Notes under the pieces: generated by a model | What the model was told of the DNA's origin: nothing | Databases searched by the model: none | Seen by the model: the letters and a program-made list of their open reading frames with translations, nothing else | Program-made: the position numbers and the translations under genes | Source of the DNA: Sphingomonas arvum | Lineage (GTDB): Bacteria; Pseudomonadota; Alphaproteobacteria; Sphingomonadales; Sphingomonadaceae | Length of the DNA stretch: 64,000 nt | Assembly: GCF_026013565.1 (NCBI RefSeq) | Contig: NZ_JAPDOB010000001.1 | Span: 248,001-312,000 of the forward strand | Reading direction: 5' to 3' | Part shown: positions 1-64,000 of the stretch, in pieces | Layout: every line of letters begins with the position of its first letter | How positions within the stretch are numbered: the first letter of the stretch is position 1

Positions 1-604
1 GGATCGAACGCGCTTCCTGCTCGCGCGCCGTGCGCATGCGCTGGAAGGCGGACTCGAGCGGCGTTCCGTCGGGCAGGTCAGTGCGCTTGATCCTGACGTC
101 GACGATCTGCACGCCATATTGCGCCGCGATCCGGTTGAGGCCGCGCTGGACGTTCTCCATTGCGCCCTCGCGCTCGGGGCTGAGCAGCGAGGCGAACGGC
201 CGCTTGCCGAGCTCGTTACGCAGCTCGGACCCGAGAATGGGGCGCAGCGCCAGACCGACCCGGTCCTCCGACCGCGCACGAATGTACATGCGTAGCGGAT
301 CGACGACGCGGTAGCGGGCGAAGGCGTCGACCTGCAGTCGCAGCTGGTCGGTCGACAGCACCTGCTGCTGCTCCATGTCGATGTCGCGCACCCGCTTGTC
401 GATCCACACCGTGTTCTCGACGAACGGGATGCGCCAGTTGATGCCGGCGTAGCGACCGCCCAGAATTCGCTCGGGCTTGCCGAAGCGTACGATCAGCGCC
501 TGCTTGGTCTCCGGCACCACGATGACGCTGAGGCGGACGATCAGCAGGGCGGCGAGAATGATTGCAGCCCACAGGATCGGGCGGCGGGTGATGGCGTTGA
601 TCAT
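1..604 (-). CDS. hflC: HflC, SPFH-domain protease modulator (3' end cut by window)
   Basis: HflC pairs with HflK in a periplasm-facing membrane complex that restrains the FtsH protease. The reading frame begins with one N-terminal membrane helix (about residues 9-28) followed by the start of the SPFH/band-7 domain, including the VRFGKPERI stretch and the typical 'REQEARSI' segment just before the window edge. Its ATG overlaps the hflK stop (ATGA), so the two are translationally coupled. About 201 codons are visible, roughly two thirds of a normal HflC; the C-terminus lies outside the window. Family assignment is by motif and by the adjacent hflK. Confidence 0.93.
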   Translation of the reverse strand, partial: MINAITRRPILWAAIILAALLIVRLSVIVVPETKQALIVRFGKPERILGGRYAGINWRIPFVENTVWIDKRVRDIDMEQQQVLSTDQLRLQVDAFARYRVVDPLRMYIRARSEDRVGLALRPILGSELRNELGKRPFASLLSPEREGAMENVQRGLNRIAAQYGVQIVDVRIKRTDLPDGTPLESAFQRMRTAREQEARSI

Positions 605-1725
605 CGGCCCGCTCCCGCGCTGGGCTGCTGTGCTTGCTGCTGCCCCTGCTGCACCGCCGGCGAGGTCGTCCCACCACGGTTGACCTGTTGCAGCGGCAGA
701 TAAGGGGTGACCCCCGGTGCCTCGACGATGGTCTTGTCAACGTTGGACAGCACACGTTCCATGGTCTCGTAATACATGCGGCGGCGAGTCACTTCAGGGG
801 CCAGCCGATATTGTTCGTAGATGCGGTTGAACGCACCGGCTTCACCCTGCGCCTTCTGGCGCAGCTGCAGCGAGTAGGCGTTGGCCGAGTTCTGATAGCT
901 TTCGGCTTCCTGCTGTGCGGCAGTCACGTCCTTGAACGCCTCGTTGACCGCGGCCGGCGGATCGGCCTGCTTGATCGCAATGCCCTGCACGGCGACGCCG
1001 GCCTGGTAGCTGTCGAGGACGTTCTGCATGACCTCCTGGACGCGCGCCTCGATCTCGCCGCGGCGCTGGCCAATGGCGTCGTTCAGGGTCACGGTGCCGA
1101 CCACCGCGCGCATCGCGCTTTCCGCCACCTGCTGGATGGTGTCATCCGGGTTCTGTAGCTTAAACAGGTATTGCTCGGGATCGCGGATGTTCCAGCGCAC
1201 CGAATAAGCGATGTCGATGATGTTCTGGTCGCCGGTCAGCATCAGGGTCTCGGCACCGGCCGAGCCCAGGTCGACGTTGCGGATGTTCTCCACGTCAACC
1301 TTCTGCACCCGCTCGAGCGGGGAAGGGAGGGTCAGCCCGATGCCCGGCCCCAGCGTGCGGCTGTAGCGGCCCAGCGTGGTCACCACGCCACGCTCTTCCG
1401 GCGCGATGCGGTGCATGCTGGTGAACACCAGCCACAGCAGCACCAGGGCGATGGCCCCCCACAGGAAGACGGAACGGTTGGGACCGCTGAAGCCGCCTCC
1501 GCCACCCCCGCCGAACCGCGCCCGGCTGCGCCGAAGCAGCTCGTCCAGGCTGGTGACGTTGCCCAGGCTCGCCTGGCCGGGAGTCCGGCCGGGCGTGTCG
1601 GCCCATGGTCCGGTCGATGGCCGCCGCGGCGGCTCACCCTGACCGCTGTCCGGCGCCTGACCCCAGGGTCCCTTGCTGTCGGCAAACAGGCCGCGAGCCC
1701 GCGCCCACCCCACGAAACTTATCAT
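601..1725 (-). CDS. hflK: HflK, SPFH-domain FtsH modulator
   Basis: Partner of HflC in the HflKC complex around FtsH. The 374-residue frame has a Gly/Pro-rich cytoplasmic N-terminus with a run of seven glycines at about residues 72-78, a single membrane helix at about 87-103, and then the SPFH domain (HRIAPEERGVVTTLGRY; DQNIIDIAYSVRW). The C-terminus is Gln/Ala-rich, as is common in HflK. The ATG at 1725 was chosen over an upstream in-frame ATG at 1809, because the extra 28 residues are not HflK-like and would run into the mrp promoter region. It diverges from mrp. Confidence 0.93.
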   Translation of the reverse strand: MISFVGWARARGLFADSKGPWGQAPDSGQGEPPRRPSTGPWADTPGRTPGQASLGNVTSLDELLRRSRARFGGGGGGGFSGPNRSVFLWGAIALVLLWLVFTSMHRIAPEERGVVTTLGRYSRTLGPGIGLTLPSPLERVQKVDVENIRNVDLGSAGAETLMLTGDQNIIDIAYSVRWNIRDPEQYLFKLQNPDDTIQQVAESAMRAVVGTVTLNDAIGQRRGEIEARVQEVMQNVLDSYQAGVAVQGIAIKQADPPAAVNEAFKDVTAAQQEAESYQNSANAYSLQLRQKAQGEAGAFNRIYEQYRLAPEVTRRRMYYETMERVLSNVDKTIVEAPGVTPYLPLQQVNRGGTTSPAVQQGQQQAQQPSAGAGR

Positions 1726-1822
1726 AGAGCGCAGATATAGATGGGCCGGGCGCGAATAACAGTAGGGCGCCGTAACAATCCGCCGGATTGCGCTATGGGA
1801 GCCGCGCACCTAGCTGCAGCAT

Positions 1823-2782
1823 ATGCCATTGGAAGAACAGCTTGGGGCCGGGCCCGACGGCGCGCGGGTCCGATCCGTGCGCGTCAAGGACGGTATTGTC
1901 ACCGTGCTCGCCGACGGGTCGGGCCTCGGCACAGCCGAGCGCAACACGCTCGAGCAAAGGCTACGCTCCGCCGCGCTGGCTGAGCCCGGGGTCAGGGACG
2001 TTCGGGTCGCTCTAACGGCCGTTAAGCAAACCGGTCCAACGCTGATCGCAGTCGGCAGCGGCAAGGGGGGTGTCGGCAAGTCCACCGTAGCGGCAAATCT
2101 TGCGGTCGCTCTGGCCCGCCTTGGCAAGCGGGTCGGCATGATCGACGCCGACATCTATGGGCCTTCCCAGCCCACCCTGCTTGGCGTCCATGCCAGGCCG
2201 GAGGCGGAGGGCAAGCAGTTGATCCCAACGCCCAGCCCGCATGGCGTCGACCTGCTGTCCGTCGGCCAGCTGGTCAGTGCCGGCCATGCGCTCGCCTGGC
2301 GCGGACCGATGGCCTCGGGCGCGCTGAGCCAACTGGTCGAAGGCGACTGGAAAGGCCGCGATATCCTGGTCATCGACCTGCCGCCCGGCACTGGCGACGT
2401 GCAGCTGAGCCTGGTGCAGAAGTCGAAGCCCGCCGGCGCGGTGATCGTTTCCACCCCGCAGGACCTCAGCCTGATCGACGCCACCCGCGCCATCGACCTG
2501 TTCCGCAAGACGAACGTGCCGGTGCTAGGGCTGATCGAGAACATGGCCGGCTACGACTGCCCGCACTGCGGCCAGCCGTCCGACCCGTTCGGCCAGGGCG
2601 GCGCCGAGGCCGCGGCCAGGGTGCTCGGCGTGCCCTTCCTCGGCCGCCTGCCGCTCTCGGCCTCGCTGCGCGAAGCGTCGGACGCCGGCTCTCCGCCCGC
2701 CGCCGGCGACGGTCCCGCCGCCGACGCCTTCCGCGACCTCGCGCAGCGGATCCTCGCCCAGCTGGATACCGTGGCGGCCTGA
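1823..2782 (+). CDS. mrp: Mrp/ApbC-type iron-sulfur cluster carrier P-loop ATPase
   Basis: Cytosolic scaffold/carrier that delivers Fe-S clusters to apoproteins. The 319-residue protein has a short N-terminal region resembling the DUF59/MIP18 domain. A deviant Walker A (KGGVGKST, about 81-88) follows, then IDADIYGPSQP, the DLPPGTGD motif, and the cluster-binding CPHC pair (Cys246/Cys249). These are hallmark features of the family. The start is the first ATG after the divergent hflK. A CoA-binding protein gene follows after 14 nt and is probably cotranscribed. Confidence 0.94.
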   Translation: MPLEEQLGAGPDGARVRSVRVKDGIVTVLADGSGLGTAERNTLEQRLRSAALAEPGVRDVRVALTAVKQTGPTLIAVGSGKGGVGKSTVAANLAVALARLGKRVGMIDADIYGPSQPTLLGVHARPEAEGKQLIPTPSPHGVDLLSVGQLVSAGHALAWRGPMASGALSQLVEGDWKGRDILVIDLPPGTGDVQLSLVQKSKPAGAVIVSTPQDLSLIDATRAIDLFRKTNVPVLGLIENMAGYDCPHCGQPSDPFGQGGAEAAARVLGVPFLGRLPLSASLREASDAGSPPAAGDGPAADAFRDLAQRILAQLDTVAA

Positions 2783-2796
2783 CGGGTTACACCCCC

Positions 2797-3240
2797 ATGC
2801 CGCTGACCTCAGACGAAGACATCGCCGCCCTGCTGTCGAGCAGCCGGACCATCGCCGTGATCGGCGCGTCCGACAATCCGGCGCGCCCCAGCTACGGCGT
2901 CTCCGGCTATATGGCCGACCGTGGCTGGCGCGTGATCCCGGTCAACCCGCGCATCACGGGCGAGCACGTCCACAACGAATATGTCTGGCATGACCTCGGC
3001 CAGGTCGGCGTGACGATCGACATCGTCGACGTCTTCCGCCGCCCGGAAGAGGCAATGGACGCCGTTGAGCAGGCGATTGCGGTCGGCGCGAAGGCCGTCT
3101 GGTTCCAGCTCGGGGTCGTGAACCGCGAAGCCATCACCCGCGCCGAACAGGCGGGCCTCGCCACCGTCGTCGATCGGTGCATCAAGATCGACGCCGCACG
3201 ACTGAACGTCAGCCCGCCGCCACCGTCATCTCCGGAATGA
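2797..3240 (+). CDS. CoA-binding (YccU-like) Rossmann protein
   Basis: A 147-residue single-domain protein of the CoA-binding family (YccU/YneT type). The nucleotide-binding loop VIGASDNPARPSYGV (about 20-34), the 'VNPRI' strand and 'VDVFRRPEE' are typical. In vivo roles of these proteins are not settled; a link to acyl-CoA or redox metabolism is only inference. Its 3' end overlaps the 3' end of the convergent pmbA gene by about 30 nt, with no room for a separate terminator. Confidence 0.85.
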   Translation: MPLTSDEDIAALLSSSRTIAVIGASDNPARPSYGVSGYMADRGWRVIPVNPRITGEHVHNEYVWHDLGQVGVTIDIVDVFRRPEEAMDAVEQAIAVGAKAVWFQLGVVNREAITRAEQAGLATVVDRCIKIDAARLNVSPPPPSSPE

Positions 3241-4555
3241 GCAGCGTTGGCGCATCCACCCCCCTCCTATACTCCAGGTCACTCCCCGGCTCGAGGGTGG
3301 CGAACATGTCCTTGAGGTTCGACGCCACCGTGATCTCCGCCACCGGCCCGACGATCTCGCCGCCTTCGATCAGGAACCCGGCCGCACCCCGGCTGTAGTC
3401 GCCGGTGACGCCGTTCACCCCCTGGCCGATCAGCTCCGTCACCAGGATGGCGCGCGGGAAAGCCGCCAGCAACTCCTCGCGGCTGCGCGTTCCCGGCAGC
3501 AGCGAAAGGTTGGACGGCGCTGCCCCCGGCGCGCCGCTGACCCCACGACTGGCGTGCCCTGTGGGCGCGATCCCCAGCTGTCGCGCCGCCGCGCTATCCG
3601 CAACCCAGCTGGTCAGCACCCCGTCCGCCACCAGGTCCAATGCCCGCGTCGGCAGGCCCTCGCCGTCGAACGGCCGCGAGCGCAGCCCGCGCGGCCGGTG
3701 CGGATCATCGCGGATCGTCACCCCAGGTGCGAACACCCGTTCGCCCAGCCGTTCCAATAGGAAGCTCGTCTTGCGGGCCACGGCGCTGCCACTGGTTGCC
3801 GCGCTGAAATGCCCGAGCAGCGACGCCGCCACCCGCGGGTCGAACAGCACCGGATAGCGGCCCGGGGCCGGCTTGACCGGCCCGACCCGCGCCGCCGCCC
3901 GCTCGCCCGCGCGGCGGCCGATCTCCTCCGCTGCCTCCAGGTCCTCGAGGAACCGCGCCACATGGCTGGCGTAGTCGCGCTGCATCGCCGAACCCTCGCC
4001 CGCGACCACGCTGGCCGAGCAGCTAAATCCGCTCGCCCGGTACGCCCCCGCGAACCCGCCCGAGGTCGCCAGCGCCACCGTGCTGGCCGAACTTCCTGCG
4101 GACCCGCCGTTCGAATTGGTCACCCCCGGCATCGCCCGCGCCGCCACTTCCGCCGCCAGCGCCCGCGCTCGCAATGCCGCCGGATCCGGATCGCTTGCGT
4201 CGTACGCCTCCAGGTCCGGCGCCGCGCCCGTCAGCAGCAGCTCGGCCGCGGCGAGCCCGGCAAAAGGATCCTCCGGCGCTTCCGCCGCCATCGCCACCGC
4301 CCGCGCAACCAGCTCGTCCAGGCTGTCGTCGCTGAAGTTGGCGCTCGCCACACTGGCCGAGCGCTGCCCGGCGAACACGCGCAATCCGATCTCCCGGTCG
4401 TCCGACCGTGACACGTCCTCCAGCTCGCCCAGTCGCACCGACACGGAGGTCGAGCTGCCGGCGACCAGCATGGCGTCGGCCGCAGTTGCGCCCGCCTTGA
4501 CCGCGCGCTCAACCAGGCGGGCGGCGATATCCGTGGCTTGTTCGGGAGAAAGCAT
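3209..4555 (-). CDS. pmbA: PmbA/TldE-type protease subunit
   Basis: Homologue of TldE/PmbA, which pairs with TldD in a heteromeric metalloprotease acting on unstructured peptides. The 448-residue length and C-terminal landmarks (SRGVSGAPGAAPSNLSL; ELIGQGVNGVTGDYSRGAAGFLIE; EITVASNLKDM) are characteristic. The HExxH-type metal site of TldD is not present, which fits the TldE partner rather than TldD. ubiA lies 16 nt upstream on the same strand, so both are likely in one transcript. Confidence 0.92.
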   Translation of the reverse strand: MLSPEQATDIAARLVERAVKAGATAADAMLVAGSSTSVSVRLGELEDVSRSDDREIGLRVFAGQRSASVASANFSDDSLDELVARAVAMAAEAPEDPFAGLAAAELLLTGAAPDLEAYDASDPDPAALRARALAAEVAARAMPGVTNSNGGSAGSSASTVALATSGGFAGAYRASGFSCSASVVAGEGSAMQRDYASHVARFLEDLEAAEEIGRRAGERAAARVGPVKPAPGRYPVLFDPRVAASLLGHFSAATSGSAVARKTSFLLERLGERVFAPGVTIRDDPHRPRGLRSRPFDGEGLPTRALDLVADGVLTSWVADSAAARQLGIAPTGHASRGVSGAPGAAPSNLSLLPGTRSREELLAAFPRAILVTELIGQGVNGVTGDYSRGAAGFLIEGGEIVGPVAEITVASNLKDMFATLEPGSDLEYRRGVDAPTLLIPEMTVAAG

Positions 4556-4571
4556 GAGGGCGATGTAGCGG

Positions 4572-5498
4572 TTAGGCCGCGCTGCTCAACCCCACCACCA
4601 GCAGGCCAAGGAACACCAGCAGCCCCGTCCAGCGATTGGACCGGAACAGGCGGAGCGCCAGCTCGCCATTGTCCGGGTCGGCCCGCGCCACCTGCCGCCC
4701 GAGGTGCACCGCCGCCGGTACCAGCGCGACCAGGGCGAGCCACTCTGGCCGCACCGCCCAAACCGCCGCCGCCCAGCCCGCCACCGCCAGCGCGTAGAAC
4801 AGCCCGATGCCAACCCGTACCCGGCCGCCCAGCCGCCGAGCCGACGACTTCACCCCGACCAGCACATCGTCCTCCTTGTCCTGGATGGCGTAGAGCGTGT
4901 CGTAGCCCACCACCCAGGCCACGCTGCCCAGCCACAGCAGCAGCGGCGGCCAGGCGAGCGCGCCGGTCACCGCCGGCCACCCGACCAGCGCGCCCCAGCT
5001 GAACACCAGCCCAAGCCACGCCTGCGGCCACCAGGTGATCCGCTTCATGAAGGGGTAGGCGGCGACGAGCAGGAGACTGCCCAGCGCCACCAGCTGCGCG
5101 GTCCGCTCCAGCTGCAGCAGCACGAACAGCCCGATTAGGCTCAGTCCGACCAGCAGCGTCCACGCCGCCTTGGCCGACACCCGCCCACTCGCCAACGGCC
5201 GCAGCCGCGTCCGCTCAACCTGCCGGTCGAGCTCGCGGTCGATCAGGTCATTGTACACGCAACCCGCCGAGCGCATCGCGAATGCCCCCAGCGCCAGCCA
5301 CAGCAGCAGGCTCCACCGGCTCTCGACGCCCGCCAGCGCCACGCTCCACGCGCAGGGCCAATAGAGCAGCCACGTCCCGATCGGCCGATCCACCCGCATC
5401 AAGCTGGCGTAAGGCCTGAACGTCGGTGGCAGCGCACCGATGAGCCCGGACCGCTCACTGTCAGGAACAAGGTCGGAAGTGGCCGGACGCGTCGTCAT
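4572..5498 (-). CDS. ubiA: 4-hydroxybenzoate polyprenyltransferase UbiA
   Basis: Integral-membrane prenyltransferase that attaches the polyprenyl tail to 4-hydroxybenzoate in ubiquinone synthesis. The 308-residue protein has about eight or nine hydrophobic segments and both Asp-rich Mg-prenyl-PP motifs: NDLIDRELD (near residue 84) and DKEDD (near 208). The 'TRLRPLASG' loop after the first motif is family-specific. It starts the reverse-strand pair ubiA-pmbA. The intergenic stretch upstream holds a hairpin repeat (see 5607-5630). Confidence 0.94.
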   Translation of the reverse strand: MTTRPATSDLVPDSERSGLIGALPPTFRPYASLMRVDRPIGTWLLYWPCAWSVALAGVESRWSLLLWLALGAFAMRSAGCVYNDLIDRELDRQVERTRLRPLASGRVSAKAAWTLLVGLSLIGLFVLLQLERTAQLVALGSLLLVAAYPFMKRITWWPQAWLGLVFSWGALVGWPAVTGALAWPPLLLWLGSVAWVVGYDTLYAIQDKEDDVLVGVKSSARRLGGRVRVGIGLFYALAVAGWAAAVWAVRPEWLALVALVPAAVHLGRQVARADPDNGELALRLFRSNRWTGLLVFLGLLVVGLSSAA

Positions 5499-5606
5499 CC
5501 CGGCCGATTAGCGCCTGCTGGCCCGGATGTCTGCCGTGTCCGCTATCGGCTCATTGCGTACTTTGACGAGAACTTCCGCGTTGCAGCAATGGGGAGGTTC
5601 CAAGAA

Positions 5607-5630
5607 GTCCGCTTTCCACCCAAAGTGGAC
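5607..5630. repeat. Dispersed hairpin repeat, copy A
   Basis: The arms GTCCGCTTT and AAAGTGGAC (one G-T pair) enclose the loop CCACCC. Similar sequences with the same core (…CTTTCCACC…) occur at 62823-62846 and, in degraded form, near 58196 and 58281. The copy sits in the 253-nt ubiA / DUF6481 intergenic region, which has no other recognisable gene. Confidence 0.55.
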
Positions 5631-5751
5631 ACTCGTCAGCCATATGCGCCCTGCGTTTGCCCTCCCGCCTTACGGCTGTCCCTGCTAAGCGCTACTGGCG
5701 ACCGAAGCCTTCCCGCTCAGGGTTCGGCACCGGCAGGAGACACGAACACCC

Positions 5752-6069
5752 ATGGCTTTCAAGAACCCGACCTTCCAGGACCGCGCCGCGCAGGCGGCAG
5801 ACGCTCGCGCCAAGGCGCTGGAGAAGCTGCGCAACAAGCCGCCTGTTGATCCGGCCGTGGCGGCCGAGCGCCTAGCCGCGGCCGAGCGCAAGCAGGCCGT
5901 CCAGGCTGAGAAGGCGGCCGCGAAGAAGGCCGAGGCGCAGGCCAAGGCGGAAGCCGCCGCCGAGGCCAAGGCGGCCGCTGCCGCCAAGGCCGCCAAGCCG
6001 GTCCTGACCGAGGCCGAAAAAAAGGCCGCCCGCGATGCCCGCTACGCCGCGCGCAAGGCGCGCCGCTGA
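5752..6069 (+). CDS. Small Ala/Lys-rich coiled-coil protein (DUF6481-like)
   Basis: A 105-residue, highly charged protein. It opens with MAFKNPTFQDRAAQA, followed by a long Ala/Lys/Glu helix (about 45-90) and a basic tail (ARKARR). It resembles the DUF6481 family found in sphingomonads and relatives, whose function is unknown to me. The ATG is preceded by CAGGAG at a good distance. Low sequence complexity makes composition-based similarity easy, so the family name rests on the conserved N-terminal segment and taxonomic context. Confidence 0.7.
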   Translation: MAFKNPTFQDRAAQAADARAKALEKLRNKPPVDPAVAAERLAAAERKQAVQAEKAAAKKAEAQAKAEAAAEAKAAAAAKAAKPVLTEAEKKAARDARYAARKARR

Positions 6070-6256
6070 CGGTCGGCGGGTCGCCTCACGTGGCACTGAC
6101 AACTAGGAAGTCATTTGCTTGGCTTGTCGCCATGCCGGTCAGACCATCCACGCCACCCTGTCGCAAAAGGGCGTGCAGCCAACCGCAGGTGGTGCGCGGG
6201 CCGGTCGGCGACCCGATCGCTTTCATGTACTTCGTCCCTTTCCGGACCGGGCACCG

Positions 6257-6991
6257 GTGATCGCCACCCCGGCCTGGCCGCCGCGCAGCCTGCCTCGCCT
6301 GTTCGTCCGCGCGGCGTTGGCTGACGACGCGACGGTCGCGCTCGACCCGGCCCAGGCCAATTACCTCGGCAACGTCCTTCGGTTGGGGGCGGGCGGGGAA
6401 GTGCTGCTGTTCGATGGCGCGTCGGGCGAGTGGCTGGCCCGCATCACGGAAGCGGCGAAGAAGCGCATGACGGTCACCGTCCAGCGCCGGACCCGCTCGC
6501 CTGAAACGCTCCCCGAGCTCACCCTTGCCTTCGCGCCGATCAAGCGCGCCCAAACCGACTGGCTGGTCGAAAAGGCGACCGAGCTTGGCGTCGCCCGCCT
6601 CCAGCCCGTCATGACCGGCCGCACCGTCGCCGAGCGGGTCAAGCTGGAACGACTTGAGAGCATCGCGATCGAGGCCGCCGAGCAATGCGGCCGCACTCTG
6701 CTGCCCGCCGTTGCCGAGCCGAAGCCGCTGGCCGCCTTCCTGGGCCAGCTCGACCGGCCGCTTTACTTCGCGGACGAGACCGGCGGGGCGCACGCGTCCG
6801 AAGCACTCCGGCCCGGTCCCGCGACCATCCTGATTGGCCCCGAGGGCGGTTTCACGCCCGACGAACGCGAGGCGGTCCGCGCCCACCGCCTCGCCACCGC
6901 CATCTCCCTCGGCCCGCGCATCCTCCGCGCCGAAACCGCCGCGCTCGCCGCCGTCACCGCCTATATGGCGCTGGCGGGAGACTGGCGCTAA
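6257..6991 (+). CDS. rsmE: 16S rRNA (uracil-1498-N3) methyltransferase RsmE
   Basis: SPOUT-class methyltransferase that makes m3U1498 in 16S rRNA. A PUA-like N-terminus (RLFVRAALADDATVAL; QANYLGNVLRLGAGGEVLLFDG) precedes the knotted SAM-binding fold with ILIGPEGGFTPDE, LGPRILRAETA and the QCGR motif. GTG at 6257 gives 244 residues, the usual family length. An upstream in-frame ATG at 6119 would add 46 unrelated residues and is rejected. gshA begins 12 nt after the stop. Confidence 0.92.
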   Translation: MIATPAWPPRSLPRLFVRAALADDATVALDPAQANYLGNVLRLGAGGEVLLFDGASGEWLARITEAAKKRMTVTVQRRTRSPETLPELTLAFAPIKRAQTDWLVEKATELGVARLQPVMTGRTVAERVKLERLESIAIEAAEQCGRTLLPAVAEPKPLAAFLGQLDRPLYFADETGGAHASEALRPGPATILIGPEGGFTPDEREAVRAHRLATAISLGPRILRAETAALAAVTAYMALAGDWR

Positions 6992-7003
6992 GCGCCGCGC
7001 ACC

Positions 7004-8374
7004 ATGACCACGCGCACCGACCTTGGCGAGAGCCCCCTCATCGAAGGTCGGGATGACCTGCTCGCCGTGTTTGCGGGTGGCGAGAAGTCGCCGGATCGCT
7101 GGCGCATCGGCACCGAGCATGAGAAGTTCGTTTACCATCGGGCCGACCACCGCGCGCCGTCCTGGGATGAGCCCGGCGGTATCCGCGACCTCCTCCTGGG
7201 CCTGACCGAGTTCGGCTGGCGGCCGGTGGAGGAGAACGGCAAGATCATTGCGCTGGCGGGACCGGATGGCACCGTCAGCCTGGAGCCTGCAGGCCAGTTC
7301 GAGTTGTCGGGTGCGCCGCTCGAGAACCTGCACCAGACCTGCGCCGAGGCGAACCGCCATCTCGAACAATGCAAGGCAGTCGGCGACCGGCTCGGGCTCG
7401 GCTTCCTTGGCCTCGGCATGTGGCCCGACAAGACTCGCGCCGAGCTGCCGATCATGCCCAAAGGCCGCTACAAGATCATGCTGAACCACATGCCGCGGGT
7501 CGGCACGCTGGGTCTCGACATGATGCTGCGCACCTGCACCATTCAGGTGAACCTCGATTACTCGTCCGAGGCCGACATGGCCAAGAAGTTTCGGGTAGGC
7601 CTGGCGCTGCAGCCGGTCGCCACTGCCTTGTTCGCGAACTCGCCGCTGACCGAAGGCAAGCCCAACGGCTTCAAGAGCTTCCGCAGCCATATCTGGACCG
7701 ACACCGACCCACACCGCACCGGCATGCTGCCCTTCGTGTTCGAGGATGGCTTCGGCTATGAGCGCTACTGCGACTATGCGCTCGACGTGCCGATGTACTT
7801 CGTGTTCCGCGATGGCCGATACATCGACTGCGCCGGCGAAAGCTTCCGCGCCTTTCTCGACGGCAAGCTGCCGCAGCTGCCCGACGAACGCCCGCGTGTC
7901 AGCGACTGGGTCGACCACTTGTCAACCGCCTTTCCGGAAGTGCGTCTCAAAAGCTTCCTTGAGATGCGCGGCGCGGACGGCGGCCGCTGGGGCCGCATCT
8001 GTGCGCTGCCGGCCCTGTGGGTCGGATTGCTCTACGACCAAAGTGCGCTCGATGCCGCCTGGGATCTGGTCAAGCACTGGACCATCGACCAGCGTGAGCA
8101 GCTCCGCGCCGACGTGCCCCGGCTGGCGCTGGAGGCGAGTGTGCCCGGCGGCGGCACGGTCCGCGAGCTTGCTGGTCGGGTGCTCGATATTGCCGCCGCC
8201 GGCCTGACGGCCCGCGGCCGTCTCAACGGCGCCGGCGACAACGAGGGCGGCTTTCTCGACCCCCTGCGCGAGGTCGTAGCGACGGGCGTCACCCCCGCCG
8301 ACCGCCTGCTTGCCTGGTACAATGGCGAGTGGGGCGGCGACGTGTCGCGAGTGTATAATGAGATGAGCTTCTAA
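7004..8374 (+). CDS. gshA: Glutamate-cysteine ligase (plant/proteobacterial GCS2 type)
   Basis: First step of glutathione synthesis: ATP-dependent joining of glutamate and cysteine. The 456-residue protein has the GTEHEKF motif near residue 38, SLEPAGQFELSG, 'MLRTCTIQVNLD' and 'ALPALWVGLLYD', all typical of the alphaproteobacterial/plant class rather than the E. coli class. It follows rsmE closely and ends at a strong bidirectional terminator shared with the convergent rpoA. Confidence 0.93.
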   Translation: MTTRTDLGESPLIEGRDDLLAVFAGGEKSPDRWRIGTEHEKFVYHRADHRAPSWDEPGGIRDLLLGLTEFGWRPVEENGKIIALAGPDGTVSLEPAGQFELSGAPLENLHQTCAEANRHLEQCKAVGDRLGLGFLGLGMWPDKTRAELPIMPKGRYKIMLNHMPRVGTLGLDMMLRTCTIQVNLDYSSEADMAKKFRVGLALQPVATALFANSPLTEGKPNGFKSFRSHIWTDTDPHRTGMLPFVFEDGFGYERYCDYALDVPMYFVFRDGRYIDCAGESFRAFLDGKLPQLPDERPRVSDWVDHLSTAFPEVRLKSFLEMRGADGGRWGRICALPALWVGLLYDQSALDAAWDLVKHWTIDQREQLRADVPRLALEASVPGGGTVRELAGRVLDIAAAGLTARGRLNGAGDNEGGFLDPLREVVATGVTPADRLLAWYNGEWGGDVSRVYNEMSF

Positions 8375-8376
8375 CA

Positions 8377-8410
8377 AAGAAGGGCCGCCCCAACTGGGGC
8401 GACCCTCTTT
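8377..8410. terminator. Bidirectional intrinsic terminator between gshA and rpoA
   Basis: An 11-bp GC-rich stem with one mismatch (AGGGCCGCCCC / GGGGCGACCCT) around a 4-nt loop. It is flanked by A-rich sequence on the left and CTCTTT on the right, so it can act on both strands. Confidence 0.85.
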
Positions 8411-8466
8411 CATCCTGGCAGTTGCCGTCACCGGAACTGATCCCGTGACGTCGGTGCTGGTGCGGC

Positions 8467-9552
8467 TTAGCCCAGCATCTCCTGCTCGAGCTTCTTGGCC
8501 ATTTCCTCGATGTTCTCGGGCGGCCAGCCCGGAATGTCCATGCCGAGGCGCAGGCCCATCGACGCGAGCACTTCCTTGATCTCGTTCAAGGACTTGCGGC
8601 CGAAGTTCGGGGTGCGGAGCATTTCCGCCTCCGTCTTCTGCACCAAGTCGCCGATGTAGATGATGTTGTCGTTCTTGAGGCAATTGGCGCTGCGAACCGA
8701 CAGCTCCAGCTCGTCCACCTTCTTGAGGAGGTAGCGGTTGAGCTGGTTGGTGTCGGTCGTCGTCTCCGGCATGGCACTGCCGGTCGCCGGCGCGGCAGTC
8801 GTCGCCTGACCGATCATCGGCGACGCGCTGCGGTAGCTCGAATCGTCGAAGCTGACGAACAGGGTGAGCTGGTCCTGCAGGATCCGGGCAGCATAGCCGA
8901 GCGCATCTTCCGGAGACACGGTGCCGTCGGTCTCGACCGTCAGCGTCAGCTTGTCGTAATCCAGCTCCTGCCCGACGCGGGTGTTCTCGACCTTGTAGGC
9001 GACCTGGCGGACCGGGCTGTACAGTGCATCGACCGGGATCAGGCCGATCGGCGCGTCGGCCGGACGGTTGGCCGAGGCGGGGACGTAGCCCTTACCGATG
9101 TCAGCGGTCAGCTCCATATTGAGCGTCGCACCTTGGTCGAGGTGGCAGATCACCAGTTCCGGGTTGCTGATCTCGATGTCGCCCGTGGTCTGGATCTGCG
9201 CGGCGGTGACTTCGCCGGGGCCGGTCGCGGTCAGGTGGAGCCGCTTGGGGCCTTCGCCCTCCATGCGGATCGCCAGCTTCTTGATGTTGAGAATAATGTC
9301 GGTGACATCCTCGCGGACGCCGGCGAGGCTGCTGAACTCATGCAGCACGCCTTCGATCTTGATCGAGGTGACGGCAGCGCCTTGGAGTGAGCTCAACAGT
9401 ACCCGGCGCAGCGAGTTGCCCAGCGTCATGCCGAAGCCACGCTCCAGTGGCTCGGCCACGAACACTGCCTTGCGGCGGGAGTCGCCACCAACCTTGCGCT
9501 CCAGGCTGTTGGGCTTCTTCAGTTCCTGCCAGTTCTTTGCGTTGACGGCCAT
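8467..9552 (-). CDS. rpoA: RNA polymerase alpha subunit
   Basis: Assembly platform of RNA polymerase. The 361-residue frame begins [14 protein letters not shown], has the NTD dimerisation motif [17 protein letters not shown] and the C-terminal domain [18 protein letters not shown]...[12 protein letters not shown] that binds UP elements and activators. ATG at 9552 with AGGAAG upstream was chosen; an in-frame ATG at 9624 would extend into the rpsK-rpoA spacer. rplQ, which normally follows rpoA, is absent: only about 90 nt and a terminator separate rpoA from gshA. Confidence 0.97.
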
Positions 9553-9646
9553 GTTGCTTCCTTGGCAGCGGAACGGCGACGTCTCGCCGGACCTTGTTAT
9601 CTTCTGTTCGAGAGCCTCGGCCAAAGTACCACTTTGGCCGGAACTC

Positions 9647-10036
9647 TTAGACGCGGCGGCGCTTGCTCGGGCGGACGCCGTTGTGCGGGATCGCCGTCAC
9701 ATCGCGGATGGAGGTGATGGTGAAGCCCACCGCCTGCAGTGCGCGCAGGGCGCTCTCGCGGCCCGAACCCGGCCCCTTGACCTCGACCTCGAGCGTGCGA
9801 ACGCCGTGGTCGGCGGCCTTGCGGCCCGCGTCCTCGGCGGCGACCTGGGCGGCATAGGGCGTCGACTTGCGGCTGCCCTTGAAGCCCATCATGCCGGCCG
9901 AGCTCCAGGCAATCGCATTGCCCTGCGCGTCCGTGATGGTGATCATGGTGTTATTGAAGCTGGCGTTCACGTGGGCGACGCCGGCGGTGATGTTCTTGCG
10001 CTCGCGGCGCCGAAGGCGCTGTGGTTCGCGTGCCAT
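9647..10036 (-). CDS. rpsK: 30S ribosomal protein S11
   Basis: Small-subunit platform protein, 129 residues. Family signatures include '[20 protein letters not shown]', the [11 protein letters not shown] segment and the C-terminal '[18 protein letters not shown]'. It lies between rpsM and rpoA on the same strand, with a 124-nt spacer from rpsM that contains hairpins and a 94-nt spacer to rpoA. Confidence 0.97.
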
Positions 10037-10130
10037 ATCTGGTTATTCCTACAATCCGAGGCCTTGCTGATGGGCAGGGCAGAGTTGCGTTGCACTGGTT
10101 GAAGCCGCCTTCCGGCGGAGCAAGCGTGTC

Positions 10131-10153
10131 GGAACAGTCCCTTGGGCTGTTCC
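10131..10153. other. Hairpin just downstream of rpsM
   Basis: GGAACAG and CTGTTCC-type arms (GGAACAGTCCC / GGGCTGTTCC, nearly continuous) form a stable hairpin immediately after the rpsM stop on the reverse strand. A second short hairpin around CCGCCTTCCGGCGG lies about 20 nt further. No U-run follows on the transcribed strand, so RNA processing or partial attenuation between rpsM and rpsK is as likely as termination. Confidence 0.45.
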
Positions 10154-10160
10154 TGCTCGC

Positions 10161-10529
10161 TTACTTCTTCTTGCCAGCGATCGGCTTGGCCTTGCCCTTG
10201 CGGGTACGGGCGTTGGTGTGGGTGCGCTGACCGCGGACCGGCAGGCCCTTGCGGTGACGCAGGCCACGGTAGCAGGCCAGGTCCATCAGCCGCTTAATGT
10301 TCATCGCGGTTTCACGGCGAAGGTCGCCCTCAACCGTGTGCTCGGCGTCGATGGTCTCGCGGATCTGGAGGACCTCCTGGTCCGTCAGGTCCTGAACCCG
10401 GCGCTCGGCGGCGATGTTCAGCTTGGCGGTGATTTCCTTAGCCTTGGTCTGACCAATGCCGTGGATGTAGGTGAGCGCGATTTCTACGCGCTTGTTGGTG
10501 GGGATGTTGACCCCGGCAATACGAGCCAT
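10161..10529 (-). CDS. rpsM: 30S ribosomal protein S13
   Basis: Small-subunit head protein contacting the P-site tRNA and the bridge to 50S. The 122-residue frame starts [26 protein letters not shown] and ends with the basic tail [27 protein letters not shown] 10529 is the canonical start; an upstream in-frame ATG at 10610 adds non-homologous residues. Usually adk/secY precede it. Here it is the first gene, facing ribF across a 217-nt divergent region that presumably carries its promoter. Confidence 0.97.
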
Positions 10530-10746
10530 GCGGTGTGTTTCTTCCCTTAAGCTCCACGAGGCGACACCGGCCGCCCCATCTCGTCGCTGTTGTCCCGCAT
10601 CCTGGCCCAATCGCTAACGCGAAAACGGCGCACGCACGGATGCGCCGCCGGACACCAGGGGAACGGGATGGCGCGCAGATATGGGCGAGCCGCCGCTGAG
10701 TCAACCGCTTTGCGGACGCCGCGGCCTTTGGCTACAGGGCCAGGCA

Positions 10747-11670
10747 ATGGAGCGGCTTTCCCTCGGCAGCGGCATCCCCGAGGCATTCCGCGGGGGCATC
10801 GTTGCGCTCGGCAACTTCGATGGTTTCCACCTCGGCCACCAGGCGGTGGTCGGGCGCGCCGTTGCCCGCGCCGCGCACGAGGGCCGGCCGGCGATCGTCG
10901 CCACCTTCGATCCGCACCCGGTTCGCCATTTCCGCCCCGACGCGCCGCCCTTCCGGCTGACCAGCCTCAACCAGCGTATGGCGCTGTTCGCCGGCGCCGG
11001 CGCGGACGCCACCCTGGTGCTCCGCTTCGACCAGCAACTCGCCGTTACCAGTGCCGAGGCGTTCGTCGACCTGCTCGCCCGAGACCTCGGCGCGACCGGC
11101 GTGGTGACCGGCGAGGACTTCACCTTCGGCGCCCGCCGAGGCGGCAACGTCGCCGTCCTGCGTGAACTGGGCGCCGCTCGCGGGATGACGGCGGAAACGG
11201 TCGCGCCCGTAGCCGTGGAGGGTACGCCCGTCTCCTCCAGCCGCATCCGCCAGGCCCTGACTGCGGCGGACCCCGGCACCGCCACCCGCCTGCTGACCCG
11301 CCCCTTCGCCATCCAGGGTGTCGTCCAGCATGGCGACAAGCGCGGCCGCCAACTTGGCTACCCCACCGCCAATCTGGTGCTCGACGATTACCAGCGGCCC
11401 AGCTACGGCATCTATGCCGTTCGCGTGCGATTGCCCGACGGCGCCGAGCATGCCGGCGTCGCTAGCCTGGGCGTCCGCCCGACCTTCGACCCGCCGGTCG
11501 AGCTGCTTGAGGCCTATCTGTTCGACTTCGCCGGCGACCTCTACGGCCAGACGGTTGAGGTCGCGTTGCACCACTATCTGCGCGGCGAGGAGAAGTTCGA
11601 CAGCATGGACGCGCTGACCGAGCAGATGCGCGCTGACGAGGCCGAGGCGCGGCGGCTCCTGCTGCCCTGA
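10747..11670 (+). CDS. ribF: Bifunctional riboflavin kinase / FAD synthetase
   Basis: Converts riboflavin to FMN and then to FAD. The N-terminal nucleotidyltransferase domain shows GNFDGFHLGHQAVV (near residue 25), TFDPHPVRHF and 'VTGEDFTFGARRGGN'. The C-terminal kinase domain has GDKRGRQLGYPTANL and 'SLGVRPTF'. The length of 307 residues is standard. ATG 10747 is used because the 22 residues before it are unrelated. ileS follows 40 nt later and lspA overlaps ileS, the familiar ribF-ileS-lspA order. Confidence 0.94.
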   Translation: MERLSLGSGIPEAFRGGIVALGNFDGFHLGHQAVVGRAVARAAHEGRPAIVATFDPHPVRHFRPDAPPFRLTSLNQRMALFAGAGADATLVLRFDQQLAVTSAEAFVDLLARDLGATGVVTGEDFTFGARRGGNVAVLRELGAARGMTAETVAPVAVEGTPVSSSRIRQALTAADPGTATRLLTRPFAIQGVVQHGDKRGRQLGYPTANLVLDDYQRPSYGIYAVRVRLPDGAEHAGVASLGVRPTFDPPVELLEAYLFDFAGDLYGQTVEVALHHYLRGEEKFDSMDALTEQMRADEAEARRLLLP

Positions 11671-11710
11671 TGGTTTGCATCGCGCCCGCTGCCCGCTAGA
11701 GCGCGCGCCA

Positions 11711-14536
11711 ATGGCCGACGAACCCACCACCGACGTTGCTGCGACGCGCGACTGGCGCGACACCGTCTTTCTGCCGAAGACCGCTTTCCCGATGAAGGCC
11801 GGCCTGCCGCAGAAGGAGCCGCAGATCCTTGCCCGCTGGCAGGCGGAGGACCTCTACGCCCGCGTCCGCGAGAGCCGCGCCGGCCGGAGCAAGTTCATCC
11901 TCCACGACGGCCCGCCCTACGCCAATGGCGACATGCACATCGGCCATGCGCTGAACCATATCCTCAAGGACATGGTGGTCCGCACCCAGACCCTGCTGGG
12001 CAAGGACGCGCCCTATGTGCCCGGCTGGGACTGCCACGGCCTGCCCATCGAGTGGAAGGTCGAGGAACAGTATCGCAAGAAGAAGCGCAACAAGGACGAG
12101 GTGCCCGCGGCCGAGTTCCGCGCCGAATGCCGCGCCTACGCGCAGCATTGGGTCGACGTGCAGCGCGAGCAGCTCAAGCGGCTCGGCATCGGCGGCAACT
12201 GGGACAAGCCCTATCTCACCATGGACCCGGAGGCTGAGGCGACCATCGTCTCCGAGCTGATGAAGTTCGCCGCCTCCGGCCAGCTCTACCGTGGCGCCAA
12301 GCCGGTGATGTGGAGCCCGGTCGAGAAGACCGCGCTGGCCGAGGCCGAGATCGAATATGAGGACGTCACCTCGACCCAGATCGACGTGGCGTTCGAGATC
12401 GTCGAGAGCCCCATTCCCGAGCTGGTCGGCGCCCATGCGGTGATCTGGACCACCACTCCGTGGACGATCCCGGTCAACCAGGCGATCGCGTACGGGGAGG
12501 ACGTCGATTATGTCTTGCTTGAAGGCGACGGCGGCAAGCGCTTCTTGGTTGCCGATGCTCTAGATACAGCTTTCGGGACACGTGTGGCCGATCAAATTGG
12601 CGAGACGTCAGTCTTCAAGCAGGTTTGGGAAGGCAAAGGCTCCGAACTCGCCGGCACCATCGTCCGCCACCCGATGCACCAACTCGGCGGCTTCTTCGCC
12701 ACGCCGCGTCCGCTGATCCCCGGCCACCACGTCACCACCGATGCCGGCACGGGCCTCGTCCACATGGCGCCCGACCATGGCGAGGAGGATTTCGAGGTCT
12801 GCAAGGCGCACGGCATCAACCCCGTCTTCGCGGTGGAGGGCGACGGCAAGTATCGCGCCGACTGGCCGTGGCTGGGCGGGCAGGGCAGCGTCATCAACCC
12901 CAAGTTCAACGCGCCCGAAGGTCCGATCTGCTCCGACCTCCGCGACGCCGGAGCGCTGCTATCCGCCGGCGACTTCCGCCACAGCTACCCGCACTCGTGG
13001 CGCTCCAAGGCCCGCGTCATCTACCGCTGCACCCCGCAGTGGTTCGTGCCGATGGATCAGGCTGGTGAAGGCGGCACCCTGCGCGACAAGGCACTGGCCG
13101 AACTCGACCGCGTGCGCTTCACCCCTGAGAAAGGCCGCAACCGCATCGGCTCGATGGTGCAGGACCGTCCCGATTGGGTCCTCTCGCGCCAGCGCGCCTG
13201 GGGCGTTCCGATCACCCTGTTCGTCGATCGCAAGTCCGGCCAGTATCTAGTCGACGCGGAGGTGAACGCCCGCATCGTCGCCGCCATTCGTGAAGGCGGC
13301 GTTGACGCCTGGACCGCCGACGGCGCCGCCGCCCGCTTCTTGGGCGAGGGCCGCAATCCAGACGACTACGAGCAGGTCACGGACATTCTCGACGTCTGGT
13401 TCGACAGCGGCTGCACCCACGTCTTCACGCTCGAAAGCGGCCGCTGGCCGGAACTGCGCTGGCCGGCCGACCTCTACCTCGAAGGCTCCGACCAGCATCG
13501 CGGCTGGTTCCAGTCGTCCTTGCTTGAAAGCTGCGGTACCCGCGATCGCGCGCCCTACGACGCGGTGCTGACCCACGGCTTCACCATGGACCCCAAGGGC
13601 ATGAAGATGTCCAAGAGCCTGGGGAACACGGTCGATCCCATCAAGGTGATGGAGGTGAACGGCGCCGACATCATCCGCCTGTGGGCGCTGTCGGTCGACT
13701 ATACCGAGGACCATCGGATCGGCGACGAGATCCTCAAAGGCGTCGCCGACGGTTACCGCAAGCTGCGCAACACCTTCCGCTACCTGCTCGGCGCGCTGGA
13801 CGGCTTCTCGGACGAGGAGCGGGTCGACATGGCTGAGATGCCGGAGCTGGAGCGCTACATGCTCTCGGCGCTCGCCATGCTCGACACTGAGCTACGCCGC
13901 GCCGCCACAGAGTACGATTTCAACGCCTACACCCGTGCGCTGACCGATTTTTGCAACAACGACCTATCGGCCTTCTTCTTCGATATCCGCAAGGACAGCC
14001 TCTATTGCGACGCGGCGGATGATCTGAAGCGGCGCAGTTACCGGACGGTGCTGGACATCCTGTTCCAGGCGCTGGTCCGCTACGCCGCTCCGGTTCTGGT
14101 GTTCACCGCCGAGGAAGTCTGGGGTACGCGCTACCCTGATGCCGGCAGCGTCCATCTGCTCGAATGGCCGGAAGTCGGCGAGTGGCAGGACCGCCGCCTG
14201 GCTGAGATCTGGACCGGCTACCGGACCTTGCGCGAGCAGGTCACCGCCGAGATCGAGCCGATGCGCCGTGAAAAGGCTGTGGGCTCCAGCCTCGAGGTCC
14301 GCATCGCCCTCGGCTTCCCTGACGAGGCGGACCGGCCCATGCTGTCCGCGGACGAACTGGCGGAGTTGTTCATCGTCTCGGAGGTCGTGCTCGACACCGG
14401 CCACGTTGTTGCTGGGCCGGCGGTCGTCGCGCAGCGGGTGGCGTACGACAAGTGCAATCGCTGCTGGCGCCTGCTTCCAGAGGTCGAGGCGAACGCGGGC
14501 CTGTGCGCCCGCTGCGAGGAGGTGGTCGGTGAGTAG
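11711..14536 (+). CDS. ileS: Isoleucyl-tRNA synthetase
   Basis: Class I synthetase charging tRNA-Ile. The 941-residue protein has the HIGH-type motif in 'PPYANGDMHIGHALNHILKD' (near residue 70), the editing domain with 'WTTTPWTIPVNQAI', the KMSKS loop (MKMSKSLGNTV) and a C-terminal zinc-type motif CNRC...CARC near the end. ATG 11711 gives the usual N-terminus. Its last 8 nt overlap the lspA start. Confidence 0.97.
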   Translation: MADEPTTDVAATRDWRDTVFLPKTAFPMKAGLPQKEPQILARWQAEDLYARVRESRAGRSKFILHDGPPYANGDMHIGHALNHILKDMVVRTQTLLGKDAPYVPGWDCHGLPIEWKVEEQYRKKKRNKDEVPAAEFRAECRAYAQHWVDVQREQLKRLGIGGNWDKPYLTMDPEAEATIVSELMKFAASGQLYRGAKPVMWSPVEKTALAEAEIEYEDVTSTQIDVAFEIVESPIPELVGAHAVIWTTTPWTIPVNQAIAYGEDVDYVLLEGDGGKRFLVADALDTAFGTRVADQIGETSVFKQVWEGKGSELAGTIVRHPMHQLGGFFATPRPLIPGHHVTTDAGTGLVHMAPDHGEEDFEVCKAHGINPVFAVEGDGKYRADWPWLGGQGSVINPKFNAPEGPICSDLRDAGALLSAGDFRHSYPHSWRSKARVIYRCTPQWFVPMDQAGEGGTLRDKALAELDRVRFTPEKGRNRIGSMVQDRPDWVLSRQRAWGVPITLFVDRKSGQYLVDAEVNARIVAAIREGGVDAWTADGAAARFLGEGRNPDDYEQVTDILDVWFDSGCTHVFTLESGRWPELRWPADLYLEGSDQHRGWFQSSLLESCGTRDRAPYDAVLTHGFTMDPKGMKMSKSLGNTVDPIKVMEVNGADIIRLWALSVDYTEDHRIGDEILKGVADGYRKLRNTFRYLLGALDGFSDEERVDMAEMPELERYMLSALAMLDTELRRAATEYDFNAYTRALTDFCNNDLSAFFFDIRKDSLYCDAADDLKRRSYRTVLDILFQALVRYAAPVLVFTAEEVWGTRYPDAGSVHLLEWPEVGEWQDRRLAEIWTGYRTLREQVTAEIEPMRREKAVGSSLEVRIALGFPDEADRPMLSADELAELFIVSEVVLDTGHVVAGPAVVAQRVAYDKCNRCWRLLPEVEANAGLCARCEEVVGE

Positions 14537-15032
14537 GGCGCGTTTCGGACTGCTGACGGCGGCGCTGGTGTTCATCGCCGACCAGCTGACTAAGTGGCTG
14601 GTCGCGGGTCCGTTCGGCCTCCGCGCGGAAGGGGACCGGCTCGACCTGCTGCCGATCTTCGACCTGATGCGGGTCCACAATCACGGCATCTCGCTCGGAC
14701 TGCTGACTGCCTCGACCGACACCTATCGCTGGTTGCTGGTGGCCTTCACCGCCGCAATCGCGATGGTTGTCGCATACTGGCTGTTTCGGGAGCCGAAGAA
14801 GGGTGACCAGCTCGCGCTCGGGATGGTGCTGGGCGGTGCGCTGGGCAACATCGTCGACCGGGTGCGGTTCGGCTATGTGCTCGATTTCGCCGACCTGCAC
14901 TTCGGGTCATGGCGGCCGTTTTTGGTCTTCAATGTCGCCGATGCCGCTATTAGCATCGGCGTCGTGATCCTGATATTGCGGGCGCTATTCGTGAAGGACT
15001 CAGCGTCCAGGGAGAAGGTTCAGAATGCGTAA
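14529..15032 (+). CDS. lspA: Lipoprotein signal peptidase II
   Basis: Membrane aspartyl protease that removes the signal peptide from diacylated prolipoproteins. The 167-residue protein has four hydrophobic segments and both catalytic-Asp motifs (GNIVDRVRFGYVLDF and VFNVADAAISIG). GTG at 14529 overlaps the ileS end and yields the right N-terminus (…FIADQLTKW). The next gene encodes a lipoprotein, a likely substrate. Confidence 0.95.
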   Translation: MSRARFGLLTAALVFIADQLTKWLVAGPFGLRAEGDRLDLLPIFDLMRVHNHGISLGLLTASTDTYRWLLVAFTAAIAMVVAYWLFREPKKGDQLALGMVLGGALGNIVDRVRFGYVLDFADLHFGSWRPFLVFNVADAAISIGVVILILRALFVKDSASREKVQNA

Positions 15033-15435
15033 GGTTTCCATGGTCTTGGGCCTCGCCGGCACGGCGCTCCTGGTCGCGGGCTGCAGCACGGGCGGTGCAC
15101 GTGGCAGCCGCCTCGACGAGTTCGCCGTTGCGCGCAATGCGCCGCTGGTCATTCCGCCCGACTATTCGCTCACGCCGCCGGCGCCCGGCACTGCCACCAT
15201 CAGCGCCTCGGACGCGCAACAGCAAGCGATTCAGGCTCTGTTCGGCGGCCCAGCGCCGCGCTCGGCCAGCGAGACCAGCCTGCTCGACAAGGCGGGCGGC
15301 GATCGCGTTGCCCTTGGCATTCGCAGCCTTGCAGGTGATAATACCACACAGGTAGTGGACAAAGGCGAAACGACCCGTAGCATCATCAACGCACCGGAGG
15401 CTGACAGTCAGGTGGCGGTCGCCTCGGTACCGTAA
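15025..15435 (+). CDS. DUF3035-type small lipoprotein
   Basis: A 136-residue predicted outer-membrane lipoprotein. A signal sequence ends in the lipobox LLVAGC (Cys20), then a proline-rich segment 'APLVIPPDYSLTPP' and a hydrophilic tail, matching the DUF3035 family seen beside lspA in alphaproteobacteria. It overlaps lspA by 8 nt. Function unknown; an envelope-assembly role is inferred only from neighbours and lipidation. Confidence 0.83.
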   Translation: MRKVSMVLGLAGTALLVAGCSTGGARGSRLDEFAVARNAPLVIPPDYSLTPPAPGTATISASDAQQQAIQALFGGPAPRSASETSLLDKAGGDRVALGIRSLAGDNTTQVVDKGETTRSIINAPEADSQVAVASVP

Positions 15436-15466
15436 GGCACCCGGGGGCAAGGGAAGCGGGGAAAGC

Positions 15467-16021
15467 ATGGCCGACGATAACATTTCCGCCCGGCTGGTCG
15501 AGATCGAGGCGATGCTCGACCGCTCGCGCCGCCGCTTCGACGAGGGCGCCAAGCTGGTCGAGGAAGCGCACAAGGGGATTGCGGAGCTGCACCAGCAGCT
15601 GCTCGGCGCGCCGCCCAGCGGTGCCCAGGACGACGGCGACGAGGTCGCCTCGCGCCTCCTGTCCACCCTGCGCGCCAGCGGCGGCGAGATGCCGGCCACC
15701 CTGTGCGGCGGCCGGCTGGCGGTGGACCAGGTGCAGCGCCTGATCCGCATCGATGGCCACCCGATCGCCATCACCGAGATGGAATACCGCGTGCTGGAGC
15801 TGCTCGCCTTCGCCCGCAACAACGTCGTCACCCGCACCATGCTGCTGAAGCACCTCTACCGCCGGGCCGACGACCAGCCGCAGCCCAAGATCATCGACGT
15901 GTTCATCTCCAAGCTGCGCAAAAAGCTGCGCCTGGCGTCCAATGGCGCGGAGTTCATCGAGACCATTCCCCAGCGCGGCTGGATCCTGCGCGACATCACC
16001 CCGGCGAACGCCGCGGCCTGA
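15467..16021 (+). CDS. Orphan OmpR/CtrA-type winged-helix DNA-binding protein
   Basis: A 184-residue protein. The N-terminal half (1-60) is a predicted coiled coil and the C-terminal half (about 83-178) is an OmpR-family winged helix. The stretch ITEMEYRVLELLA...PQPKIIDVFISKLRKKL and 'IETIPQRGWIL' closely resembles the CtrA DNA-binding domain. There is no receiver domain and no phosphoacceptor Asp. It could bind CtrA-like sites independently of phosphorylation; this is inference. A perfect 10-bp terminator hairpin follows. Confidence 0.82.
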   Translation: MADDNISARLVEIEAMLDRSRRRFDEGAKLVEEAHKGIAELHQQLLGAPPSGAQDDGDEVASRLLSTLRASGGEMPATLCGGRLAVDQVQRLIRIDGHPIAITEMEYRVLELLAFARNNVVTRTMLLKHLYRRADDQPQPKIIDVFISKLRKKLRLASNGAEFIETIPQRGWILRDITPANAAA

Positions 16022-16024
16022 GCG

Positions 16025-16058
16025 GGACCGCTCCATCGCGGAGCGGTCCTTCACTTTT
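16025..16058 (+). terminator. Intrinsic terminator after the CtrA-like gene
   Basis: The perfect 10-bp arms GGACCGCTCC / GGAGCGGTCC with a 5-nt loop are followed by TTCACTTTT. Confidence 0.85.
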
Positions 16059-16088
16059 CGTTAGCCATTCACGCCCAGACCGGACGGC

Positions 16089-16433
16089 ATGGCGCATCCT
16101 CTTCCCCGCACCGAGTCGCCGGCGCTCCCGCTCGAGGGCGCACACGCTGCCGCCCACCTCGCCAGCATCCGCCAGGCGCTGCGTGCCGCCGACCTGATGG
16201 CGGGCAAGACCAGCGCGGAACTCACAGAGTCGCTCGACGTCACGCAGGTCTGGCCGGAACTGCCGCCGCTCCACCGCGACGTGTTCGCCCGCCGCTCGCA
16301 GCGCGTGGCGGACCGGGCGATCGGCGGGCTCGAGCTGCTGATGACCACGCCGAACCCGGCCGCTGCCGAGCGCCTGTCCGACGACCTACGCGCCGGTCTG
16401 GCCGAGGTCGAAGCGCTGTTCCGGAGGCGCTAG
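16089..16433 (+). CDS. Hypothetical 114-residue protein
   Basis: A short helical, Ala/Leu/Arg-rich protein with no signal peptide, no membrane segment and no motif I recognise. The frame is open with sphingomonad-like codon use. It ends by overlapping the 3' end of the convergent sseA gene by 4 nt. I cannot assign a function. Confidence 0.55.
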   Translation: MAHPLPRTESPALPLEGAHAAAHLASIRQALRAADLMAGKTSAELTESLDVTQVWPELPPLHRDVFARRSQRVADRAIGGLELLMTTPNPAAAERLSDDLRAGLAEVEALFRRR

Positions 16434-17266
16434 GCCGCCGGACCAAGCTCCTTGGGCATGCCGGCGTCGGCACCCCACTCGCTCCAGCTCCCATCGTACA
16501 ACCGGGTCCGGTCGTTGCCGAGCAAATGCGCGGCGAAGATCAGGCTGTTCGCGGTCACGCCCGACCCGCAGCTGGCGACGAACGGCCGCGTCGGGTCCAC
16601 CCCAGCACCCGCGAACGCCGCCTGGAGCTCCTCGGGTGAGCGAAACGTACCGTCGTCCCGGTACATCGCCGCATAGGGCAGGTTGCGTGCGCCGGGCATG
16701 TGTCCCGGGGCCACGCCGGGTCGCGGGTCCGCTTCCTCGCCCGTGAAGCGTTTGGCACCCCGGGCGTCGACGATCGGCAGGCCGGTGCCGCGCCGCACCT
16801 CGTCCTTGTGGACCACCTCGCCCGGCCGCTCCGCCACGTCAAACCGAGCGACCCGCTCCGCCGGACAGCCGCGCTCGGTCGGCCTCCCTTCCGCCACCCA
16901 CTTGGCCAGCCCACCATCCAGGATCGCGACCTGAAGGGCACCGAAGTGCCGCAGCATGAACCATGCCCGTGCCGAGGTCCGCAGTGCGCTGTCGTCGTAG
17001 ATTACGATCCGGTCGCCACTGCCGACGCCCAGGTCGCCCATGGCGCAACCGAACAGCTCCGCGGACGGCAACATGTGCGGGCAGTCGGAGTCGTGATCCG
17101 ACAGCGCATCGATGTCGAAGAAGCGTGCCCCTGAGATGTGGCGCGCCTCGTACTCGGCCCGGGCATGCCGGTTGGCGGACGGCATATGCCAGCTTGCATC
17201 CAGCACGACGAGGTCCGGAGCACCCAGTTCGCTCGCCAGCCACTCCGTCGACACCAGATCCTGCAT
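16430..17266 (-). CDS. sseA: 3-mercaptopyruvate / thiosulfate sulfurtransferase
   Basis: Two-domain rhodanese that transfers sulfane sulfur from 3-mercaptopyruvate. The 278-residue protein contains EYEARHISGARFFDID in the first domain and the active-site loop CGSGVTA (Cys233) in the second, the mercaptopyruvate-specific form. ATG 17266 overlaps the queF stop as TGATG. Further upstream in-frame codons belong to the queF region and are not used. Last gene of a five-gene reverse-strand run. Confidence 0.92.
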   Translation of the reverse strand: MQDLVSTEWLASELGAPDLVVLDASWHMPSANRHARAEYEARHISGARFFDIDALSDHDSDCPHMLPSAELFGCAMGDLGVGSGDRIVIYDDSALRTSARAWFMLRHFGALQVAILDGGLAKWVAEGRPTERGCPAERVARFDVAERPGEVVHKDEVRRGTGLPIVDARGAKRFTGEEADPRPGVAPGHMPGARNLPYAAMYRDDGTFRSPEELQAAFAGAGVDPTRPFVASCGSGVTANSLIFAAHLLGNDRTRLYDGSWSEWGADAGMPKELGPAA

Positions 17267-17712
17267 CAGCCTCTCCCGCGGTAGCTCGCCACTCCTTGGT
17301 CCGGCACCCACAAGCCCTCGGGCGGTGCGCCCGACTGCCAGAAGACGTCGATCGGAATGCCGCCGCGAGGGTACCAGTAGCCGCCGATCCGAATCCAGCG
17401 CGGTTTCATCTCCTCCTGAAGACGCTGGCCGATCCCGACCGTCACATCTTCGTGGAACCCGCAATGGTTCCGGAAGGAGCCCAGGAACAGCTTCAGGCTC
17501 TTCGACTCCACGATGGTCTCGCCCGGCGCATAGTCGATCACCAGGTGCGCAAAATCGGGCTGGCCGGTGACCGGGCACAGCGACGTGAACTCGGGCGCGG
17601 CGAAGCGCACCAGGTACAGGCTGCCCGCCCGCGGATTGGGAACGTAGTCGAGCTCCGCCTGCTCCGGCGAGCCAGGCAGGGGCGTCGACTGGCCAAGGTG
17701 CTTGGGCGTCAT
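17266..17712 (-). CDS. queF: NADPH-dependent 7-cyano-7-deazaguanine reductase QueF
   Basis: Reduces preQ0 to preQ1 in queuosine synthesis. The 148-residue unimodular form carries the catalytic Cys46 ([14 protein letters not shown]) and the family motif [15 protein letters not shown] (about 69-83), with GFHED following. The ATG at 17712 overlaps the stop of the OPT transporter (ATGA), and the stop overlaps sseA, so all three are translationally coupled. Confidence 0.94.
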
Positions 17713-19748
17713 CGGATCGCCGCCTCGCGCGGCTCGAGCGGCTCGTCCGCGGCTGGAGCCGAGCGCGCCGCCCGGCTGGTCCAGGCATAAAGGCCGGCGA
17801 CCAGCGCGGTGAACAGGACGATGCCGAGCGGGATGGCCAGCGGGAAGTCCTCCACCACTGCCAGCACCTCGCCGGCGTTTTCGCTGCCGGCCTGCTCGGC
17901 CGCCGCGACGATGCCGGCGTAGAGCACGCCCATCAGGCTCTCGCCGACAATCAGGCCGGTCGCCATCAGAGTCCCGATCCGCTCGGCGAAGCCCGGGTTG
18001 GACTGCCGCTCGGCCCAGCGATTGTACAGCCAGCCGGCCAAGGCGCCGATCGGGATCAGCAGCGTCAGGTCCATTGGCAGGTAGATGCCCATGCCGACCG
18101 CCAGCGCGGGCAGGCTGTACTTGCCCGTGCCCCGGCGCAGGCCCTCGTCGATAATGATCACGACCACCCCGATAATCGCACCCGTGCCGATCAGTCCCCA
18201 GTCGAGGCTGCCGCCCAGCACGCCCTGCGCGATGGCCGAGATCAGCGCCGCTTGCGGGGCCGCCAGCGCGTTCGGGCCGGCGCCCGGCGCCCCCTGAAAG
18301 CCGAAGGCGCTGTTCAGGAGGTCCAGGATCGGCGGGATCACCAGTGCGCCGAAGATCACGCCCAACACCAACGCCACCTGCTGCCGCCACGGAGTCGCGC
18401 CGACCAACTGCCCGGTCTTCAGGTCCTGGAGGTTGTCGTTGGAGATGGTCGCCACGCCGAAGATGATGGCGGTGACGAACAGGGCGAAGGCGACCAGGCT
18501 CTTGGTCGCGGTCGCATCGGCCGCGCCTTGGCCGAAGAGCGCCGCGAGGATCAGCGAGATACCCAGCACGCTGAGGATGCCGACGCCCGAGATCGGGCTG
18601 TTGGACGCGCCGATCAGCCCCGCCATGTAGCCGCACACCGACGCAATCACGATGCCCGCGCCCAGGATGTAGAGGATCGACAGCGTCAGCGTCGTGCCCT
18701 CGGCACTCGCGATCGGACCCGATTGCGCGAACGCAGCAAGCAGCAGCGCGATCGGGATCATCGCCAGCAGGATGGTGCCGCCGACAATGGTGATCGGCAG
18801 GTCGCGTTCGGTCAGCGCCAACGTCTCGCCGCCCTGCCGCGCACGGTTCGCAGCCAGCGCGTCCTTGATGCCCTTCACGATAGGCCCGATGATCTTGAGC
18901 AGGGTCCAAATGGCGGCAACGCCAATGGTGCCCGCGCCGATAAAGCGGACCTGGCTGCGGAAAGTGGTGGCGACCACCTCGTCCACCGCGCCGCCGGCAG
19001 CCAGCGGACCTGCCGTCAGCCATGGCAGCAGGCCCAGGCGGGCGATCAGCAGGCCGACGATCATCGCGATGCCCACCGCCATTCCGACCAGGTGACCGAC
19101 GCCGATCAGCGCCATGGACAGGCTGGCCGACGCGCTGGTCGCGCCGCTGCCCAGGCGAAAGCTCTTCTCCGCGGCTTCGGCGACCACCCGCGTCTTGGCG
19201 AACATGAAGTAGAAGGCGGACACGACCGAGGAGATGACGATGGCGGTCAGGCCCCGTCGGTTCTCCTCAGCGCCCCCGACGCCAGCGCCGACCTTCAGCA
19301 CCTCGGCCGCGGCCACGCCTTCGGGGTACGGGAGGTCGCTGCCGGTCACCAGCGCGCGGCGCAGCGGCACGGAGTACATCACCCCCAGGATGCCGCCGAC
19401 CCCGATCACCGCCACCGACAACCAGTAGGGGAAGCCCGTCCACCAACCGACCATGATCAGGCCAGGCAGCACGAAGATGATCGCGCTCAGCGTGCCGGCC
19501 GAGGACGCGATCGTCTGGACGATGTTGTTCTCCTGGATGGTCGGATCCCGGAACGCCCGCAGCACCGCCATGGAGATCACCGCCGCCGGAATGGAGGTGG
19601 CGAAGGTGATCCCGATCTTCAGCCCCAGGTAGACGTTGGCGGCCGTGAACAGCACCGTGAGGAAGGCGCCAAGTATGATCCCGCGTAAGGTGAGTTCCTT
19701 CAGCGGAACGGCAGCGCCGCGCGGCGCGTCGGCGGTAACGGTAGCCAT
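17709..19748 (-). CDS. OPT-family oligopeptide transporter
   Basis: Large polytopic inner-membrane carrier of 679 residues with about 15 hydrophobic segments. OPT-family features include '[21 protein letters not shown]' near the start, '[15 protein letters not shown]' and '[14 protein letters not shown]'. Members import small peptides or metal chelates. It sits 8 nt after an M20 aminoacyl-hydrolase gene, suggesting uptake and cleavage of N-acyl amino acids or peptides (inference). Confidence 0.88.
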
Positions 19749-19756
19749 ATCGGTGC

Positions 19757-20962
19757 TTACTCCCAGCCGCTCGCCAGGAAGCGGGTTGCAAAGGCGCAGT
19801 GCAGGGCGACACCCCGTTGCAGCCAGTCTTCATGGATCGTCATCTTGCCATTGTGCAGCGGCGCGCGCGGGCCCGGCTCCTCGCCCGGAGGCGCGACGCC
19901 GAGGAACGCCATCGCGCCGGGCACGCGCTGCAGCACATAGGCGAAGTCCTCGCCGCCCATGATCGGGGTCGGCATCTCGGCATATTGGTCGGCCCCGAAC
20001 AGGTCGGCCGCGATCTCGCTCACCAGTCGGGCCGCCCGCGGATCGTTGACGCAGGCGGGGTAGCCCGTGTCGATCCGCACTTCGGCCGTGCATTCGTGCG
20101 CGGCGGCAACCTGGGTCACGATGCGCTCGAACGCCGCCTTGCCGGCCTCCCGCCGCTCGTCCGACAGCGTGCGGAGCGTGCCTTTGATCTCCACCGTGTC
20201 GGGCACGATGTTGTAGGCCGTTCCGGCGTGGATCTGGGTCACCGACAGGATCGCCGGGTCGAAGAAGGGCGTGCGCCGGGCGATGAACGACTGCGCCGCG
20301 CTGACCGCCTCGCAGGCGACCGGGATCGGATCGATCGCATCGTACGGCATCGCCGCATGCCCGCCGCGTCCCTTGATCGTGGCGTTCAGTGCATCGGTCG
20401 ACGCCAGCAGCGCGCCGGCCCGCGTGGTCACTACGCCGCCCGCAATATTGGGAAAGATGTGCAGCGCGAACGCACCGTCCGGCCGCGGATCGTCCAGCAG
20501 CCCGTCCTCGATCATGAAGCGGGCGCCGTGGTGCCCTTCCTCGCCCGGCTGGAACATGAAGATGATTGTGCCCGCCAGGCTCGCCTGCTGCGCGCACAGG
20601 ATCCTCGCCGCGGATGCCAACATCGCCGAATGCGTGTCGTGTCCGCAGGCGTGCATGTTGCCTTCAACCGTGCTGGCGAAGGGCAGGCCCGTCTCCTCGC
20701 GGATCGGCAGCGCGTCCATGTCGCCGCGCAGCAGCACCGTCCGACCCGGTTGTCCGCCCCGGAGGATCGCGACGAAGCCGCTCGTGGACTTGCTGTCCCG
20801 GATCTCCAGCGGCAGGCCGTCCAACGCGCCCTTCAGCTTGGCCGTGGTCCGGTCGCAGTGCAACCCAAGCTCCGGATCGGCATGGATCGCCCGGCGAAGC
20901 TGGATCATCTGGTCGAACTCCGCGGCGGCGGAGGCACGGAAGTCGGTGTTGAGCAGCGTCAT
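19757..20962 (-). CDS. M20-family amidohydrolase (hippurate hydrolase / N-acyl amino acid type)
   Basis: Metal-dependent amidohydrolase, 401 residues. Metal-site motifs are visible: RGDMDALPI, HACGHDTHSAML, QPGEEGHHGARFM and the C-terminal 'GGEDFAYVLQRVPGAMAFLG'. This subgroup (M20D) hydrolyses N-acyl amino acids or aminoacyl conjugates in the cytosol. ATG at 20962 overlaps the upstream gene's stop (ATGA). The following OPT transporter fits a substrate-supply role. Confidence 0.88.
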   Translation of the reverse strand: MTLLNTDFRASAAAEFDQMIQLRRAIHADPELGLHCDRTTAKLKGALDGLPLEIRDSKSTSGFVAILRGGQPGRTVLLRGDMDALPIREETGLPFASTVEGNMHACGHDTHSAMLASAARILCAQQASLAGTIIFMFQPGEEGHHGARFMIEDGLLDDPRPDGAFALHIFPNIAGGVVTTRAGALLASTDALNATIKGRGGHAAMPYDAIDPIPVACEAVSAAQSFIARRTPFFDPAILSVTQIHAGTAYNIVPDTVEIKGTLRTLSDERREAGKAAFERIVTQVAAAHECTAEVRIDTGYPACVNDPRAARLVSEIAADLFGADQYAEMPTPIMGGEDFAYVLQRVPGAMAFLGVAPPGEEPGPRAPLHNGKMTIHEDWLQRGVALHCAFATRFLASGWE

Positions 20963-21588
20963 GGGTCCACCTTGCGGAAGCGGATCGCGGTGTCAAAGCG
21001 AACCAGCAGGAGCCGGTCTCCGTCTAGTATCAGCGGCTCCCCCTTGAACGCAGCCTTGCCGAGGTCGTTCGGCTTGAACCTGAACACCAAGCGGTGCCCG
21101 AACCGAGCATCCAGCCGCACCGCGCCTTGGGGCTCCACCGGATAGAAGGGTACGGCCGGAACCACCCGGTCCGGGTATGGCCGCTCACCAAGGGATACCA
21201 GCCCGTCGCTCATCGCCTTGGCAACTTCGGGCGCTGCCTTCCCAGTGCTGTAGAGCAGGACGTCATAGCTGCCCTGATAGCCGAAGCCGGGCGGCTCCAG
21301 CTCTACCCGCAGCTCGCCCTTGGGTAGCCGCTGGTCGCTGACCAGCTCGAAGGCGGGCGCCACTGGCATTGGATCGCTGGTCAGGATCACCCGGTCGCTG
21401 CGCAGCTCCCACTTGCCCGCGCCGGTCTCGTCCGCTGCGCCGTAGCTCAACGCGTAGCGGAAGTGGCCGTTCGCCCGCAGCTCCAGCCCGCCGGCCATTT
21501 CCATCTGGTCGGTACGCCATTCGCCAACGAGCGCGGCAGCGGCCGGCGGCGGCGCGCTTACCAGCAGAAAGGCGAGCAGAATGGGCAT
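20959..21588 (-). CDS. Secreted lipocalin-like hypothetical protein
   Basis: A 209-residue protein with an N-terminal signal peptide (about 1-19, ending PAAAA). The mature part opens 'LVGEWRTDQMEMAGGLELRANGHFRYALSYG', the pattern of small beta-barrel lipocalin-like domains. It is probably periplasmic. No catalytic motif is seen. It is the first gene of the run ending in sseA and is coupled to the M20 gene by a 4-nt overlap. Confidence 0.65.
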   Translation of the reverse strand: MPILLAFLLVSAPPPAAAALVGEWRTDQMEMAGGLELRANGHFRYALSYGAADETGAGKWELRSDRVILTSDPMPVAPAFELVSDQRLPKGELRVELEPPGFGYQGSYDVLLYSTGKAAPEVAKAMSDGLVSLGERPYPDRVVPAVPFYPVEPQGAVRLDARFGHRLVFRFKPNDLGKAAFKGEPLILDGDRLLLVRFDTAIRFRKVDP

Positions 21589-21631
21589 GGAGCAGTGGTG
21601 CGCCCCCGAAAGGGCGCTGGCAAGGCTCCCC

Positions 21632-22891
21632 CTAGATCACTCCGACCTTGCGGCCCGCGGCCTCGAACATGCCCAGGATCTCGCCTACCTGCGCTCCCGA
21701 ATGCTCCGCACACAACGAGCAGCGGAGCAGCGTCATGCCCTGCGGAGTTGCTGGCGGGCGGGCCAGGTTAACGTACAGGCCCTCGTGCAGCAGCGCTTCC
21801 CACATGGCCGCGCCGCGCTCGAGGTCGGGCATGATCACGGCGATGATCGCACTCTGCGGCTCGTCCGTGCCCAGCGTAAAGCCGAGCTCCTTCAGGCCCC
21901 CGTGCAGCCGCTTGCTGTTCTCCAGCAAGTGGGTGCGCTTGGCCCCGCCGCTCATTAGTTTGCGGATGGAGGTGGCGGCGGTCGCCACGACGCTTGGCGG
22001 CAGGCTGGCGGTGAACACGTAGGGGCGGCACACCAGCCGCAGGATTTCGAACTTGGAATGGTTAGACACGCAGAAGCCGCCAACGGTGCCGACCGACTTC
22101 GAGAAGGTGCCGATGATAAAGTCGACGTCATCGATGACGCCCTGCGCCTCGGCCACGCCGCGCCCATGTTCGCCGATGAAGCCCATCGAATGGGCCTCGT
22201 CGACCAGCACCATCGCGCCCGCCTCCTTGGAGACCGCAACCATCTCTTTAAGTGGCGCGATGTCCCCCAGCATTGAATAGACGCCCTCCAGCACCACCAG
22301 CTTGCCGGCGTCCGCGGGCAGGCGCTTCAGGCGCTTTTCCAGCGCCTCCACGTCATTGTGCCGGAAGGGCACGATCTGCGCGTTACCAAGCCCGCACCCG
22401 TCGTAGATCGACGCATGGCTGTCGGTGTCCAGGATGACGTAATCGTCCTTGCCGGCCATGGTCGAGATGATGCCCAGGTTCGCCTGGTAGCCGGTCGAGA
22501 AGACCATCGCATGGTCCATCGCGTAGAACTCCCGCAGCGCGTCCTCGCACTCGCGGTGGCCCTGATAGGTGCCGTTCAGCACTCGGCTGCCGGTGGTCCC
22601 CGACCCGAACTCGTCCAGCGCCTGCTTGCCGGCGGCGATGACGTCGGGGTCGAACGTCATGCCCATGTAATTGTAGGTGCCGAGCAGGATGGTGCGGCGG
22701 CCGTTGCAGATCGCGACGGTGGGGCTTTCCACCCGCTCCATCACCAGGTTGAACGGGTCGGTGAGGCCGCCCGCCAGCAGCGCCGCCCGCTGGTCGATCA
22801 GCGGCTGGAACTTGTCGAAGAGGTCCGGCGCGGTGCCGCGCACGCTTGGGCGGCCCGCCTGCGCCGTCATCTCGAGACCGGGATCGGTCAC
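21632..22891 (-). CDS. spt: Serine palmitoyltransferase
   Basis: PLP enzyme condensing L-serine and an acyl thioester to 3-ketodihydrosphingosine, the first step of sphingolipid synthesis. The 419-residue protein matches the Sphingomonas enzyme closely: Lys265 (GTFSKSVG) forms the Schiff base, His159 (DSHASIYDG) stacks on PLP, and Asp231/His234 lie in LVDEAHS. These are the numbers known for the Sphingomonas paucimobilis protein, which supports the chosen start. An acyl carrier protein gene overlaps it by 4 nt upstream. Confidence 0.96.
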   Translation of the reverse strand: MTDPGLEMTAQAGRPSVRGTAPDLFDKFQPLIDQRAALLAGGLTDPFNLVMERVESPTVAICNGRRTILLGTYNYMGMTFDPDVIAAGKQALDEFGSGTTGSRVLNGTYQGHRECEDALREFYAMDHAMVFSTGYQANLGIISTMAGKDDYVILDTDSHASIYDGCGLGNAQIVPFRHNDVEALEKRLKRLPADAGKLVVLEGVYSMLGDIAPLKEMVAVSKEAGAMVLVDEAHSMGFIGEHGRGVAEAQGVIDDVDFIIGTFSKSVGTVGGFCVSNHSKFEILRLVCRPYVFTASLPPSVVATAATSIRKLMSGGAKRTHLLENSKRLHGGLKELGFTLGTDEPQSAIIAVIMPDLERGAAMWEALLHEGLYVNLARPPATPQGMTLLRCSLCAEHSGAQVGEILGMFEAAGRKVGVI

Positions 22892-23142
22892 GCGGACGCC
22901 GAGCCTTGCAGTTCGCCCACGGCGTCAACCAGTTGGCCGACCGTCTCGATTTCGGCCGCGCGGTTCATGGTGATGATGATGTCATATTCGTCCTCGACGG
23001 CGGCGACGAAGTCCATCACCGTCAGGCTGTCCCACTCCAGGTCTTGGGCAAAACGGGTGGCCTCGGTCACCTCCACGCCCTTCTTGTTGAACTCCTCGAT
23101 CAGGCGGAGGATCGTTTGCAGCCGTTCGTCGCGGTCGGTCAT
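22888..23142 (-). CDS. Acyl carrier protein paired with serine palmitoyltransferase
   Basis: An 84-residue ACP with the phosphopantetheine serine in EWDSLTVMDF (Ser39). It lacks neighbouring fatty-acid-synthase genes and overlaps spt (ATGA). It is therefore probably the specialised carrier that presents the acyl chain to Spt, as in the Caulobacter/Sphingomonas sphingolipid loci. The acyl-ACP link is inference from context. Confidence 0.88.
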   Translation of the reverse strand: MTDRDERLQTILRLIEEFNKKGVEVTEATRFAQDLEWDSLTVMDFVAAVEDEYDIIITMNRAAEIETVGQLVDAVGELQGSASA

Positions 23143-23350
23143 GGTCGTGGGTCCTAGTTGGCGTGGCCGCCACTGGCAACGCCATGCGGCGGTAATGGGG
23201 CAGGCTGTGTTCTCCCAGATGGGCTAACCCATCGCCTGTGTTGCGACCGGTCCTGCACGAGTTCACTTATGATTAACCGACTCGATTTGTGCAGGAAGCT
23301 GTCGAGCCGGCCGTAGGCGTTCCCGCTGGTGACCAAATAGGGGGTCCACG

Positions 23351-24280
23351 ATGAGGAACTTGAGCTCGAAGGCGCTCGCGCCAATCACGTTTTCCGTGTT
23401 CCTGCTGACCGGAACCGCAGGGCTGGCGCTGCCGGCCTTTGGTGACTGGAGCGCCCCCGCAAGCCTTGAAAGCTTGCCTGGCTCCTCGTCCGCGCTGAAC
23501 ACGCCGGCGGTCGACGGCTGCGCGACTCAGGCGCCGGACGGCCTCAGCATCGCATTCAACTCCAACCGTGCCGGCTCTCAGGACATCTACATCGCCCGCC
23601 GCCGCAGCACGAGCGAAGGCTACGGAGCGCCGCAGCGGCTGCCCGCGCCAATCAACCTCACCACGTCGAACGAATTCTGCCCCACGCTCCGCCGCGGCGG
23701 CCGCCTGTACTTCTCCAGTACGCGGACCGGCGACACCGGCGAGCTCTACGTCACTAGGGAAGGGCCCAAGGGCTGGAGCACGCCGGAACCCGTGCCGAAC
23801 GTCAACACTGCGCTCGAGGAGGAAAGCACCGCCTTCTACGAGGACGAGGCCGGGCGATCGGTCATGTTGTTCTCCCGCCGAAACGACGACGGCAGCGGCG
23901 GGCAGATCTACCAGAGCGTGGAGGGCGGCACCCCGACGCTGGTCGAGGGAAGCGTGAACGCGGCTGGGTCAAACAACCGGCCCAGCATCACGCACGACGG
24001 CCGCACCATCTTCTTCGACTCTACCAGGGCCGGCACCTTGGGCGGACCCGACCTTTATTACGCGACACGGGAGCGCGCCGCGGGTCCGTTCGGGCCAGCC
24101 ATCCACCTGAGCTCGCTCAGCTCGCCCCAGTTCGATGCGCGGGCGAACATCAGCTGGAACGGCACCACGCTGACCTTCTCGTCGGCTCGTGCGGGCAGCG
24201 AATCACCCGCGCCCGACATGTGGTTCGCCAGCCGCGAGCGGGACAACCGGATGGAGTTCCGAGAAGCGCCCGGCCGCTGA
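23351..24280 (+). CDS. Secreted PD40/TolB-like beta-propeller protein
   Basis: A 309-residue exported protein. A signal peptide occupies about 1-27 (ending in LALPA). Repeated 'SIAFNSNRAGSQDIYIARR', 'LYFSSTRTGDTGELYVTRE', 'TIFFDSTRAGTLGGPDLYYATRE' and 'TLTFSSARAGSESPAPDMWFASR' units follow. These are PD40-type WD-like blades, four or five in number. Likely periplasmic and of unknown ligand. It is monocistronic, diverging from the ACP-spt pair. Confidence 0.75.
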   Translation: MRNLSSKALAPITFSVFLLTGTAGLALPAFGDWSAPASLESLPGSSSALNTPAVDGCATQAPDGLSIAFNSNRAGSQDIYIARRRSTSEGYGAPQRLPAPINLTTSNEFCPTLRRGGRLYFSSTRTGDTGELYVTREGPKGWSTPEPVPNVNTALEEESTAFYEDEAGRSVMLFSRRNDDGSGGQIYQSVEGGTPTLVEGSVNAAGSNNRPSITHDGRTIFFDSTRAGTLGGPDLYYATRERAAGPFGPAIHLSSLSSPQFDARANISWNGTTLTFSSARAGSESPAPDMWFASRERDNRMEFREAPGR

Positions 24281-24342
24281 CCTGTCGCCCGGCGGGCTTC
24301 CCGGCCGGGATTGCGCTTGAGCGGCCGTTCTCGCTAGGTCGC

Positions 24343-24729
24343 ATGATGACCTCGCTTCCGCCCTATGCCGAGCTGCTCCGCCTCCGCACGGAGGAGCTCG
24401 GGGACGACGCCATCCAGTTCGTCATGCCGTGGCACGACGACGTGATGGGCCGGCCGCAGTTCCTGCACGGCGGCGCCATCGCCGGACTGCTGGAATTCGC
24501 GGCCTTTGGCACGCTGCGGCGGGCGACCGGGGACGAGGTGGTGGTGACCAAGCCGGTCACGGTCACCGTCAATTACATGCTCGGCGGCCGCGACCGCGAC
24601 ACCTATGCAGCGGCGGTGGTCGAGCGGCTCGGGCGCACCATTGCCAATGTCGAGGCGTTCGCCTGGCAGGACAGCCGCGACACCCCGATCGCCAGCGCGC
24701 GCATCAATTTCCTGCTGGAGCGTCAGTAA
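24343..24729 (+). CDS. PaaI-type hotdog thioesterase
   Basis: A 128-residue hotdog-fold acyl-CoA thioesterase. The motif 'MGRPQFLHGGAIAGLLEFAAF' carries the HGG active-site signature, with later strands 'VTVNYMLGG' and 'ASARINFLL'. The tandem ATG at 24343 is the plausible start. Its 3' end overlaps the convergent acyl-CoA dehydrogenase gene by 7 nt. Placement beside beta-oxidation genes suggests release of CoA from stalled acyl-CoA (inference). Confidence 0.82.
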   Translation: MMTSLPPYAELLRLRTEELGDDAIQFVMPWHDDVMGRPQFLHGGAIAGLLEFAAFGTLRRATGDEVVVTKPVTVTVNYMLGGRDRDTYAAAVVERLGRTIANVEAFAWQDSRDTPIASARINFLLERQ

Positions 24730-25853
24730 CCCGCGATCCGGGCGACCTCGCCAGCGTGGTAGCGCCAGTCGCCGAACAGCCGGTCGAGCACCGCCTGCCG
24801 CTTCATGTACAAGCCAATGTCATGCTCGTCGGTCATGCCGATGCCACCGTGCATCTGCACGCCCTCCTGCACGGCGAGTGCCGCCGAGCGGCCAGCCTTG
24901 GCCTTGGCGACATGGGTCATCAGCTCGGCGCGCTCGTCGCCGCGGTCGATCAGCTCGGCCGCCTTGTAGGCCGCGGCGCGGGCGATCTCGATCTCGCTGA
25001 ACAGGTGCGCGGAGCGGTGCTGAAGTACCTGGAACTCGCCGATCAGCTTTCCGAACTGCTTGCGCGCCTTCAGATATTCGGTGGTCATGTCGGCCGCGCC
25101 CGAGGCGAGGCCGACAAGTTCCGCGGCCGAGCCCGCGCGGCCGGCGGCCAGCGCCCGCGACAAGGGCGCCCAGCCGTTGTCCACTTCGCCGACCACCGCG
25201 TCGGCATCCACCTCAACCTTTTCGAGCGTCAGCCGCGCCGCCTTGCTGGCATCGGCCAGCGTGACGTTCTCGACCTCCATGCCCTTCGCGTCGCGTTCGA
25301 CCGCGAACAAAGTCAGCCCCTCGCGCTCGCCGGTCGATCCGCCGGTCCGTGCCGCGACCAGGATCACGTCGGCCGAGGCGCCATGCACCACGAACTGCTT
25401 GGACCCGCTCAGGGTGAAACCGTTGCCTGACCGCGTCGCGGCAGTCGCAACTGTCTCGGGCCGATGGTGCTTGCCCTCGTCCACCGCCAGCGCCGCGACC
25501 GTCTCGCCCGCGACGATGCCGGGGAACCAGCGATCGCCCTGCGCCGTGCCCCCCAGCGCCCGCGCCGTCGCCACCGCGGTGGTCAGGAACGGGGAGGGCG
25601 TCAGGTTGCGCCCGACCTCCTCTAGCACCAGCGCCGCTTCCGTCGCGCCGAGGCCGAGCCCTCCCTTGTCCTCGGGAATGGCGATACCGGTCAGGCCCAG
25701 TTCGGCGAACTGCTTCCACAGCCCGTGGCCGAACCCGTCTTTGCACCCGGTATCGCGCCAGTGGCGCAGCTGCTGCTTGATCGTCCCTTCCTCGGCCAGG
25801 AAGGACTTGGCCATGTCATGCAGCTGGCGTTGATCGTCGGTCAGAAGGGTCAA
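24723..25853 (-). CDS. Acyl-CoA dehydrogenase (pair subunit 2)
   Basis: FAD flavoprotein of 376 residues that desaturates an acyl-CoA. ACAD landmarks: 'LTGIAIPEDKGGLGLG', the weakly conserved middle barrel, and the C-terminal helix bundle 'KARKQFGKLIGEFQVLQHRSAHLFSE' with 'MHGGIGMTDEHDIGLYMKR'. It lies 4 nt downstream of a second, differently built ACAD. Tight pairs of this kind are known in actinobacteria and steroid degraders to form alpha2beta2 enzymes with split sites. Confidence 0.85.
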   Translation of the reverse strand: MTLLTDDQRQLHDMAKSFLAEEGTIKQQLRHWRDTGCKDGFGHGLWKQFAELGLTGIAIPEDKGGLGLGATEAALVLEEVGRNLTPSPFLTTAVATARALGGTAQGDRWFPGIVAGETVAALAVDEGKHHRPETVATAATRSGNGFTLSGSKQFVVHGASADVILVAARTGGSTGEREGLTLFAVERDAKGMEVENVTLADASKAARLTLEKVEVDADAVVGEVDNGWAPLSRALAAGRAGSAAELVGLASGAADMTTEYLKARKQFGKLIGEFQVLQHRSAHLFSEIEIARAAAYKAAELIDRGDERAELMTHVAKAKAGRSAALAVQEGVQMHGGIGMTDEHDIGLYMKRQAVLDRLFGDWRYHAGEVARIAGY

Positions 25854-25857
25854 GTTC

Positions 25858-27012
25858 TTACGCTCCCGGCAGGCGGAGGATGTGCTTGGCGATGATGCCC
25901 AGCTGGATTTCGCTGGTGCCGCCCTCGATAGAATTGGCCTTGGTCCGCAGCCACTCGCGCGCCGGCTTGCCCTTGCGCGTGCGCTCGCTGTCCCACTCCA
26001 GCGTGTCCGATCCGCCGGCCGCCATCACCAACTCGTGCCGTCGCTTGTTCAACTCGGTCCCCGAATATTTCATCATGCTCGGCATCGCCGGGTGCGCCTC
26101 CCCGGCCTTCAGTTGATCAATAAACCGCTCGCTCATCGCCGCGAATGCCAGCGCGTCGACGTCGAATGCCGCAATTTCGGCCCTGAGCGCTGGATCGTCG
26201 ATATCGCCGACCGACTTGCCCAGCAGCGCCGCGCCGCCGCCCAGCCCCATGCCGCTGATCATCTCGCGCTCGTGCCCGAGCAAATACTTGGCGACGTCCC
26301 AGCCCTTGTTGACCTCGCCCACCACCTGGTCCTTCGGCACCTTCACGTCGTCCATGAAGGTCTCGCAGAACGGCGAATAGCCGCTGATCAGCAGAATTGG
26401 CTTGGTCGACACGCCGGGCGATTCCATGTCGAACAGCAGGAAGCTGATGCCACCATGCTTCGACTCGGTCGAGGTCCGCACGAGGCAGAAGATCCAGTCG
26501 GCCTGGTCGGCGTAGCTGGTCCACACTTTTTGACCATTCACGAGATAGTGGTCGCCCATGTCCTCGGCCCGGGTTTGCAGGCCAGCGAGGTCGCTGCCGG
26601 CGCCCGGCTCCGAATAGCCCTGGCACCAGCGGATCTCGCCGCGCACGATTGGCGGCAGGAAGCGCTGCTTCTGCTCCTCAGTTCCATACTTCAGCAGCGC
26701 CGGCCCGAGCATCGAGATGCCGAAACTGTTCAGCGGATTGCGCGCGCCGATCCGCCGCATTTCCTCCTTGAGGATCTTGGCCTCGGCCGGCAACAGCCCG
26801 CCGCCACCGACCTCGCGCGGCCAGTCCGGAGTCGTCCACCCGCGCTCAGCCATCACTTGGAGCCAGCGCTTCTGCGCTTCCGACTGGAACTCGAAGTTGC
26901 GCCCGCCCCAGCAGACGTCGTCCTCCGATTTGACCGGTTGCCGCATCTCCGGCGGGCAGTTGGCCTCCAGCCAGGCGCGGGTTTCGGTGCGGAATTGATC
27001 GAGGTCAGCCAT
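25858..27012 (-). CDS. Acyl-CoA dehydrogenase (pair subunit 1)
   Basis: Acyl-CoA dehydrogenase of 384 residues. It contains 'GWTTPDWPREVGGGGLLPAEAKIL', the FAD/substrate segment 'WCQGYSEPGAGSDLAGLQTRA', 'VNGQKVWTS' and the C-terminal 'NSIEGGTSEIQLGIIAKHILRLP'. The start MADLDQF (27012) is preferred to an upstream ATG at 27033. It diverges from a third dehydrogenase gene at 27077. Confidence 0.88.
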   Translation of the reverse strand: MADLDQFRTETRAWLEANCPPEMRQPVKSEDDVCWGGRNFEFQSEAQKRWLQVMAERGWTTPDWPREVGGGGLLPAEAKILKEEMRRIGARNPLNSFGISMLGPALLKYGTEEQKQRFLPPIVRGEIRWCQGYSEPGAGSDLAGLQTRAEDMGDHYLVNGQKVWTSYADQADWIFCLVRTSTESKHGGISFLLFDMESPGVSTKPILLISGYSPFCETFMDDVKVPKDQVVGEVNKGWDVAKYLLGHEREMISGMGLGGGAALLGKSVGDIDDPALRAEIAAFDVDALAFAAMSERFIDQLKAGEAHPAMPSMMKYSGTELNKRRHELVMAAGGSDTLEWDSERTRKGKPAREWLRTKANSIEGGTSEIQLGIIAKHILRLPGA

Positions 27013-27076
27013 GACACTTGTTTCCTTCTGCAACGCATCCTAGCGCATCGAAGCGACAAGTTAATAGGAGGGCCAA

Positions 27077-28333
27077 GTGGATTTCGACCTGACCGAAAGA
27101 CAGGCCCACTTTCGCGACCGAGTACGCGACTTCATCGAAACGCACGTCCGCCCCGCTGTCCCCGGCCTCGCGGCCGAGCTCAACAGCGGCGACCGCTGGC
27201 ACCACCTCGAAGGCCTCGAACCGCTCAAGCAGCAGGCCAAGGCCGCCGGCCTGTGGAACCTGTTCATGCCGCCCGGCGGCGCGCTCAGCCACGTCGACGA
27301 AAGCTTCCAGTTTGAAGGCGAGCAGCTCACCAACCTCGAATATGCGCTGTGCGCCGAGGAGATGGGCCGCGTCGGCTTCGCGTCCGAAGTGTTCAACTGC
27401 TCCGCGCCCGACACCGGCAACATGGAAGTGCTGCACCGCTACGGCACCCGTGCGCAAAAGGACCAGTGGCTCACGCCCCTGATGCGCGGCGAGATTCGCT
27501 CCGCCTTCCTGATGACCGAGCCGGGCGTCGCCAGTTCCGACGCCACCAACATCCGCTGCGAGATCGCGCGGGACGGCGGCGACTACGTCATCAACGGCAA
27601 GAAGTGGTGGTCGTCCGGCGCCGGTGATCCGCGCTGCAAGGTCGCCATCCTGATGGGCAAGACCGACACCGAAGCCCGCAAGCACCAGCAGCAGTCGATG
27701 ATCCTGGTGCCGATGGACGCGGCCGGAATCACCGTCGAACGCTACCTCAGCGTCTATGGCTTCGACGACGCCCCTCACGGCCACATGGAGATTCGGCTGG
27801 AGAACGTCCGCGTCCCCGCCGACAACCTCCTCCTCGGCGAAGGCCGCGGCTTCGAGATCGCGCAAGGCCGCCTCGGGCCGGGCCGCATCCATCACTGCAT
27901 GCGCACCATCGGCGCGGCCGAGGAAGCGCTGAAGCTCATGGTCCAGCGCCTCAACAGCCGCGTCGCATTCGGCAAGCGCATCGGCGAACACAGCATCTGG
28001 GAACAGCGCGTCGCCGAGGCCCGGATCGAGATCGATTGCTCGCGCCTCCTCTGCCTCAAGGCGGCCGACCTGATGGACAAGGCCGGCAACAAGGCCGCCA
28101 AGGCCGAGATCGCCATGATCAAGGTCAAGGCGCCCCGCATGGCGCTCCAGATCATCGACGACGCGGTTCAGGCCTACGGCGGCGCCGGCGTCAGCCAGGA
28201 TACGCCGCTTGCCCACATGTGGGCCGGCATCCGCACCCTGCGCTTGGCCGACGGCCCCGACGAGGTCCACAACCGCTCGATCGCGCAGATCGAATACGGC
28301 AAGCACGCCTCCATCGACCCGCAGGTGCCGTGA
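27077..28333 (+). CDS. Acyl-CoA dehydrogenase (FadE-like)
   Basis: A 418-residue dehydrogenase of the long N-terminus type. It has '[20 protein letters not shown]' and '[16 protein letters not shown]' in the FAD region, '[26 protein letters not shown]', and the C-terminal '[32 protein letters not shown]'. GTG start with AGGAGG just upstream. First gene of a forward four-gene beta-oxidation operon (ACAD, two SDRs, hydratase/dehydrogenase); a long palindromic repeat separates it from the next gene. Confidence 0.9.
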
Positions 28334-28351
28334 TCTTCTCAGCGGACCTGT

Positions 28352-28432
28352 CGCTCGTCCTGAGCGGAGGTCCGGAGGACCGTAGTCGAAGGGCGCCCTT
28401 CGACTTCGCTTCGCTCCGCTCAAGACGAGCGA
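28352..28432. repeat. 81-nt imperfect palindromic intergenic repeat
   Basis: The outer arms CGCTCGTCCTGAGCGG and CCGCTCAAGACGAGCG match at 15 of 16 positions. In the middle, 28385-28404 is a perfect 20-bp palindrome built on GTCGAAGGGC. Such CCTGAGC/GTCGAAGGGC palindromes are common interspersed elements in sphingomonad genomes. Here it lies inside an operon and would fold in the mRNA just before the SDR ribosome binding site. Confidence 0.75.
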
Positions 28433-28447
28433 GATAGGAGACCCAAG

Positions 28448-29224
28448 TTGAACTCTCTTTTCGATCTCACGGCCAAGACCGCCATCGTCACCGGCTCCTC
28501 CCGCGGCATCGGCCGGGCCATCGCCGAGGAACTCGCCGCCCACGGGGCCAACGTCGTCATCTCCAGTCGCAAGCAGGACGCCTGCGAGGAAGTCGCGAAC
28601 GAGATCAACGCTCGCGGCGCTGGCAAGGCGATTGCGGTCGCCGCATCCATCTCCGACAAGCACGCGCTCCAGCACCTGGTCGACGAGACCCGCCGTCAGC
28701 TCGGCCGCATCGACGTCCTCGTCTGCAACGCCGCCTCCAACCCATACTTCGGGCCGATGGCCGGCATCACCGACGACCAGTTCCGCAAGATCATGGACAA
28801 CAACGTGCTGTCCAACCACTGGCTGACCAGCATGGTCGCGCCGGAGATGGTGGAGCGCGGCGAGGGCTCGATCGTGGTCGTGTCGTCGGTCGGCGGCCTG
28901 ACCAGCTCGACCGTCATCGGCGCCTACAACATCTCCAAGGCCGCCGACCTGCAGCTGGTCCGCAACCTCGCCGCCGAGTTCGGGCCCAGCGGCGTGCGGG
29001 TCAACGCCATCGCTCCTGGCCTGGTCCGCACCGACTTCGCGCGCGCCTTGTGGGAGAATCCCGACATCCTCAAGCGCGTGACCTCCATTGCCGCCCTGAA
29101 GCGCATCGGCGAACCGCGCGAGATCGCCGGCGCCGCCGTATTCCTCGCAAGCTCGGCGGGCAGCTTCGTGACCGGCCAGACTCTGGTCGTGGACGGCGGC
29201 TCGACCTTCGGCGCCGGGTTCTAA
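28448..29224 (+). CDS. Short-chain dehydrogenase/reductase (beta-oxidation operon)
   Basis: Classical SDR of 258 residues. The cofactor loop [10 protein letters not shown] (about 16-25) and '[11 protein letters not shown]' precede the catalytic region with Ser (VVSSVGG) and the YNISK-type Tyr-Lys pair, then '[16 protein letters not shown]' and '[11 protein letters not shown]'. TTG start with AGGAG eight nt upstream. Substrate unknown; probably an oxidised acyl intermediate given neighbours. Confidence 0.88.
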
Positions 29225-29226
29225 CC

Positions 29227-30006
29227 GTGAGCGTGGAGCCCGAGAACCGCCACCACCCGCGCCTCGAGGGCAAGGTCATCATCGTCACCGGCGCCGGTTC
29301 CGGCATCGGCAAGGCGACGACCGAGCTGTTCCAGCAGCATGGCGCCACGGTCATCGCGGCGGACCTGACGGGCGCCGACCACCGGGCCGATGCGGGCAAC
29401 GAAGAGGATATCGTCCGCCTCGTCTCCATGGCCCGGGAACAGCATGGCGCCCTGCATGGCTTCTTTGCTAATGCCGGCATTTCGGGCGGCCTTGCCTCGA
29501 TCTTCGAGCAGACCGTCGAGGACTGGCAGGAGATCCTCCGCGTCAACCTGATCGGCCCTTTCCTAGCCATCAAGCACGCTGCGCCGGTCATCAAGGAACA
29601 GGGCGCGGGCTCCATCATCTGCACCGCGAGCGTCGCGGGACTGCGCTCCGGCGCCGGCGGCCCCGCCTATTCGGCGTCAAAGGCCGGGGTCATCAGCCTC
29701 GTTAAGACGGCCGCGCAGCAGCTCGCCGGCTCCAACGTCCGCGTCAACGCCATCTGCCCCGGCCTCATCGAGACCGGCATGACCGAGTTCGTCTACGAAC
29801 GCGCCCGCGCCAAGGGGCAGGAGGACCGCCTCGGCCACCTCAACCCCCTGCGCCGCGGCGGCGTGCCCCGCGAGATCGCGCAAGCGGCGCTGTTCCTCGC
29901 CTCGGACGAGAGCAGCTACGTCAACGGCCATGCGCTGGTGGTGGACGGCGGCCTGTCCTCGTCCCACCCGTTCAATCGCCAGGACTACGGCCGCACGGCC
30001 ATCTAA
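29227..30006 (+). CDS. Short-chain dehydrogenase/reductase
   Basis: Second SDR, 259 residues. [11 protein letters not shown] forms the NAD(P) loop, then NAGISGG, Ser in [13 protein letters not shown] for Tyr-Lys, '[17 protein letters not shown]' and '[11 protein letters not shown]'. GTG at 29227, two nt after the previous stop, is the natural start; an earlier in-frame start inside the previous gene is rejected. The N-terminal '[16 protein letters not shown]' suits a soluble enzyme. Confidence 0.88.
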
Positions 30007-30021
30007 CGCACGGAGACACTA

Positions 30022-32079
30022 GTGACCTCGCCCATCAGCACGCAGAAGCACGGCCACGTCCTCATCGTCACCTCGAACAACCCGCCGGTGAACGCGCTCG
30101 GTGCTGCCGTGCGCCAGGGGCTCGTCGCCGCGATCGAGGAAGCGGAGGCTGCCAATGACGTCGCGGCGGTGGTCATCCGCTGCGAAGGCCAGACCTTCTT
30201 CGCCGGCGCCGACATCACCGAATTCGGCAAGCCGCCGGTCATGCCGTGGCTGCCCGAGGTCGTCGACCGGATCGAGAACTGCTCCAAGCCGGTGGTCGCC
30301 GCAATTCATGGTACTGCGCTCGGCGGTGGGCTCGAGGTAGCGCTGGGCTGTCATTACCGTGTGGCGGTGCCGACGGCCAAGCTCGGCGTCCCCGAAGTGA
30401 AGCTCGGCCTGCTGCCGGGCGCGGGTGGCACCCAGCGCCTGCCACGTGTCGCCGGCGTCGAGAAAGCGCTGCAGATGACCACAAGCGGCACTCCGATCGG
30501 CGCCCAGGAAGCCTGCGATGCCGGCGTGGTCGATCGGATCATCGAAGGCGACTTGCTGCAGCACGCGGTTGCCTACGCCACTGAGGTTGCGCAGGTCCGT
30601 CCCCTGCCCAAGACAAGCGAGCGGCAGGACAAGGTGGAGAACGTCGACCCATCCGTGTTCGATCAGTTCATCCAGGCCAACGCCCGCACCTTCAAGGGCT
30701 TCGAAGCGCCCATGAAGAACCTCGAAGCGGTTCGCGTCGCCACCCAGAAGCCCTACTCGGAAGGCGTGCTCGAAGAGCGCAAGCTGTTCATGGAACTGAT
30801 GAGCGGCACCCAGGCCAAGGCCCAGCAGTATTTTTTCTTCGCCGAGCGCAAGGCAGCCAAGATCGAGGGCGTCGCCGACGACGTGAAGCCCCGCGAAATC
30901 CGTAAGGTCGGCGTGATCGGCGCCGGCACCATGGGGGGCGGCATTTCGATGAACTTCCTGTCGGCCGGCATCCCCGTCACCATCGTCGAAATGGCGCAGG
31001 ACGCGCTCGACCGCGGCACCGGCGTGATGCTCAAGAACTACCAGGCGAGCGCAAAGAAGGGCCGCTTTACCGAAGCTCAGGTCGGCGAGTTCATGGGCCG
31101 GCTCAACCCGACCCTCAACTTCGACGACCTCGCCGACTGCGACCTCATCATCGAGGCGGTGTTCGAGCAGATGGAGATCAAGCAGGAGATCTTCGGCCGC
31201 TTGGACAAGATCGCCAAGCCGGGCGCCATCCTCGCCAGCAACACCAGCTACCTCAACATCGACGAGATCGCCGCCGCGACCTCGCGGCCGCAGGACGTGG
31301 TCGGACTGCACTTCTTCTCGCCCGCCAACGTGATGAAGCTGCTGGAAGTGGTGCGCGGCGCGAAGACTGCGGACGACGTGCTGGTCACCGCCATGGCGCT
31401 GGCCAAGAAGATCAAGAAAGTCGCGGTGGTGGCGGGCGTCTGCTACGGCTTCATCGGCAATCGCATGCTCATCCCGCGCCAGATGGAAGCGACCAAGCTC
31501 CTGCTCGAAGGCGCCACCCCGGCGCAGATCGACAAGGTCCATACCGACTTCGGCATGCCGATGGGGCCGTTCCAGATGGCCGATCTCGCCGGCGTCGACA
31601 TCGGCTGGCACCGCGATCCGACCCGCATCGAGAACATCCGCGACGCCCTCTGCGCGCAGGACCGCTGGGGTCAGAAGAAGGGCGCGGGCTTCTACGACTA
31701 CGACGAGAAGCGCCGTCCGTCGCCGTCGCCCAAGGTGCAGGAGATCATCGAGGACTTCCGCGGGAAAGCCGGCGTGCAGGCGCGCGAGATCAGCGACCAG
31801 GAGATCGTCGAGCGGACGCTCTACACGATGGTCAATGAGGGCGCGAAGATCCTGGAGGAGGGCATGGCTCAGCGCGCGTCCGACGTGGATGTGGTCTGGA
31901 TCTACGGCTACGGCTGGCCGGTCTATCGTGGCGGTCCGATGCACTGGGCTGACAGTGAAGGTCTGCCGAAGATCGTCGAAGGCCTACGCCGCCAGGAAGA
32001 GCGGATGGGCAAGGACTTCAGCTTCTCCCAGCTCCTGCTCGACAAGGCAGAGCGCGGCGAGAAGTTCACCGGGCGCTAG
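30022..32079 (+). CDS. Bifunctional enoyl-CoA hydratase / 3-hydroxyacyl-CoA dehydrogenase
   Basis: A 685-residue fusion of a crotonase domain (about 10-200: [17 protein letters not shown], '[20 protein letters not shown]', '[16 protein letters not shown]') and an NAD-binding 3-hydroxyacyl-CoA dehydrogenase (about 295-680: [28 protein letters not shown]). It catalyses the second and third steps of beta-oxidation. GTG start. A thiolase for the last step is not in this cluster. The 3' end overlaps the convergent MFS gene by 14 nt. Confidence 0.93.
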
Positions 32080-33265
32080 GCGTTCGGGCGCGCAGTGTCG
32101 GCAACAGCAGCGCCGACACTGCCGCGACGCCGGCGCTGGCGATGAAGGTCGCGGCGGGACCCTGCACCTCCCACAGCCACCCCGCCGCCAGGCTCGCCAG
32201 CAGCGCGGCAACGCCCGTGGCGAAGTGGAACAGTCCAAAGGTGGTCGCCCGCAGCCGCTCCGGCGCCGCATCGGCGATCAGCCGGGCGAACAGCCCCTGC
32301 GTCAGCGCCATGTGCCCACCCCACAGCGCCACGCCGACCGCGGCCGTTATCAGCCCGCCGCCGAACGCCAGCACCAGGTCGCCGGCTACCAGCATGGCGA
32401 TCCCGCCAGCCAGGATCAGCCGCGGATCACGTCGGTCGCTCAGCGCTCCCGCTGGGTAGCTCAGCAGCAGGTAGGCCAGGTTGAACAGCACCAGCGTCAG
32501 CGGAGCCAGTGTCGGCGACAGTCCCGCATCGGCGCCCTTGAGGATCAGGAAGCTCTCCGAGCAGCGCGCCAGCGTGAAGACGAACGCAACCGCGATGATC
32601 AGCCGGCACGACCGATCGACCTGCCGGAACCCGTGCAGCAGCGCCTGCGGCTTGCCCGTGGCCGCGTGCCGCGCAGGCTCCCGCAACGCCAGCCAGGCCA
32701 GGGTCACGCTCGCAATGCCGGGGATCACCGCCATCCAGAACACCGCCCGGATATTCTGCGCCAGCGCCCACATCAGCGCTACGGCGGCGAGCGGCGCCAG
32801 AAAGGCGCCCATGGTGTCGAGGCTCTGCCGCAGCCCATAGGCAGCACCCCGGATCTCCGGCGCCGTCTCGTCCGCCAGCATCGCATCCCGCGGCGCGCCG
32901 CGGATGCCCTTGGCGGTGCGATCGACCAGGCGCGCGCCGAGCACGGTCAGCGGGCTGCCGGCCAGCGCGAACAGCGGCTTGGTCGCCGCTGCCAGCCCGT
33001 ACCCCAGCAGGATCCACGGCTTACGCCGCTGATTGCGGTCGCTGAGCCGCCCCGACGCCAGCTTGGCGAAGCTCGCCGTCGCCTCCGCCACCCCGTCGAT
33101 GGCGCCGAGCACCGCCACCGACGCGCCCAGTGTGACAGTGATGAACAAGGGCAGCAGCGCGTGGATGATCTCGCTCGACAGGTCCATCAGCAGGCTGACG
33201 AAACCGAGCACCCACACGGTGCGGGGAAGGGCGGCGCGCGACACGGCCCGTCTTAACCGCCGCAT
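32066..33265 (-). CDS. MFS transporter
   Basis: A 399-residue major facilitator protein with about 12 predicted helices. The loop motif between helices 2 and 3 reads '[19 protein letters not shown]', and a second appears as '[16 protein letters not shown]'. '[21 protein letters not shown]' is typical of a drug/unknown-substrate MFS group. Substrate cannot be read from sequence. Confidence 0.85.
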
Positions 33266-33283
33266 TACAGCGGCGCTACGACT

Positions 33284-33796
33284 TCAGTGCGCCTCGCCGG
33301 TGATCCATTGCCCCAGACGCTGGGTGAGCGACCGGCGCGGCGCGGGCACGAACACGGTCTGCTCAGGGGCGGCGACCGGCTCCGCGGCCGTCTGGTAGAA
33401 GGTGAGGTTCTGCGGCATGCGCGGACGCAGGGTTTCACGACCACGCATCAGGTCCTCGGCCATCCCCAGCGCCCGGTGAACGTCATTGCCGGTGAACGGC
33501 TTCAACAGGCAGCCAAGCGCCAAGTCCGGCATCGGAAAGCTGGGCGCCTTGCCGCTGACGAACAGGCAGGGGACGCCATCATCGTTCAGCCGCGCCGCGA
33601 CGGAAAAGCCGGTGCTGCCACGCGCGAGGTGCAGGTCGACCAGCGCCAGATCCGGCCGCTCACGGGCGGCGATGTCCAGCGCACCTGCGGCATCGTCGGC
33701 CAGCCCGACCACCCGGTAGCGCGGATTGTCTTCGACCAGATATTGCAGGGTCGCCGCCAGTTGGCTGTCATCTTCCACGATCAGAATCTTCAGCAT
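33284..33796 (-). CDS. Single-domain response regulator
   Basis: A receiver domain (about 1-120) with the acidic pair VEDD (8-11), phosphoacceptor Asp in LALVDLHL, a Ser in the switch position (FVSGKA) and Lys in LLKPF. A 50-residue tail has no known output domain. ATG 33796 has GGGGGTGAG upstream; a longer frame from 33856 is rejected. No histidine kinase is adjacent, so the partner is unknown. Confidence 0.85.
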   Translation of the reverse strand: MLKILIVEDDSQLAATLQYLVEDNPRYRVVGLADDAAGALDIAARERPDLALVDLHLARGSTGFSVAARLNDDGVPCLFVSGKAPSFPMPDLALGCLLKPFTGNDVHRALGMAEDLMRGRETLRPRMPQNLTFYQTAAEPVAAPEQTVFVPAPRRSLTQRLGQWITGEAH

Positions 33797-33926
33797 CTCA
33801 CCCCCCGGTGGCGCATGTCTGTGGATAAGGTTGCGGATAAAGACGGGGATGAACATGGCCCCGACGCACGTTATCGCCGAGCAGAGTCAGTGCAGCGCCG
33901 GAACGAGCTCCGCCGGCGCGAACAAG

Positions 33927-33961
33927 AAAGGGGCCCACCCGCCTGGCGGATGAGCCCTTTC
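33927..33961 (-). terminator. Intrinsic terminator downstream of the SleB gene
   Basis: On the reverse strand the stem GGGCTCATCCGCC / GCGGGTGGGCCC (with G-U pairs), closed by a 2-nt loop, is followed by TTTCTTGTT. Confidence 0.7.
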
Positions 33962-33979
33962 GAAATCAAACCCGCGAAC

Positions 33980-34687
33980 TCAGGCGCGGTAGAAGATGTG
34001 CGCGCCGATCTTCTCGACCTTGCTCAGCCGCCGGCCCCAACCGGGCGCGACATAGTCGGCATGGTACCATAGGACGTCGTCCGGCAGCGCGTCGGCAAGG
34101 CGCTGTTTGGCGATGCGCGCGATCGCCTGGGCATAGCTCCAGGACGCGCTCTGCGTATTGATGCGCGGGAACTGGCCGCCGCGAACGAAGCTGAACTGCC
34201 AGGGCTGCTTGACCACGCCGCAATAGCTCGTCGGATATTTTCCCGACGCCGCTCGGTTCATCACCACTTCCGCGACTGCCAGCTGACCGTCGAACGGCTC
34301 ACCACGAGCCTCGAAGTAGACGGCGGTGGCGACGCAGTTGGCTTCCTCGTCGAGCGCGGCGCCCGTCATGTTGGCCCAGACCAGCGGCCATAGCCCGGCA
34401 TGGGTTACCGCCGGACGGACCGCAACCGCTCCTGCCGGAGCAGTGGTGGCGCCGGAGACCGGGCGAGGAGTGGTCGACAGGATGGCCGCGCGGGCGGACG
34501 GCAGCGTCACGCTGACGCTGGTTGCCGGTGTCGCGATCGTGGTCGCCTGGGTAGCCGGGAGTGATGAGATGGTCGGTGTGGCCGCCATGGTGGCGACCTG
34601 GGCGGCGGCGGGCGAAGCGCTGCCGATGGCAAGGATGCACGCAGCCGCAATGACCGACGCACCGCCGGCCCCAAAGAAACGGGTCAT
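33980..34687 (-). CDS. SleB-type cell-wall hydrolase
   Basis: A 235-residue exported protein. A signal peptide lies at about 1-30, then a Thr/Pro/Ala-rich linker, then the Hydrolase_2 (SleB) domain from about residue 115 ('NCVATAVYFEARGEPFDGQLAVAEVVMNRA', 'YCGVVKQPWQFSFV'). The catalytic Glu is in YFEARGE. Such proteins are peptidoglycan lytic enzymes; in non-sporulating alphaproteobacteria a role in wall remodelling is assumed. ATG 34687 places the signal peptide properly. Confidence 0.88.
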   Translation of the reverse strand: MTRFFGAGGASVIAAACILAIGSASPAAAQVATMAATPTISSLPATQATTIATPATSVSVTLPSARAAILSTTPRPVSGATTAPAGAVAVRPAVTHAGLWPLVWANMTGAALDEEANCVATAVYFEARGEPFDGQLAVAEVVMNRAASGKYPTSYCGVVKQPWQFSFVRGGQFPRINTQSASWSYAQAIARIAKQRLADALPDDVLWYHADYVAPGWGRRLSKVEKIGAHIFYRA

Positions 34688-34938
34688 TCTATCTCGTAAC
34701 CTGGCGGCCGGGTCGGGTCCGTACGGCAGCGCTCGTATGGCGCTGAAAGGGACCACTCACCGTCCGACTTGCCCTGGAGCGCCGGAAACGCCGGCCGGCT
34801 CCTCGCTCTCGAAATCAGTAGCGTCTAGATACTGATGGTTGACGCCCGCTCAACCATTTCGCGTTGAACCGAGCCAGCGTGCCGATGAGCGGCAGGAACA
34901 TTTCCCATTGCGGGACAGGTATTTGGACGAGGCGAAAG

Positions 34939-34979
34939 GCTGGAGCGATGAGCCGTGAAACAAGCTCGAACGCTCCAGC
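34939..34979. other. Inverted repeat downstream of typA
   Basis: The perfect 9-bp arms GCTGGAGCG / CGCTCCAGC enclose a 23-nt loop just after the typA stop. It may be part of the typA terminator, although the following CTTTCGCC is a poor U-tract. The rest of the 300-nt gap 34688-34987 shows no gene. Confidence 0.45.
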
Positions 34980-34987
34980 GAATCGGT

Positions 34988-36805
34988 TCAGGCCGCTTCG
35001 GCCTTGCGCGACGCGCGCTTGCGCTCGTGCGGATCGAGATAGCGCTTGCGGATGCGGATCACCTTGGGCGTGACCTCCACCAGCTCGTCGTCCTGAATAT
35101 AGGCGATGGCCTGTTCCAGCGTCATGCGGCGCGGCGGCGTCAGGCGGATGCCCTCGTCCTTGCCCGATGCACGGAAGTTGGTCAGCTGCTTGGACTTGAG
35201 CGGGTTCACCTCAAGGTCCTGCGGCTTCGCATTTTCGCCGATCACCATGCCTTCGTAGAGCATGTCGCCGGGCGAGATGAACAAGACGCCGCGCTCTTCC
35301 AGCATGTTGAGCGAGTAGGCCACGGCTGCGCCGGTCTCCATCGAGATCAGGACGCCGTTCTGCCGCCCGGTGATCGGGCCCTTGTACGGCCCGTACTTCT
35401 CGAACAGCCGGTTCATGATACCGGTACCGCGCGTATCCGACAGGAACTCACCATGATAGCCGATCAGGCCGCGCGACGGAGCCGAGAAGGTCACCCGGGT
35501 CTTGCCACCGCCCGACGGACGCATGTCGGTCATCTCCGCCTTGCGCATGGCCATTTTCTCGACAACCGTGCCGGCGAACTCGTCGTCGACGTCGATCACC
35601 ACCGTCTCGTACGGCTCCTCGCGGCCGTTCGGGCCCTCGCGGAACAGCACGCGCGGGCGGCTGATGCCCAGCTCGAAGCCTTCACGGCGCAGGGTCTCGA
35701 TCACCACGCCCAGCTGGAGCTCGCCGCGGCCGGCCACTTCGAAGGCCTCGCCGCCTGGGGTTTCGGTTACGCGGATCGCGACGTTGCCCTCGGCCTCGCG
35801 CTCGAGTCGCTCGCGAATTACGCGGCTCTGCACCTTGTCGCCATCCTTGCCGGCGAAGGGGCTGTCATTGACCGCGAACGTCATGCTCAGCGTCGGCGGA
35901 TCGATCTCGCGCGCATGAAGCGGCTCGGTGATCTGAGGCGTGCCGATGGTGTTCGACACGGTCGCCTTCATCAGGCCCGCGATTGCGACGATGTCACCCG
36001 CACCGGCAGTTTCGACCGGCACCCGCTCCAGCCCTTGGAAGGCGAAAAGCTTGGTGACGCGGCCGTCCTCGACCGTCTTGCCGTTGACGTCCACTGCGCG
36101 GATGGGATCGTTGATGTTGAGCGTGCCGCTCTCGATCCGACCAGTCAGGATGCGGCCGAGGAAGTTGTCGCGATCCAGCAGCGTCGCCAGCATCTTGAAC
36201 TCACCGCCACGATCCAGCGCCGGGGCCGGAACATGGTCCACGATTTTCTGGAAGAGCGGGGTCAGGTCGCCCTCGCGCACCGTGTCCTCGGCCCCCGCAT
36301 AACCGGCCCGGCCCGAGGCGTAGAGCACCGGGAAGTCCAGCTGCTCGTCGTTCGCCTCAAGGTTGAGGAAGAGCTCGAACACCTCGTCCAGCACCTCGGC
36401 CGGGCGCGCGTCGGGACGGTCGATCTTGTTGACGACCACGATCGGCTTCAGGCCGAGGCTCAGCGCCTTGCCGGTGACGAACTTGGTCTGCGGCATCGGT
36501 CCTTCAGCGGAGTCCACCAGCAGGATCACGCCGTCGACCATCGACAGAATGCGCTCCACCTCTGCGCCGAAGTCGGCGTGGCCCGGCGTGTCGACGATGT
36601 TGATGTGCGTGCCGTTCCATTCGACCGAGGTGCACTTGGCCAGAATGGTGATCCCGCGCTCCTTTTCGAGATCGTTGGAGTCCATCGCCCGCTCTTCGAC
36701 GCGCTGATTGTCGCGGAAGGTGCCGGACTGGCGGAACAGCTGGTCGACGAGGGTCGTCTTGCCGTGATCGACGTGGGCGATGATCGCCACGTTGCGGAGG
36801 GTCAT
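34988..36805 (-). CDS. typA: TypA/BipA translational GTPase
   Basis: Ribosome-associated GTPase of the EF-G family that aids 50S assembly and stress adaptation. The 605-residue protein has the P-loop in AHVDHGKTTLVDQL (about 9-22), switch II DTPGHADFG, NKIDRPDA and the BipA-specific C-terminal domain ('GDMLYEGMVIGENAKPQDLEVNPLKSKQLTNFR', in pieces). ATG 36805 has AGGAAA upstream; an upstream in-frame ATG at 36865 is not conserved-looking. Confidence 0.95.
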   Translation of the reverse strand: MTLRNVAIIAHVDHGKTTLVDQLFRQSGTFRDNQRVEERAMDSNDLEKERGITILAKCTSVEWNGTHINIVDTPGHADFGAEVERILSMVDGVILLVDSAEGPMPQTKFVTGKALSLGLKPIVVVNKIDRPDARPAEVLDEVFELFLNLEANDEQLDFPVLYASGRAGYAGAEDTVREGDLTPLFQKIVDHVPAPALDRGGEFKMLATLLDRDNFLGRILTGRIESGTLNINDPIRAVDVNGKTVEDGRVTKLFAFQGLERVPVETAGAGDIVAIAGLMKATVSNTIGTPQITEPLHAREIDPPTLSMTFAVNDSPFAGKDGDKVQSRVIRERLEREAEGNVAIRVTETPGGEAFEVAGRGELQLGVVIETLRREGFELGISRPRVLFREGPNGREEPYETVVIDVDDEFAGTVVEKMAMRKAEMTDMRPSGGGKTRVTFSAPSRGLIGYHGEFLSDTRGTGIMNRLFEKYGPYKGPITGRQNGVLISMETGAAVAYSLNMLEERGVLFISPGDMLYEGMVIGENAKPQDLEVNPLKSKQLTNFRASGKDEGIRLTPPRRMTLEQAIAYIQDDELVEVTPKVIRIRKRYLDPHERKRASRKAEAA

Positions 36806-36947
36806 GCAGATTTCCTTGGGAAAAGTTGCGCGGCCCATAGCCGAACTGCTGCAGCGCAGCAACACGCCCGGGGAGGCCGTTTCGGACCCGAACGGGCAAT
36901 AACGCGTTTATCGCCCAAGCTCCTGCAGCAAACCGAGAACAAGAACC

Positions 36948-38219
36948 GTGCAACGTCTGACCGCTGGCGCCGCGTTCGCGGCGGCGCTGATCTCGCTCGT
37001 TCCCGCCGTCGCCAGCGCGGCGACGTCTGCCGAGCTGGCTCCGGCGGCCAGTGTCGAGCGCTTCATGGGCGCGCGCCGACAGCAGCCGCTGTGGCTGGCC
37101 GACCCAGCCGCAACCGAGCTGCTGGTCGACCGGCTGCGCACGGCTCGGCTCGACGGGTTCGCCCGCGGCCCCGAATTGGCCGAGGCAGCCCGTGCGGCCT
37201 TGGCAAAGGCGCGAACCGGCGACCGCCGCGCCGCGCGCGAGGCGGAGCGGCTGCTGACCTCTTCCTGGATCCTCTACGTCCAGGCGCTGCGCTGGCCGGC
37301 GAAGGGCGTCGAGTTCGCCGACCCCCGGCTCGCGCCAGCCATCCCGGTGGCGGCCGATGTGCTGCGCCAGCTCGCTGCCGCGCCTTCCCTAGCCAGCCAC
37401 GTCCGCGCGGTATCTACCGTGAACCCGACCTATGCCGCGCTCCGCGAAGCTGCGATTGCGGCCGGTGACGATCAGGCGGTGCTCGCCCGTTTGCGGCCGA
37501 ACCTCGACCGCGCGCGCATGCTTCCGGCAGACGGCCGGTTCATCCTGGTCGACCTCGCCAGCCAGCATCTCACCATGATGGAGGACGGCCAGGCGGTCGA
37601 CACCATGAAGGTGGTGGTCGGCAAGACGGAGATGCCCACGCCGCTACTGGCCGGGACCGTCGCCCGCGCGACCTTCAATCCCTACTGGAACATCCCGGTC
37701 GACCTAGTCGCGCACACCGTGGCGCCCGGCGTGCTCAAGAACGGCCTGCGCTGGTTCGCGGGCAAGCATTACGAGGCCCTCTCGGGCTGGGGCCCCGATG
37801 CCCAGGTGCTCGATCCCGCGCAGATCGACTGGCAAGCGGTCGCCGACGGCCGGACCGAGCTGCGCGTCCGCCAGCGGCCTGGCCGCGGCAACATGATGGG
37901 GGCGATGAAGTTCGAGTTCCCCAACACGCACGGCATCTACCTGCACGATACGCCGGAGCGCGCGCTGTTCGCGAAATCGGTGCGGACCTTCTCGTCAGGC
38001 TGCGTGCGGCTGGAGGATGCGGCGCGGCTCGGGCGCTGGCTGCTCGGGCGGGAGCCGGTGGCCGACAGCTCGCAGCCGGAACTGACGGTCGCGCTGCCCC
38101 GGCCGGTGCCGGTGTACATCACCTACCTGACCGCCAAGGTGGAGAACGGGCGACTGGCCTTCAGCGATGACATCTACGGCCTCGACGCCAAAGCGGAGCA
38201 GCGCCTCGCGAGCCAATAG
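36948..38219 (+). CDS. L,D-transpeptidase (YkuD family)
   Basis: A 423-residue exported protein. A signal peptide at about 1-24 and an N-terminal helical peptidoglycan-binding-like region precede the YkuD domain (about 190-365). The active-site pattern is complete: His in YLHDTPERALF and Cys352 in SSGCVRLED. It probably forms 3-3 cross-links or attaches proteins to peptidoglycan. GTG start with a weak ribosome site. Length and layout match the YcbB/LdtD-like group. Confidence 0.9.
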   Translation: MQRLTAGAAFAAALISLVPAVASAATSAELAPAASVERFMGARRQQPLWLADPAATELLVDRLRTARLDGFARGPELAEAARAALAKARTGDRRAAREAERLLTSSWILYVQALRWPAKGVEFADPRLAPAIPVAADVLRQLAAAPSLASHVRAVSTVNPTYAALREAAIAAGDDQAVLARLRPNLDRARMLPADGRFILVDLASQHLTMMEDGQAVDTMKVVVGKTEMPTPLLAGTVARATFNPYWNIPVDLVAHTVAPGVLKNGLRWFAGKHYEALSGWGPDAQVLDPAQIDWQAVADGRTELRVRQRPGRGNMMGAMKFEFPNTHGIYLHDTPERALFAKSVRTFSSGCVRLEDAARLGRWLLGREPVADSSQPELTVALPRPVPVYITYLTAKVENGRLAFSDDIYGLDAKAEQRLASQ

Positions 38220-38294
38220 CGCGCGGCCCCATTGCTCTTGCGCGCGGGAGCGCTTCTAAGTCGCCGGGCAGTTTTCGACCCGGAGTTGTCCCGC

Positions 38295-40223
38295 ATGAAG
38301 CTCAAGTCCCTGTTCCTGTGTTCGCTTGCCCTCGCCGCCGCCGGCGCCGCCCCGGCACAGCTGCTCCCGCCGCCGGGCGGCGACATTCCGGCCAAGTTCA
38401 CCCCGCCGACCGAGAACCGCGACTATGTGAAGCGCGAGGTGATGGTTCCGATGCGCGACGGCACCAAGCTGTTTACGGTGATCGTCATCCCCAAGGGCGC
38501 CACCAACGCGCCCATCGTGCTGACCCGCACGCCGTACAATGCGGCGGGCCGGGCCAAGCGGATGGACAGCCCGCGCATGCTCTCCACTCTGCCGCTGGCC
38601 GACGAGATCTTCGTGAAGGACGGCTACATCCGGGTCTACCAGGACATCCGCGGCAAATATGGCTCGGAAGGCGAGTATGTCATCACGCGCCCGGTGATCG
38701 GGTCCCTGAACCCGACCAAGGTCGACCATGTCACCGACGCCTACGACACGATCGACTGGCTGGTGAACAAGCAGAACGTGCCGGAATCGAACGGCCGGGT
38801 CGGTATGATCGGCTCGTCCTACGAGGGCTTCACGGTAGTCATGGCGCTCTTGAACCCGCACCCGGCGCTAAAGGTCGCCGCCCCGGAAAGCCCGATGATC
38901 GACGGCTGGATGGGCGATGATTGGTTCCACCATGGCGCCTTCCGCCTGGCCAACATCGGCTGGATCGGCAGCCAGACCGGCTACAAGGGCGCGGGCGACG
39001 CACCGCCGAGCGGCGGCTACGACGATTACGACAACTTCCGGACGGTCGGTTCGGCGAACGACTGGGCCAAGAAGTCCGGTTACGACCAGCTGCCTGTGTG
39101 GCAGCGGATCGTGGCGCATCCCGCCTATGACGAGTTCTGGCAGCCGCAGGCGCTGGACAAGCTGCTCGCGGCCAACCCGTCGAACGTGCCAACCCTGTGG
39201 GAGCAGGGGTTGTGGGACCAGGAAGACATGTACGGCGCCATCACGGCCTGGGAGGCGCTCAAGGCCAAGGGCAAGATGGGCAACAACTATCTGGTGATGG
39301 GCCCGTGGCGGCACAGCCAGGTCAATCGCGAAGGCCGCAGCCTCGGCCCGCTGCAATGGAATGGCGACACCGCCGCGCAATTCCGCGAGCAGATGGTCCT
39401 GCCCTTCTTCAACCAGTATCTGAAGGACGGCCCGGCCGTGCCCCTGCCGGCGGCGACCATCTACAACACCGGCGAGAACCATTGGGACCGGTTCAGCAGC
39501 TGGCCGCTCGCCTGCGAACAGGGCTGCGCCGCGCCGCTGACACCGCTCTACCTCGCGGCCAGTGGCTCGCTCGGCTTCGCCAAGGGTGCGAGCGGCGGGG
39601 ACAGTTACGTTTCCGATCCGGACAAGCCCGTGCCGCACCTGCCGCGTCCGGTGAACTTCGATGACGGACGCTGGGGCGACTGGCTGGTCAGCGACCAGCG
39701 CCATGCGGACGGCCGACCCGACGTGATGACCTACACGACGCCCGTGCTGACCGCGCCGGTGCGGGTGTCGGGCGCCCCAATCGCCGACCTGTTCGCCAGG
39801 ACCACCGGCACCGACGGCGACTTCGTGGTCAAGGTGATCGACGTCTACCCGGAAGAGGTTGCAACCGACCAGAAGATGGGCGGCTACCAGCTGCCGATCA
39901 GCCTCGACATCTTCCGCGGCCGGTATCGCAATAGCTTCGCCAAGCCGACTGCCATTCCGGCCGACAAGGTCCAGCGCTACCGCTTCCGCCTGCCGACGGT
40001 GAACCACGTGTTCCAGCCCGGACACCGGATCATGGTGCAGGTGCAGTCGAGCCTGTTTCCGCTCTACGACCGCAATCCGCAGACCTTCGTCCCCAACATC
40101 TTCCTGGCGAAGAAGGGCGACTACCGGAAGGCGACGGTCACGCTGGAGCGCGGCGGCAACCAGGCCAGCGCGGTGTGGCTGCCGGTCGTGCCGGTCAACC
40201 AGCAGACCGCCATGGTGCGCTAG
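38295..40223 (+). CDS. CocE/NonD hydrolase, probable alpha-amino acid ester hydrolase
   Basis: A 642-residue secreted serine hydrolase. Signal peptide about 1-21; alpha/beta-hydrolase nucleophile Ser175 in GSSYEGF; catalytic Asp followed by an acidic pair in GLWDQEDMYG; catalytic His in WRHSQ; C-terminal jelly-roll domain. The acidic cluster (GDDWFHHGAFR plus QED) is what alpha-amino acid ester hydrolases use to bind the substrate's amino group, separating them from cocaine esterases. Natural substrate unknown. It overlaps the convergent ABC-F gene by 4 nt. Confidence 0.88.
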   Translation: MKLKSLFLCSLALAAAGAAPAQLLPPPGGDIPAKFTPPTENRDYVKREVMVPMRDGTKLFTVIVIPKGATNAPIVLTRTPYNAAGRAKRMDSPRMLSTLPLADEIFVKDGYIRVYQDIRGKYGSEGEYVITRPVIGSLNPTKVDHVTDAYDTIDWLVNKQNVPESNGRVGMIGSSYEGFTVVMALLNPHPALKVAAPESPMIDGWMGDDWFHHGAFRLANIGWIGSQTGYKGAGDAPPSGGYDDYDNFRTVGSANDWAKKSGYDQLPVWQRIVAHPAYDEFWQPQALDKLLAANPSNVPTLWEQGLWDQEDMYGAITAWEALKAKGKMGNNYLVMGPWRHSQVNREGRSLGPLQWNGDTAAQFREQMVLPFFNQYLKDGPAVPLPAATIYNTGENHWDRFSSWPLACEQGCAAPLTPLYLAASGSLGFAKGASGGDSYVSDPDKPVPHLPRPVNFDDGRWGDWLVSDQRHADGRPDVMTYTTPVLTAPVRVSGAPIADLFARTTGTDGDFVVKVIDVYPEEVATDQKMGGYQLPISLDIFRGRYRNSFAKPTAIPADKVQRYRFRLPTVNHVFQPGHRIMVQVQSSLFPLYDRNPQTFVPNIFLAKKGDYRKATVTLERGGNQASAVWLPVVPVNQQTAMVR

Positions 40224-42085
40224 GCGGCCAGGCTCTCGGCCTGCTCGCTGGCTTCGAGCCAGCGAGCCTCGGCCCGCTCGAGCTCGGCCGCCAGCTTGGC
40301 CCGGCGCCGCGACAGTTCGCTCATCGGCAGCGCCGCGAGCTTCGGGTCGGCGCCTGCGGGATCGAACATCGCGCGGTCGAGGGCGGAGCATTCGGCGGCC
40401 AGCCGCTGGCTCTCGCGCTCGGCCTCCGACGCCGCCTTCTTCAGCGCCTTGGCCGCTTCGCGCGCCTTGGCCGCAGCCTTGCCGTCGACCTTGACCGCCT
40501 TGGGCTTGGCCGGCGAGCTCGGCTGGTTCCGGCCGAGCACGAAGTCGATATAGTCATCCATGCTGCCCGGGTAATCGGTCGCGGCGCCGCCTTCGACCAG
40601 CACCAGCCGGTCGGCCGTCAGTTCCACCATGTGGCGATCGTGGCTGATCAGGATGACGGCGCCGTCATAGTCGTTCAACGCCTGGACCAGCGCCTCGCGT
40701 GCATCGACGTCCAGGTGGTTGGTCGGCTCGTCGAGAATCAGCAGGTGCGGCGCGTTGCGGGTGATCAGCGCCAGCGCCAGCCGCGCCCGCTCTCCGCCCG
40801 ACAGCTTGTTCGCCGCCGTGGTCGCCTTGTCGCCGGAGAAGCCGAAGCGGCCGAGCTGCGCACGGACAGCGGCCGGGGTCTGCCCCTCCATGGCGCGGCT
40901 CATGTGCTGCAGCGGCGTGTCATCGCCGTGCAGCTCCTCCACCTGGTACTGAGTAAAATAGCCGACCTTCATCTTGCCCGATGCGACGACCTCGCCCTCC
41001 ATCGGGGCCAGTTGCGCCGCCAGCAGCCGCGCGAGGGTGGTCTTGCCGTTGCCGTTGCGGCCAAGCAGCGCGATGCGGTCGTCGGGATCAATCCTCAAGC
41101 CCAGCGAGCGCAGCACGGGCGTTTCGGCATAGCCCACCGCCGCCATTTCCAGTGTGATAAGCGGCGGTTTCAGCTCGGACGGGTTGGGAAAGGCAAAGCT
41201 GAGGCTGGGGTCGTCGGCCATCGCCGCGATTGGCTGCATCTTGGCCAGCATCTTGGCGCGTGACTGGGCCTGCTTGGCGGTCGACGCCCGCGCGCTGTTG
41301 CGAGCGATATAATCCTGCAGGCGCGCGCGCTGCGCATCCTGTGACGCCTTCGCCGCGGCAAGCTGCGCGGCGCGCTCGGCCCGCTGCCGCTCGAAATCAT
41401 CGTAGCCACCGGCGTAGAGCGTGATCTTGCCGCGCTCCAGGTGCAGGATGGTGTCGACCACGTTGTTCAGCAGGTCGCGCTCGTGGCTGATCACCACCAG
41501 CGTGCCCGGATAGCTCTTGAGGAAGTTCTCCAGCCACAGGGTCGCCTCGAGGTCGAGGTGGTTGGAGGGCTCGTCGAGCAGCAGTACGTCGGGTTCGGAG
41601 AACAGTAGCGCGGCCAACGCCACGCGCATCTTCCACCCGCCCGAGTAGCTGTCGAGCGGCCGCGCCTGCATTTCCTCGTCGAAGCCGAGGCCCAGCAGGA
41701 TGCGCGAAGCCCGCGCCGGCGCGCCATAGGCGTCAATCGCCAGCAGCCGCTCGTGCACATCGCCCAGCCGGTCCATGTCGGTGCAGGTCTCGGACTCGAC
41801 CATCAGCTCGGCCCGCTCCACGTCGGCGGCCAGAACCGTCTCGAACGGTGTGGCGGTGCCGCTCGGCGCTTCCTGCGCGATATAGCCAAGCCTGGTCCGC
41901 CGCGGCATGTCGACCTGGCCCTCGTCAGGATCCAGCTGCCCGATCATCACCTTCATCAGGGTGGACTTGCCCGCGCCGTTGCGCCCGATCAGCCCGACCC
42001 GGCTTCTAGGGCGGATGGCAGCGGTCGCGCGGTCGAGGATCGTACGCCCGCCGAGGCGCACCGTGATTCCGTTGATGGTCAGCAT
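40220..42085 (-). CDS. ABC-F ATPase (Uup/YheS-like)
   Basis: A 621-residue soluble protein with two ATP-binding cassettes and no membrane domain. Walker A sites are GRNGAGKST (about 35) and GRNGNGKTT; signatures are YSGGWKMRVALA and LSGGERARLALA; the linker between them is helical and charged; the C-terminal 100 residues are a coiled coil. ABC-F proteins act on the ribosome (rescue or translation tuning); some give antibiotic protection. Which role applies here cannot be read from sequence. It borders the tRNA-Gln integration site. Confidence 0.9.
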   Translation of the reverse strand: MLTINGITVRLGGRTILDRATAAIRPRSRVGLIGRNGAGKSTLMKVMIGQLDPDEGQVDMPRRTRLGYIAQEAPSGTATPFETVLAADVERAELMVESETCTDMDRLGDVHERLLAIDAYGAPARASRILLGLGFDEEMQARPLDSYSGGWKMRVALAALLFSEPDVLLLDEPSNHLDLEATLWLENFLKSYPGTLVVISHERDLLNNVVDTILHLERGKITLYAGGYDDFERQRAERAAQLAAAKASQDAQRARLQDYIARNSARASTAKQAQSRAKMLAKMQPIAAMADDPSLSFAFPNPSELKPPLITLEMAAVGYAETPVLRSLGLRIDPDDRIALLGRNGNGKTTLARLLAAQLAPMEGEVVASGKMKVGYFTQYQVEELHGDDTPLQHMSRAMEGQTPAAVRAQLGRFGFSGDKATTAANKLSGGERARLALALITRNAPHLLILDEPTNHLDVDAREALVQALNDYDGAVILISHDRHMVELTADRLVLVEGGAATDYPGSMDDYIDFVLGRNQPSSPAKPKAVKVDGKAAAKAREAAKALKKAASEAERESQRLAAECSALDRAMFDPAGADPKLAALPMSELSRRRAKLAAELERAEARWLEASEQAESLAA

Positions 42086-42134
42086 GGCGGCCGCTTACCA
42101 GCGAAACGTGGCAAGCCAAAGGCCAGAGGTGAAA

Positions 42135-42184
42135 TGGATGCCCGACGTGGATTCGAACCACGATTGACGGAGTCAGAGTCCGTC
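42135..42184 (-). other. tRNA-Gln(CTG) 3' fragment: integration (att) site remnant
   Basis: Read on the reverse strand this is the 3' two-thirds of a tRNA. It has the anticodon arm ACGGA-CTCTGAC-TCCGT (anticodon CTG), the T arm CGTGG-TTCGAAT-CCACG, the acceptor 3' strand TCGGGCA, a discriminator base and an encoded CCA. The D arm and the 5' acceptor strand (which would be TGCCCGA) are missing, and similarity stops at about 42184. A tyrosine integrase gene lies 58 nt away. This is the signature of attL/attR left when an element integrates at a tRNA 3' end. No intact copy is in the window. Confidence 0.85.
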
Positions 42185-42218
42185 CCGGTGCGTTGTTTTC
42201 ATTGCTAAATCCGGTGCC

Positions 42219-42240
42219 GTGTTGCACCTGTGTTGCATCG
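42219..42240. repeat. Two tandem 11-bp repeats beside the integrase
   Basis: GTGTTGCACCT is followed directly by GTGTTGCATCG, sharing GTGTTGCA with an 11-bp (one helical turn) period, between the att fragment and the integrase stop. They are candidate arm-type integrase binding sites. Confidence 0.5.
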
Positions 42241-42242
42241 GA

Positions 42243-43352
42243 CTAGCCAATCAGCGCCTTCTCAATGGCGGCCGCAACGCTGCTGTCTCGCTCCACTGCC
42301 TCGAACAGATGCCCATAGGTATCGAAGGTCACTTGGATCGAATGATGCCCTAGCCAGGTCTGCACCCGCTTGGCGTCTACTCTTTGCTCGATCCACAGCG
42401 AAGCGGCGGCGTGGCGCAGGTCGTGCAGCCCTAGCGGAGCGACCTTAGCGGCTCCCAGGAGCGGCTGGAGCACGTTGAGGCTCATGTAGCGGTGGGACAT
42501 GACCTTGCCCCCTACGGACGGGAAAACCAGGTCCAGTTCTGTCGCCCGGCAAGCCAGCTTCCAAGTCTTCAGCGCGGTCAGCGCGGAAGGGGGCAGGGGC
42601 ACCGTGCGACGGCTGGAGGCAGACTTGGGTGCTCCGATCTTGCCTTTGGCGTCGGCTCGCTGGCTGATCGTGACGCTTGCGCCTTTCAGGTCCAGCCCGC
42701 TCCAGGCCAGTCCGCGCAGCTCAGAGGCTCGCAGGCCACCGAACAGCGCCAACATGACCAATGCCTGACCTTGTGCGTCTCCGGCGCCCTCAGCAGCCCT
42801 GAGAAGCGCCCTTAGAGAGGCCTTGGACGGGATCACGGCTTTGGCCCTCTGCCGCGCCGCGCGCTTCACCTTCACGTTCCTGGCGACATTCTGAGCCACC
42901 TGGCCACGGCGCTGTGCCTCCGAGATGATGGAGGACAATGAGCGGAGCACACGGATGGCCATTGGACGGGAGAGCTTGTCCACCAGCTGGTCGCGATATC
43001 CTTCCACCATGGGGGTGGTCAGCTGAGAAAGCCTCTTGGATCCGCAGAGTGGAACGAGGTGCAGCCGGGCGTGCTGGTCGTAGGCTGCGATCGTGGTGGG
43101 CTCCAAGCCGTCCCGCCGGCCTCGCTCGATCCATTGCTCAGCAGCTTTGGCAACCGTGATGCTTTGGCTGTCTGCGGTGTGGGTGCCCTGTGAGACGTGC
43201 CAGGCCGCTTGAGTTAGCCAGGCTTCCGCATCCTTCTTGCGGGCGAACTGCTTGCCGCGCCGCTTGCCGGCGTTGTCGCGGTAATCGACCAGCCAGGCCG
43301 TGTGCTGCTCGCTGCTCGTGTCAGTCCATGTGCGCTTACGGATTGCTGTCAC
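42243..43352 (-). CDS. Tyrosine-family site-specific integrase
   Basis: Phage-type integrase of 369 residues. An N-terminal AP2-like arm-binding region and a SAM-like core-binding domain (about 60-155) precede the catalytic domain with Arg208 (GGLRASEL), His310-x-x-Arg313 (HDLRHAAAS), His336 (LGHHS) and nucleophile Tyr346 (DTYGHLF). GTG at 43352 is preferred because AGGAGG ends seven nt upstream; a TTG at 43358 would sit too close to it. It presumably catalysed insertion at the adjacent tRNA-Gln fragment. Slightly AT-richer than the core genes. Confidence 0.93.
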   Translation of the reverse strand: MTAIRKRTWTDTSSEQHTAWLVDYRDNAGKRRGKQFARKKDAEAWLTQAAWHVSQGTHTADSQSITVAKAAEQWIERGRRDGLEPTTIAAYDQHARLHLVPLCGSKRLSQLTTPMVEGYRDQLVDKLSRPMAIRVLRSLSSIISEAQRRGQVAQNVARNVKVKRAARQRAKAVIPSKASLRALLRAAEGAGDAQGQALVMLALFGGLRASELRGLAWSGLDLKGASVTISQRADAKGKIGAPKSASSRRTVPLPPSALTALKTWKLACRATELDLVFPSVGGKVMSHRYMSLNVLQPLLGAAKVAPLGLHDLRHAAASLWIEQRVDAKRVQTWLGHHSIQVTFDTYGHLFEAVERDSSVAAAIEKALIG

Positions 43353-43354
43353 TC

Positions 43355-43990
43355 TCAATCCTCCTGAGCGTGGATGATGGGATCAGCCCAAGCGGCAACG
43401 GCTGCGTAGAAATCGGACATGCGCTCCTCAGTTGTGGACGGCAGCCAGATGGCGAGTCTCGCTAGAAGCGTGCTGACACTGAAGAACGACATGCGCGGCA
43501 CCCCATGAGTGAACCACTCCCTGAAGCTCTCGAGAATTTGGCCCAGCCCCGCGTAGAAGAAGGTTTGACTCGCCCAGTCGACTTGGTCCGGCGGATCTGT
43601 GAGGTCGTTGAGGTTGTGGGGATCGCAGTAAAGGAAGATCGGGTTCTCGATCCTCGTTGACTCGCCCTGTGCGGTCTCCGTGAGAGCTGGTGGCACACCT
43701 TTCGAAGCAGCCATATGCGCCGCCATGGCGACAGCGTGCATGTCGTCTTGAACCACACCAATCGCCCTTTCAGGAGTGAGCCCCAGCTGGTTGAGCTCTA
43801 GGACCACCCCTAGAAGAAACAGGTCACTGGCGCTGTAGGTGGCTGCACGTCCACGACCTGTGTTGATGCCCGGCAGAAAGTTGAGACGCTGGACGTGCTT
43901 CAGGCGGTGCCTAAATGCGGATCTACGGTCAGCACTAATGCTGTGCGCTCCAGCCAACGCACCTTCAACCTGAGCAAAGCTGAGCTGCAC
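43355..43990 (-). CDS. MerR-like putative regulator of the integrated element
   Basis: A 211-residue protein that I do not recognise by name. Residues about 25-75 (FRHRLKHVQRLNFLPGINTGRGRAATY, in two pieces, then SASDLFLLGVVLELNQLGLTP) resemble a MerR-like winged helix-turn-helix. The C-terminal half is unassigned. GTG 43990 is supported by GGAGG four nt upstream. It lies two nt before the integrase and diverges from a small excisionase-like gene, a repressor-like position. Confidence 0.6.
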   Translation of the reverse strand: MQLSFAQVEGALAGAHSISADRRSAFRHRLKHVQRLNFLPGINTGRGRAATYSASDLFLLGVVLELNQLGLTPERAIGVVQDDMHAVAMAAHMAASKGVPPALTETAQGESTRIENPIFLYCDPHNLNDLTDPPDQVDWASQTFFYAGLGQILESFREWFTHGVPRMSFFSVSTLLARLAIWLPSTTEERMSDFYAAVAAWADPIIHAQED

Positions 43991-44022
43991 GAAACCTCCG
44001 GAAACAACTGATAGCGTAGCGA

Positions 44023-44069
44023 TGCTCTTTGAACTTGACGGCACCGAATTGCAATGGCATGAAAGAGCA
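44023..44069. promoter_or_regulatory. Switch region with inverted repeat and candidate promoter
   Basis: The 8-bp arms TGCTCTTT (44023-44030) and AAAGAGCA (44062-44069) flank a candidate forward promoter: TTGACG at 44035-44040, 17-nt spacer, CATGAA at 44058-44063. The region separates two divergent regulator genes, as in phage lysogeny switches. The -10 is a weak match, so the promoter itself is tentative. Confidence 0.45.
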
Positions 44070-44097
44070 ACGATGCACTTTCGCGGAGGTTGACCTT

Positions 44098-44274
44098 ATG
44101 CTTTCAGATGACCTGCTGAGCGGCGGTGCCGCTATCGCCAGCTACATCGGAGTGTCCGAGCGGGCAGCTTGGCACATGATCTACCAGGGTCAGATACCAA
44201 TCGTTAGACGCGGGCGGAAAGTGTTCGCACGTAAGACGGAGTTGGACCGCGCCTTCAGTTCGCAGGCCGCCTGA
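44098..44274 (+). CDS. Excisionase-like small helix-turn-helix protein
   Basis: A 58-residue protein: 'GAAIASYIGVSERAAWHMIYQGQIP' forms a MerR/excisionase-type helix-turn-helix and 'VRRGRKVFARKTELDRAF' the wing. ATG 44098 has GGAGG eight nt upstream; longer in-frame starts (to 44029) overlap the switch region and are less likely. Position next to the integrase suggests recombination directionality factor or transcription control. Confidence 0.75.
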   Translation: MLSDDLLSGGAAIASYIGVSERAAWHMIYQGQIPIVRRGRKVFARKTELDRAFSSQAA

Positions 44275-44287
44275 GAGGCGATGGCGC

Positions 44288-45040
44288 TTGGGGCGGGGTA
44301 AACCGAAGTCCGATCACCGGGCGGAGACGCGAGGGGGCAGGTGGGGTGGCCTGCCGCTCTGCGTCTCCGAAACCTTCCCGAAGAAGAAGCTCAGCGTATG
44401 GGCACGGGCAGTCCTGATCGAGCTGGTGGCCGAGATGAACGGCTACAACAACGGCAAGATCGTGCTGAGCGTGCGGCAGCTGGCCGAGCGGCTCTGCACC
44501 ACCAATCAGGCTCGCATCACCGAAGCGCTCAGTGAGCTGATCCATCACGGCTACATCGACGTAACTGTCGAGGGAAGGTGGAAGGAGCGAATGGCGAGGC
44601 AGTACCGCCTAACCTTCGTCAATACTGGCACGCCAGGACACTACGTTCCCGCGACGCATGAGTACCTGCACACCCCCAACGAGAGATATTCGAGGGGGAA
44701 AGATGCCTCAGCAAAGAAACCCCGCTTTGCTGAACGTGCCTCAGCAGGAACGCTCGGCCTTGCTATTGATGCCTCAGCAGTAAACCCCTCGCTCGCACTA
44801 CGTAGTAGGGGAAACGTCCCTGCTGAACATGCCTCAGCGCTTATAAGTGAGCCATACCTAGGCGCCGCTAGCGACCGTGCGACCAACCTGATTGCGGGAC
44901 CTTGGCGGGTGTTGGCCTGTGAGCGGTGCGGTGATGCTTTCCCACCCGCTGGACGAGGCCAGCCCAAGCGCTTCTGCTCCGAGACCTGTCGGAGACGGGC
45001 TGAGACACAGCGACGCCGTGATCGGCAGGCCTCAGCCTGA
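44288..45040 (+). CDS. Winged-helix protein with C-terminal Cys4 knuckle (replication-initiator-like)
   Basis: A 250-residue protein. About 35-110 is a winged helix (LSVWARAVLIELVAEMNG; LSVRQLAERLCTTNQARITEALSEL; HHGYIDV), reminiscent of plasmid or phage replication/repressor proteins. The middle is a low-complexity Ala/Ser linker (about 125-205). The C-terminus holds CERC...CSETC, then RRRAETQRRR. TTG start at 44288, 14 nt after the previous gene. Function not known to me. Confidence 0.65.
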   Translation: MGRGKPKSDHRAETRGGRWGGLPLCVSETFPKKKLSVWARAVLIELVAEMNGYNNGKIVLSVRQLAERLCTTNQARITEALSELIHHGYIDVTVEGRWKERMARQYRLTFVNTGTPGHYVPATHEYLHTPNERYSRGKDASAKKPRFAERASAGTLGLAIDASAVNPSLALRSRGNVPAEHASALISEPYLGAASDRATNLIAGPWRVLACERCGDAFPPAGRGQPKRFCSETCRRRAETQRRRDRQASA

Positions 45041-45160
45041 TGCGCCCGAACAAAAAACCTCCAGTTAGCGATAACAGCAAGGTCCACCACCGCTGTCCCG
45101 ACCAGGGGGCTCCAGGATCTCCATACCCCCCTCTCACGGACAGCGGCTGCGAACGAAAGT

Positions 45161-45541
45161 TTGCACGTCCACGGTTCAGATTTCGACGCCCCACATTGCG
45201 AACGCTGCGAGCTCCCGCTCGATGATCGCCGCAAGCACGTTGCCCTGTACTCAAGCATGCCAGGCAAGCGCTACTGCTCGGAGCTGTGTCGCAAGGCCGC
45301 TGAGGTGGCGCGGTATCGCGAGCGCATGGCTTCGGCCGGATCAGCAGGCAGGCAGGCAGTTACCCTCCTTCGACAAGGATGGGAGGGGGTGAGCCAATCT
45401 CTTCGATCGGCAAAGCGGACAGCGGCGCTGAACCGTGACGATATCGCTATTACAGTTTTTCGCCCGCGTACGCGCGGGCGCACGCGCGCGAGGGTTGCAA
45501 AGCTGCACCGGCGATCGGCCAATCATAGGGATGGTAACTAA
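45161..45541 (+). CDS. Small Cys4 zinc-knuckle protein (start uncertain)
   Basis: A frame of up to 126 residues. Residues about 12-50 contain HCERC, KRYCSELCRKAAEVARYRERM, the same CxxC/CxxxC-plus-basic-helix pattern as the C-terminus of the preceding gene product. The TTG at 45161 has no good ribosome site, and the frame is open further upstream without an ATG, so the true start is unresolved. It might be a degraded or frameshifted paralogue. The 45542-45730 stretch after it shows no gene. Confidence 0.45.
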   Translation: MHVHGSDFDAPHCERCELPLDDRRKHVALYSSMPGKRYCSELCRKAAEVARYRERMASAGSAGRQAVTLLRQGWEGVSQSLRSAKRTAALNRDDIAITVFRPRTRGRTRARVAKLHRRSANHRDGN

Positions 45542-45730
45542 GCACACCCCTGCCGTCTCCATTCGAGTGCAGGCGTCAGCATGGATTGAAATCACAAGGT
45601 TACAGACGCGGATCGACCGTCCGATAAGCGCCCCTCTCGGACATCCAGGAGGTTCTCGCGATCACCCGCAAGCGGACGTTCTCTTGAAAGATTTGAGAAC
45701 GCCCGCGTAACCGGTCTCGACTGGTGGAGC

Positions 45731-46099
45731 TCACTTCTGCTCATTTAGGCCGAAGATGCGACCATCCGGAGCCCGGAAGTGACGATAGGCATAGCCCATC
45801 TCCGGAACGCGGGTGATCTCACCAAGTAGCTCGCCGCCGGCAGCCTCAACTTCGGCCGAGGCCGCCGCGACGTCATCTACTCGGAAGCCGAAAGCGAGGG
45901 TGCCATTGTAGCCATAGGGCGGCACGGTTGCGGGAGTGTAGAGTTCGAGCAGCGTTCCGTTCGCCATCTGGAACACGGCGATACCATCCGTTTCCATCAT
46001 CGGGGTCAGCCCAAAACTGGTCATATAGAACTTCTTGGTGGCCCTAAATGCGCTCTGTTCAAGAGTGATCGCGTGCCAGGTAATACCTTCGACCCTCAT
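45731..46099 (-). CDS. VOC (glyoxalase-fold) family protein
   Basis: A 122-residue vicinal-oxygen-chelate protein: 'VEGITWHAITLEQSAFRATKKFYMTSFGL' begins the first beta-alpha-beta-beta-beta unit, 'GTLLELYTP' and 'FRAPDGRIFGL' follow. Metal-ligand positions His9 and Glu52 look plausible. Members include dioxygenases, isomerases and resistance proteins. Last gene of a five-gene reverse operon with a LigB-type dioxygenase. Confidence 0.8.
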   Translation of the reverse strand: MRVEGITWHAITLEQSAFRATKKFYMTSFGLTPMMETDGIAVFQMANGTLLELYTPATVPPYGYNGTLAFGFRVDDVAAASAEVEAAGGELLGEITRVPEMGYAYRHFRAPDGRIFGLNEQK

Positions 46100-46122
46100 C
46101 GTGGTATTCCTTTCAGAGCCGC

Positions 46123-46698
46123 TCAGTGGACCAGGCGGAAGCCGCTGACTGGACCGTAACCCTGGACGAACCCGAGCTTGATGTTGAGCACCGCGAGCGG
46201 CTCGAGCAGGCGGGCAGCGGACAGGGGGCCGGCATCGATCGGATCAAAGCCGATAGCCTCGACCATGCTCAGCACCTGCGCTTTGGCATCAGCATCGTCG
46301 CCAGCGACGAGACCCGCGAGCTTCTCGCCACTAATTTCACCAGTCGCCATGGCGCTTGCGAAGGCGGTATTGAAGGCTTTGACGACCTTCGCTGCGGGCA
46401 AAGCCTTCTGGAGCTCCTCTGCCCCGCTGGTGGTGCGCGTGTCCACGGCGAGTTCCATGCTGGGCGTCAGTGCATTGGTGGCGTCGATGACGACCTTGCC
46501 GTTAACGGCAGAGCCGAGCTGCCCAGCCACGTTCTGGACTTCGCCGAAGGGAACGGCGAAGACAACGACCTCGGCAGTAGTGACTGCTTCAGTGACGTCC
46601 TCGGCCCGGCCCAACGCGCGAACCTGATGACCGATGCGAGACAAGCCGGATTGCAGTGCGGAGCCCACGTTCCCTCTGCCGATAATGACGATGTCCAT
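46123..46698 (-). CDS. NADP-dependent (F420-type) oxidoreductase
   Basis: A 191-residue Rossmann protein of the NADPH:F420-oxidoreductase-like family (NAD_binding_9/F420_oxidored). 'MDIVIIGRGNVGSALQSGLSRIGHQV' is the nucleotide loop; 'KVVIDATNALTP' and 'VKAFNTAFA' are typical. Since F420 is not expected in sphingomonads, it probably uses NAD(P)H with another acceptor. Sits between the DoxX and VOC genes. Confidence 0.82.
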   Translation of the reverse strand: MDIVIIGRGNVGSALQSGLSRIGHQVRALGRAEDVTEAVTTAEVVVFAVPFGEVQNVAGQLGSAVNGKVVIDATNALTPSMELAVDTRTTSGAEELQKALPAAKVVKAFNTAFASAMATGEISGEKLAGLVAGDDADAKAQVLSMVEAIGFDPIDAGPLSAARLLEPLAVLNIKLGFVQGYGPVSGFRLVH

Positions 46699-46727
46699 TC
46701 TTTTCCTCCTTCAACTCGGGCCTGCGC

Positions 46728-47126
46728 TCAGGCGGCGGTGCGGTTCCGGCGAAGGCTGTCCAGGCTCCATGCGCCCGGACCGGTGAAAATCAGGACGAAG
46801 AACGCGAAGCAGAACATGATCGCCGGCTCGCCCTGGTTGAGCGCGGGCCAGAAGCCCTGAGTTGCATGGCCAAGGAAGTAAGCGGCGGCCATGGTTCCGG
46901 AAGCCAGGAACGCTGCCGGGCGAGTGAACAGGCCGAGCAGGATTAGCGTACCGGTGACGATCTCAATCACCCCCGCCGCGACGATGATCGGAGGCAGCGG
47001 GCCCGGCATCGGCATGGCAGCAGGAAAGGCGAAGAACTTCATCGTGGCGTGTTCGATCATAAGCAGCGATGTGATGATGCGAAGGGCAGCGATCGCCTGC
47101 GGCGCATAGCGGTCGAGTTTGGACAT
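46728..47126 (-). CDS. DoxX-family membrane protein
   Basis: A 132-residue protein with four hydrophobic helices ('ALRIITSLLMIEHATMKFF', 'IIVAAGVIEIVTGTLILLGLF', 'AFLASGTMAAAYFLGH', 'PAIMFCFAFFVLIF'). DoxX relatives accompany oxidoreductases and redox stress operons. Middle gene of the LigB-VOC operon. Confidence 0.85.
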   Translation of the reverse strand: MSKLDRYAPQAIAALRIITSLLMIEHATMKFFAFPAAMPMPGPLPPIIVAAGVIEIVTGTLILLGLFTRPAAFLASGTMAAAYFLGHATQGFWPALNQGEPAIMFCFAFFVLIFTGPGAWSLDSLRRNRTAA

Positions 47127-47156
47127 GGGTATCTCCTGAAGTGGCTTGAACTCGGG

Positions 47157-47981
47157 TTATTGGACGCTCGGCACATTGCCAAAGCGGAAGCTCGACGCGG
47201 TGATCCGGCCGAACAGGTCCTTCTGGTGGTAGACGAGGGCGCCGCTTTCCTCCTCTGCCGCACCCACCACCGCCACCAGCGGGATCAGGTGATCCTCTTT
47301 GGGGTGCGCGGCGCGGGCAAGCGGGGCTTGCTCCCAATGCAGCAGGTGCTCCGTCCGCTCGTTCGCAGGTCCAGCAACCAACGTTTGCTGGAGCCAGGCG
47401 TCGAACTGGCGTGACGGCTCAACGCCCTCGACGCCCCGCGCCTCGCGCAGATTGTGGTAGCTGAGCCCACTGCCGATGATGAGCACGCCCTCGTCCCGCA
47501 GCGGGGCAAGCAGGCGCCCGAGCTGCAGGTGAAGTGCCGGATCGTAGCTGCGGTCGATCGAGAGCTGGACCAGCGGAATGTCTTCGCCCGGGTAGAGCGG
47601 CTTCATGATGCTGAAAGTGCCATGATCGAAGCCGCGATCCGGGTCGAGCCGTGCTCCAATGCCGCCGGCACCAAGCAACTCCTGCACCCGCTTCGCCAAC
47701 GCGGGGGAGCCCGGCGCCTTATAACGAATGTGGTAGGTGTGCTCGGGGAAACCCGAATAGTCGTAGACCATGCCCGGCTGCTCGCCGGACGAGATGGCAA
47801 AGCCATTCTCCTCCCAGTGTCCGGAGATGACGAGCACCGCACGCGGCGCGTCGTTCAGCTCCTTGCGGATGTCGAGCAGCGACTGCTCGAGCTGGTCGAA
47901 GGTGCGGCGGAACGGGCCGTCGAGGTAGGGCCAGGGACCTCCACCGTGGCTGATGAAATAGGTGGGAAGACGAGTGCTCAT
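47157..47981 (-). CDS. LigB/YgiD-type extradiol dioxygenase
   Basis: A 274-residue class III extradiol ring-cleavage dioxygenase like DODA/YgiD. Iron ligands expected at His in YFISHGGGPW and His in ISGHWEENG, with 'FDHGTFSIMKPLYP' and 'GSGLSYHNLRE' as further family motifs. ATG 47981 with AGGAG upstream overlaps the preceding gene stop by 4 nt. Acts on catechol-type substrates; which one is not evident. Confidence 0.88.
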   Translation of the reverse strand: MSTRLPTYFISHGGGPWPYLDGPFRRTFDQLEQSLLDIRKELNDAPRAVLVISGHWEENGFAISSGEQPGMVYDYSGFPEHTYHIRYKAPGSPALAKRVQELLGAGGIGARLDPDRGFDHGTFSIMKPLYPGEDIPLVQLSIDRSYDPALHLQLGRLLAPLRDEGVLIIGSGLSYHNLREARGVEGVEPSRQFDAWLQQTLVAGPANERTEHLLHWEQAPLARAAHPKEDHLIPLVAVVGAAEEESGALVYHQKDLFGRITASSFRFGNVPSVQ

Positions 47982-48322
47982 CGGTATTCTCCTGAAATGG
48001 AGGACCAGCGCCAATCGAAGGACAGGGGCGCCTCGCGGAAGGCAAAGCGATCAAGGTGGCTAGCGACCGCTTTTTTGACGCCCTCCAGCTGCTCTTCGGT
48101 GGAGGCGATCACGACGGATTCCAGCGCCGTGTCTCCGGCTCGGAGGGTCACTGACGCATCCTCTGGATAGCTCTTTCCAAAAGCCATTCTTGGGAAGACT
48201 ATCTTACCCTCGCCGGGCGTGAAAACGACTTCCAGATTGTGCGACCAATGCTTGCAAAGCTGTTGCAAGTATCGGCTGGCATTCGCCGTTGGCACCATCG
48301 CGGTTGAGGAATAAGCGGTCAC
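47978..48322 (-). CDS. DUF2218-family protein
   Basis: A 114-residue protein with 'ANASRYLQQLCKHWSHNLEVVF' and a predicted alpha/beta sandwich ending 'REAPLSFDWRW', matching DUF2218, a family without an established function that often neighbours iron or redox genes. GTG start with GGAGAG. First gene of the operon. Confidence 0.75.
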   Translation of the reverse strand: MTAYSSTAMVPTANASRYLQQLCKHWSHNLEVVFTPGEGKIVFPRMAFGKSYPEDASVTLRAGDTALESVVIASTEEQLEGVKKAVASHLDRFAFREAPLSFDWRWSSISGEYR

Positions 48323-48389
48323 TTCGTCTCTCCACTACGCTGTTCGTGAGCGGAGATACGCCCGGCAGGGTGCCACCAACAGAGATAAA

Positions 48390-48408
48390 AGATCGATCGG
48401 ATCTATCT
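48390..48408. promoter_or_regulatory. Palindromic operator candidate upstream of the DUF2218 operon
   Basis: AGATCGATCGGATCTATCT pairs at 8 of 9 symmetric positions around a central base, and ACAGA/TCTGT-like sequence extends it outwards. It falls in the spacer of a possible reverse promoter (TTGTTA…TTTTAT) about 70 nt before the start codon. The cognate regulator is not adjacent. The remainder of 48323-48606 shows no gene. Confidence 0.5.
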
Positions 48409-48606
48409 GTAACAACGATAGGTCGTGATGGCCACAATCAACCGCGGCCAACGCGTCTGCTCACCGCCCATGCCTCACCCTGCCGAGCGTTATTCCAGGA
48501 CGATGCTTTAAATGAGCGAACTCGACCACGGGAGGCGCTGCACGAAGGTTGCTTCCCGACGGCGAAGCTCAGCCCGGCTGATCTGGCATAGACAGGTCCG
48601 GACCTG

Positions 48607-49680
48607 CTAGGTCGGCAACCCGGCAGAAACTTGCCGCTGCTCCTTAAGTGCACTCCAGGCCGCAATAAAGATTGCGCCTGCAAGTGGACCTGCAACAACT
48701 CCGCTAAGACCCATAAGGCTGATGCCGCCAAGGGTGGTAACGAGCACCATCCAATCCGGCATTCCGACATCGCGTCCGACTAGGATGGGCCGGAGCAGGT
48801 TGTCGATAAGGCCAATCACGAACACGCCCGACAGAACCACGACAACAGCCTGCCACAACTCGCCCGTGGCGAAGAGGAAAATGGCGATCGGCGCCCAGAT
48901 GATCGCCGGGCCGACTGCCGGCAACAAAGCCGCGACCGCCATCACCACACCCCAGAGCAGAGGCGCTTGTAGACCGACGAGCCAGAACGTGGCTGCGCCC
49001 AATGCGCCTTGCACCAGCGCAACGACACCCGACCCCTTGATGGTTGCTCTCACCACGATCACGCACTTGCTCGCGATATGGTCGGCCAATTGGGGACGTA
49101 GCGGCATGGCGGTGACGATGGCTCGCCCGAGTGGGTCACCGTCCCTGATCATGAAGAACGTGAGATAGAGCCCGACCCCAAGGGATAGGAGAAAAGCAGC
49201 CGCATTTGCCCCAAGCGTGAAGGCTTGTCGGGCCATAGCGCTCGCGCTCGTCGTAAGCGCTTGTTCGATGCGTCCTTGGATAAGCTGAAGTGTGCCAAGG
49301 CCCGAGCTATTCAGCATGCGTTGCAGCCTGGCAGGGAGAGCGTCGTGCAGCTGCTGAAAGTAGGCGCCCACATCAATGCGGCCGCTACTCAGTTGGTCTT
49401 GGAGTGCGGCAGCCTGCTGAGCAACCAGGCTCGCTAAGATAATCGCCGGAATCACCAGAGCAACTATCACCACCATGAAGGTTGCCGCTGCCGCCCTCGA
49501 TGGGCGCTCAGGCCAGCGAGCCAACATGCGCTTGAACAACGGCTGGAAGAGTATCCCGGCCAGAACTGCCCACAACATGGCCGCCCTGAAGCGCCATACC
49601 ACCAAGCTCAGGATGACTGTTGCAGAAGCAACCAGCAGGTAAAGTCCTGCTCGCTCCAGGCGCTCTCGATCTGTCGTCAT
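48607..49680 (-). CDS. AI-2E-transporter/PerM family permease
   Basis: A 357-residue membrane protein with about eight helices; 'GDPLGRAIVTAMP', 'VQGALGAATFWLVGLQAPLLWGVV' and 'LIDNLLRPILVGRDVGMPDWMVLVTTLGGI' are characteristic. Known family roles include autoinducer export and Na+/H+ antiport, so the substrate is open. ATG 49680 (MTTDRERLERAG) was preferred to one 66 nt upstream. It diverges from the efflux operon. Confidence 0.85.
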   Translation of the reverse strand: MTTDRERLERAGLYLLVASATVILSLVVWRFRAAMLWAVLAGILFQPLFKRMLARWPERPSRAAAATFMVVIVALVIPAIILASLVAQQAAALQDQLSSGRIDVGAYFQQLHDALPARLQRMLNSSGLGTLQLIQGRIEQALTTSASAMARQAFTLGANAAAFLLSLGVGLYLTFFMIRDGDPLGRAIVTAMPLRPQLADHIASKCVIVVRATIKGSGVVALVQGALGAATFWLVGLQAPLLWGVVMAVAALLPAVGPAIIWAPIAIFLFATGELWQAVVVVLSGVFVIGLIDNLLRPILVGRDVGMPDWMVLVTTLGGISLMGLSGVVAGPLAGAIFIAAWSALKEQRQVSAGLPT

Positions 49681-49912
49681 GATGGACGTGGCATTGGATG
49701 TATTTGCCGGCCTGGCAACTGCATTCCCTCCTCTTCGAACACGCAAGTCGCCGCTGTCTGGCTGTGAGCAGGCGCCGACAGTGTTCGAAGCTCAGACCTC
49801 CAAGTTCGGCTTCCGTCCAAGCCGAATGGGTCGTCATCCGATTGCGCCGGATCGGTTTGGATAGGGCTTGCAAGATCGCAAACCCCAACTTAGATGCGCG
49901 CCTTCAAGAACT

Positions 49913-49931
49913 GAACGATACCGTATAGTTC
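49913..49931. promoter_or_regulatory. Candidate TetR operator before the efflux operon
   Basis: GAACGATACCGTATAGTTC is a 19-bp palindrome (GAAC-ATAC-c-GTAT-GTTC, one mismatched pair) ending 14 nt before the GTG of the first efflux gene, downstream of a possible promoter (TTGCAA at 49868, TAGATG at 49891, spacing 17). Size and symmetry suit a TetR-family dimer. Confidence 0.65.
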
Positions 49932-49945
49932 CGAAAGGCTGCGCT

Positions 49946-51061
49946 GTGTTAGAGACGAAGATCGAAGGTGGCGAAGAGGTCCGTTCCTCGCGCAAGTGGG
50001 TGAAACCGGCCGTGCTTGGCGGGGCCCTTTTAATAATTGCAGGCGGTGGCTACGGTTACTCGGACTACCGAGCGAACGGTCAGTTCATCCAGTCCACCAA
50101 CGATGCGTTCGTTCAGGCCGACCAGACCGTGGTTGCCGCCAAGCTCGGCGGTTACGTCAAGGCTGTGCCGGTTCGCGAGAACCAGCAGCTTGCCGCCGGA
50201 ACATTGCTGATCGAGATCGATCCAACCGACTACCAGACGCGGATCAGCCAGGCCGAAGCGCAGATCGAAACGGCTCTTGCTTCCTCGCGCACCACCCGCG
50301 CGTCCCTTGCAGAAGCGCGGGCGGGCGTCGATCAGGCCGCGGCCGCCCTTCGGACCGCTGAGGCAGACCTTGCCTTCGCAAATCGTGAGGTTGCTCGGTA
50401 CCGACCGCTCGTTGCCAGCGGCGCGGAGCCGGCGAGTGCGCTGAGCAATCTCATAGCGCAGCGTGACAAGGCGTCGGGTCAAGTCGGGGGCTCACGAGCC
50501 TCCCTGGTTGCGGCACGGCGCAAGCTGGTCACGATCGGTGCGCAAGGAGGGCAATCCGAAGCGGAAGCGGGCGTAGCGCGCACGCAGCGAGCGGCAGCGT
50601 TGAACGACCTTGCGAACACTCGTCTGCGCGCTCCGCTGGCAGGCCGGGTAGCGAACGTCAGCGCTCGGCCGGGGCAGCTCGTCCAGCCCGGCCAGCGTTT
50701 GATGACCATCGTTCCTAGTGACGACATCTACATTCAGGCAAATTTCAAGGAGACGCAGATCGGGCTGATGCGTCCCGGTCAGCCCGTCACCATCAAGGTC
50801 GATGCCCTTTCCGGCATTGAATTGAAGGGCGACGTTGAAAGCATCACGCCTGGGACCGGCGCCAATTTCTCGGTCATTCCGCCGCAGAATGCGACCGGCA
50901 ACTTCACTAAGATCGTGCAGCGAGTGCCTGTACGCATCCGCGTGCACATGGGGCCGGCGATCCGTCGCCTCCTCGTGCCCGGCCTGTCCGCCGAAGTGGA
51001 GGTGGACACGCGAGGCGCCAAGGGTGAGCTGAAGCGGATCCGGGCGGAAGCGAGGCGCTGA
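49946..51061 (+). CDS. EmrA/HlyD-type membrane fusion protein
   Basis: A 371-residue periplasmic adaptor. One N-terminal membrane helix (about 24-42), a lipoyl/barrel-sandwich segment (VVAAKLGGYVKAVPVRENQQL), a long helical hairpin (about 95-215) and the C-terminal barrel (TRLRAPLAGRVANVSARPGQLV). It bridges the inner-membrane MFS pump and the outer-membrane channel. GTG 49946 is preceded by AAAGG. It overlaps the next gene by one nt (TGATG). Confidence 0.9.
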   Translation: MLETKIEGGEEVRSSRKWVKPAVLGGALLIIAGGGYGYSDYRANGQFIQSTNDAFVQADQTVVAAKLGGYVKAVPVRENQQLAAGTLLIEIDPTDYQTRISQAEAQIETALASSRTTRASLAEARAGVDQAAAALRTAEADLAFANREVARYRPLVASGAEPASALSNLIAQRDKASGQVGGSRASLVAARRKLVTIGAQGGQSEAEAGVARTQRAAALNDLANTRLRAPLAGRVANVSARPGQLVQPGQRLMTIVPSDDIYIQANFKETQIGLMRPGQPVTIKVDALSGIELKGDVESITPGTGANFSVIPPQNATGNFTKIVQRVPVRIRVHMGPAIRRLLVPGLSAEVEVDTRGAKGELKRIRAEARR

Positions 51062-52620
51062 TGCCCGCCGCCGTCCTCCCCGTACCAACCAGCGTCGCCG
51101 AGCGTCGGGCGAGCACCCGTGACTGGCTTGCCGTAGCGGCGGGCGCGATCGGCAGTTTCATGGCGACGCTCGACATCTCGATCGTCAACTCGGCGCTTCC
51201 GACCATTCAGGGTGAGATCGGGGCCTCGGCGAGCGAAGGTACCTGGATCGCGACATCGTACCTGGTCGCGGAGATCGTCGTGATACCGCTGACTGGATGG
51301 CTGGAACGGGTTTTCGGCTTGCGGCGCTTCCTGCTGATCGCGGCCGTGCTCTTCACCGGCTTCTCCGTTCTTTGCGGCTTCGCCGGCGACCTCACGACCA
51401 TGATCATCGGCCGCACGGGGCAGGGCTTTACCGGGGGAGCGATGATACCCACGGCCATGACCATCATTGCGACGCGACTGCCACCGTCGCAGCAGCCGAT
51501 CGGCACGGCCCTCTTCGGCTCCACCGTCATCCTTGGACCTGTCTTTGGTCCGCTCATCGGTGGTTGGCTGACCGAGGCAATGAGCTGGCACTACGCCTTC
51601 TTCCTCAACGTGCCGATCTGCCTTGGGCTGATGATTTTCCTCCTGATCGGTTTGCCCTCGGACCGCCCCAACTGGAGCGCACTGCGGGAGGCCGACTGGC
51701 TGGGCATCGCCGGCATGGCAATCGGCCTAGGTAGTTTCACCGTCGTGCTCGAGGAGGGGCACCGCGAGCAGTGGTTCGATAGTGCTCTGATAACCCAGCT
51801 TTCAGCGCTTGCGATCGTTGGGTTCGTCCTGATCGGCATCGGGCAGCTCACAGCGAAGCGTCCGGTCATTCGCCTTGCACTTATGCGGCAGCGTCAATTC
51901 GCCTCCGTGATTGTGATGGCGCTTGCCACGGGCGTAGTCCTCTACGGAGCCTCGTACGTCATCCCTCAATTCCTTGCCGGGATTGCCGGGTACAATGCGA
52001 TGCAAGCGGGACAGGTGGTCTTCCTATCCGGCCTTCCCGCCATGCTGGCGATGCCGCTCCTACCAATTGCCATGAAGTATCTCGATGTGCGGGTGGCGGT
52101 TGCGGGCGGCTTCCTGCTGATGGCCTTTGCCACCTGGATCAACAACGGACTGACCGCTGCGTCGGCGGGAAGTGAGTTCACGATCTCGCAGCTGATTCTC
52201 GGATTCGGCCAGGTCCTGGCCATGATCTTTCTCAACCAGGCAGCCATCAGTGCTGTCGATCCGGCTGACGCAGGTGACGCCTCGGGTCTGTTCAACGCAG
52301 CCCGGAACCTCGGCGGATCCGTGGGGCTGGCTGTGCTCGCGACGCTGCGGGACGAGAGGACCGAGTTCCACCGCTGGAACCTGCATTCCGGCGTGCAGTG
52401 GAACGATATCCAGGTGCAGGACTATTTTAGCGGGCTCGTCAGCCAGTTCGGCAGCCTTGATGCGGCGTACCAAGCGCTCGATGGCACGATCACGCGTGAA
52501 GCAGTGGTCATGGCTTTCAATGACTCGTTCACCTTCATCACGTGGGTGATCGTCACTGCAGTATCCCTAACCCTTTTCCTCAAGCCGCTGCCGAAGGGCG
52601 GCGCCATGGTGATGCACTGA
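51061..52620 (+). CDS. DHA2-family (EmrB-type) drug efflux MFS transporter
   Basis: A 519-residue proton-driven multidrug exporter with 14 predicted helices. The start of the first helix reads 'FMATLDISIVNSALPTIQGEIGAS', the DHA2 signature; 'GRTGQGFTGGAMIPTAMTII' and 'LFGSTVILGPVFGPLIGGWL' (antiporter motif C) follow. Translationally coupled both to the adaptor before it and to the outer-membrane channel after it. Confidence 0.92.
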   Translation: MPAAVLPVPTSVAERRASTRDWLAVAAGAIGSFMATLDISIVNSALPTIQGEIGASASEGTWIATSYLVAEIVVIPLTGWLERVFGLRRFLLIAAVLFTGFSVLCGFAGDLTTMIIGRTGQGFTGGAMIPTAMTIIATRLPPSQQPIGTALFGSTVILGPVFGPLIGGWLTEAMSWHYAFFLNVPICLGLMIFLLIGLPSDRPNWSALREADWLGIAGMAIGLGSFTVVLEEGHREQWFDSALITQLSALAIVGFVLIGIGQLTAKRPVIRLALMRQRQFASVIVMALATGVVLYGASYVIPQFLAGIAGYNAMQAGQVVFLSGLPAMLAMPLLPIAMKYLDVRVAVAGGFLLMAFATWINNGLTAASAGSEFTISQLILGFGQVLAMIFLNQAAISAVDPADAGDASGLFNAARNLGGSVGLAVLATLRDERTEFHRWNLHSGVQWNDIQVQDYFSGLVSQFGSLDAAYQALDGTITREAVVMAFNDSFTFITWVIVTAVSLTLFLKPLPKGGAMVMH

Positions 52621-54014
52621 TGACTCGTCTTCTTCTCGTCTCCTCCGCTGCTGCCCTTGCACTGGCAGGCTGCGCAGCCGGCCCCGACTACGGCCTTCCG
52701 AGAACTCCGGCCCCGATCGCCGCAGAACGAGGTACCTTCGCGCGGGCCAACCAAGGGGAGGTGGCATCCGAACCCGCCGCTCGCTGGTGGGAGGCTTTGA
52801 ACGACGCAAGCCTGAACGCGCTCGTCGCAGAAGGCCTTTCGAAAGCGCCTTCTCTGAAAGCGGCGGCGGCACGAGTCCGCCAGGCCCGAGCAGCTCTGGG
52901 AGAGGCCCGCACCATCGGGCTGCCAACCGCCGGCGCTTCCGCCACGGCTATCGGCGCGCATCTGCCGGACGGAGGTCCGATCCAGAACGGCGTACTCTAC
53001 AGCCTTGGGGCAGATGCCTCATGGGAGGTCGACCTGTGGGGCGCTCGGCGGCGTGGCACCGAACAGGAAACGGCGCAGGTTGGAACCGCGCAGGCTCGCC
53101 TCGCCGATGCGCAGGTCACGTTGTCCTCTGACATCGCGCGCACCTACGTGGCGCTTCGGGCCAATCAGACGTCGCAAGCCTTGCTGGAACAGCAAGCGGC
53201 GATTGACGCAGAGCTCGTGCAGCTTGCCGCCCAGCGCTACCGCGCTGGAACGACGCCGGCGCAGACCGTGGGAGGTGCCCGCGCTACGGCAGCGAGGACC
53301 GCCGGCCAGCTTGCCCAATCCAACGCTGAACGGCAGGTCTTGCTCGACAAGCTCGCGCTACTGACCGGTTCCGAGCCAGGCTCGCTTGACGCACGGCTTG
53401 GTCCCGCTTCAGTCCCGCTGCCGCCGGCGTCCGTCGCGGTCGGAGATCCCACGGGCCTACTCCGCCGACGTCCAGACATTCGCATCGCTGAGCGGCAACT
53501 CGCATCGGCAACTGCGCAGGTCGGCATCGATGTTGCCAAGCAGTTTCCGAAGGTCAGCTTCATGGGCCTGATCGGCTTGGGAGGATCTGGTCCAACAGAC
53601 GCCTTTGACCCGAGTAACCTGACTGCCCTCGCTCTCCCCCGTATCAACTGGTCCTTTCTCGATTTTGGCCGCAACAAGGCTCGAGTGCGCGGTTCGGAAG
53701 CCGCACGAGATGCCGCCGAGGCAGAGTACCGACAACAGGTGCTAGCCGCACTGCAGGATGCCGAAGCCTCTCTCACTCGCTTCGGTTCCAGGCGGATCGA
53801 ACTCGCGCAGGCCTCAACCTCATCTGGGCACGTGGGCTCGGTCGCGAGGTTGCAAGCCCAGCGCGCTAGAGCCGGGACCATTGCACAGGCCGATGCGCTC
53901 GAAGCCAGGCGGCGCCAGTTCGACGCCGAGCTCGCCGAGGTGGAAGCCCGAAGCGCGCTTACGATCTCCTATATCGACCTTTCCAAGGCGCTTGGGCTAG
54001 GCTGGCGGACCTGA
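52620..54014 (+). CDS. NodT-family outer-membrane efflux lipoprotein
   Basis: A 464-residue TolC-like factor. Lipobox LALAGC (Cys18), then 'PDYGLPRTP', 'WWEALNDASLNALVAEGL' and two repeated coiled-coil barrels ('SLGADASWEVDLWGARRRGTE', 'LLRRRPDIRIAERQLASATAQVG'). It forms the outer-membrane duct of the tripartite pump. The start overlaps the pump's stop, and its stop overlaps the TetR start (both TGATG). Confidence 0.93.
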   Translation: MTRLLLVSSAAALALAGCAAGPDYGLPRTPAPIAAERGTFARANQGEVASEPAARWWEALNDASLNALVAEGLSKAPSLKAAAARVRQARAALGEARTIGLPTAGASATAIGAHLPDGGPIQNGVLYSLGADASWEVDLWGARRRGTEQETAQVGTAQARLADAQVTLSSDIARTYVALRANQTSQALLEQQAAIDAELVQLAAQRYRAGTTPAQTVGGARATAARTAGQLAQSNAERQVLLDKLALLTGSEPGSLDARLGPASVPLPPASVAVGDPTGLLRRRPDIRIAERQLASATAQVGIDVAKQFPKVSFMGLIGLGGSGPTDAFDPSNLTALALPRINWSFLDFGRNKARVRGSEAARDAAEAEYRQQVLAALQDAEASLTRFGSRRIELAQASTSSGHVGSVARLQAQRARAGTIAQADALEARRRQFDAELAEVEARSALTISYIDLSKALGLGWRT

Positions 54015-54655
54015 TGAACGCGAAGGCTGTTTTGGAAAGCGCTCCCAAGTCTCGCGGCGGTCGCCCACCCGCAGAGGCGGCCGCCCTTATCGCCGAACGA
54101 ATCCTTGGCGCAGCCTGGACCATTGTTCTTGAGCACGGACCCGACGGCCTAAGCTTCGATCGGCTTGCCGTGGTTGCCGGAGCAGGGAAGGCAACGATCT
54201 ACGCGCGGTTTCCGAGCAAGGTCGAGCTTGCGCGTGCGATCCTCGAACATCGCCTCAGGTCATTTGAGCAGCAGTTCGAGAGCGACATCCCGATGGGTGA
54301 GACCCTCGAAGAGGAACTTGCGTTGCTTGCGGAGCGCGTCGCGTCATTGATGACTGCTTCGGAAGGCCGTGCGCTCGAACGGATGATCGATTGGTTGGAC
54401 TTAGCCGATCCCATTGTTGGTGAAGAGGCTCGAGACTGGCTTTACGGCCGCTCGACGGAAATGATTGCTCACCATCTTACGCAAATTGCATCGAAGTGGT
54501 GCGTGCCCGTAAAGCAACCCGAGTTCATCGCCCAGCTCTGGCTGGAAAGTGTATTTGGCCACGCGCGAATGCGGCGGAAAACGGATGATGCATTCGACTG
54601 GGCCCGTCGCCATGCAAGGGTCTTCAAGCGGGCACTGGCGCTAGCTCAAGATTGA
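54014..54655 (+). CDS. TetR-family repressor of the efflux operon
   Basis: A 213-residue regulator. The N-terminal helix-turn-helix ('ERILGAAWTIVLEHGPDGLSFDRLAVVAGAGKATIYARFPSK', in pieces) is standard, and the C-terminal domain (about 85-205) resembles TetR_C. It is the last gene of the operon it probably controls, giving autoregulation through the palindrome at 49913-49931 (inference). An inverted-repeat terminator follows. Confidence 0.88.
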   Translation: MNAKAVLESAPKSRGGRPPAEAAALIAERILGAAWTIVLEHGPDGLSFDRLAVVAGAGKATIYARFPSKVELARAILEHRLRSFEQQFESDIPMGETLEEELALLAERVASLMTASEGRALERMIDWLDLADPIVGEEARDWLYGRSTEMIAHHLTQIASKWCVPVKQPEFIAQLWLESVFGHARMRRKTDDAFDWARRHARVFKRALALAQD

Positions 54656-54710
54656 ACATCTGGAGCTTCCATCCCCTGCTCGGCACAGCCTTCCCCAGGA
54701 AGATCTCCCG

Positions 54711-54754
54711 GCAGCAGCAAGGGGCTTTCGCGTGCGGGCCCCTCCTTCTGCTGC
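54711..54754. terminator. Convergent-gene terminator hairpin
   Basis: The arms GCAGCAG / CTGCTGC and inner GGGGC / GCCCC form a long interrupted stem between the tetR gene and the convergent alpha/beta hydrolase. Confidence 0.6.
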
Positions 54755-54769
54755 TTTGCAACTTCGGCC

Positions 54770-55678
54770 TCACAGATGGCTGCGCAGGTGACGCGTGACT
54801 AGCACCTTGAACTCATCCCACACAGCCGCTGGCGTCTTTTCATTCAAGTTGAAGTCGTGATCCACGCCCGGGAAGCACTCAAAGGTCACCGCTACACCGT
54901 GCAGGAGTGCTTTATCGATGAAGCGATCCTGCTGCTTCCGAAGGCTGTCGTGCTCGGCGGTCATGATCAGTAGCGGTGGAAGAGCGTCGATCTCTTCATT
55001 CCCGAGCAAAGGAGACGCAAGCGGGTCACTCCGTTGCGCCTCGTCCGGGAAATAGGCGGCCTGCATGGTGCGTACCAACGAAGGGCCGACAAACGGATTT
55101 GGTATGTCCGAGACATACGCTGACGGAGGGGCCGAGACGTCCACTGCCGGCACCACCAGGACGGCGGCGCAAACCGCAGGGCCACCCGCCCTGCGCGCGA
55201 GTTCAAGTGCTCCCAACGCAAGGTTTCCCCCTGCGCTGCCGCCACTGATCGTAATCCGCTCGCCGTCCCACCCCTGCTCGGCTGCTGCAGCGGCAGCCCA
55301 GCGGAGAACGTCAAAGCATTCCTCATGCGCATGCGGGAAGCGAACCTTAGGCGCGCGGCTATAATCAACGTTGATCACCACCGATCCGACCTCGGCCGCG
55401 ATCAGGCGCACGACGTGCTCATCTTGTTGGGGCGCGCCGATCAGGAAAGCGCCGCCGTGGAAGTTGATATGCACGGGCGGCAGGTCAGCGACCCTTGGCC
55501 CACCTTCAGGTGGGCGCGTGACAAAGCAACGGACGGGTCCATGTCTAGTCGGGACGCGAATGACCTGAGGATCCGACACAACCCGCTTAGTAAGCGTTAT
55601 CGCTGGCGGCCTGATGAGGCGGGTCACGACGGCAGAGAGGAACCAAGCCCGCAAGCGATCTGAGATACTCACGGGCAT
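54770..55678 (-). CDS. Hormone-sensitive-lipase-type alpha/beta hydrolase
   Basis: A 302-residue esterase of family IV. The oxyanion motif HGGAF (NFHGGAFLIG, near residue 73), nucleophile in SGGSAGGNLAL, Asp in AEHDSL and His in GVDHDF complete the triad. The ATG at 55678 has AAGAAG seven nt upstream; one at 55699 does not. It diverges from a LysR gene over a short region with inverted repeats, the usual layout of a LysR-controlled target. Confidence 0.88.
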   Translation of the reverse strand: MPVSISDRLRAWFLSAVVTRLIRPPAITLTKRVVSDPQVIRVPTRHGPVRCFVTRPPEGGPRVADLPPVHINFHGGAFLIGAPQQDEHVVRLIAAEVGSVVINVDYSRAPKVRFPHAHEECFDVLRWAAAAAAEQGWDGERITISGGSAGGNLALGALELARRAGGPAVCAAVLVVPAVDVSAPPSAYVSDIPNPFVGPSLVRTMQAAYFPDEAQRSDPLASPLLGNEEIDALPPLLIMTAEHDSLRKQQDRFIDKALLHGVAVTFECFPGVDHDFNLNEKTPAAVWDEFKVLVTRHLRSHL

Positions 55679-55769
55679 GTGTCGACTTCTTTCGCGCATC
55701 TATTGAGGAACGTGCTTGGAAGTTAAGCGCGACAGCATCTCCACGGGAGAGATAAACGATGTATGGCAT

Positions 55770-55788
55770 CTATCTCAGCAGGAGATAG
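55770..55788. promoter_or_regulatory. Perfect inverted repeat (LysR operator candidate)
   Basis: CTATCTCAGCAGGAGATAG has perfect 7-bp arms and a 5-nt spacer, and it covers the LysR ribosome binding site (AGGAG). A related half-matching copy, TCTC-CACGG-GAGA, lies about 30 nt to the left (55738-55750). Two spaced sites between divergent genes suit LysR control of both. Confidence 0.65.
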
Positions 55789-55791
55789 CGT

Positions 55792-56691
55792 GTGCTTGGG
55801 ACACTCACCCTCGACCAGCTTCGGGTATTGGTGACCATAGCAGAAACGGGCAGCTTTTCCGCTGCTGGTCGCAAGCTCCAGCGCGCTCAGTCTGCTATCA
55901 GCCACGCTGTTCAGACGCTTGAACAAGTCCAGCGCGTGCAGCTTTTCGACCGGTCCGGTCGGGCGCCCGTGCTAACGGAAGCGGGGCGAGCCCTCGTTGC
56001 CCAAGCTCGCCAGGTTCTCCGCCAAGCCGACCTGTTCGAGCGGTCGGCGAAAGCTATTGCGGAGGGGCTTGAGCCCGAACTGACTTTCGCTGTTGATGGA
56101 ATGGTCCCAACTAAGCCGGTGATTGACGGCTTAGCCGCCCTTCGGGAACGGTTTCCGGACCTTGCCGTGACCTTGTTCACAGAGGCGCTGGGTGGGGCCG
56201 AACGCCGCATCAGGGCGGGCGCAGCAACCCTCGGTCTGTGCATAATGCTACCCAATCAGGCGCAGGATCTGCAGGCTTATCCCGTCGCGTCGATCGAGCT
56301 GGTTCCAGTCGCTGCGCCGTCGCACCCGTTGTCGATGGAGCAGCGCAAACTCGAGCGGGAGGTGCTGGCCGAGCATGTGCAACTGGTGTTAACTGATCCC
56401 GAGAGCGCTGAAGGACCGAGCTACAGCGTTGTCAGCCCCCGTGTTTGGCGCTTTGTCGACTTAGGTCGCCGACTTGATTTCCTGCTCGCGGGCTTCGGCT
56501 GGGCGACCATGCCTCTGCACCTTATTGAGGGGCATCTAGCTGCCGGCAAGCTCAAGCGCTTGCCAATTGATGACCCCGCAGTGTTGCCCGGCGCCATTCC
56601 CATCTACGCCGTCCACCGCCGCAACCACCCACTCGGAATTGCCGCCAGGTTCCTGCTCGATGAGCTCCAGTCGCGCAGCAATCGACCATGA
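55792..56691 (+). CDS. LysR-family transcriptional regulator
   Basis: A 299-residue LysR protein: N-terminal winged helix (LDQLRVLVTIAETGSFSAAGRKLQ, in pieces; QSAISHAVQTLEQ), then a periplasmic-binding-like effector domain (about 90-295). GTG start 55792 with AGGAG upstream in an inverted repeat, implying autoregulation. The probable target is the divergent esterase gene. Confidence 0.92.
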   Translation: MLGTLTLDQLRVLVTIAETGSFSAAGRKLQRAQSAISHAVQTLEQVQRVQLFDRSGRAPVLTEAGRALVAQARQVLRQADLFERSAKAIAEGLEPELTFAVDGMVPTKPVIDGLAALRERFPDLAVTLFTEALGGAERRIRAGAATLGLCIMLPNQAQDLQAYPVASIELVPVAAPSHPLSMEQRKLEREVLAEHVQLVLTDPESAEGPSYSVVSPRVWRFVDLGRRLDFLLAGFGWATMPLHLIEGHLAAGKLKRLPIDDPAVLPGAIPIYAVHRRNHPLGIAARFLLDELQSRSNRP

Positions 56692-56729
56692 AAGGCCATA
56701 TCGTCAAAGACGAAGCCGGCTGCTGATGT

Positions 56730-56790
56730 CCGCTTGTAAGAAGCTTCATTGAGAAGCTGACCAGCCGCTTCCGGCCATTTGCGGCCGTGC
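56730..56790. repeat. Intergenic composite repeat, copy 1
   Basis: The stretch from 'ATGTCCG' through 'GAAGCT' to 'GACCAGCCGCTTCCGGCC' and 'TTGCGG' has a degraded but recognisable partner, in the same order and orientation, at 58194-58256. The gene remnants listed next lie between the two copies. Confidence 0.5.
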
Positions 56791-56902
56791 CGCTCAGCGC
56801 CCATCTCAGACGCCGAGGGCGTCGCCCGGTTACCCGTATGCAGACGTTCGTTCAGCCAAGTAGCTTGTTTCTGCTTACGACCTATTGCTGACGTTGTAGG
56901 TA

Positions 56903-57139
56903 CGGAATTACAGCCACGATGTGGCCGCGCTTCGTCATCTGAAGCAGCAAGTCGCGACGCTGGCTAAGATCGCGTCGCGCCTACGCCAGATTGGTCTCGG
57001 CAAGATCATGTTCGGGTCGGACGCCACCGCCTCGTATCCAAGCAGCATTGCCGACGCTTGGGCCAACTTTCGCCGGGTGCCCATGACGGAGGATGAGTTC
57101 TCGCAAATTGCCCGCAACGAAGCTCCCTATCTTCAATGA
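56903..57139 (+). pseudogene. Amidohydrolase-family C-terminal remnant
   Basis: An open stretch without a credible start, preceded in frame by a stop. It encodes 'YSHDVAALRHLKQQV', 'GKIMFGSDATASYPSSIADAW' and 'EFSQIARNEAPYLQ', the last 75 residues of a metal-dependent TIM-barrel amidohydrolase (amidohydrolase 2 type; GSD carries the final metal-site Asp). The catalytic N-terminal 200 or more residues are missing. Confidence 0.65.
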
Positions 57140-57175
57140 CCGCAACTGATGCGCTCGTACCACCAAGAGGTTCTT

Positions 57176-58112
57176 ATGAATGGTCTAGGTAACATCGCTG
57201 GCACCAGCTTCCTGCAAAGGATGCTGCGGTTCAGCTCCTTCGCATTGGTGCTCGGCGGGCTTCTCGTCCCTCCTGCGGCGGCAGCCTCGAGAACCGACGT
57301 GAGGGGCGATATTCCGGTTAAACAGATCCCGGCTGTCATGGCGCAGGCGCTCGTGCCGGGCCTGCAAATGGCGGTGCTGCACGATGGAACGGTCGCACTT
57401 TACCACTTTGGTATCGCGGACGTGCAGTCCGGCCGAGCGGTGACAGACGACACCGTTTTCGAAGCAGCCTCGCTGAGTAAACCCGTGTTCGCTTACGGCG
57501 TCCTGCTGTTGGCGTCGCGCGGCAAGATTGATCTCGATGCGCCGGTCGGCCGCTATTTAGACGGCGTTTCCCCCGAAGTTGCGCGGCTGACTGCCCGAAG
57601 GCTGCTGAGCCACAGCGCGGGCATTGCACTGTCGCGCGATGGCAAACCAGCTGAACCTCGCAAGGGCTCCAGCCACCCCTGAGGATTATGCGATCCTGTC
57701 GGATGCACTACGCCGCTCAGGCCGGCCGATCGAAGCCACGGAAGCGGCGGCGAGGGGTCTCAAGCTTGATCCTGCCGATCCCAAGGCGAAGGAGGCGCTC
57801 GATAACGCCAAGAAGTCTTTGCTCAGCATACCGGCGCGCCGCCTCGCTTTGTTCGCCGGGACCTACTCCACTCCGTTCGGTGATCTCGAAGTGCGCAGCG
57901 ATGGCCGGAGACTAACGGCACAGCTCGTCGACCAGCCGGTCAGCCAGATGCTGCCGCTTGGCGACGACTCGTTTTTGATCGAAGCGATGGGAGTCCCGAT
58001 CCGCTTTGCTGAAGAACGAGGGCAGGTGACGCACGCAACTGTCACTGCCGGCGGTGAAGTCACGCTACCGAAAGTGGCACCGCCAAAGCCCCGCCGAAGT
58101 AACAAGAGCTGA
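57176..58112 (+). pseudogene. Serine beta-lactamase-family gene with internal deletion and frame change
   Basis: The 5' part (57176 to about 57640) encodes a signal peptide, 'GLQMAVLHDGTVALYHFGIAD', the nucleophile motif SLSK (EAASLSKPVFAYG) and 'LLSHSAGI', as in class C/LACT proteins. The frame then ends at 57682. In another frame from about 57650 to 58112 comes the tail of such a protein: a TPR-like helix pair and 'FAGTYSTPFGDLEVRSDG'. The YxN and HxG regions between are absent, implying deletion of some hundreds of nt. The product would be inactive. Confidence 0.7.
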
Positions 58113-58193
58113 TTGCGAAGGTACCGACGCACTGCTTCGGCTGCTCACGACAAGGTACGCTGAGGAGTTCGATGACCGAAACTTCGCAACGGA

Positions 58194-58256
58194 ATGTCCG
58201 GTTCGGGTCGGAAGCTGCCGTAAGCAGACCAGCCGCTATCGGCCACTTGCCGACAC
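58194..58256. repeat. Intergenic composite repeat, copy 2
   Basis: Partner of 56730-56790 (ATGTCCG, GGAAGCT, GACCAGCCGCTATCGGCC, CTTGCCG). Its first part also resembles the hairpin repeat at 5607-5630 read on the opposite strand. The 58113-58542 stretch holds this, another partial copy at 58281-58302, and no supported gene. Confidence 0.45.
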
Positions 58257-58506
58257 TCAGACTGACCCCACCTCAGCGTTGTTTGTGGTGGAAAGCAGAA
58301 CGGCAGCTTGCGAACTGACCATGACGGGTGGCAAACGGTCATTCATGTCACTGGAGACTGTGTCAGCCCCGCGGCCCTCCGGATCTTCAGAGCGGCTTCG
58401 TACATGGCCGCAAGCGCCCTCATGCCGCTATCGAGACCTCACCTCACCGGCATCGAAGGCTTAGGACTGGCGGATCGCAACAACAGCCATCATAACCGGC
58501 GATCAT

Positions 58507-58534
58507 CTGGCATTCAGATCTACATGACGATAAG
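58507..58534 (+). promoter_or_regulatory. Candidate promoter for the phhA leader
   Basis: CTGGCA (58507-58512), 16 nt, GATAAG (58529-58534). Each hexamer matches 4 of 6 consensus positions. The predicted start point is 58541-58543, on the leader ATG itself, so the leader ORF would be leaderless. Weak by itself; interesting because of the leader. Confidence 0.35.
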
Positions 58535-58542
58535 CCCATCCC

Positions 58543-58602
58543 ATGAGCCGTTCGATTGCAGCCGCGAGCTACTACTATCCCTACCAGGTGGGGATCGGCT
58601 GA
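58543..58602 (+). CDS. Tyrosine-rich leader peptide upstream of phhA
   Basis: A 19-codon ORF encoding MSRSIAAASYYYPYQVGIG then TGA. Codons 10-12 and 14 are Tyr (TAC TAC TAT, then TAC after a Pro codon). The next features are a strong terminator and the phhA ribosome site. No good Shine-Dalgarno precedes the ATG; a leaderless start is possible, as known for trpL of rhizobia. Such runs of the regulated amino acid are the hallmark of ribosome-mediated attenuation. Since PhhA makes tyrosine, the sensed amino acid would be its product. Role is inferred. Confidence 0.65.
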   Translation: MSRSIAAASYYYPYQVGIG

Positions 58603-58631
58603 CGCGCGTCTGACAGACAAGCAAACACCTG

Positions 58632-58662
58632 CCCCGCCCGACACCGTCAGGCGGGGTTTTTT
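58632..58662 (+). terminator. Attenuator terminator before phhA
   Basis: The perfect 7-bp stem CCCCGCC (58632-58638) / GGCGGGG (58650-58656), extended inside by GA/TC, is followed by six T. It ends 7 nt before the phhA GGAG. The 5' arm can instead pair with GGTGGGG (58587-58593, one G-U), located just after the Tyr codons of the leader; this would be the antiterminator. The segment 58546-58553 can pair with 58593-58600 (7 of 8), sequestering the right end of that region. Confidence 0.75.
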
Positions 58663-58676
58663 GTGCCTGGAGATCC

Positions 58677-59474
58677 ATGATGTTCGTTGAACCGGAGAGC
58701 ATGACCGCCTCGACCAGAGGAGGAAAGCCCTGGCAGGCTCACCTGATTGATCAAGGCTGGTGCAACTTCACGCCGGAGGATCATGCCGTCTGGGACATTC
58801 TGTTCAAGCGGCAGGTGCAGCTATTGAGGGGCCGGGTCGTCAGCAGTTTCCTGGATGGGCTCGACCTCTTAGAGCTAAATGCCCCCGGCGTGCCGGAGCT
58901 TACGCGTTTGAACCAGCGGTTGCTTGCACGCACCGGTTGGCGCTGCGTTTCGGTGGCCGGACTTGTGCCGGACGAGGCATTCTTTGCAATGCTTGCTGAC
59001 CGCCTCTTTCCGATCGGAAATTTTATCCGAACCCGTGTGCATTTGGACTATCTGGAAGAGCCTGACTGTTTCCACGACATTTTCGGCCACGTGCCCATGC
59101 TTGCGCACACCGGGATGGCGAACGCCATGCAATCGATTGGGGATCTCGGACTAAGGGCGATTGCGGCCGGCTTGGGACACCATGTAGCCCGGCTCTATTG
59201 GCACACCATCGAGTTTGGCTTGTGCAGGGAAGCGGATCATGTCCGCATCCTGGGCGCAGGGCTGGCGTCCAGCTTCGGTGAAGCTCGCGCTAGCCTTGAA
59301 GATGAGAGTATCGAGCGACGACGCTTCACCGTGGAAGAAGCGATTGCAGCATCTTACCGCCACGATGCTATGCAGCCGTTGTATTTCGTATCTGATAGCC
59401 TGGAGGCCGTGGTCAGTGCTCTTGAAGGCGCCACTCTGTCTCACCTGACCGTTCCTGAGCCGACGTCCGCTTGA
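58677..59474 (+). CDS. phhA: Phenylalanine-4-hydroxylase
   Basis: Non-haem iron, pterin-dependent conversion of phenylalanine to tyrosine. The 265-residue bacterial form has only the catalytic domain. Iron ligands His133 and His138 (CFHDIFGHVPML) and Glu179 (YWHTIEFGL) are all present, with 'FIRTRVHLDYLEEPD' before them. Two adjacent ATGs (58677, 58680); GGAG at 58669 favours the second slightly. No pterin dehydratase gene (phhB) is adjacent. Preceded by a Tyr-codon leader and terminator, suggesting tyrosine-controlled expression. Confidence 0.94.
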   Translation: MMFVEPESMTASTRGGKPWQAHLIDQGWCNFTPEDHAVWDILFKRQVQLLRGRVVSSFLDGLDLLELNAPGVPELTRLNQRLLARTGWRCVSVAGLVPDEAFFAMLADRLFPIGNFIRTRVHLDYLEEPDCFHDIFGHVPMLAHTGMANAMQSIGDLGLRAIAAGLGHHVARLYWHTIEFGLCREADHVRILGAGLASSFGEARASLEDESIERRRFTVEEAIAASYRHDAMQPLYFVSDSLEAVVSALEGATLSHLTVPEPTSA

Positions 59475-59594
59475 GTGCCAGTGGATCCGACAAGCGGCAT
59501 TTCTGATGGAGGCCATAAGGTGTCGTAAGGGACACCTGCTGGTGTCTGGAAAACAGCCATGGCCGATATCCGTGGGGCCAGATAAGCTTCTGCC

Positions 59595-60197
59595 ATGTGC
59601 AATCTTTACACCATGAACGCGTCCGTCGATGAACTGCGGCGTGCCTTCGGGCCATTCCGTGGTGACACTGCCAATCTGCCGAGCTTCGGTGACATCTACC
59701 CGAACCGCGCAGCGCCGGTACTCCGCGCGGAGGACGACGAGCTGGTGCTTGACGTCATGCAGTGGGGCTTTCCTGGGCCAACAGCTGCCGGCAGGCGGCC
59801 GGTGACTAATGTTCGCAACCTGGCAAGCCCATTCTGGCGATCGGCCCTAAAAAGCCCAGAGCGGCGGTGCATTGTCCCGGTGACCAGATTCTGTGAGTGG
59901 ACGGCTGAGCCGGATCCGGAGACCAAGCGTAAGCGCAAGGTGTGGTTCGGCCTGCACGAGGCCGAGCACCCGGTGTTCGCATTCGCGGGGATCTGGCGGC
60001 GGGTAGAGGAGGGTCGAGCCATGGCGTTCCTGACCTGCGAACCCAACGAGCTGGTTGGTGCGATCCACCCCAAAGCTATGCCGGTGATCCTAAACCCTGC
60101 CGACGTGCGCCGCTGGCTGTCAGACGAAATGGCGAGCGCTTGTGCCTTGGCAGTGCCGTTTGCAACTGAGCGTATGCGGCAATTCGCTAATCCTTGA
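59595..60197 (+). CDS. SOS-response-associated (YedK/HMCES) abasic-site protein
   Basis: A 200-residue SRAP-domain protein that crosslinks to abasic sites in single-stranded DNA. The essential Cys2 directly after Met (MCNLY) fixes the start. 'WGFPGPTA' with 'NVRNLASPFW', 'RCIVPVTRFCEW' and 'HPKAMPVIL' supply the other active-site residues (Asn, Glu, His). It lies directly upstream of a recombinase gene. Confidence 0.92.
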   Translation: MCNLYTMNASVDELRRAFGPFRGDTANLPSFGDIYPNRAAPVLRAEDDELVLDVMQWGFPGPTAAGRRPVTNVRNLASPFWRSALKSPERRCIVPVTRFCEWTAEPDPETKRKRKVWFGLHEAEHPVFAFAGIWRRVEEGRAMAFLTCEPNELVGAIHPKAMPVILNPADVRRWLSDEMASACALAVPFATERMRQFANP

Positions 60198-60265
60198 GTG
60201 GCTTCTCTCGTTTGCTCACCACCTGTATGTAGGGGTGCCGGGGCCGGGACAGCAGGAGCTGAGCC

Positions 60266-62029
60266 GTGGCCGAATCCATTCGATGCGCCATCTACACCCG
60301 CAAGAGCGCCGACATCGTTGCTGAGCAGGAGGTCAACTCTTTGCACGCGCAACGAGAAGTCTGCTCAGCATATATCAAGTGCAATGCCCATCTCGGATGG
60401 GAGGAAATCGACAAGGGCTATGACGACGGCGGACGCTCGGGGGCTAATCTTGACCGGCCCGCTCTGCACGAGCTGATTTTAGACGTCGAGCGCGGCCTGG
60501 TAGACGTCATTGTCTTCTACAAGATCGACCGCCTCACCAGATCGCTGTCTGATTTCGTTCGACTTATGGACAGCCTAGCCCGCCATAATGTCGCGTTCGT
60601 CAGCGTGACACAATCGTTCGATACGTCGACCAGCATGGGTCGCATGATACTGAACGTATTGCTGACCTTCGCACAATTCGAGCGGGAGATGTTAGCGGAC
60701 CGCATTCGTGACAAACTTACTTCATTGCGCCAGCGCGGTCTTCACGTTCAAGGCAGGGTTCCACTCGGCTACGATAAAGTCGCTGGTAGACTTATAGTTA
60801 ACAGTGAGGAAGCTGCAATAGTTCGAAGCATATTCGAGCGTTTTGAGCGATTTCCAACTATCTTCGCCCTTATGCGACAGTTGCAAGGCGAAGGCGTTAC
60901 AATCAAGAAGGTGGTGACAAGGGCAGGTCGCATAACTGGCGGCGTTCCTATGCACCGTGGGGCACTATACGCGCTCATAAAAAACCCGATCTACATCGGG
61001 TACATCAGTTGCAAAGGAACTTGGTACGAAGGCGTGCACGAGCCAATCATCGACCGTTCATTGTGGGATCGTGTCCAAGAGGTTCAGCTTGCGCGTAGCC
61101 GGCCGAAGCCGCCTCGCGACCCAGGAAGGAACCTTCTCAGCGGCCTGATATACGATGGCTACGATCGAAAGCTCTTCGTGCAGGATGGCGGGAGTTTGAA
61201 GGACCGCTACCGCTTCTATCAAACGGCACCCAAATGCCGTGTTCGGAAGCACTACCTCGACCTAATCCGTGTCCGGGCAGACCATGTTGAGGATCTGACT
61301 TACCAGGCCATCGCGACTTTGCTTGCCGACCCTGATCGCGTGCGACGCATGCTACTCAGCACCGGCACAATCGACATAGACATGAACCAGCTCGGCCAGC
61401 GGTGCAGCGCAGCCGCTGCAGCTTTCATGCACATGGATCGCCTCGAGTTGCGCGAGTTCTATCAAGCATGTCTAATACGGATTGAAGTGGCGAAATCTGA
61501 GCTTCGGTTGCTACTGTCGATACGCAATTTGATCCGGTTTGCGAGTGGTGAGCCGGTCCCTGCTTTAGAGCCGATAGCTGGCAACTCACACACGGGCAGG
61601 GCGTACCTGCTAACCATCAATGCGCATGTAGTCTCGGCACATCGCGATTTTTGCCTGCCCATTCAGACAGCGGACCCGAGCCGGGAGCACCGGATCAACC
61701 GCAAGCTCGTGAACCTATTGCGCCGAGCGTCAGAGGCTCAGGAGGCAGTTCTTAGTCGCCGCGGCGAAACCATCCGAGACATCAGTGCAGACTTCAAACT
61801 CGGACCCAGCAAGTTCTCCCGGCTGCTCCGCCTGAACTATCTCGCGCCAGATATAAAAACTGCGATCTGCGACGGAGCTCAGCCGCAAAGCCTCAGCCCT
61901 CACGATCTGATCTATAGCGCCCTGCCACTTGATTGGGATCAGCAGCGCCGTTTGCTGGGCTTTATTGAACCCAGTTCACATACGGGCGAACACGACATTG
62001 TCGCGGACCTTTCTACCACCCTCGGCTGA
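60266..62029 (+). CDS. Large serine recombinase
   Basis: A 587-residue recombinase. The resolvase domain (about 1-150) has the nucleophile Ser14 in IYTRKSAD and 'IDRLTRSLSDFVRLMD'. The recombinase domain (about 160-275: VPLGYDKVAGRLIVN; GALYALIKNPIYIGY) and a ribbon-like region without the usual zinc cysteines (NLLSGLIYDGYDRKLF) follow. The C-terminal helix-turn-helix (GETIRDISADFKL; LRLNYLAPDIKTAI) is typical of rhizobial relatives. GTG start with AGGAG. It is AT-richer than core genes, a sign of transfer. Confidence 0.92.
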   Translation: MAESIRCAIYTRKSADIVAEQEVNSLHAQREVCSAYIKCNAHLGWEEIDKGYDDGGRSGANLDRPALHELILDVERGLVDVIVFYKIDRLTRSLSDFVRLMDSLARHNVAFVSVTQSFDTSTSMGRMILNVLLTFAQFEREMLADRIRDKLTSLRQRGLHVQGRVPLGYDKVAGRLIVNSEEAAIVRSIFERFERFPTIFALMRQLQGEGVTIKKVVTRAGRITGGVPMHRGALYALIKNPIYIGYISCKGTWYEGVHEPIIDRSLWDRVQEVQLARSRPKPPRDPGRNLLSGLIYDGYDRKLFVQDGGSLKDRYRFYQTAPKCRVRKHYLDLIRVRADHVEDLTYQAIATLLADPDRVRRMLLSTGTIDIDMNQLGQRCSAAAAAFMHMDRLELREFYQACLIRIEVAKSELRLLLSIRNLIRFASGEPVPALEPIAGNSHTGRAYLLTINAHVVSAHRDFCLPIQTADPSREHRINRKLVNLLRRASEAQEAVLSRRGETIRDISADFKLGPSKFSRLLRLNYLAPDIKTAICDGAQPQSLSPHDLIYSALPLDWDQQRRLLGFIEPSSHTGEHDIVADLSTTLG

Positions 62030-62038
62030 CTGATCTTG

Positions 62039-62078
62039 CTGGCGCTCCGGCTCCGGTGTCAGCCAACCGGAGCGCCAG
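62039..62078. terminator. Perfect 12-bp inverted repeat between convergent reading frames
   Basis: CTGGCGCTCCGG / CCGGAGCGCCAG with a 16-nt loop lies between the recombinase stop and the adhesin remnant's stop. No U-run on either strand; likely a bidirectional or Rho-assisted terminator. Confidence 0.5.
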
Positions 62079-62086
62079 GGCAAGAG

Positions 62087-62460
62087 TTAGAACTGGAAGC
62101 CAACGCCCGCGTTGGTCCAACCCGCTCGTTGGAGTCGTACGTCACACCTACGCGGAAGATGCTACGGCCGTCGTCCGAAGCATGGCTTGCGTCAATCGCC
62201 ACTGCGGAACGACCACCGTAAGTCCCCACTCTGGCAGTGATCATCGTCCGGCCACCCTCCATTGGCCAGCGCGGCTGCTGCCTGGGCCGCTGCCGCAGCC
62301 ACCTGCGCGTTGGCAATGGCCTCATTGGTCGGTGCGAGCTGACCACCATCACGGCATCGGTCGAGCCTGCCGCGACTGCGTCGTCAGCGACGTTCTGCGT
62401 GGCAAAGGCTCCCGCAACTCATCCAACCAGCGTGACATCATTGCTCTCGGAATTCCGCCG
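62087..62460 (-). pseudogene. YadA-type trimeric autotransporter adhesin remnant, frameshifted
   Basis: Reverse-strand translation in three frames gives, in order: neck motif 'VADDAVAAGSTDAV'; then 'GGQLAPTNEAIANAQVAAAAAQ' split by a frame change; then 'ARVGTYGGRSAVAIDASHA' and 'FRVGVTYDS'; then 'NAGVGFQF' and the TAA at 62089-62087. This is the neck, stalk and C-terminal membrane anchor of YadA-like adhesins. Restoring one base near 62360 and one near 62117 joins the pieces. Head and signal peptide are missing. Confidence 0.7.
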
Positions 62461-62713
62461 TTCGGCGTCGTCGGCTAGGCTGGGTCACTATACTTCTTTC
62501 GGTAAGAGTTCTCACTTACATCGGGCTTAGCCCGCTCGGGGGTCAGGGTCCTGGGTCGAGCAAGCTTGTGCCAAGCGCTCCCCAGGCATCCGTTTCCAAT
62601 TGGCTGAGGCGAGCCGTCGACCTGCCCAGATGACCCGTCCGAGCACATCGATGCTATCCCGCTTACAGTCAGGCTAGGTCGGGTAGGCTGGGCCACCACT
62701 TGAATTGGTCACA

Positions 62714-62820
62714 CTACGCCCCGCTCGGGTGCGCGGGTATACGCTTGACAACGAGCGTGTCATCCCGCCGCAGTACGAAGATCCTGTCGCTCAACGATCG
62801 ACCGGGGTCTGAGCCGTCCG
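62714..62820 (-). pseudogene. Probable S24/LexA-like repressor C-terminal fragment
   Basis: The last about 33 residues, including 'SDRIFVLRRDDTLVVKRIPA', resemble the end of phage-repressor S24 peptidase domains ('IYVLRRDDxLVVKRI'). No helix-turn-helix or catalytic Ser region is present, and a hairpin repeat lies immediately upstream. The remaining 62461-62994 shows no other gene. Confidence 0.4.
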
Positions 62821-62822
62821 TA

Positions 62823-62846
62823 GTCTGCTTTCCACCTATTGCAGAC
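62823..62846. repeat. Dispersed hairpin repeat, copy B
   Basis: The perfect 6-bp arms GTCTGC / GCAGAC surround TTTCCACCTATT; the core …CTTTCCACC… matches the copy at 5607-5630. Confidence 0.5.
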
Positions 62847-62994
62847 GAGTGAGTGCGAAGATCCAACGAGCACCATACCGCTGTCCGACTGGCAACAGGC
62901 AGAGCGCGGGCCTCGGCAGAGCTTTCGGAAGGAAATGGTCCACTCTGGACCCTTAGGTAAGCTGCCAGCGACATCATTGCTCTAGCGCTCTGAT

Positions 62995-64000
62995 ATGCCC
63001 AGCCGCTCTGTAGATGTTGAAGACGTGTCGAGGTCTACGCGCGTCGAGTTGGTTCGAAGCTTGTTCGACAATTCCGTGCCTATGCTCATCATGAGTGTAT
63101 TATTCATTCTTGCAGCCGTGCTCTGTTCAAGCAATCACCCAAATTTAATCATGCGATACCTAGGCGCGCTCGGCGTCGTGCTATCACTTGCGCGTCCAAC
63201 GACATTCTATCTACTTCGCCGAAGGCTCAATAGAGCAACGCTCGTTTATAGTAGTGCGAAGCGCATCGAGATCAGATTCGGGTATCTGTATCTTGCCTTT
63301 GCTTCAGTTCTTGGCCTGTTCGCAGCCGCCGGTATGTGGGAATGCCAACCTGCAGAGCAACCGCTCTTTGTAACGCTGATTGTTGGTTATGCGGCGGGGG
63401 CGGCCGCTAGCGTCTCACTGCGGCCCTGGATCGCTTACCCCTCTCAACTGGCTGCCGTTTGCCCTTCAGTGCTAGTGGCGCTAGCAATCGGGGATGCTCC
63501 TCGCCTGCTGCTGGCCGGTATGCTCTTGGCGCTACTCCTCGGCAGTTTCACTAGCGTTCTGTCGCGCTACAGAGGGGCAGTTGACGCAATCGAAATCAGA
63601 TACACGCTTTCAGCGATGGCGAGAACTGACCCATTGACGGGCTTGGCCAACCGCGTTGCGCTCCAGGACGCTTATCAGAGAGAAATCGAACTCGGGCGTG
63701 AACGGAACGTGGCAATCCACTGCCTCGATCTGGACGGCTTCAAGCCTATCAATGATGCCTACGGCCACCTCGTTGGCGACATGCTTCTCGCCCAAGTTGC
63801 AGCACGACTTAGGGGCATGGCTCAGCAACGAGAGATTGCGGTCCGGTTAGGCGGAGACGAGTTCGTCTTTTTCCAACCGGATGTTGAGCATCGGGACGAA
63901 GTTGATCTCATGGCGAGGAGATTGAAGAAGGTAGTGTCCGAACCTTACGACCTGGGCAGCCAGCGAGTAGTCGTTGGTGTAAGTGCTGGATTCTCTACGA
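62995..64000 (+). CDS. GGDEF diguanylate cyclase (3' end cut by window)
   Basis: Membrane-bound cyclic-di-GMP synthase. About 335 codons are visible without a stop. The N-terminal half has around five or six hydrophobic helices (for example 'MLIMSVLFILAAVLCSS', 'YLYLAFASVLGLFAAAG', 'LLLAGMLLALLLGSF'). The GGDEF domain starts near residue 210 (ARTDPLTGLANR), with DLDGFKPINDAYGH and the intact signature GGDEF at 286-290. The ATG at 62995 is the first start after an in-frame stop. Ribosome site weak. Whether an EAL domain follows is outside the window. Confidence 0.9.
   Translation, partial: MPSRSVDVEDVSRSTRVELVRSLFDNSVPMLIMSVLFILAAVLCSSNHPNLIMRYLGALGVVLSLARPTTFYLLRRRLNRATLVYSSAKRIEIRFGYLYLAFASVLGLFAAAGMWECQPAEQPLFVTLIVGYAAGAAASVSLRPWIAYPSQLAAVCPSVLVALAIGDAPRLLLAGMLLALLLGSFTSVLSRYRGAVDAIEIRYTLSAMARTDPLTGLANRVALQDAYQREIELGRERNVAIHCLDLDGFKPINDAYGHLVGDMLLAQVAARLRGMAQQREIAVRLGGDEFVFFQPDVEHRDEVDLMARRLKKVVSEPYDLGSQRVVVGVSAGFST

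Follow-up and report, generated by a model that had tools for sequence, protein, structure and literature searches.

The phhA leader region of the window

The window, as the whole 64,000-nt stretch of DNA analysed here is termed (G000:C1:248001-312000 of a 2.75 Mb genome), carries on its plus strand a phenylalanine 4-hydroxylase gene, phhA (58677..59474), recognised in the list of open reading frames and by its Pfam Biopterin_H match (4.6e-43). Ahead of it, on the same strand, lies a short open reading frame (ORF), MSRSIAAASYYYPYQVGIG, translated from ATG to TGA (58543..58602) and kept in register across leaders, in which Tyr occupies codons 10, 11 and 12 (TAC TAC TAT, 58570-58578) and codon 14 (TAC, 58582-58584); by inspection, the stretch TAC TAC TAT CCC TAC (58570..58584, plus strand) provides the putative control codons. 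An intrinsic terminator (58632..58662, plus strand), recognised from sequence, folding and alignment, begins 29 nt after the stop codon and combines a 7-bp GC stem with an inner 3-bp stem, laid out as CCCCGCC (58632-58638), the loop CGACACCGTCA, GGCGGGG (58650-58656) and TTTTTT (58657-58662). It is followed by GGAG, just upstream of the phhA start codon, which is the ATG at 58677 or, alternatively, the one at 58680. These coordinates agree with the original prediction of an ORF with Tyr codons at 10, 11, 12 and 14 ending 29 nt before a perfect GC-rich terminator with six T, and the arrangement is that of an attenuator, with tandem codons for the product amino acid in a short ORF and a terminator between this ORF and the structural gene. 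A simple terminator scan of 57500-60000 reported none, its loop limit being 8 against an actual loop of 11 nt with 3 inner pairs, and the fold of 58530-58680 taken alone is not unusually stable (z -0.97).

Three further elements complete the putative switch, all on the plus strand. Region 2, GGTGGGG (58587..58593), is the proposed 5' strand of an antiterminator, as indicated by its register and by the comparison of cognate and swapped partners given below, and pairs with region 3, CCCCGCC (58632..58638), which is the 5' arm of the terminator and hence common to both structures on sequence and pairing. A 1:2 protector hairpin, AUCCCUAC-CAG-GUGGGGAU (58577..58595), is predicted by folding and alignment. 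Upstream of the ORF, inspection of the sequence points to a promoter-like region (CTGGCA, 16 nt, GATAAG; 58507..58534, plus strand) whose GATAAG is separated by 8 nt from the start codon of the leader, a spacing at which the transcript may be nearly leaderless. A sigma-70 promoter scan of 57500-60000 found none; with a simple pattern, 36 of the 67 leaders described below have a -10-like hexamer at a distance of 7-10 nt from the chosen ATG and two have it at 6 nt, and 29 give no match.

Searches against Rfam did not assign the region to a described family. Over 58000-59800, nothing was found at E <= 1 besides a match to the RcsR1 sRNA (RF02552), an identity that was rejected at 18.8 bits and E 0.76 against a gathering score of 60. 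For the other families of Rfam 15, including T-box, riboswitch and known amino acid leaders, no leader reached the gathering score in the 20 leader loci scanned, where the sole match was a tRNA upstream of the leader in one locus (L068). The same chromosome holds a second copy of the leader, phhA and the next, SRAP-domain gene, with 96% identity between window positions 58352-60187 and G000:C1 ~754130-755970; its PhhA is 99% identical to that of the window and its leader peptide identical, with a one-base change at the loop end of the terminator 5' arm. A 587-aa serine recombinase (60266-62029) adjoins the window copy and, on its other side, a PF00144 beta-lactamase-family gene (57149-58112) is apparently split across two frames, with a DUF3471-like part in the second.

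Distribution of the leader and its Tyr register

A search with the window's PhhA of 61 genomes (that of the window, 36 other members of its genus and 24 genomes of other families) found phhA in 45; the genus is a group of Sphingomonas-like bacteria with small genomes. Among the first 47 phhA loci, 33 displayed the pattern of a terminator with a Tyr-bearing ORF; the remaining 14 comprise one whose leader was later found by covariance model (L022), three leaderless copies from genus members G007 and G010 (L035-L037) and the loci of other families (L038-L047). A covariance model (R1), run with filters that lose some weak matches on 71 genus genomes and 296 genomes of the order, yielded, together with the first set, 67 phhA-linked leaders: 66 in 64 genus genomes, with two each in G000 and G024, and one in another genus of the family (G206), whose peptide, SYYYYYRRRAVFD, includes YYYYY. 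The original prediction had looked to the regions upstream of phhA in other sphingomonads for conserved Tyr codons, and this expectation is borne out, since Tyr codons, ORF, terminator and phhA occur together in 64 of the 65 phhA-bearing genus genomes. The exception, G007, has two phhA copies, both leaderless, while G010 has one copy with and one without. Among five relatives named through their PhhA, which include Sphingomonas arenae SYSU D00720, Sphingomonas alba SE158 and three uncultured Sphingomonas assemblies, the leader could be read in four, the fifth (L179) giving no match to the terminator pattern; such species are, we assume, placed in Sphingomicrobium by GTDB.

Outside these genomes the leader fades rapidly. 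In the order sample R1 gave nothing further below E 1e-6, and in a class sample of 385 genomes only the window's genome scored below that value, all others lying at E 2e-5 or worse; nine of the class-wide loci (L181-L189) have no PhhA in the adjoining stretch examined. Six genus genomes (G016, G023, G033, G064, G089 and G090) show no phhA by family or protein search, and three of them are less than 90% complete. The near-complete ones (G023, G089 and G090) are candidate tyrosine auxotrophs; for tyrA, G023 gave no match and G089 a weak one only (3.2e-5).

The Tyr codons hold a fixed register before the stop codon, with Tyr at codon -8 in 56, at -9 in 54 and at -10 in 44 of the 67 leaders, and at least two Tyr fall within three consecutive codons in 63. 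The leader frame was chosen as the one richest in Tyr codons, and the same best-frame choice was therefore repeated as a control with Phe, His, Trp, Asn and Asp, two-in-three runs then appearing for Asp in three of the 67 leaders and for none of the other four. Of the 335 residues at codons -7 to -11, 162 are Tyr and 39, the next highest count, are Pro; none is Phe. The remainder of the peptide is highly variable outside the Tyr codons (VGIG, EAGTS, RAVETS, ARAETD), and the stop codon lies 26-37 nt from the terminator arm in 66 leaders and 16 nt from it in one. Codon usage at -6 to -12 across leaders runs to 147 TAT against 20 TAC; the window's own leader has three TAC and one TAT, and the window's open frames of more than 300 codons contain 225 TAC and 105 TAT.

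The original prediction had named the loss of Tyr codons from leaders that keep the terminator as evidence against it, and this combination does occur, with zero or one Tyr at -6 to -12, in five of the 67 leaders (L090, L095, L097, L098 and L099), the Tyr codons being kept in the others. Four of the five (L095, L097, L098 and L099) form a sub-clade in which the tandem Tyr are largely lost (YRxxWK or YRxxCK-like) but the terminator persists, as does a helix of 6 to 12 pairs between regions 2 and 3.

Two of the weaker R1 matches within the genus (L108, L110) are leaders with Thr/Ile codons. Leader-like regions at these and four other loci (L112, L114, L119 and L124) precede aspartokinase-type genes, those downstream of L110, L112 and L114 being aspartokinase-homoserine dehydrogenases by Pfam. 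Furthermore, seven genomes in which chorismate synthase was not detected carry tandem-Trp (WW) leaders (L113, L116, L118, L122, L123, L126 and L127), which look like attenuators retained on the stump of a pathway; the two checked (L116, L123) stand before a Glycos_transf_3 gene (Pfam), taken to be trpD. The presence of Thr/Ile and Trp leaders suggests that the genus applies this kind of regulation to other genes as well. No claim is made for a leucine leader (L115, L120, with LLLL), since the gene after L120 is a zinc-type dehydrogenase.

Pairing between region 2 and the terminator arm

Region 2 sits at a near fixed distance from the leader stop codon, and in 66 of the 67 leaders five or more uninterrupted pairs join it to a partner at or before the terminator 5' arm; L034 has no helix of 5 pairs. 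The pairing takes different forms in different clades. The full overlap of GGTGGGG with the arm itself, as put forward in the original prediction, characterises the clade to which the window's leader belongs (14 leaders), while in 18 leaders a GCGGTGG or GCGATGG form has a partner that mostly ends on or near the first base of the arm. A third form, GAGGTTGG or GAGGCTGG with CCAACCTC- or CCAGCCTC-like partners, defines a GAGG.. clade of 23 leaders in which the best helix falls 2-4 positions short of where the arm begins; because the helix stops before the arm, base overlap lends no support to mutual exclusion in that clade. Other forms account for 11 leaders.

Consensus folding of a 33-row alignment recovered the terminator only. 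Since the antiterminator is out of register in that alignment, the pairing was assessed through duplexes of region 2 with its cognate region 3 and with region 3 sequences swapped among leaders. Cognate duplexes average -19.4 kcal/mol against -16.7 kcal/mol for swapped ones (67 leaders; z -8.8), and 0 of 5000 shuffles are as low, a count that is not a probability, the swapped sequences being those of relatives. Three control pairings gave z values of -0.7 (1319 of 5000 as low), +3.4 (4999 of 5000) and -1.7 (220 of 5000), and a smaller cognate-versus-swapped test on 30 loci pointed in the same direction as the full one. In the best helices, which were chosen for pairing, region-2 position -14 forms C-G in 21 and A-U in 23 cases, and position -11 forms U-A in 32, C-G in 13 and U-G in 20, so that the two sides of the proposed antiterminator change in step, in line with the covarying stems that the original prediction had sought upstream of phhA. 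The PhhA tree requires at least 17 changes at three region-2 positions. Moreover, the helix is kept under differing encoded residues (EVG, EAG, AVE, AME), and its retention despite these amino acid changes argues for selection on the RNA. One covarying pair, read in 21 of 23 clade rows, is U-A in 12, C-G in seven and U-G in two, with no C-A, under a motif that admitted only A or G at the partner base, left C-A as the only detectable mismatch and dropped L081 and L128. A strict independent-pairs test of this pair had only 2 usable pairs on supported branches, a number at which significance is out of reach.

The other two helices are conserved to different extents. In 32 distinct rows, 97% of the cells of the terminator helix are paired, as are 65% of those of the 1:2 hairpin, with two-sided changes at 6 of its 8 pairs. 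When the two helices are taken together, none of 500 shuffles attains the paired-cell share or the covariation score; for the two measures counting pairs and pair types, 30 and 54 of 500 do so. Cognate 1:2 hairpins lie below all 5000 swaps in the 67 leaders, and folding predicts the hairpin in some, not all, of five leaders.

In folding models of the window before the 3' arm exists, the terminator arm pairs with region 2 with a probability of 0.997 under a stalled ribosome and of 0.26 in free RNA, the latter because the 1:2 hairpin sequesters region 2. Once the 3' arm is present, the terminator wins at equilibrium in every modelled state (0.998 even with the ribosome stalled); equilibrium folding was hence rejected as proof of a switch, none being seen for the window, and any switch must be kinetic and co-transcriptional, with the antiterminator forming first. 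Across the 67 leaders, a stalled ribosome reduces the probability of the terminator at equilibrium by more than 0.05 in 26 cases and increases it by as much in none, and the fraction of the arm bound to region 2 under stalling has a median of only 0.17. Ribosome-free RNA also forms the region 2/region 3 contact (median 1.00, quartiles 0.50-1.00), and protection by the 1:2 hairpin is therefore not general: the folding has it blocking region 2 in the window, and not in the typical leader.

These features are best accommodated by ribosome-mediated transcription attenuation, with charged tRNA-Tyr as the signal sensed and phhA, for the tyrosine-supply enzyme of the cell, as the target; on the basis of comparative sequence analysis, we assign this reading a probability of roughly 0.9. 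In this model, a ribosome translating the leader would stall at the tandem Tyr codons when Tyr-tRNA is scarce, leaving region 2 (GGTGGGG) free to capture CCCCGCC ahead of the synthesis of the 3' arm, and transcription would then continue into phhA. With plentiful Tyr-tRNA, the ribosome would reach the stop codon and cover region 2, allowing the terminator to form and turning phhA off. Failing translation, the 1:2 hairpin of the window would hide region 2 and termination would again prevail. The response of the leader to tyrosine would hence depend on a kinetic choice between the two structures.

Three other explanations have to be weighed against the attenuator. The leader ORF could encode a functional small peptide, or the terminated RNA could act in trans as an sRNA, with constitutive read-through into phhA. 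There is a precedent for trans action in the accessible description of peTrpL and rnTrpL of Sinorhizobium meliloti (PMC7298713), and the faint RcsR1 match falls over this region; that match is far below its gathering score, none of the 20 leader loci reaches any Rfam family, and the peptide varies beyond its Tyr codons, whereas region 2 keeps its RNA partner, making such a role very improbable. An attenuator responding to a general slow-down of translation, or to an amino acid other than tyrosine, would fit the five leaders with at most one Tyr codon in the control stretch, where Pro, Ala, Ser and Arg also occur. Tyr is nevertheless by far the commonest residue there, and the enzyme's own substrate, Phe, is missing, so that we see little prospect for this variant.

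The possibility that the ORF is fortuitous and the terminator simply ends some upstream transcript, with no regulation involved, would account for the unremarkable stability of the region's fold and for the failure of the sigma-70 scan to return a consensus promoter. It is nonetheless extremely unlikely, given that Tyr register, spacing and pairing are conserved in 67 leaders, that a promoter-like element lies directly upstream of the ORF and that YYY occurs in only one of the 473 ATG-started ORFs of 10-60 codons in the window, the leader ORF itself. Conservation is a stronger argument against chance than the rarity of YYY ORFs. A conserved, tyrosine-specific attenuator of phhA is, on this comparative evidence, very probably real and functional.

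Tyrosine supply and relation to known attenuators

The gene content of the genus offers a context for tyrosine-sensing control of phhA. In the genus, only three of 61 genomes (G004, G007 and G010) have an above-cut-off match to prephenate dehydrogenase (tyrA, PF02153), with weak matches below the cut-off in 7 more; in the order, 246 of the 296 genomes sampled have one above it. Searches of the 61 detected prephenate dehydratase in 14 and chorismate synthase in 42; the window's genome has chorismate synthase, and neither tyrA nor prephenate dehydratase was found in it. Chorismate synthase was not found in 19 of the 61 genomes: phhA with its leader is retained in 16 of these, including nine with completeness of 90% or more and contamination of 5% or less, and no phhA is present in the other three; unrecognised alternative enzymes for Phe or Tyr synthesis are possible behind all of these missing Pfam matches. 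The chorismate synthase of the window's genome (G000:C1:41629-42489) and of several relatives is shorter over the profile, at ~330 bits and roughly 860 nt, than that of other members of the genus, which reaches as much as 458 bits over about 1005 nt. The regulated gene is thus predicted to make the amino acid that its leader would sense, phhA being assigned by Pfam in a genus with so few tyrA genes.

Gene order in some relatives places phhA among shikimate genes. In G004 the order is aroC-aroB-aroE-leader-phhA, and in G003 the leader and phhA follow genes for chorismate mutase, EPSP synthase and prephenate dehydratase, aroC and aroB; in a midpoint-rooted PhhA tree, the PhhA of both genomes groups on the side of other genera. 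Together with the missing tyrA, these shikimate neighbours lend support to the role of tyrosine-supply enzyme that the original prediction had ascribed to PhhA. Two leaderless copies have related surroundings, with aroE named in both from sequence and not by Pfam: in G007 phhA follows an aroE-like frame, and in G010 an aroE-like sequence and phhA share one open frame adjacent to tyrA. 4-Hydroxyphenylpyruvate dioxygenase is above cut-off in 56 of the 61 genomes and, given this enzyme, tyrosine breakdown is possible in the genus; phhA would not be run for that purpose, because under the proposed control the gene would shut off when tyrosine is plentiful.

Loss of tyrA as the sole cause of the leader was considered and rejected. 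In other genera of the family, 12 genomes have phhA and lack a tyrA match; just one of them (G206) carries the leader, the other 11 being leaderless. No leader was found in five tyrA-less, phhA-bearing genomes of other families (L039-L042, L046) or in six tyrA-bearing genomes of another genus (g28). Conversely, leader and tyrA are both present in G004 and in G010, where tyrA is in two overlapping pieces.

Taken together, it is reasonably likely that nearly the whole genus has dropped the prephenate-dehydrogenase route, makes its tyrosine in animal fashion from phenylalanine and governs this step by what is apparently the first tyrosine-specific attenuator to be described, and the first for PhhA. 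Many members would import the phenylalanine, since searches detected no prephenate dehydratase in them and, in some, not even a chorismate synthase. If this scheme is correct, tyrosine joins the amino acids sensed through ribosome-mediated attenuation, and phenylalanine hydroxylase, usually called catabolic, falls under biosynthetic logic. A product-sensing leader could then serve as a sequence mark separating biosynthetic from catabolic hydroxylases, and the model predicts specific auxotrophies in sphingomonads that can be checked on plates. Furthermore, the pairing forms of the different clades, one of which stops short of the arm, would constitute a natural series for studying how much overlap an antiterminator requires.

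Ribosome-mediated transcription attenuators govern the trp, his, leu, thr and phe operons, and we know of no Tyr-specific one. Our partial search of the open-access literature found no description of such an attenuator or of a phhA leader with Tyr codons, and the main text of PMC2965389 mentions neither tyrosine nor phhA. The biosynthetic use of the enzyme has parallels: according to the available part of one report, the hydroxylase has been proposed as the tyrosine source in Dyella, Legionella and Echinicola, and prephenate or arogenate dehydrogenase was not identified in Dyella and Legionella, with no leader or attenuator described there for these hydroxylases (PMC7311316). In Pseudomonas, phhA is described in the text available as activated by PhhR with sigma-54 in a catabolic induction (PMC1173090); the enzyme is the same here, but the control proposed is a product-sensing attenuator. 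The trpL transcript of Sinorhizobium meliloti starts at the leader ATG and is leaderless in the account available (PMC7298713); in the window the -10-like element ends 8 nt before the ATG, a spacing within the 7-10 nt pattern of 36 of the 67 leaders that suggests a putative start site close to the ATG. In its architecture the phhA leader resembles the attenuators of amino acid operons, as far as the accessible parts of their descriptions go, with a short ORF bearing tandem product codons, alternative antiterminator and terminator structures and the structural gene immediately downstream (PMC7298713; PMC1183508). It differs from them in its Tyr sensor codons and in its target, a hydroxylase that works with Phe, O2 and a pterin. 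The mechanism is hence a classical one, and it is the amino acid sensed and the gene controlled that appear to be new.
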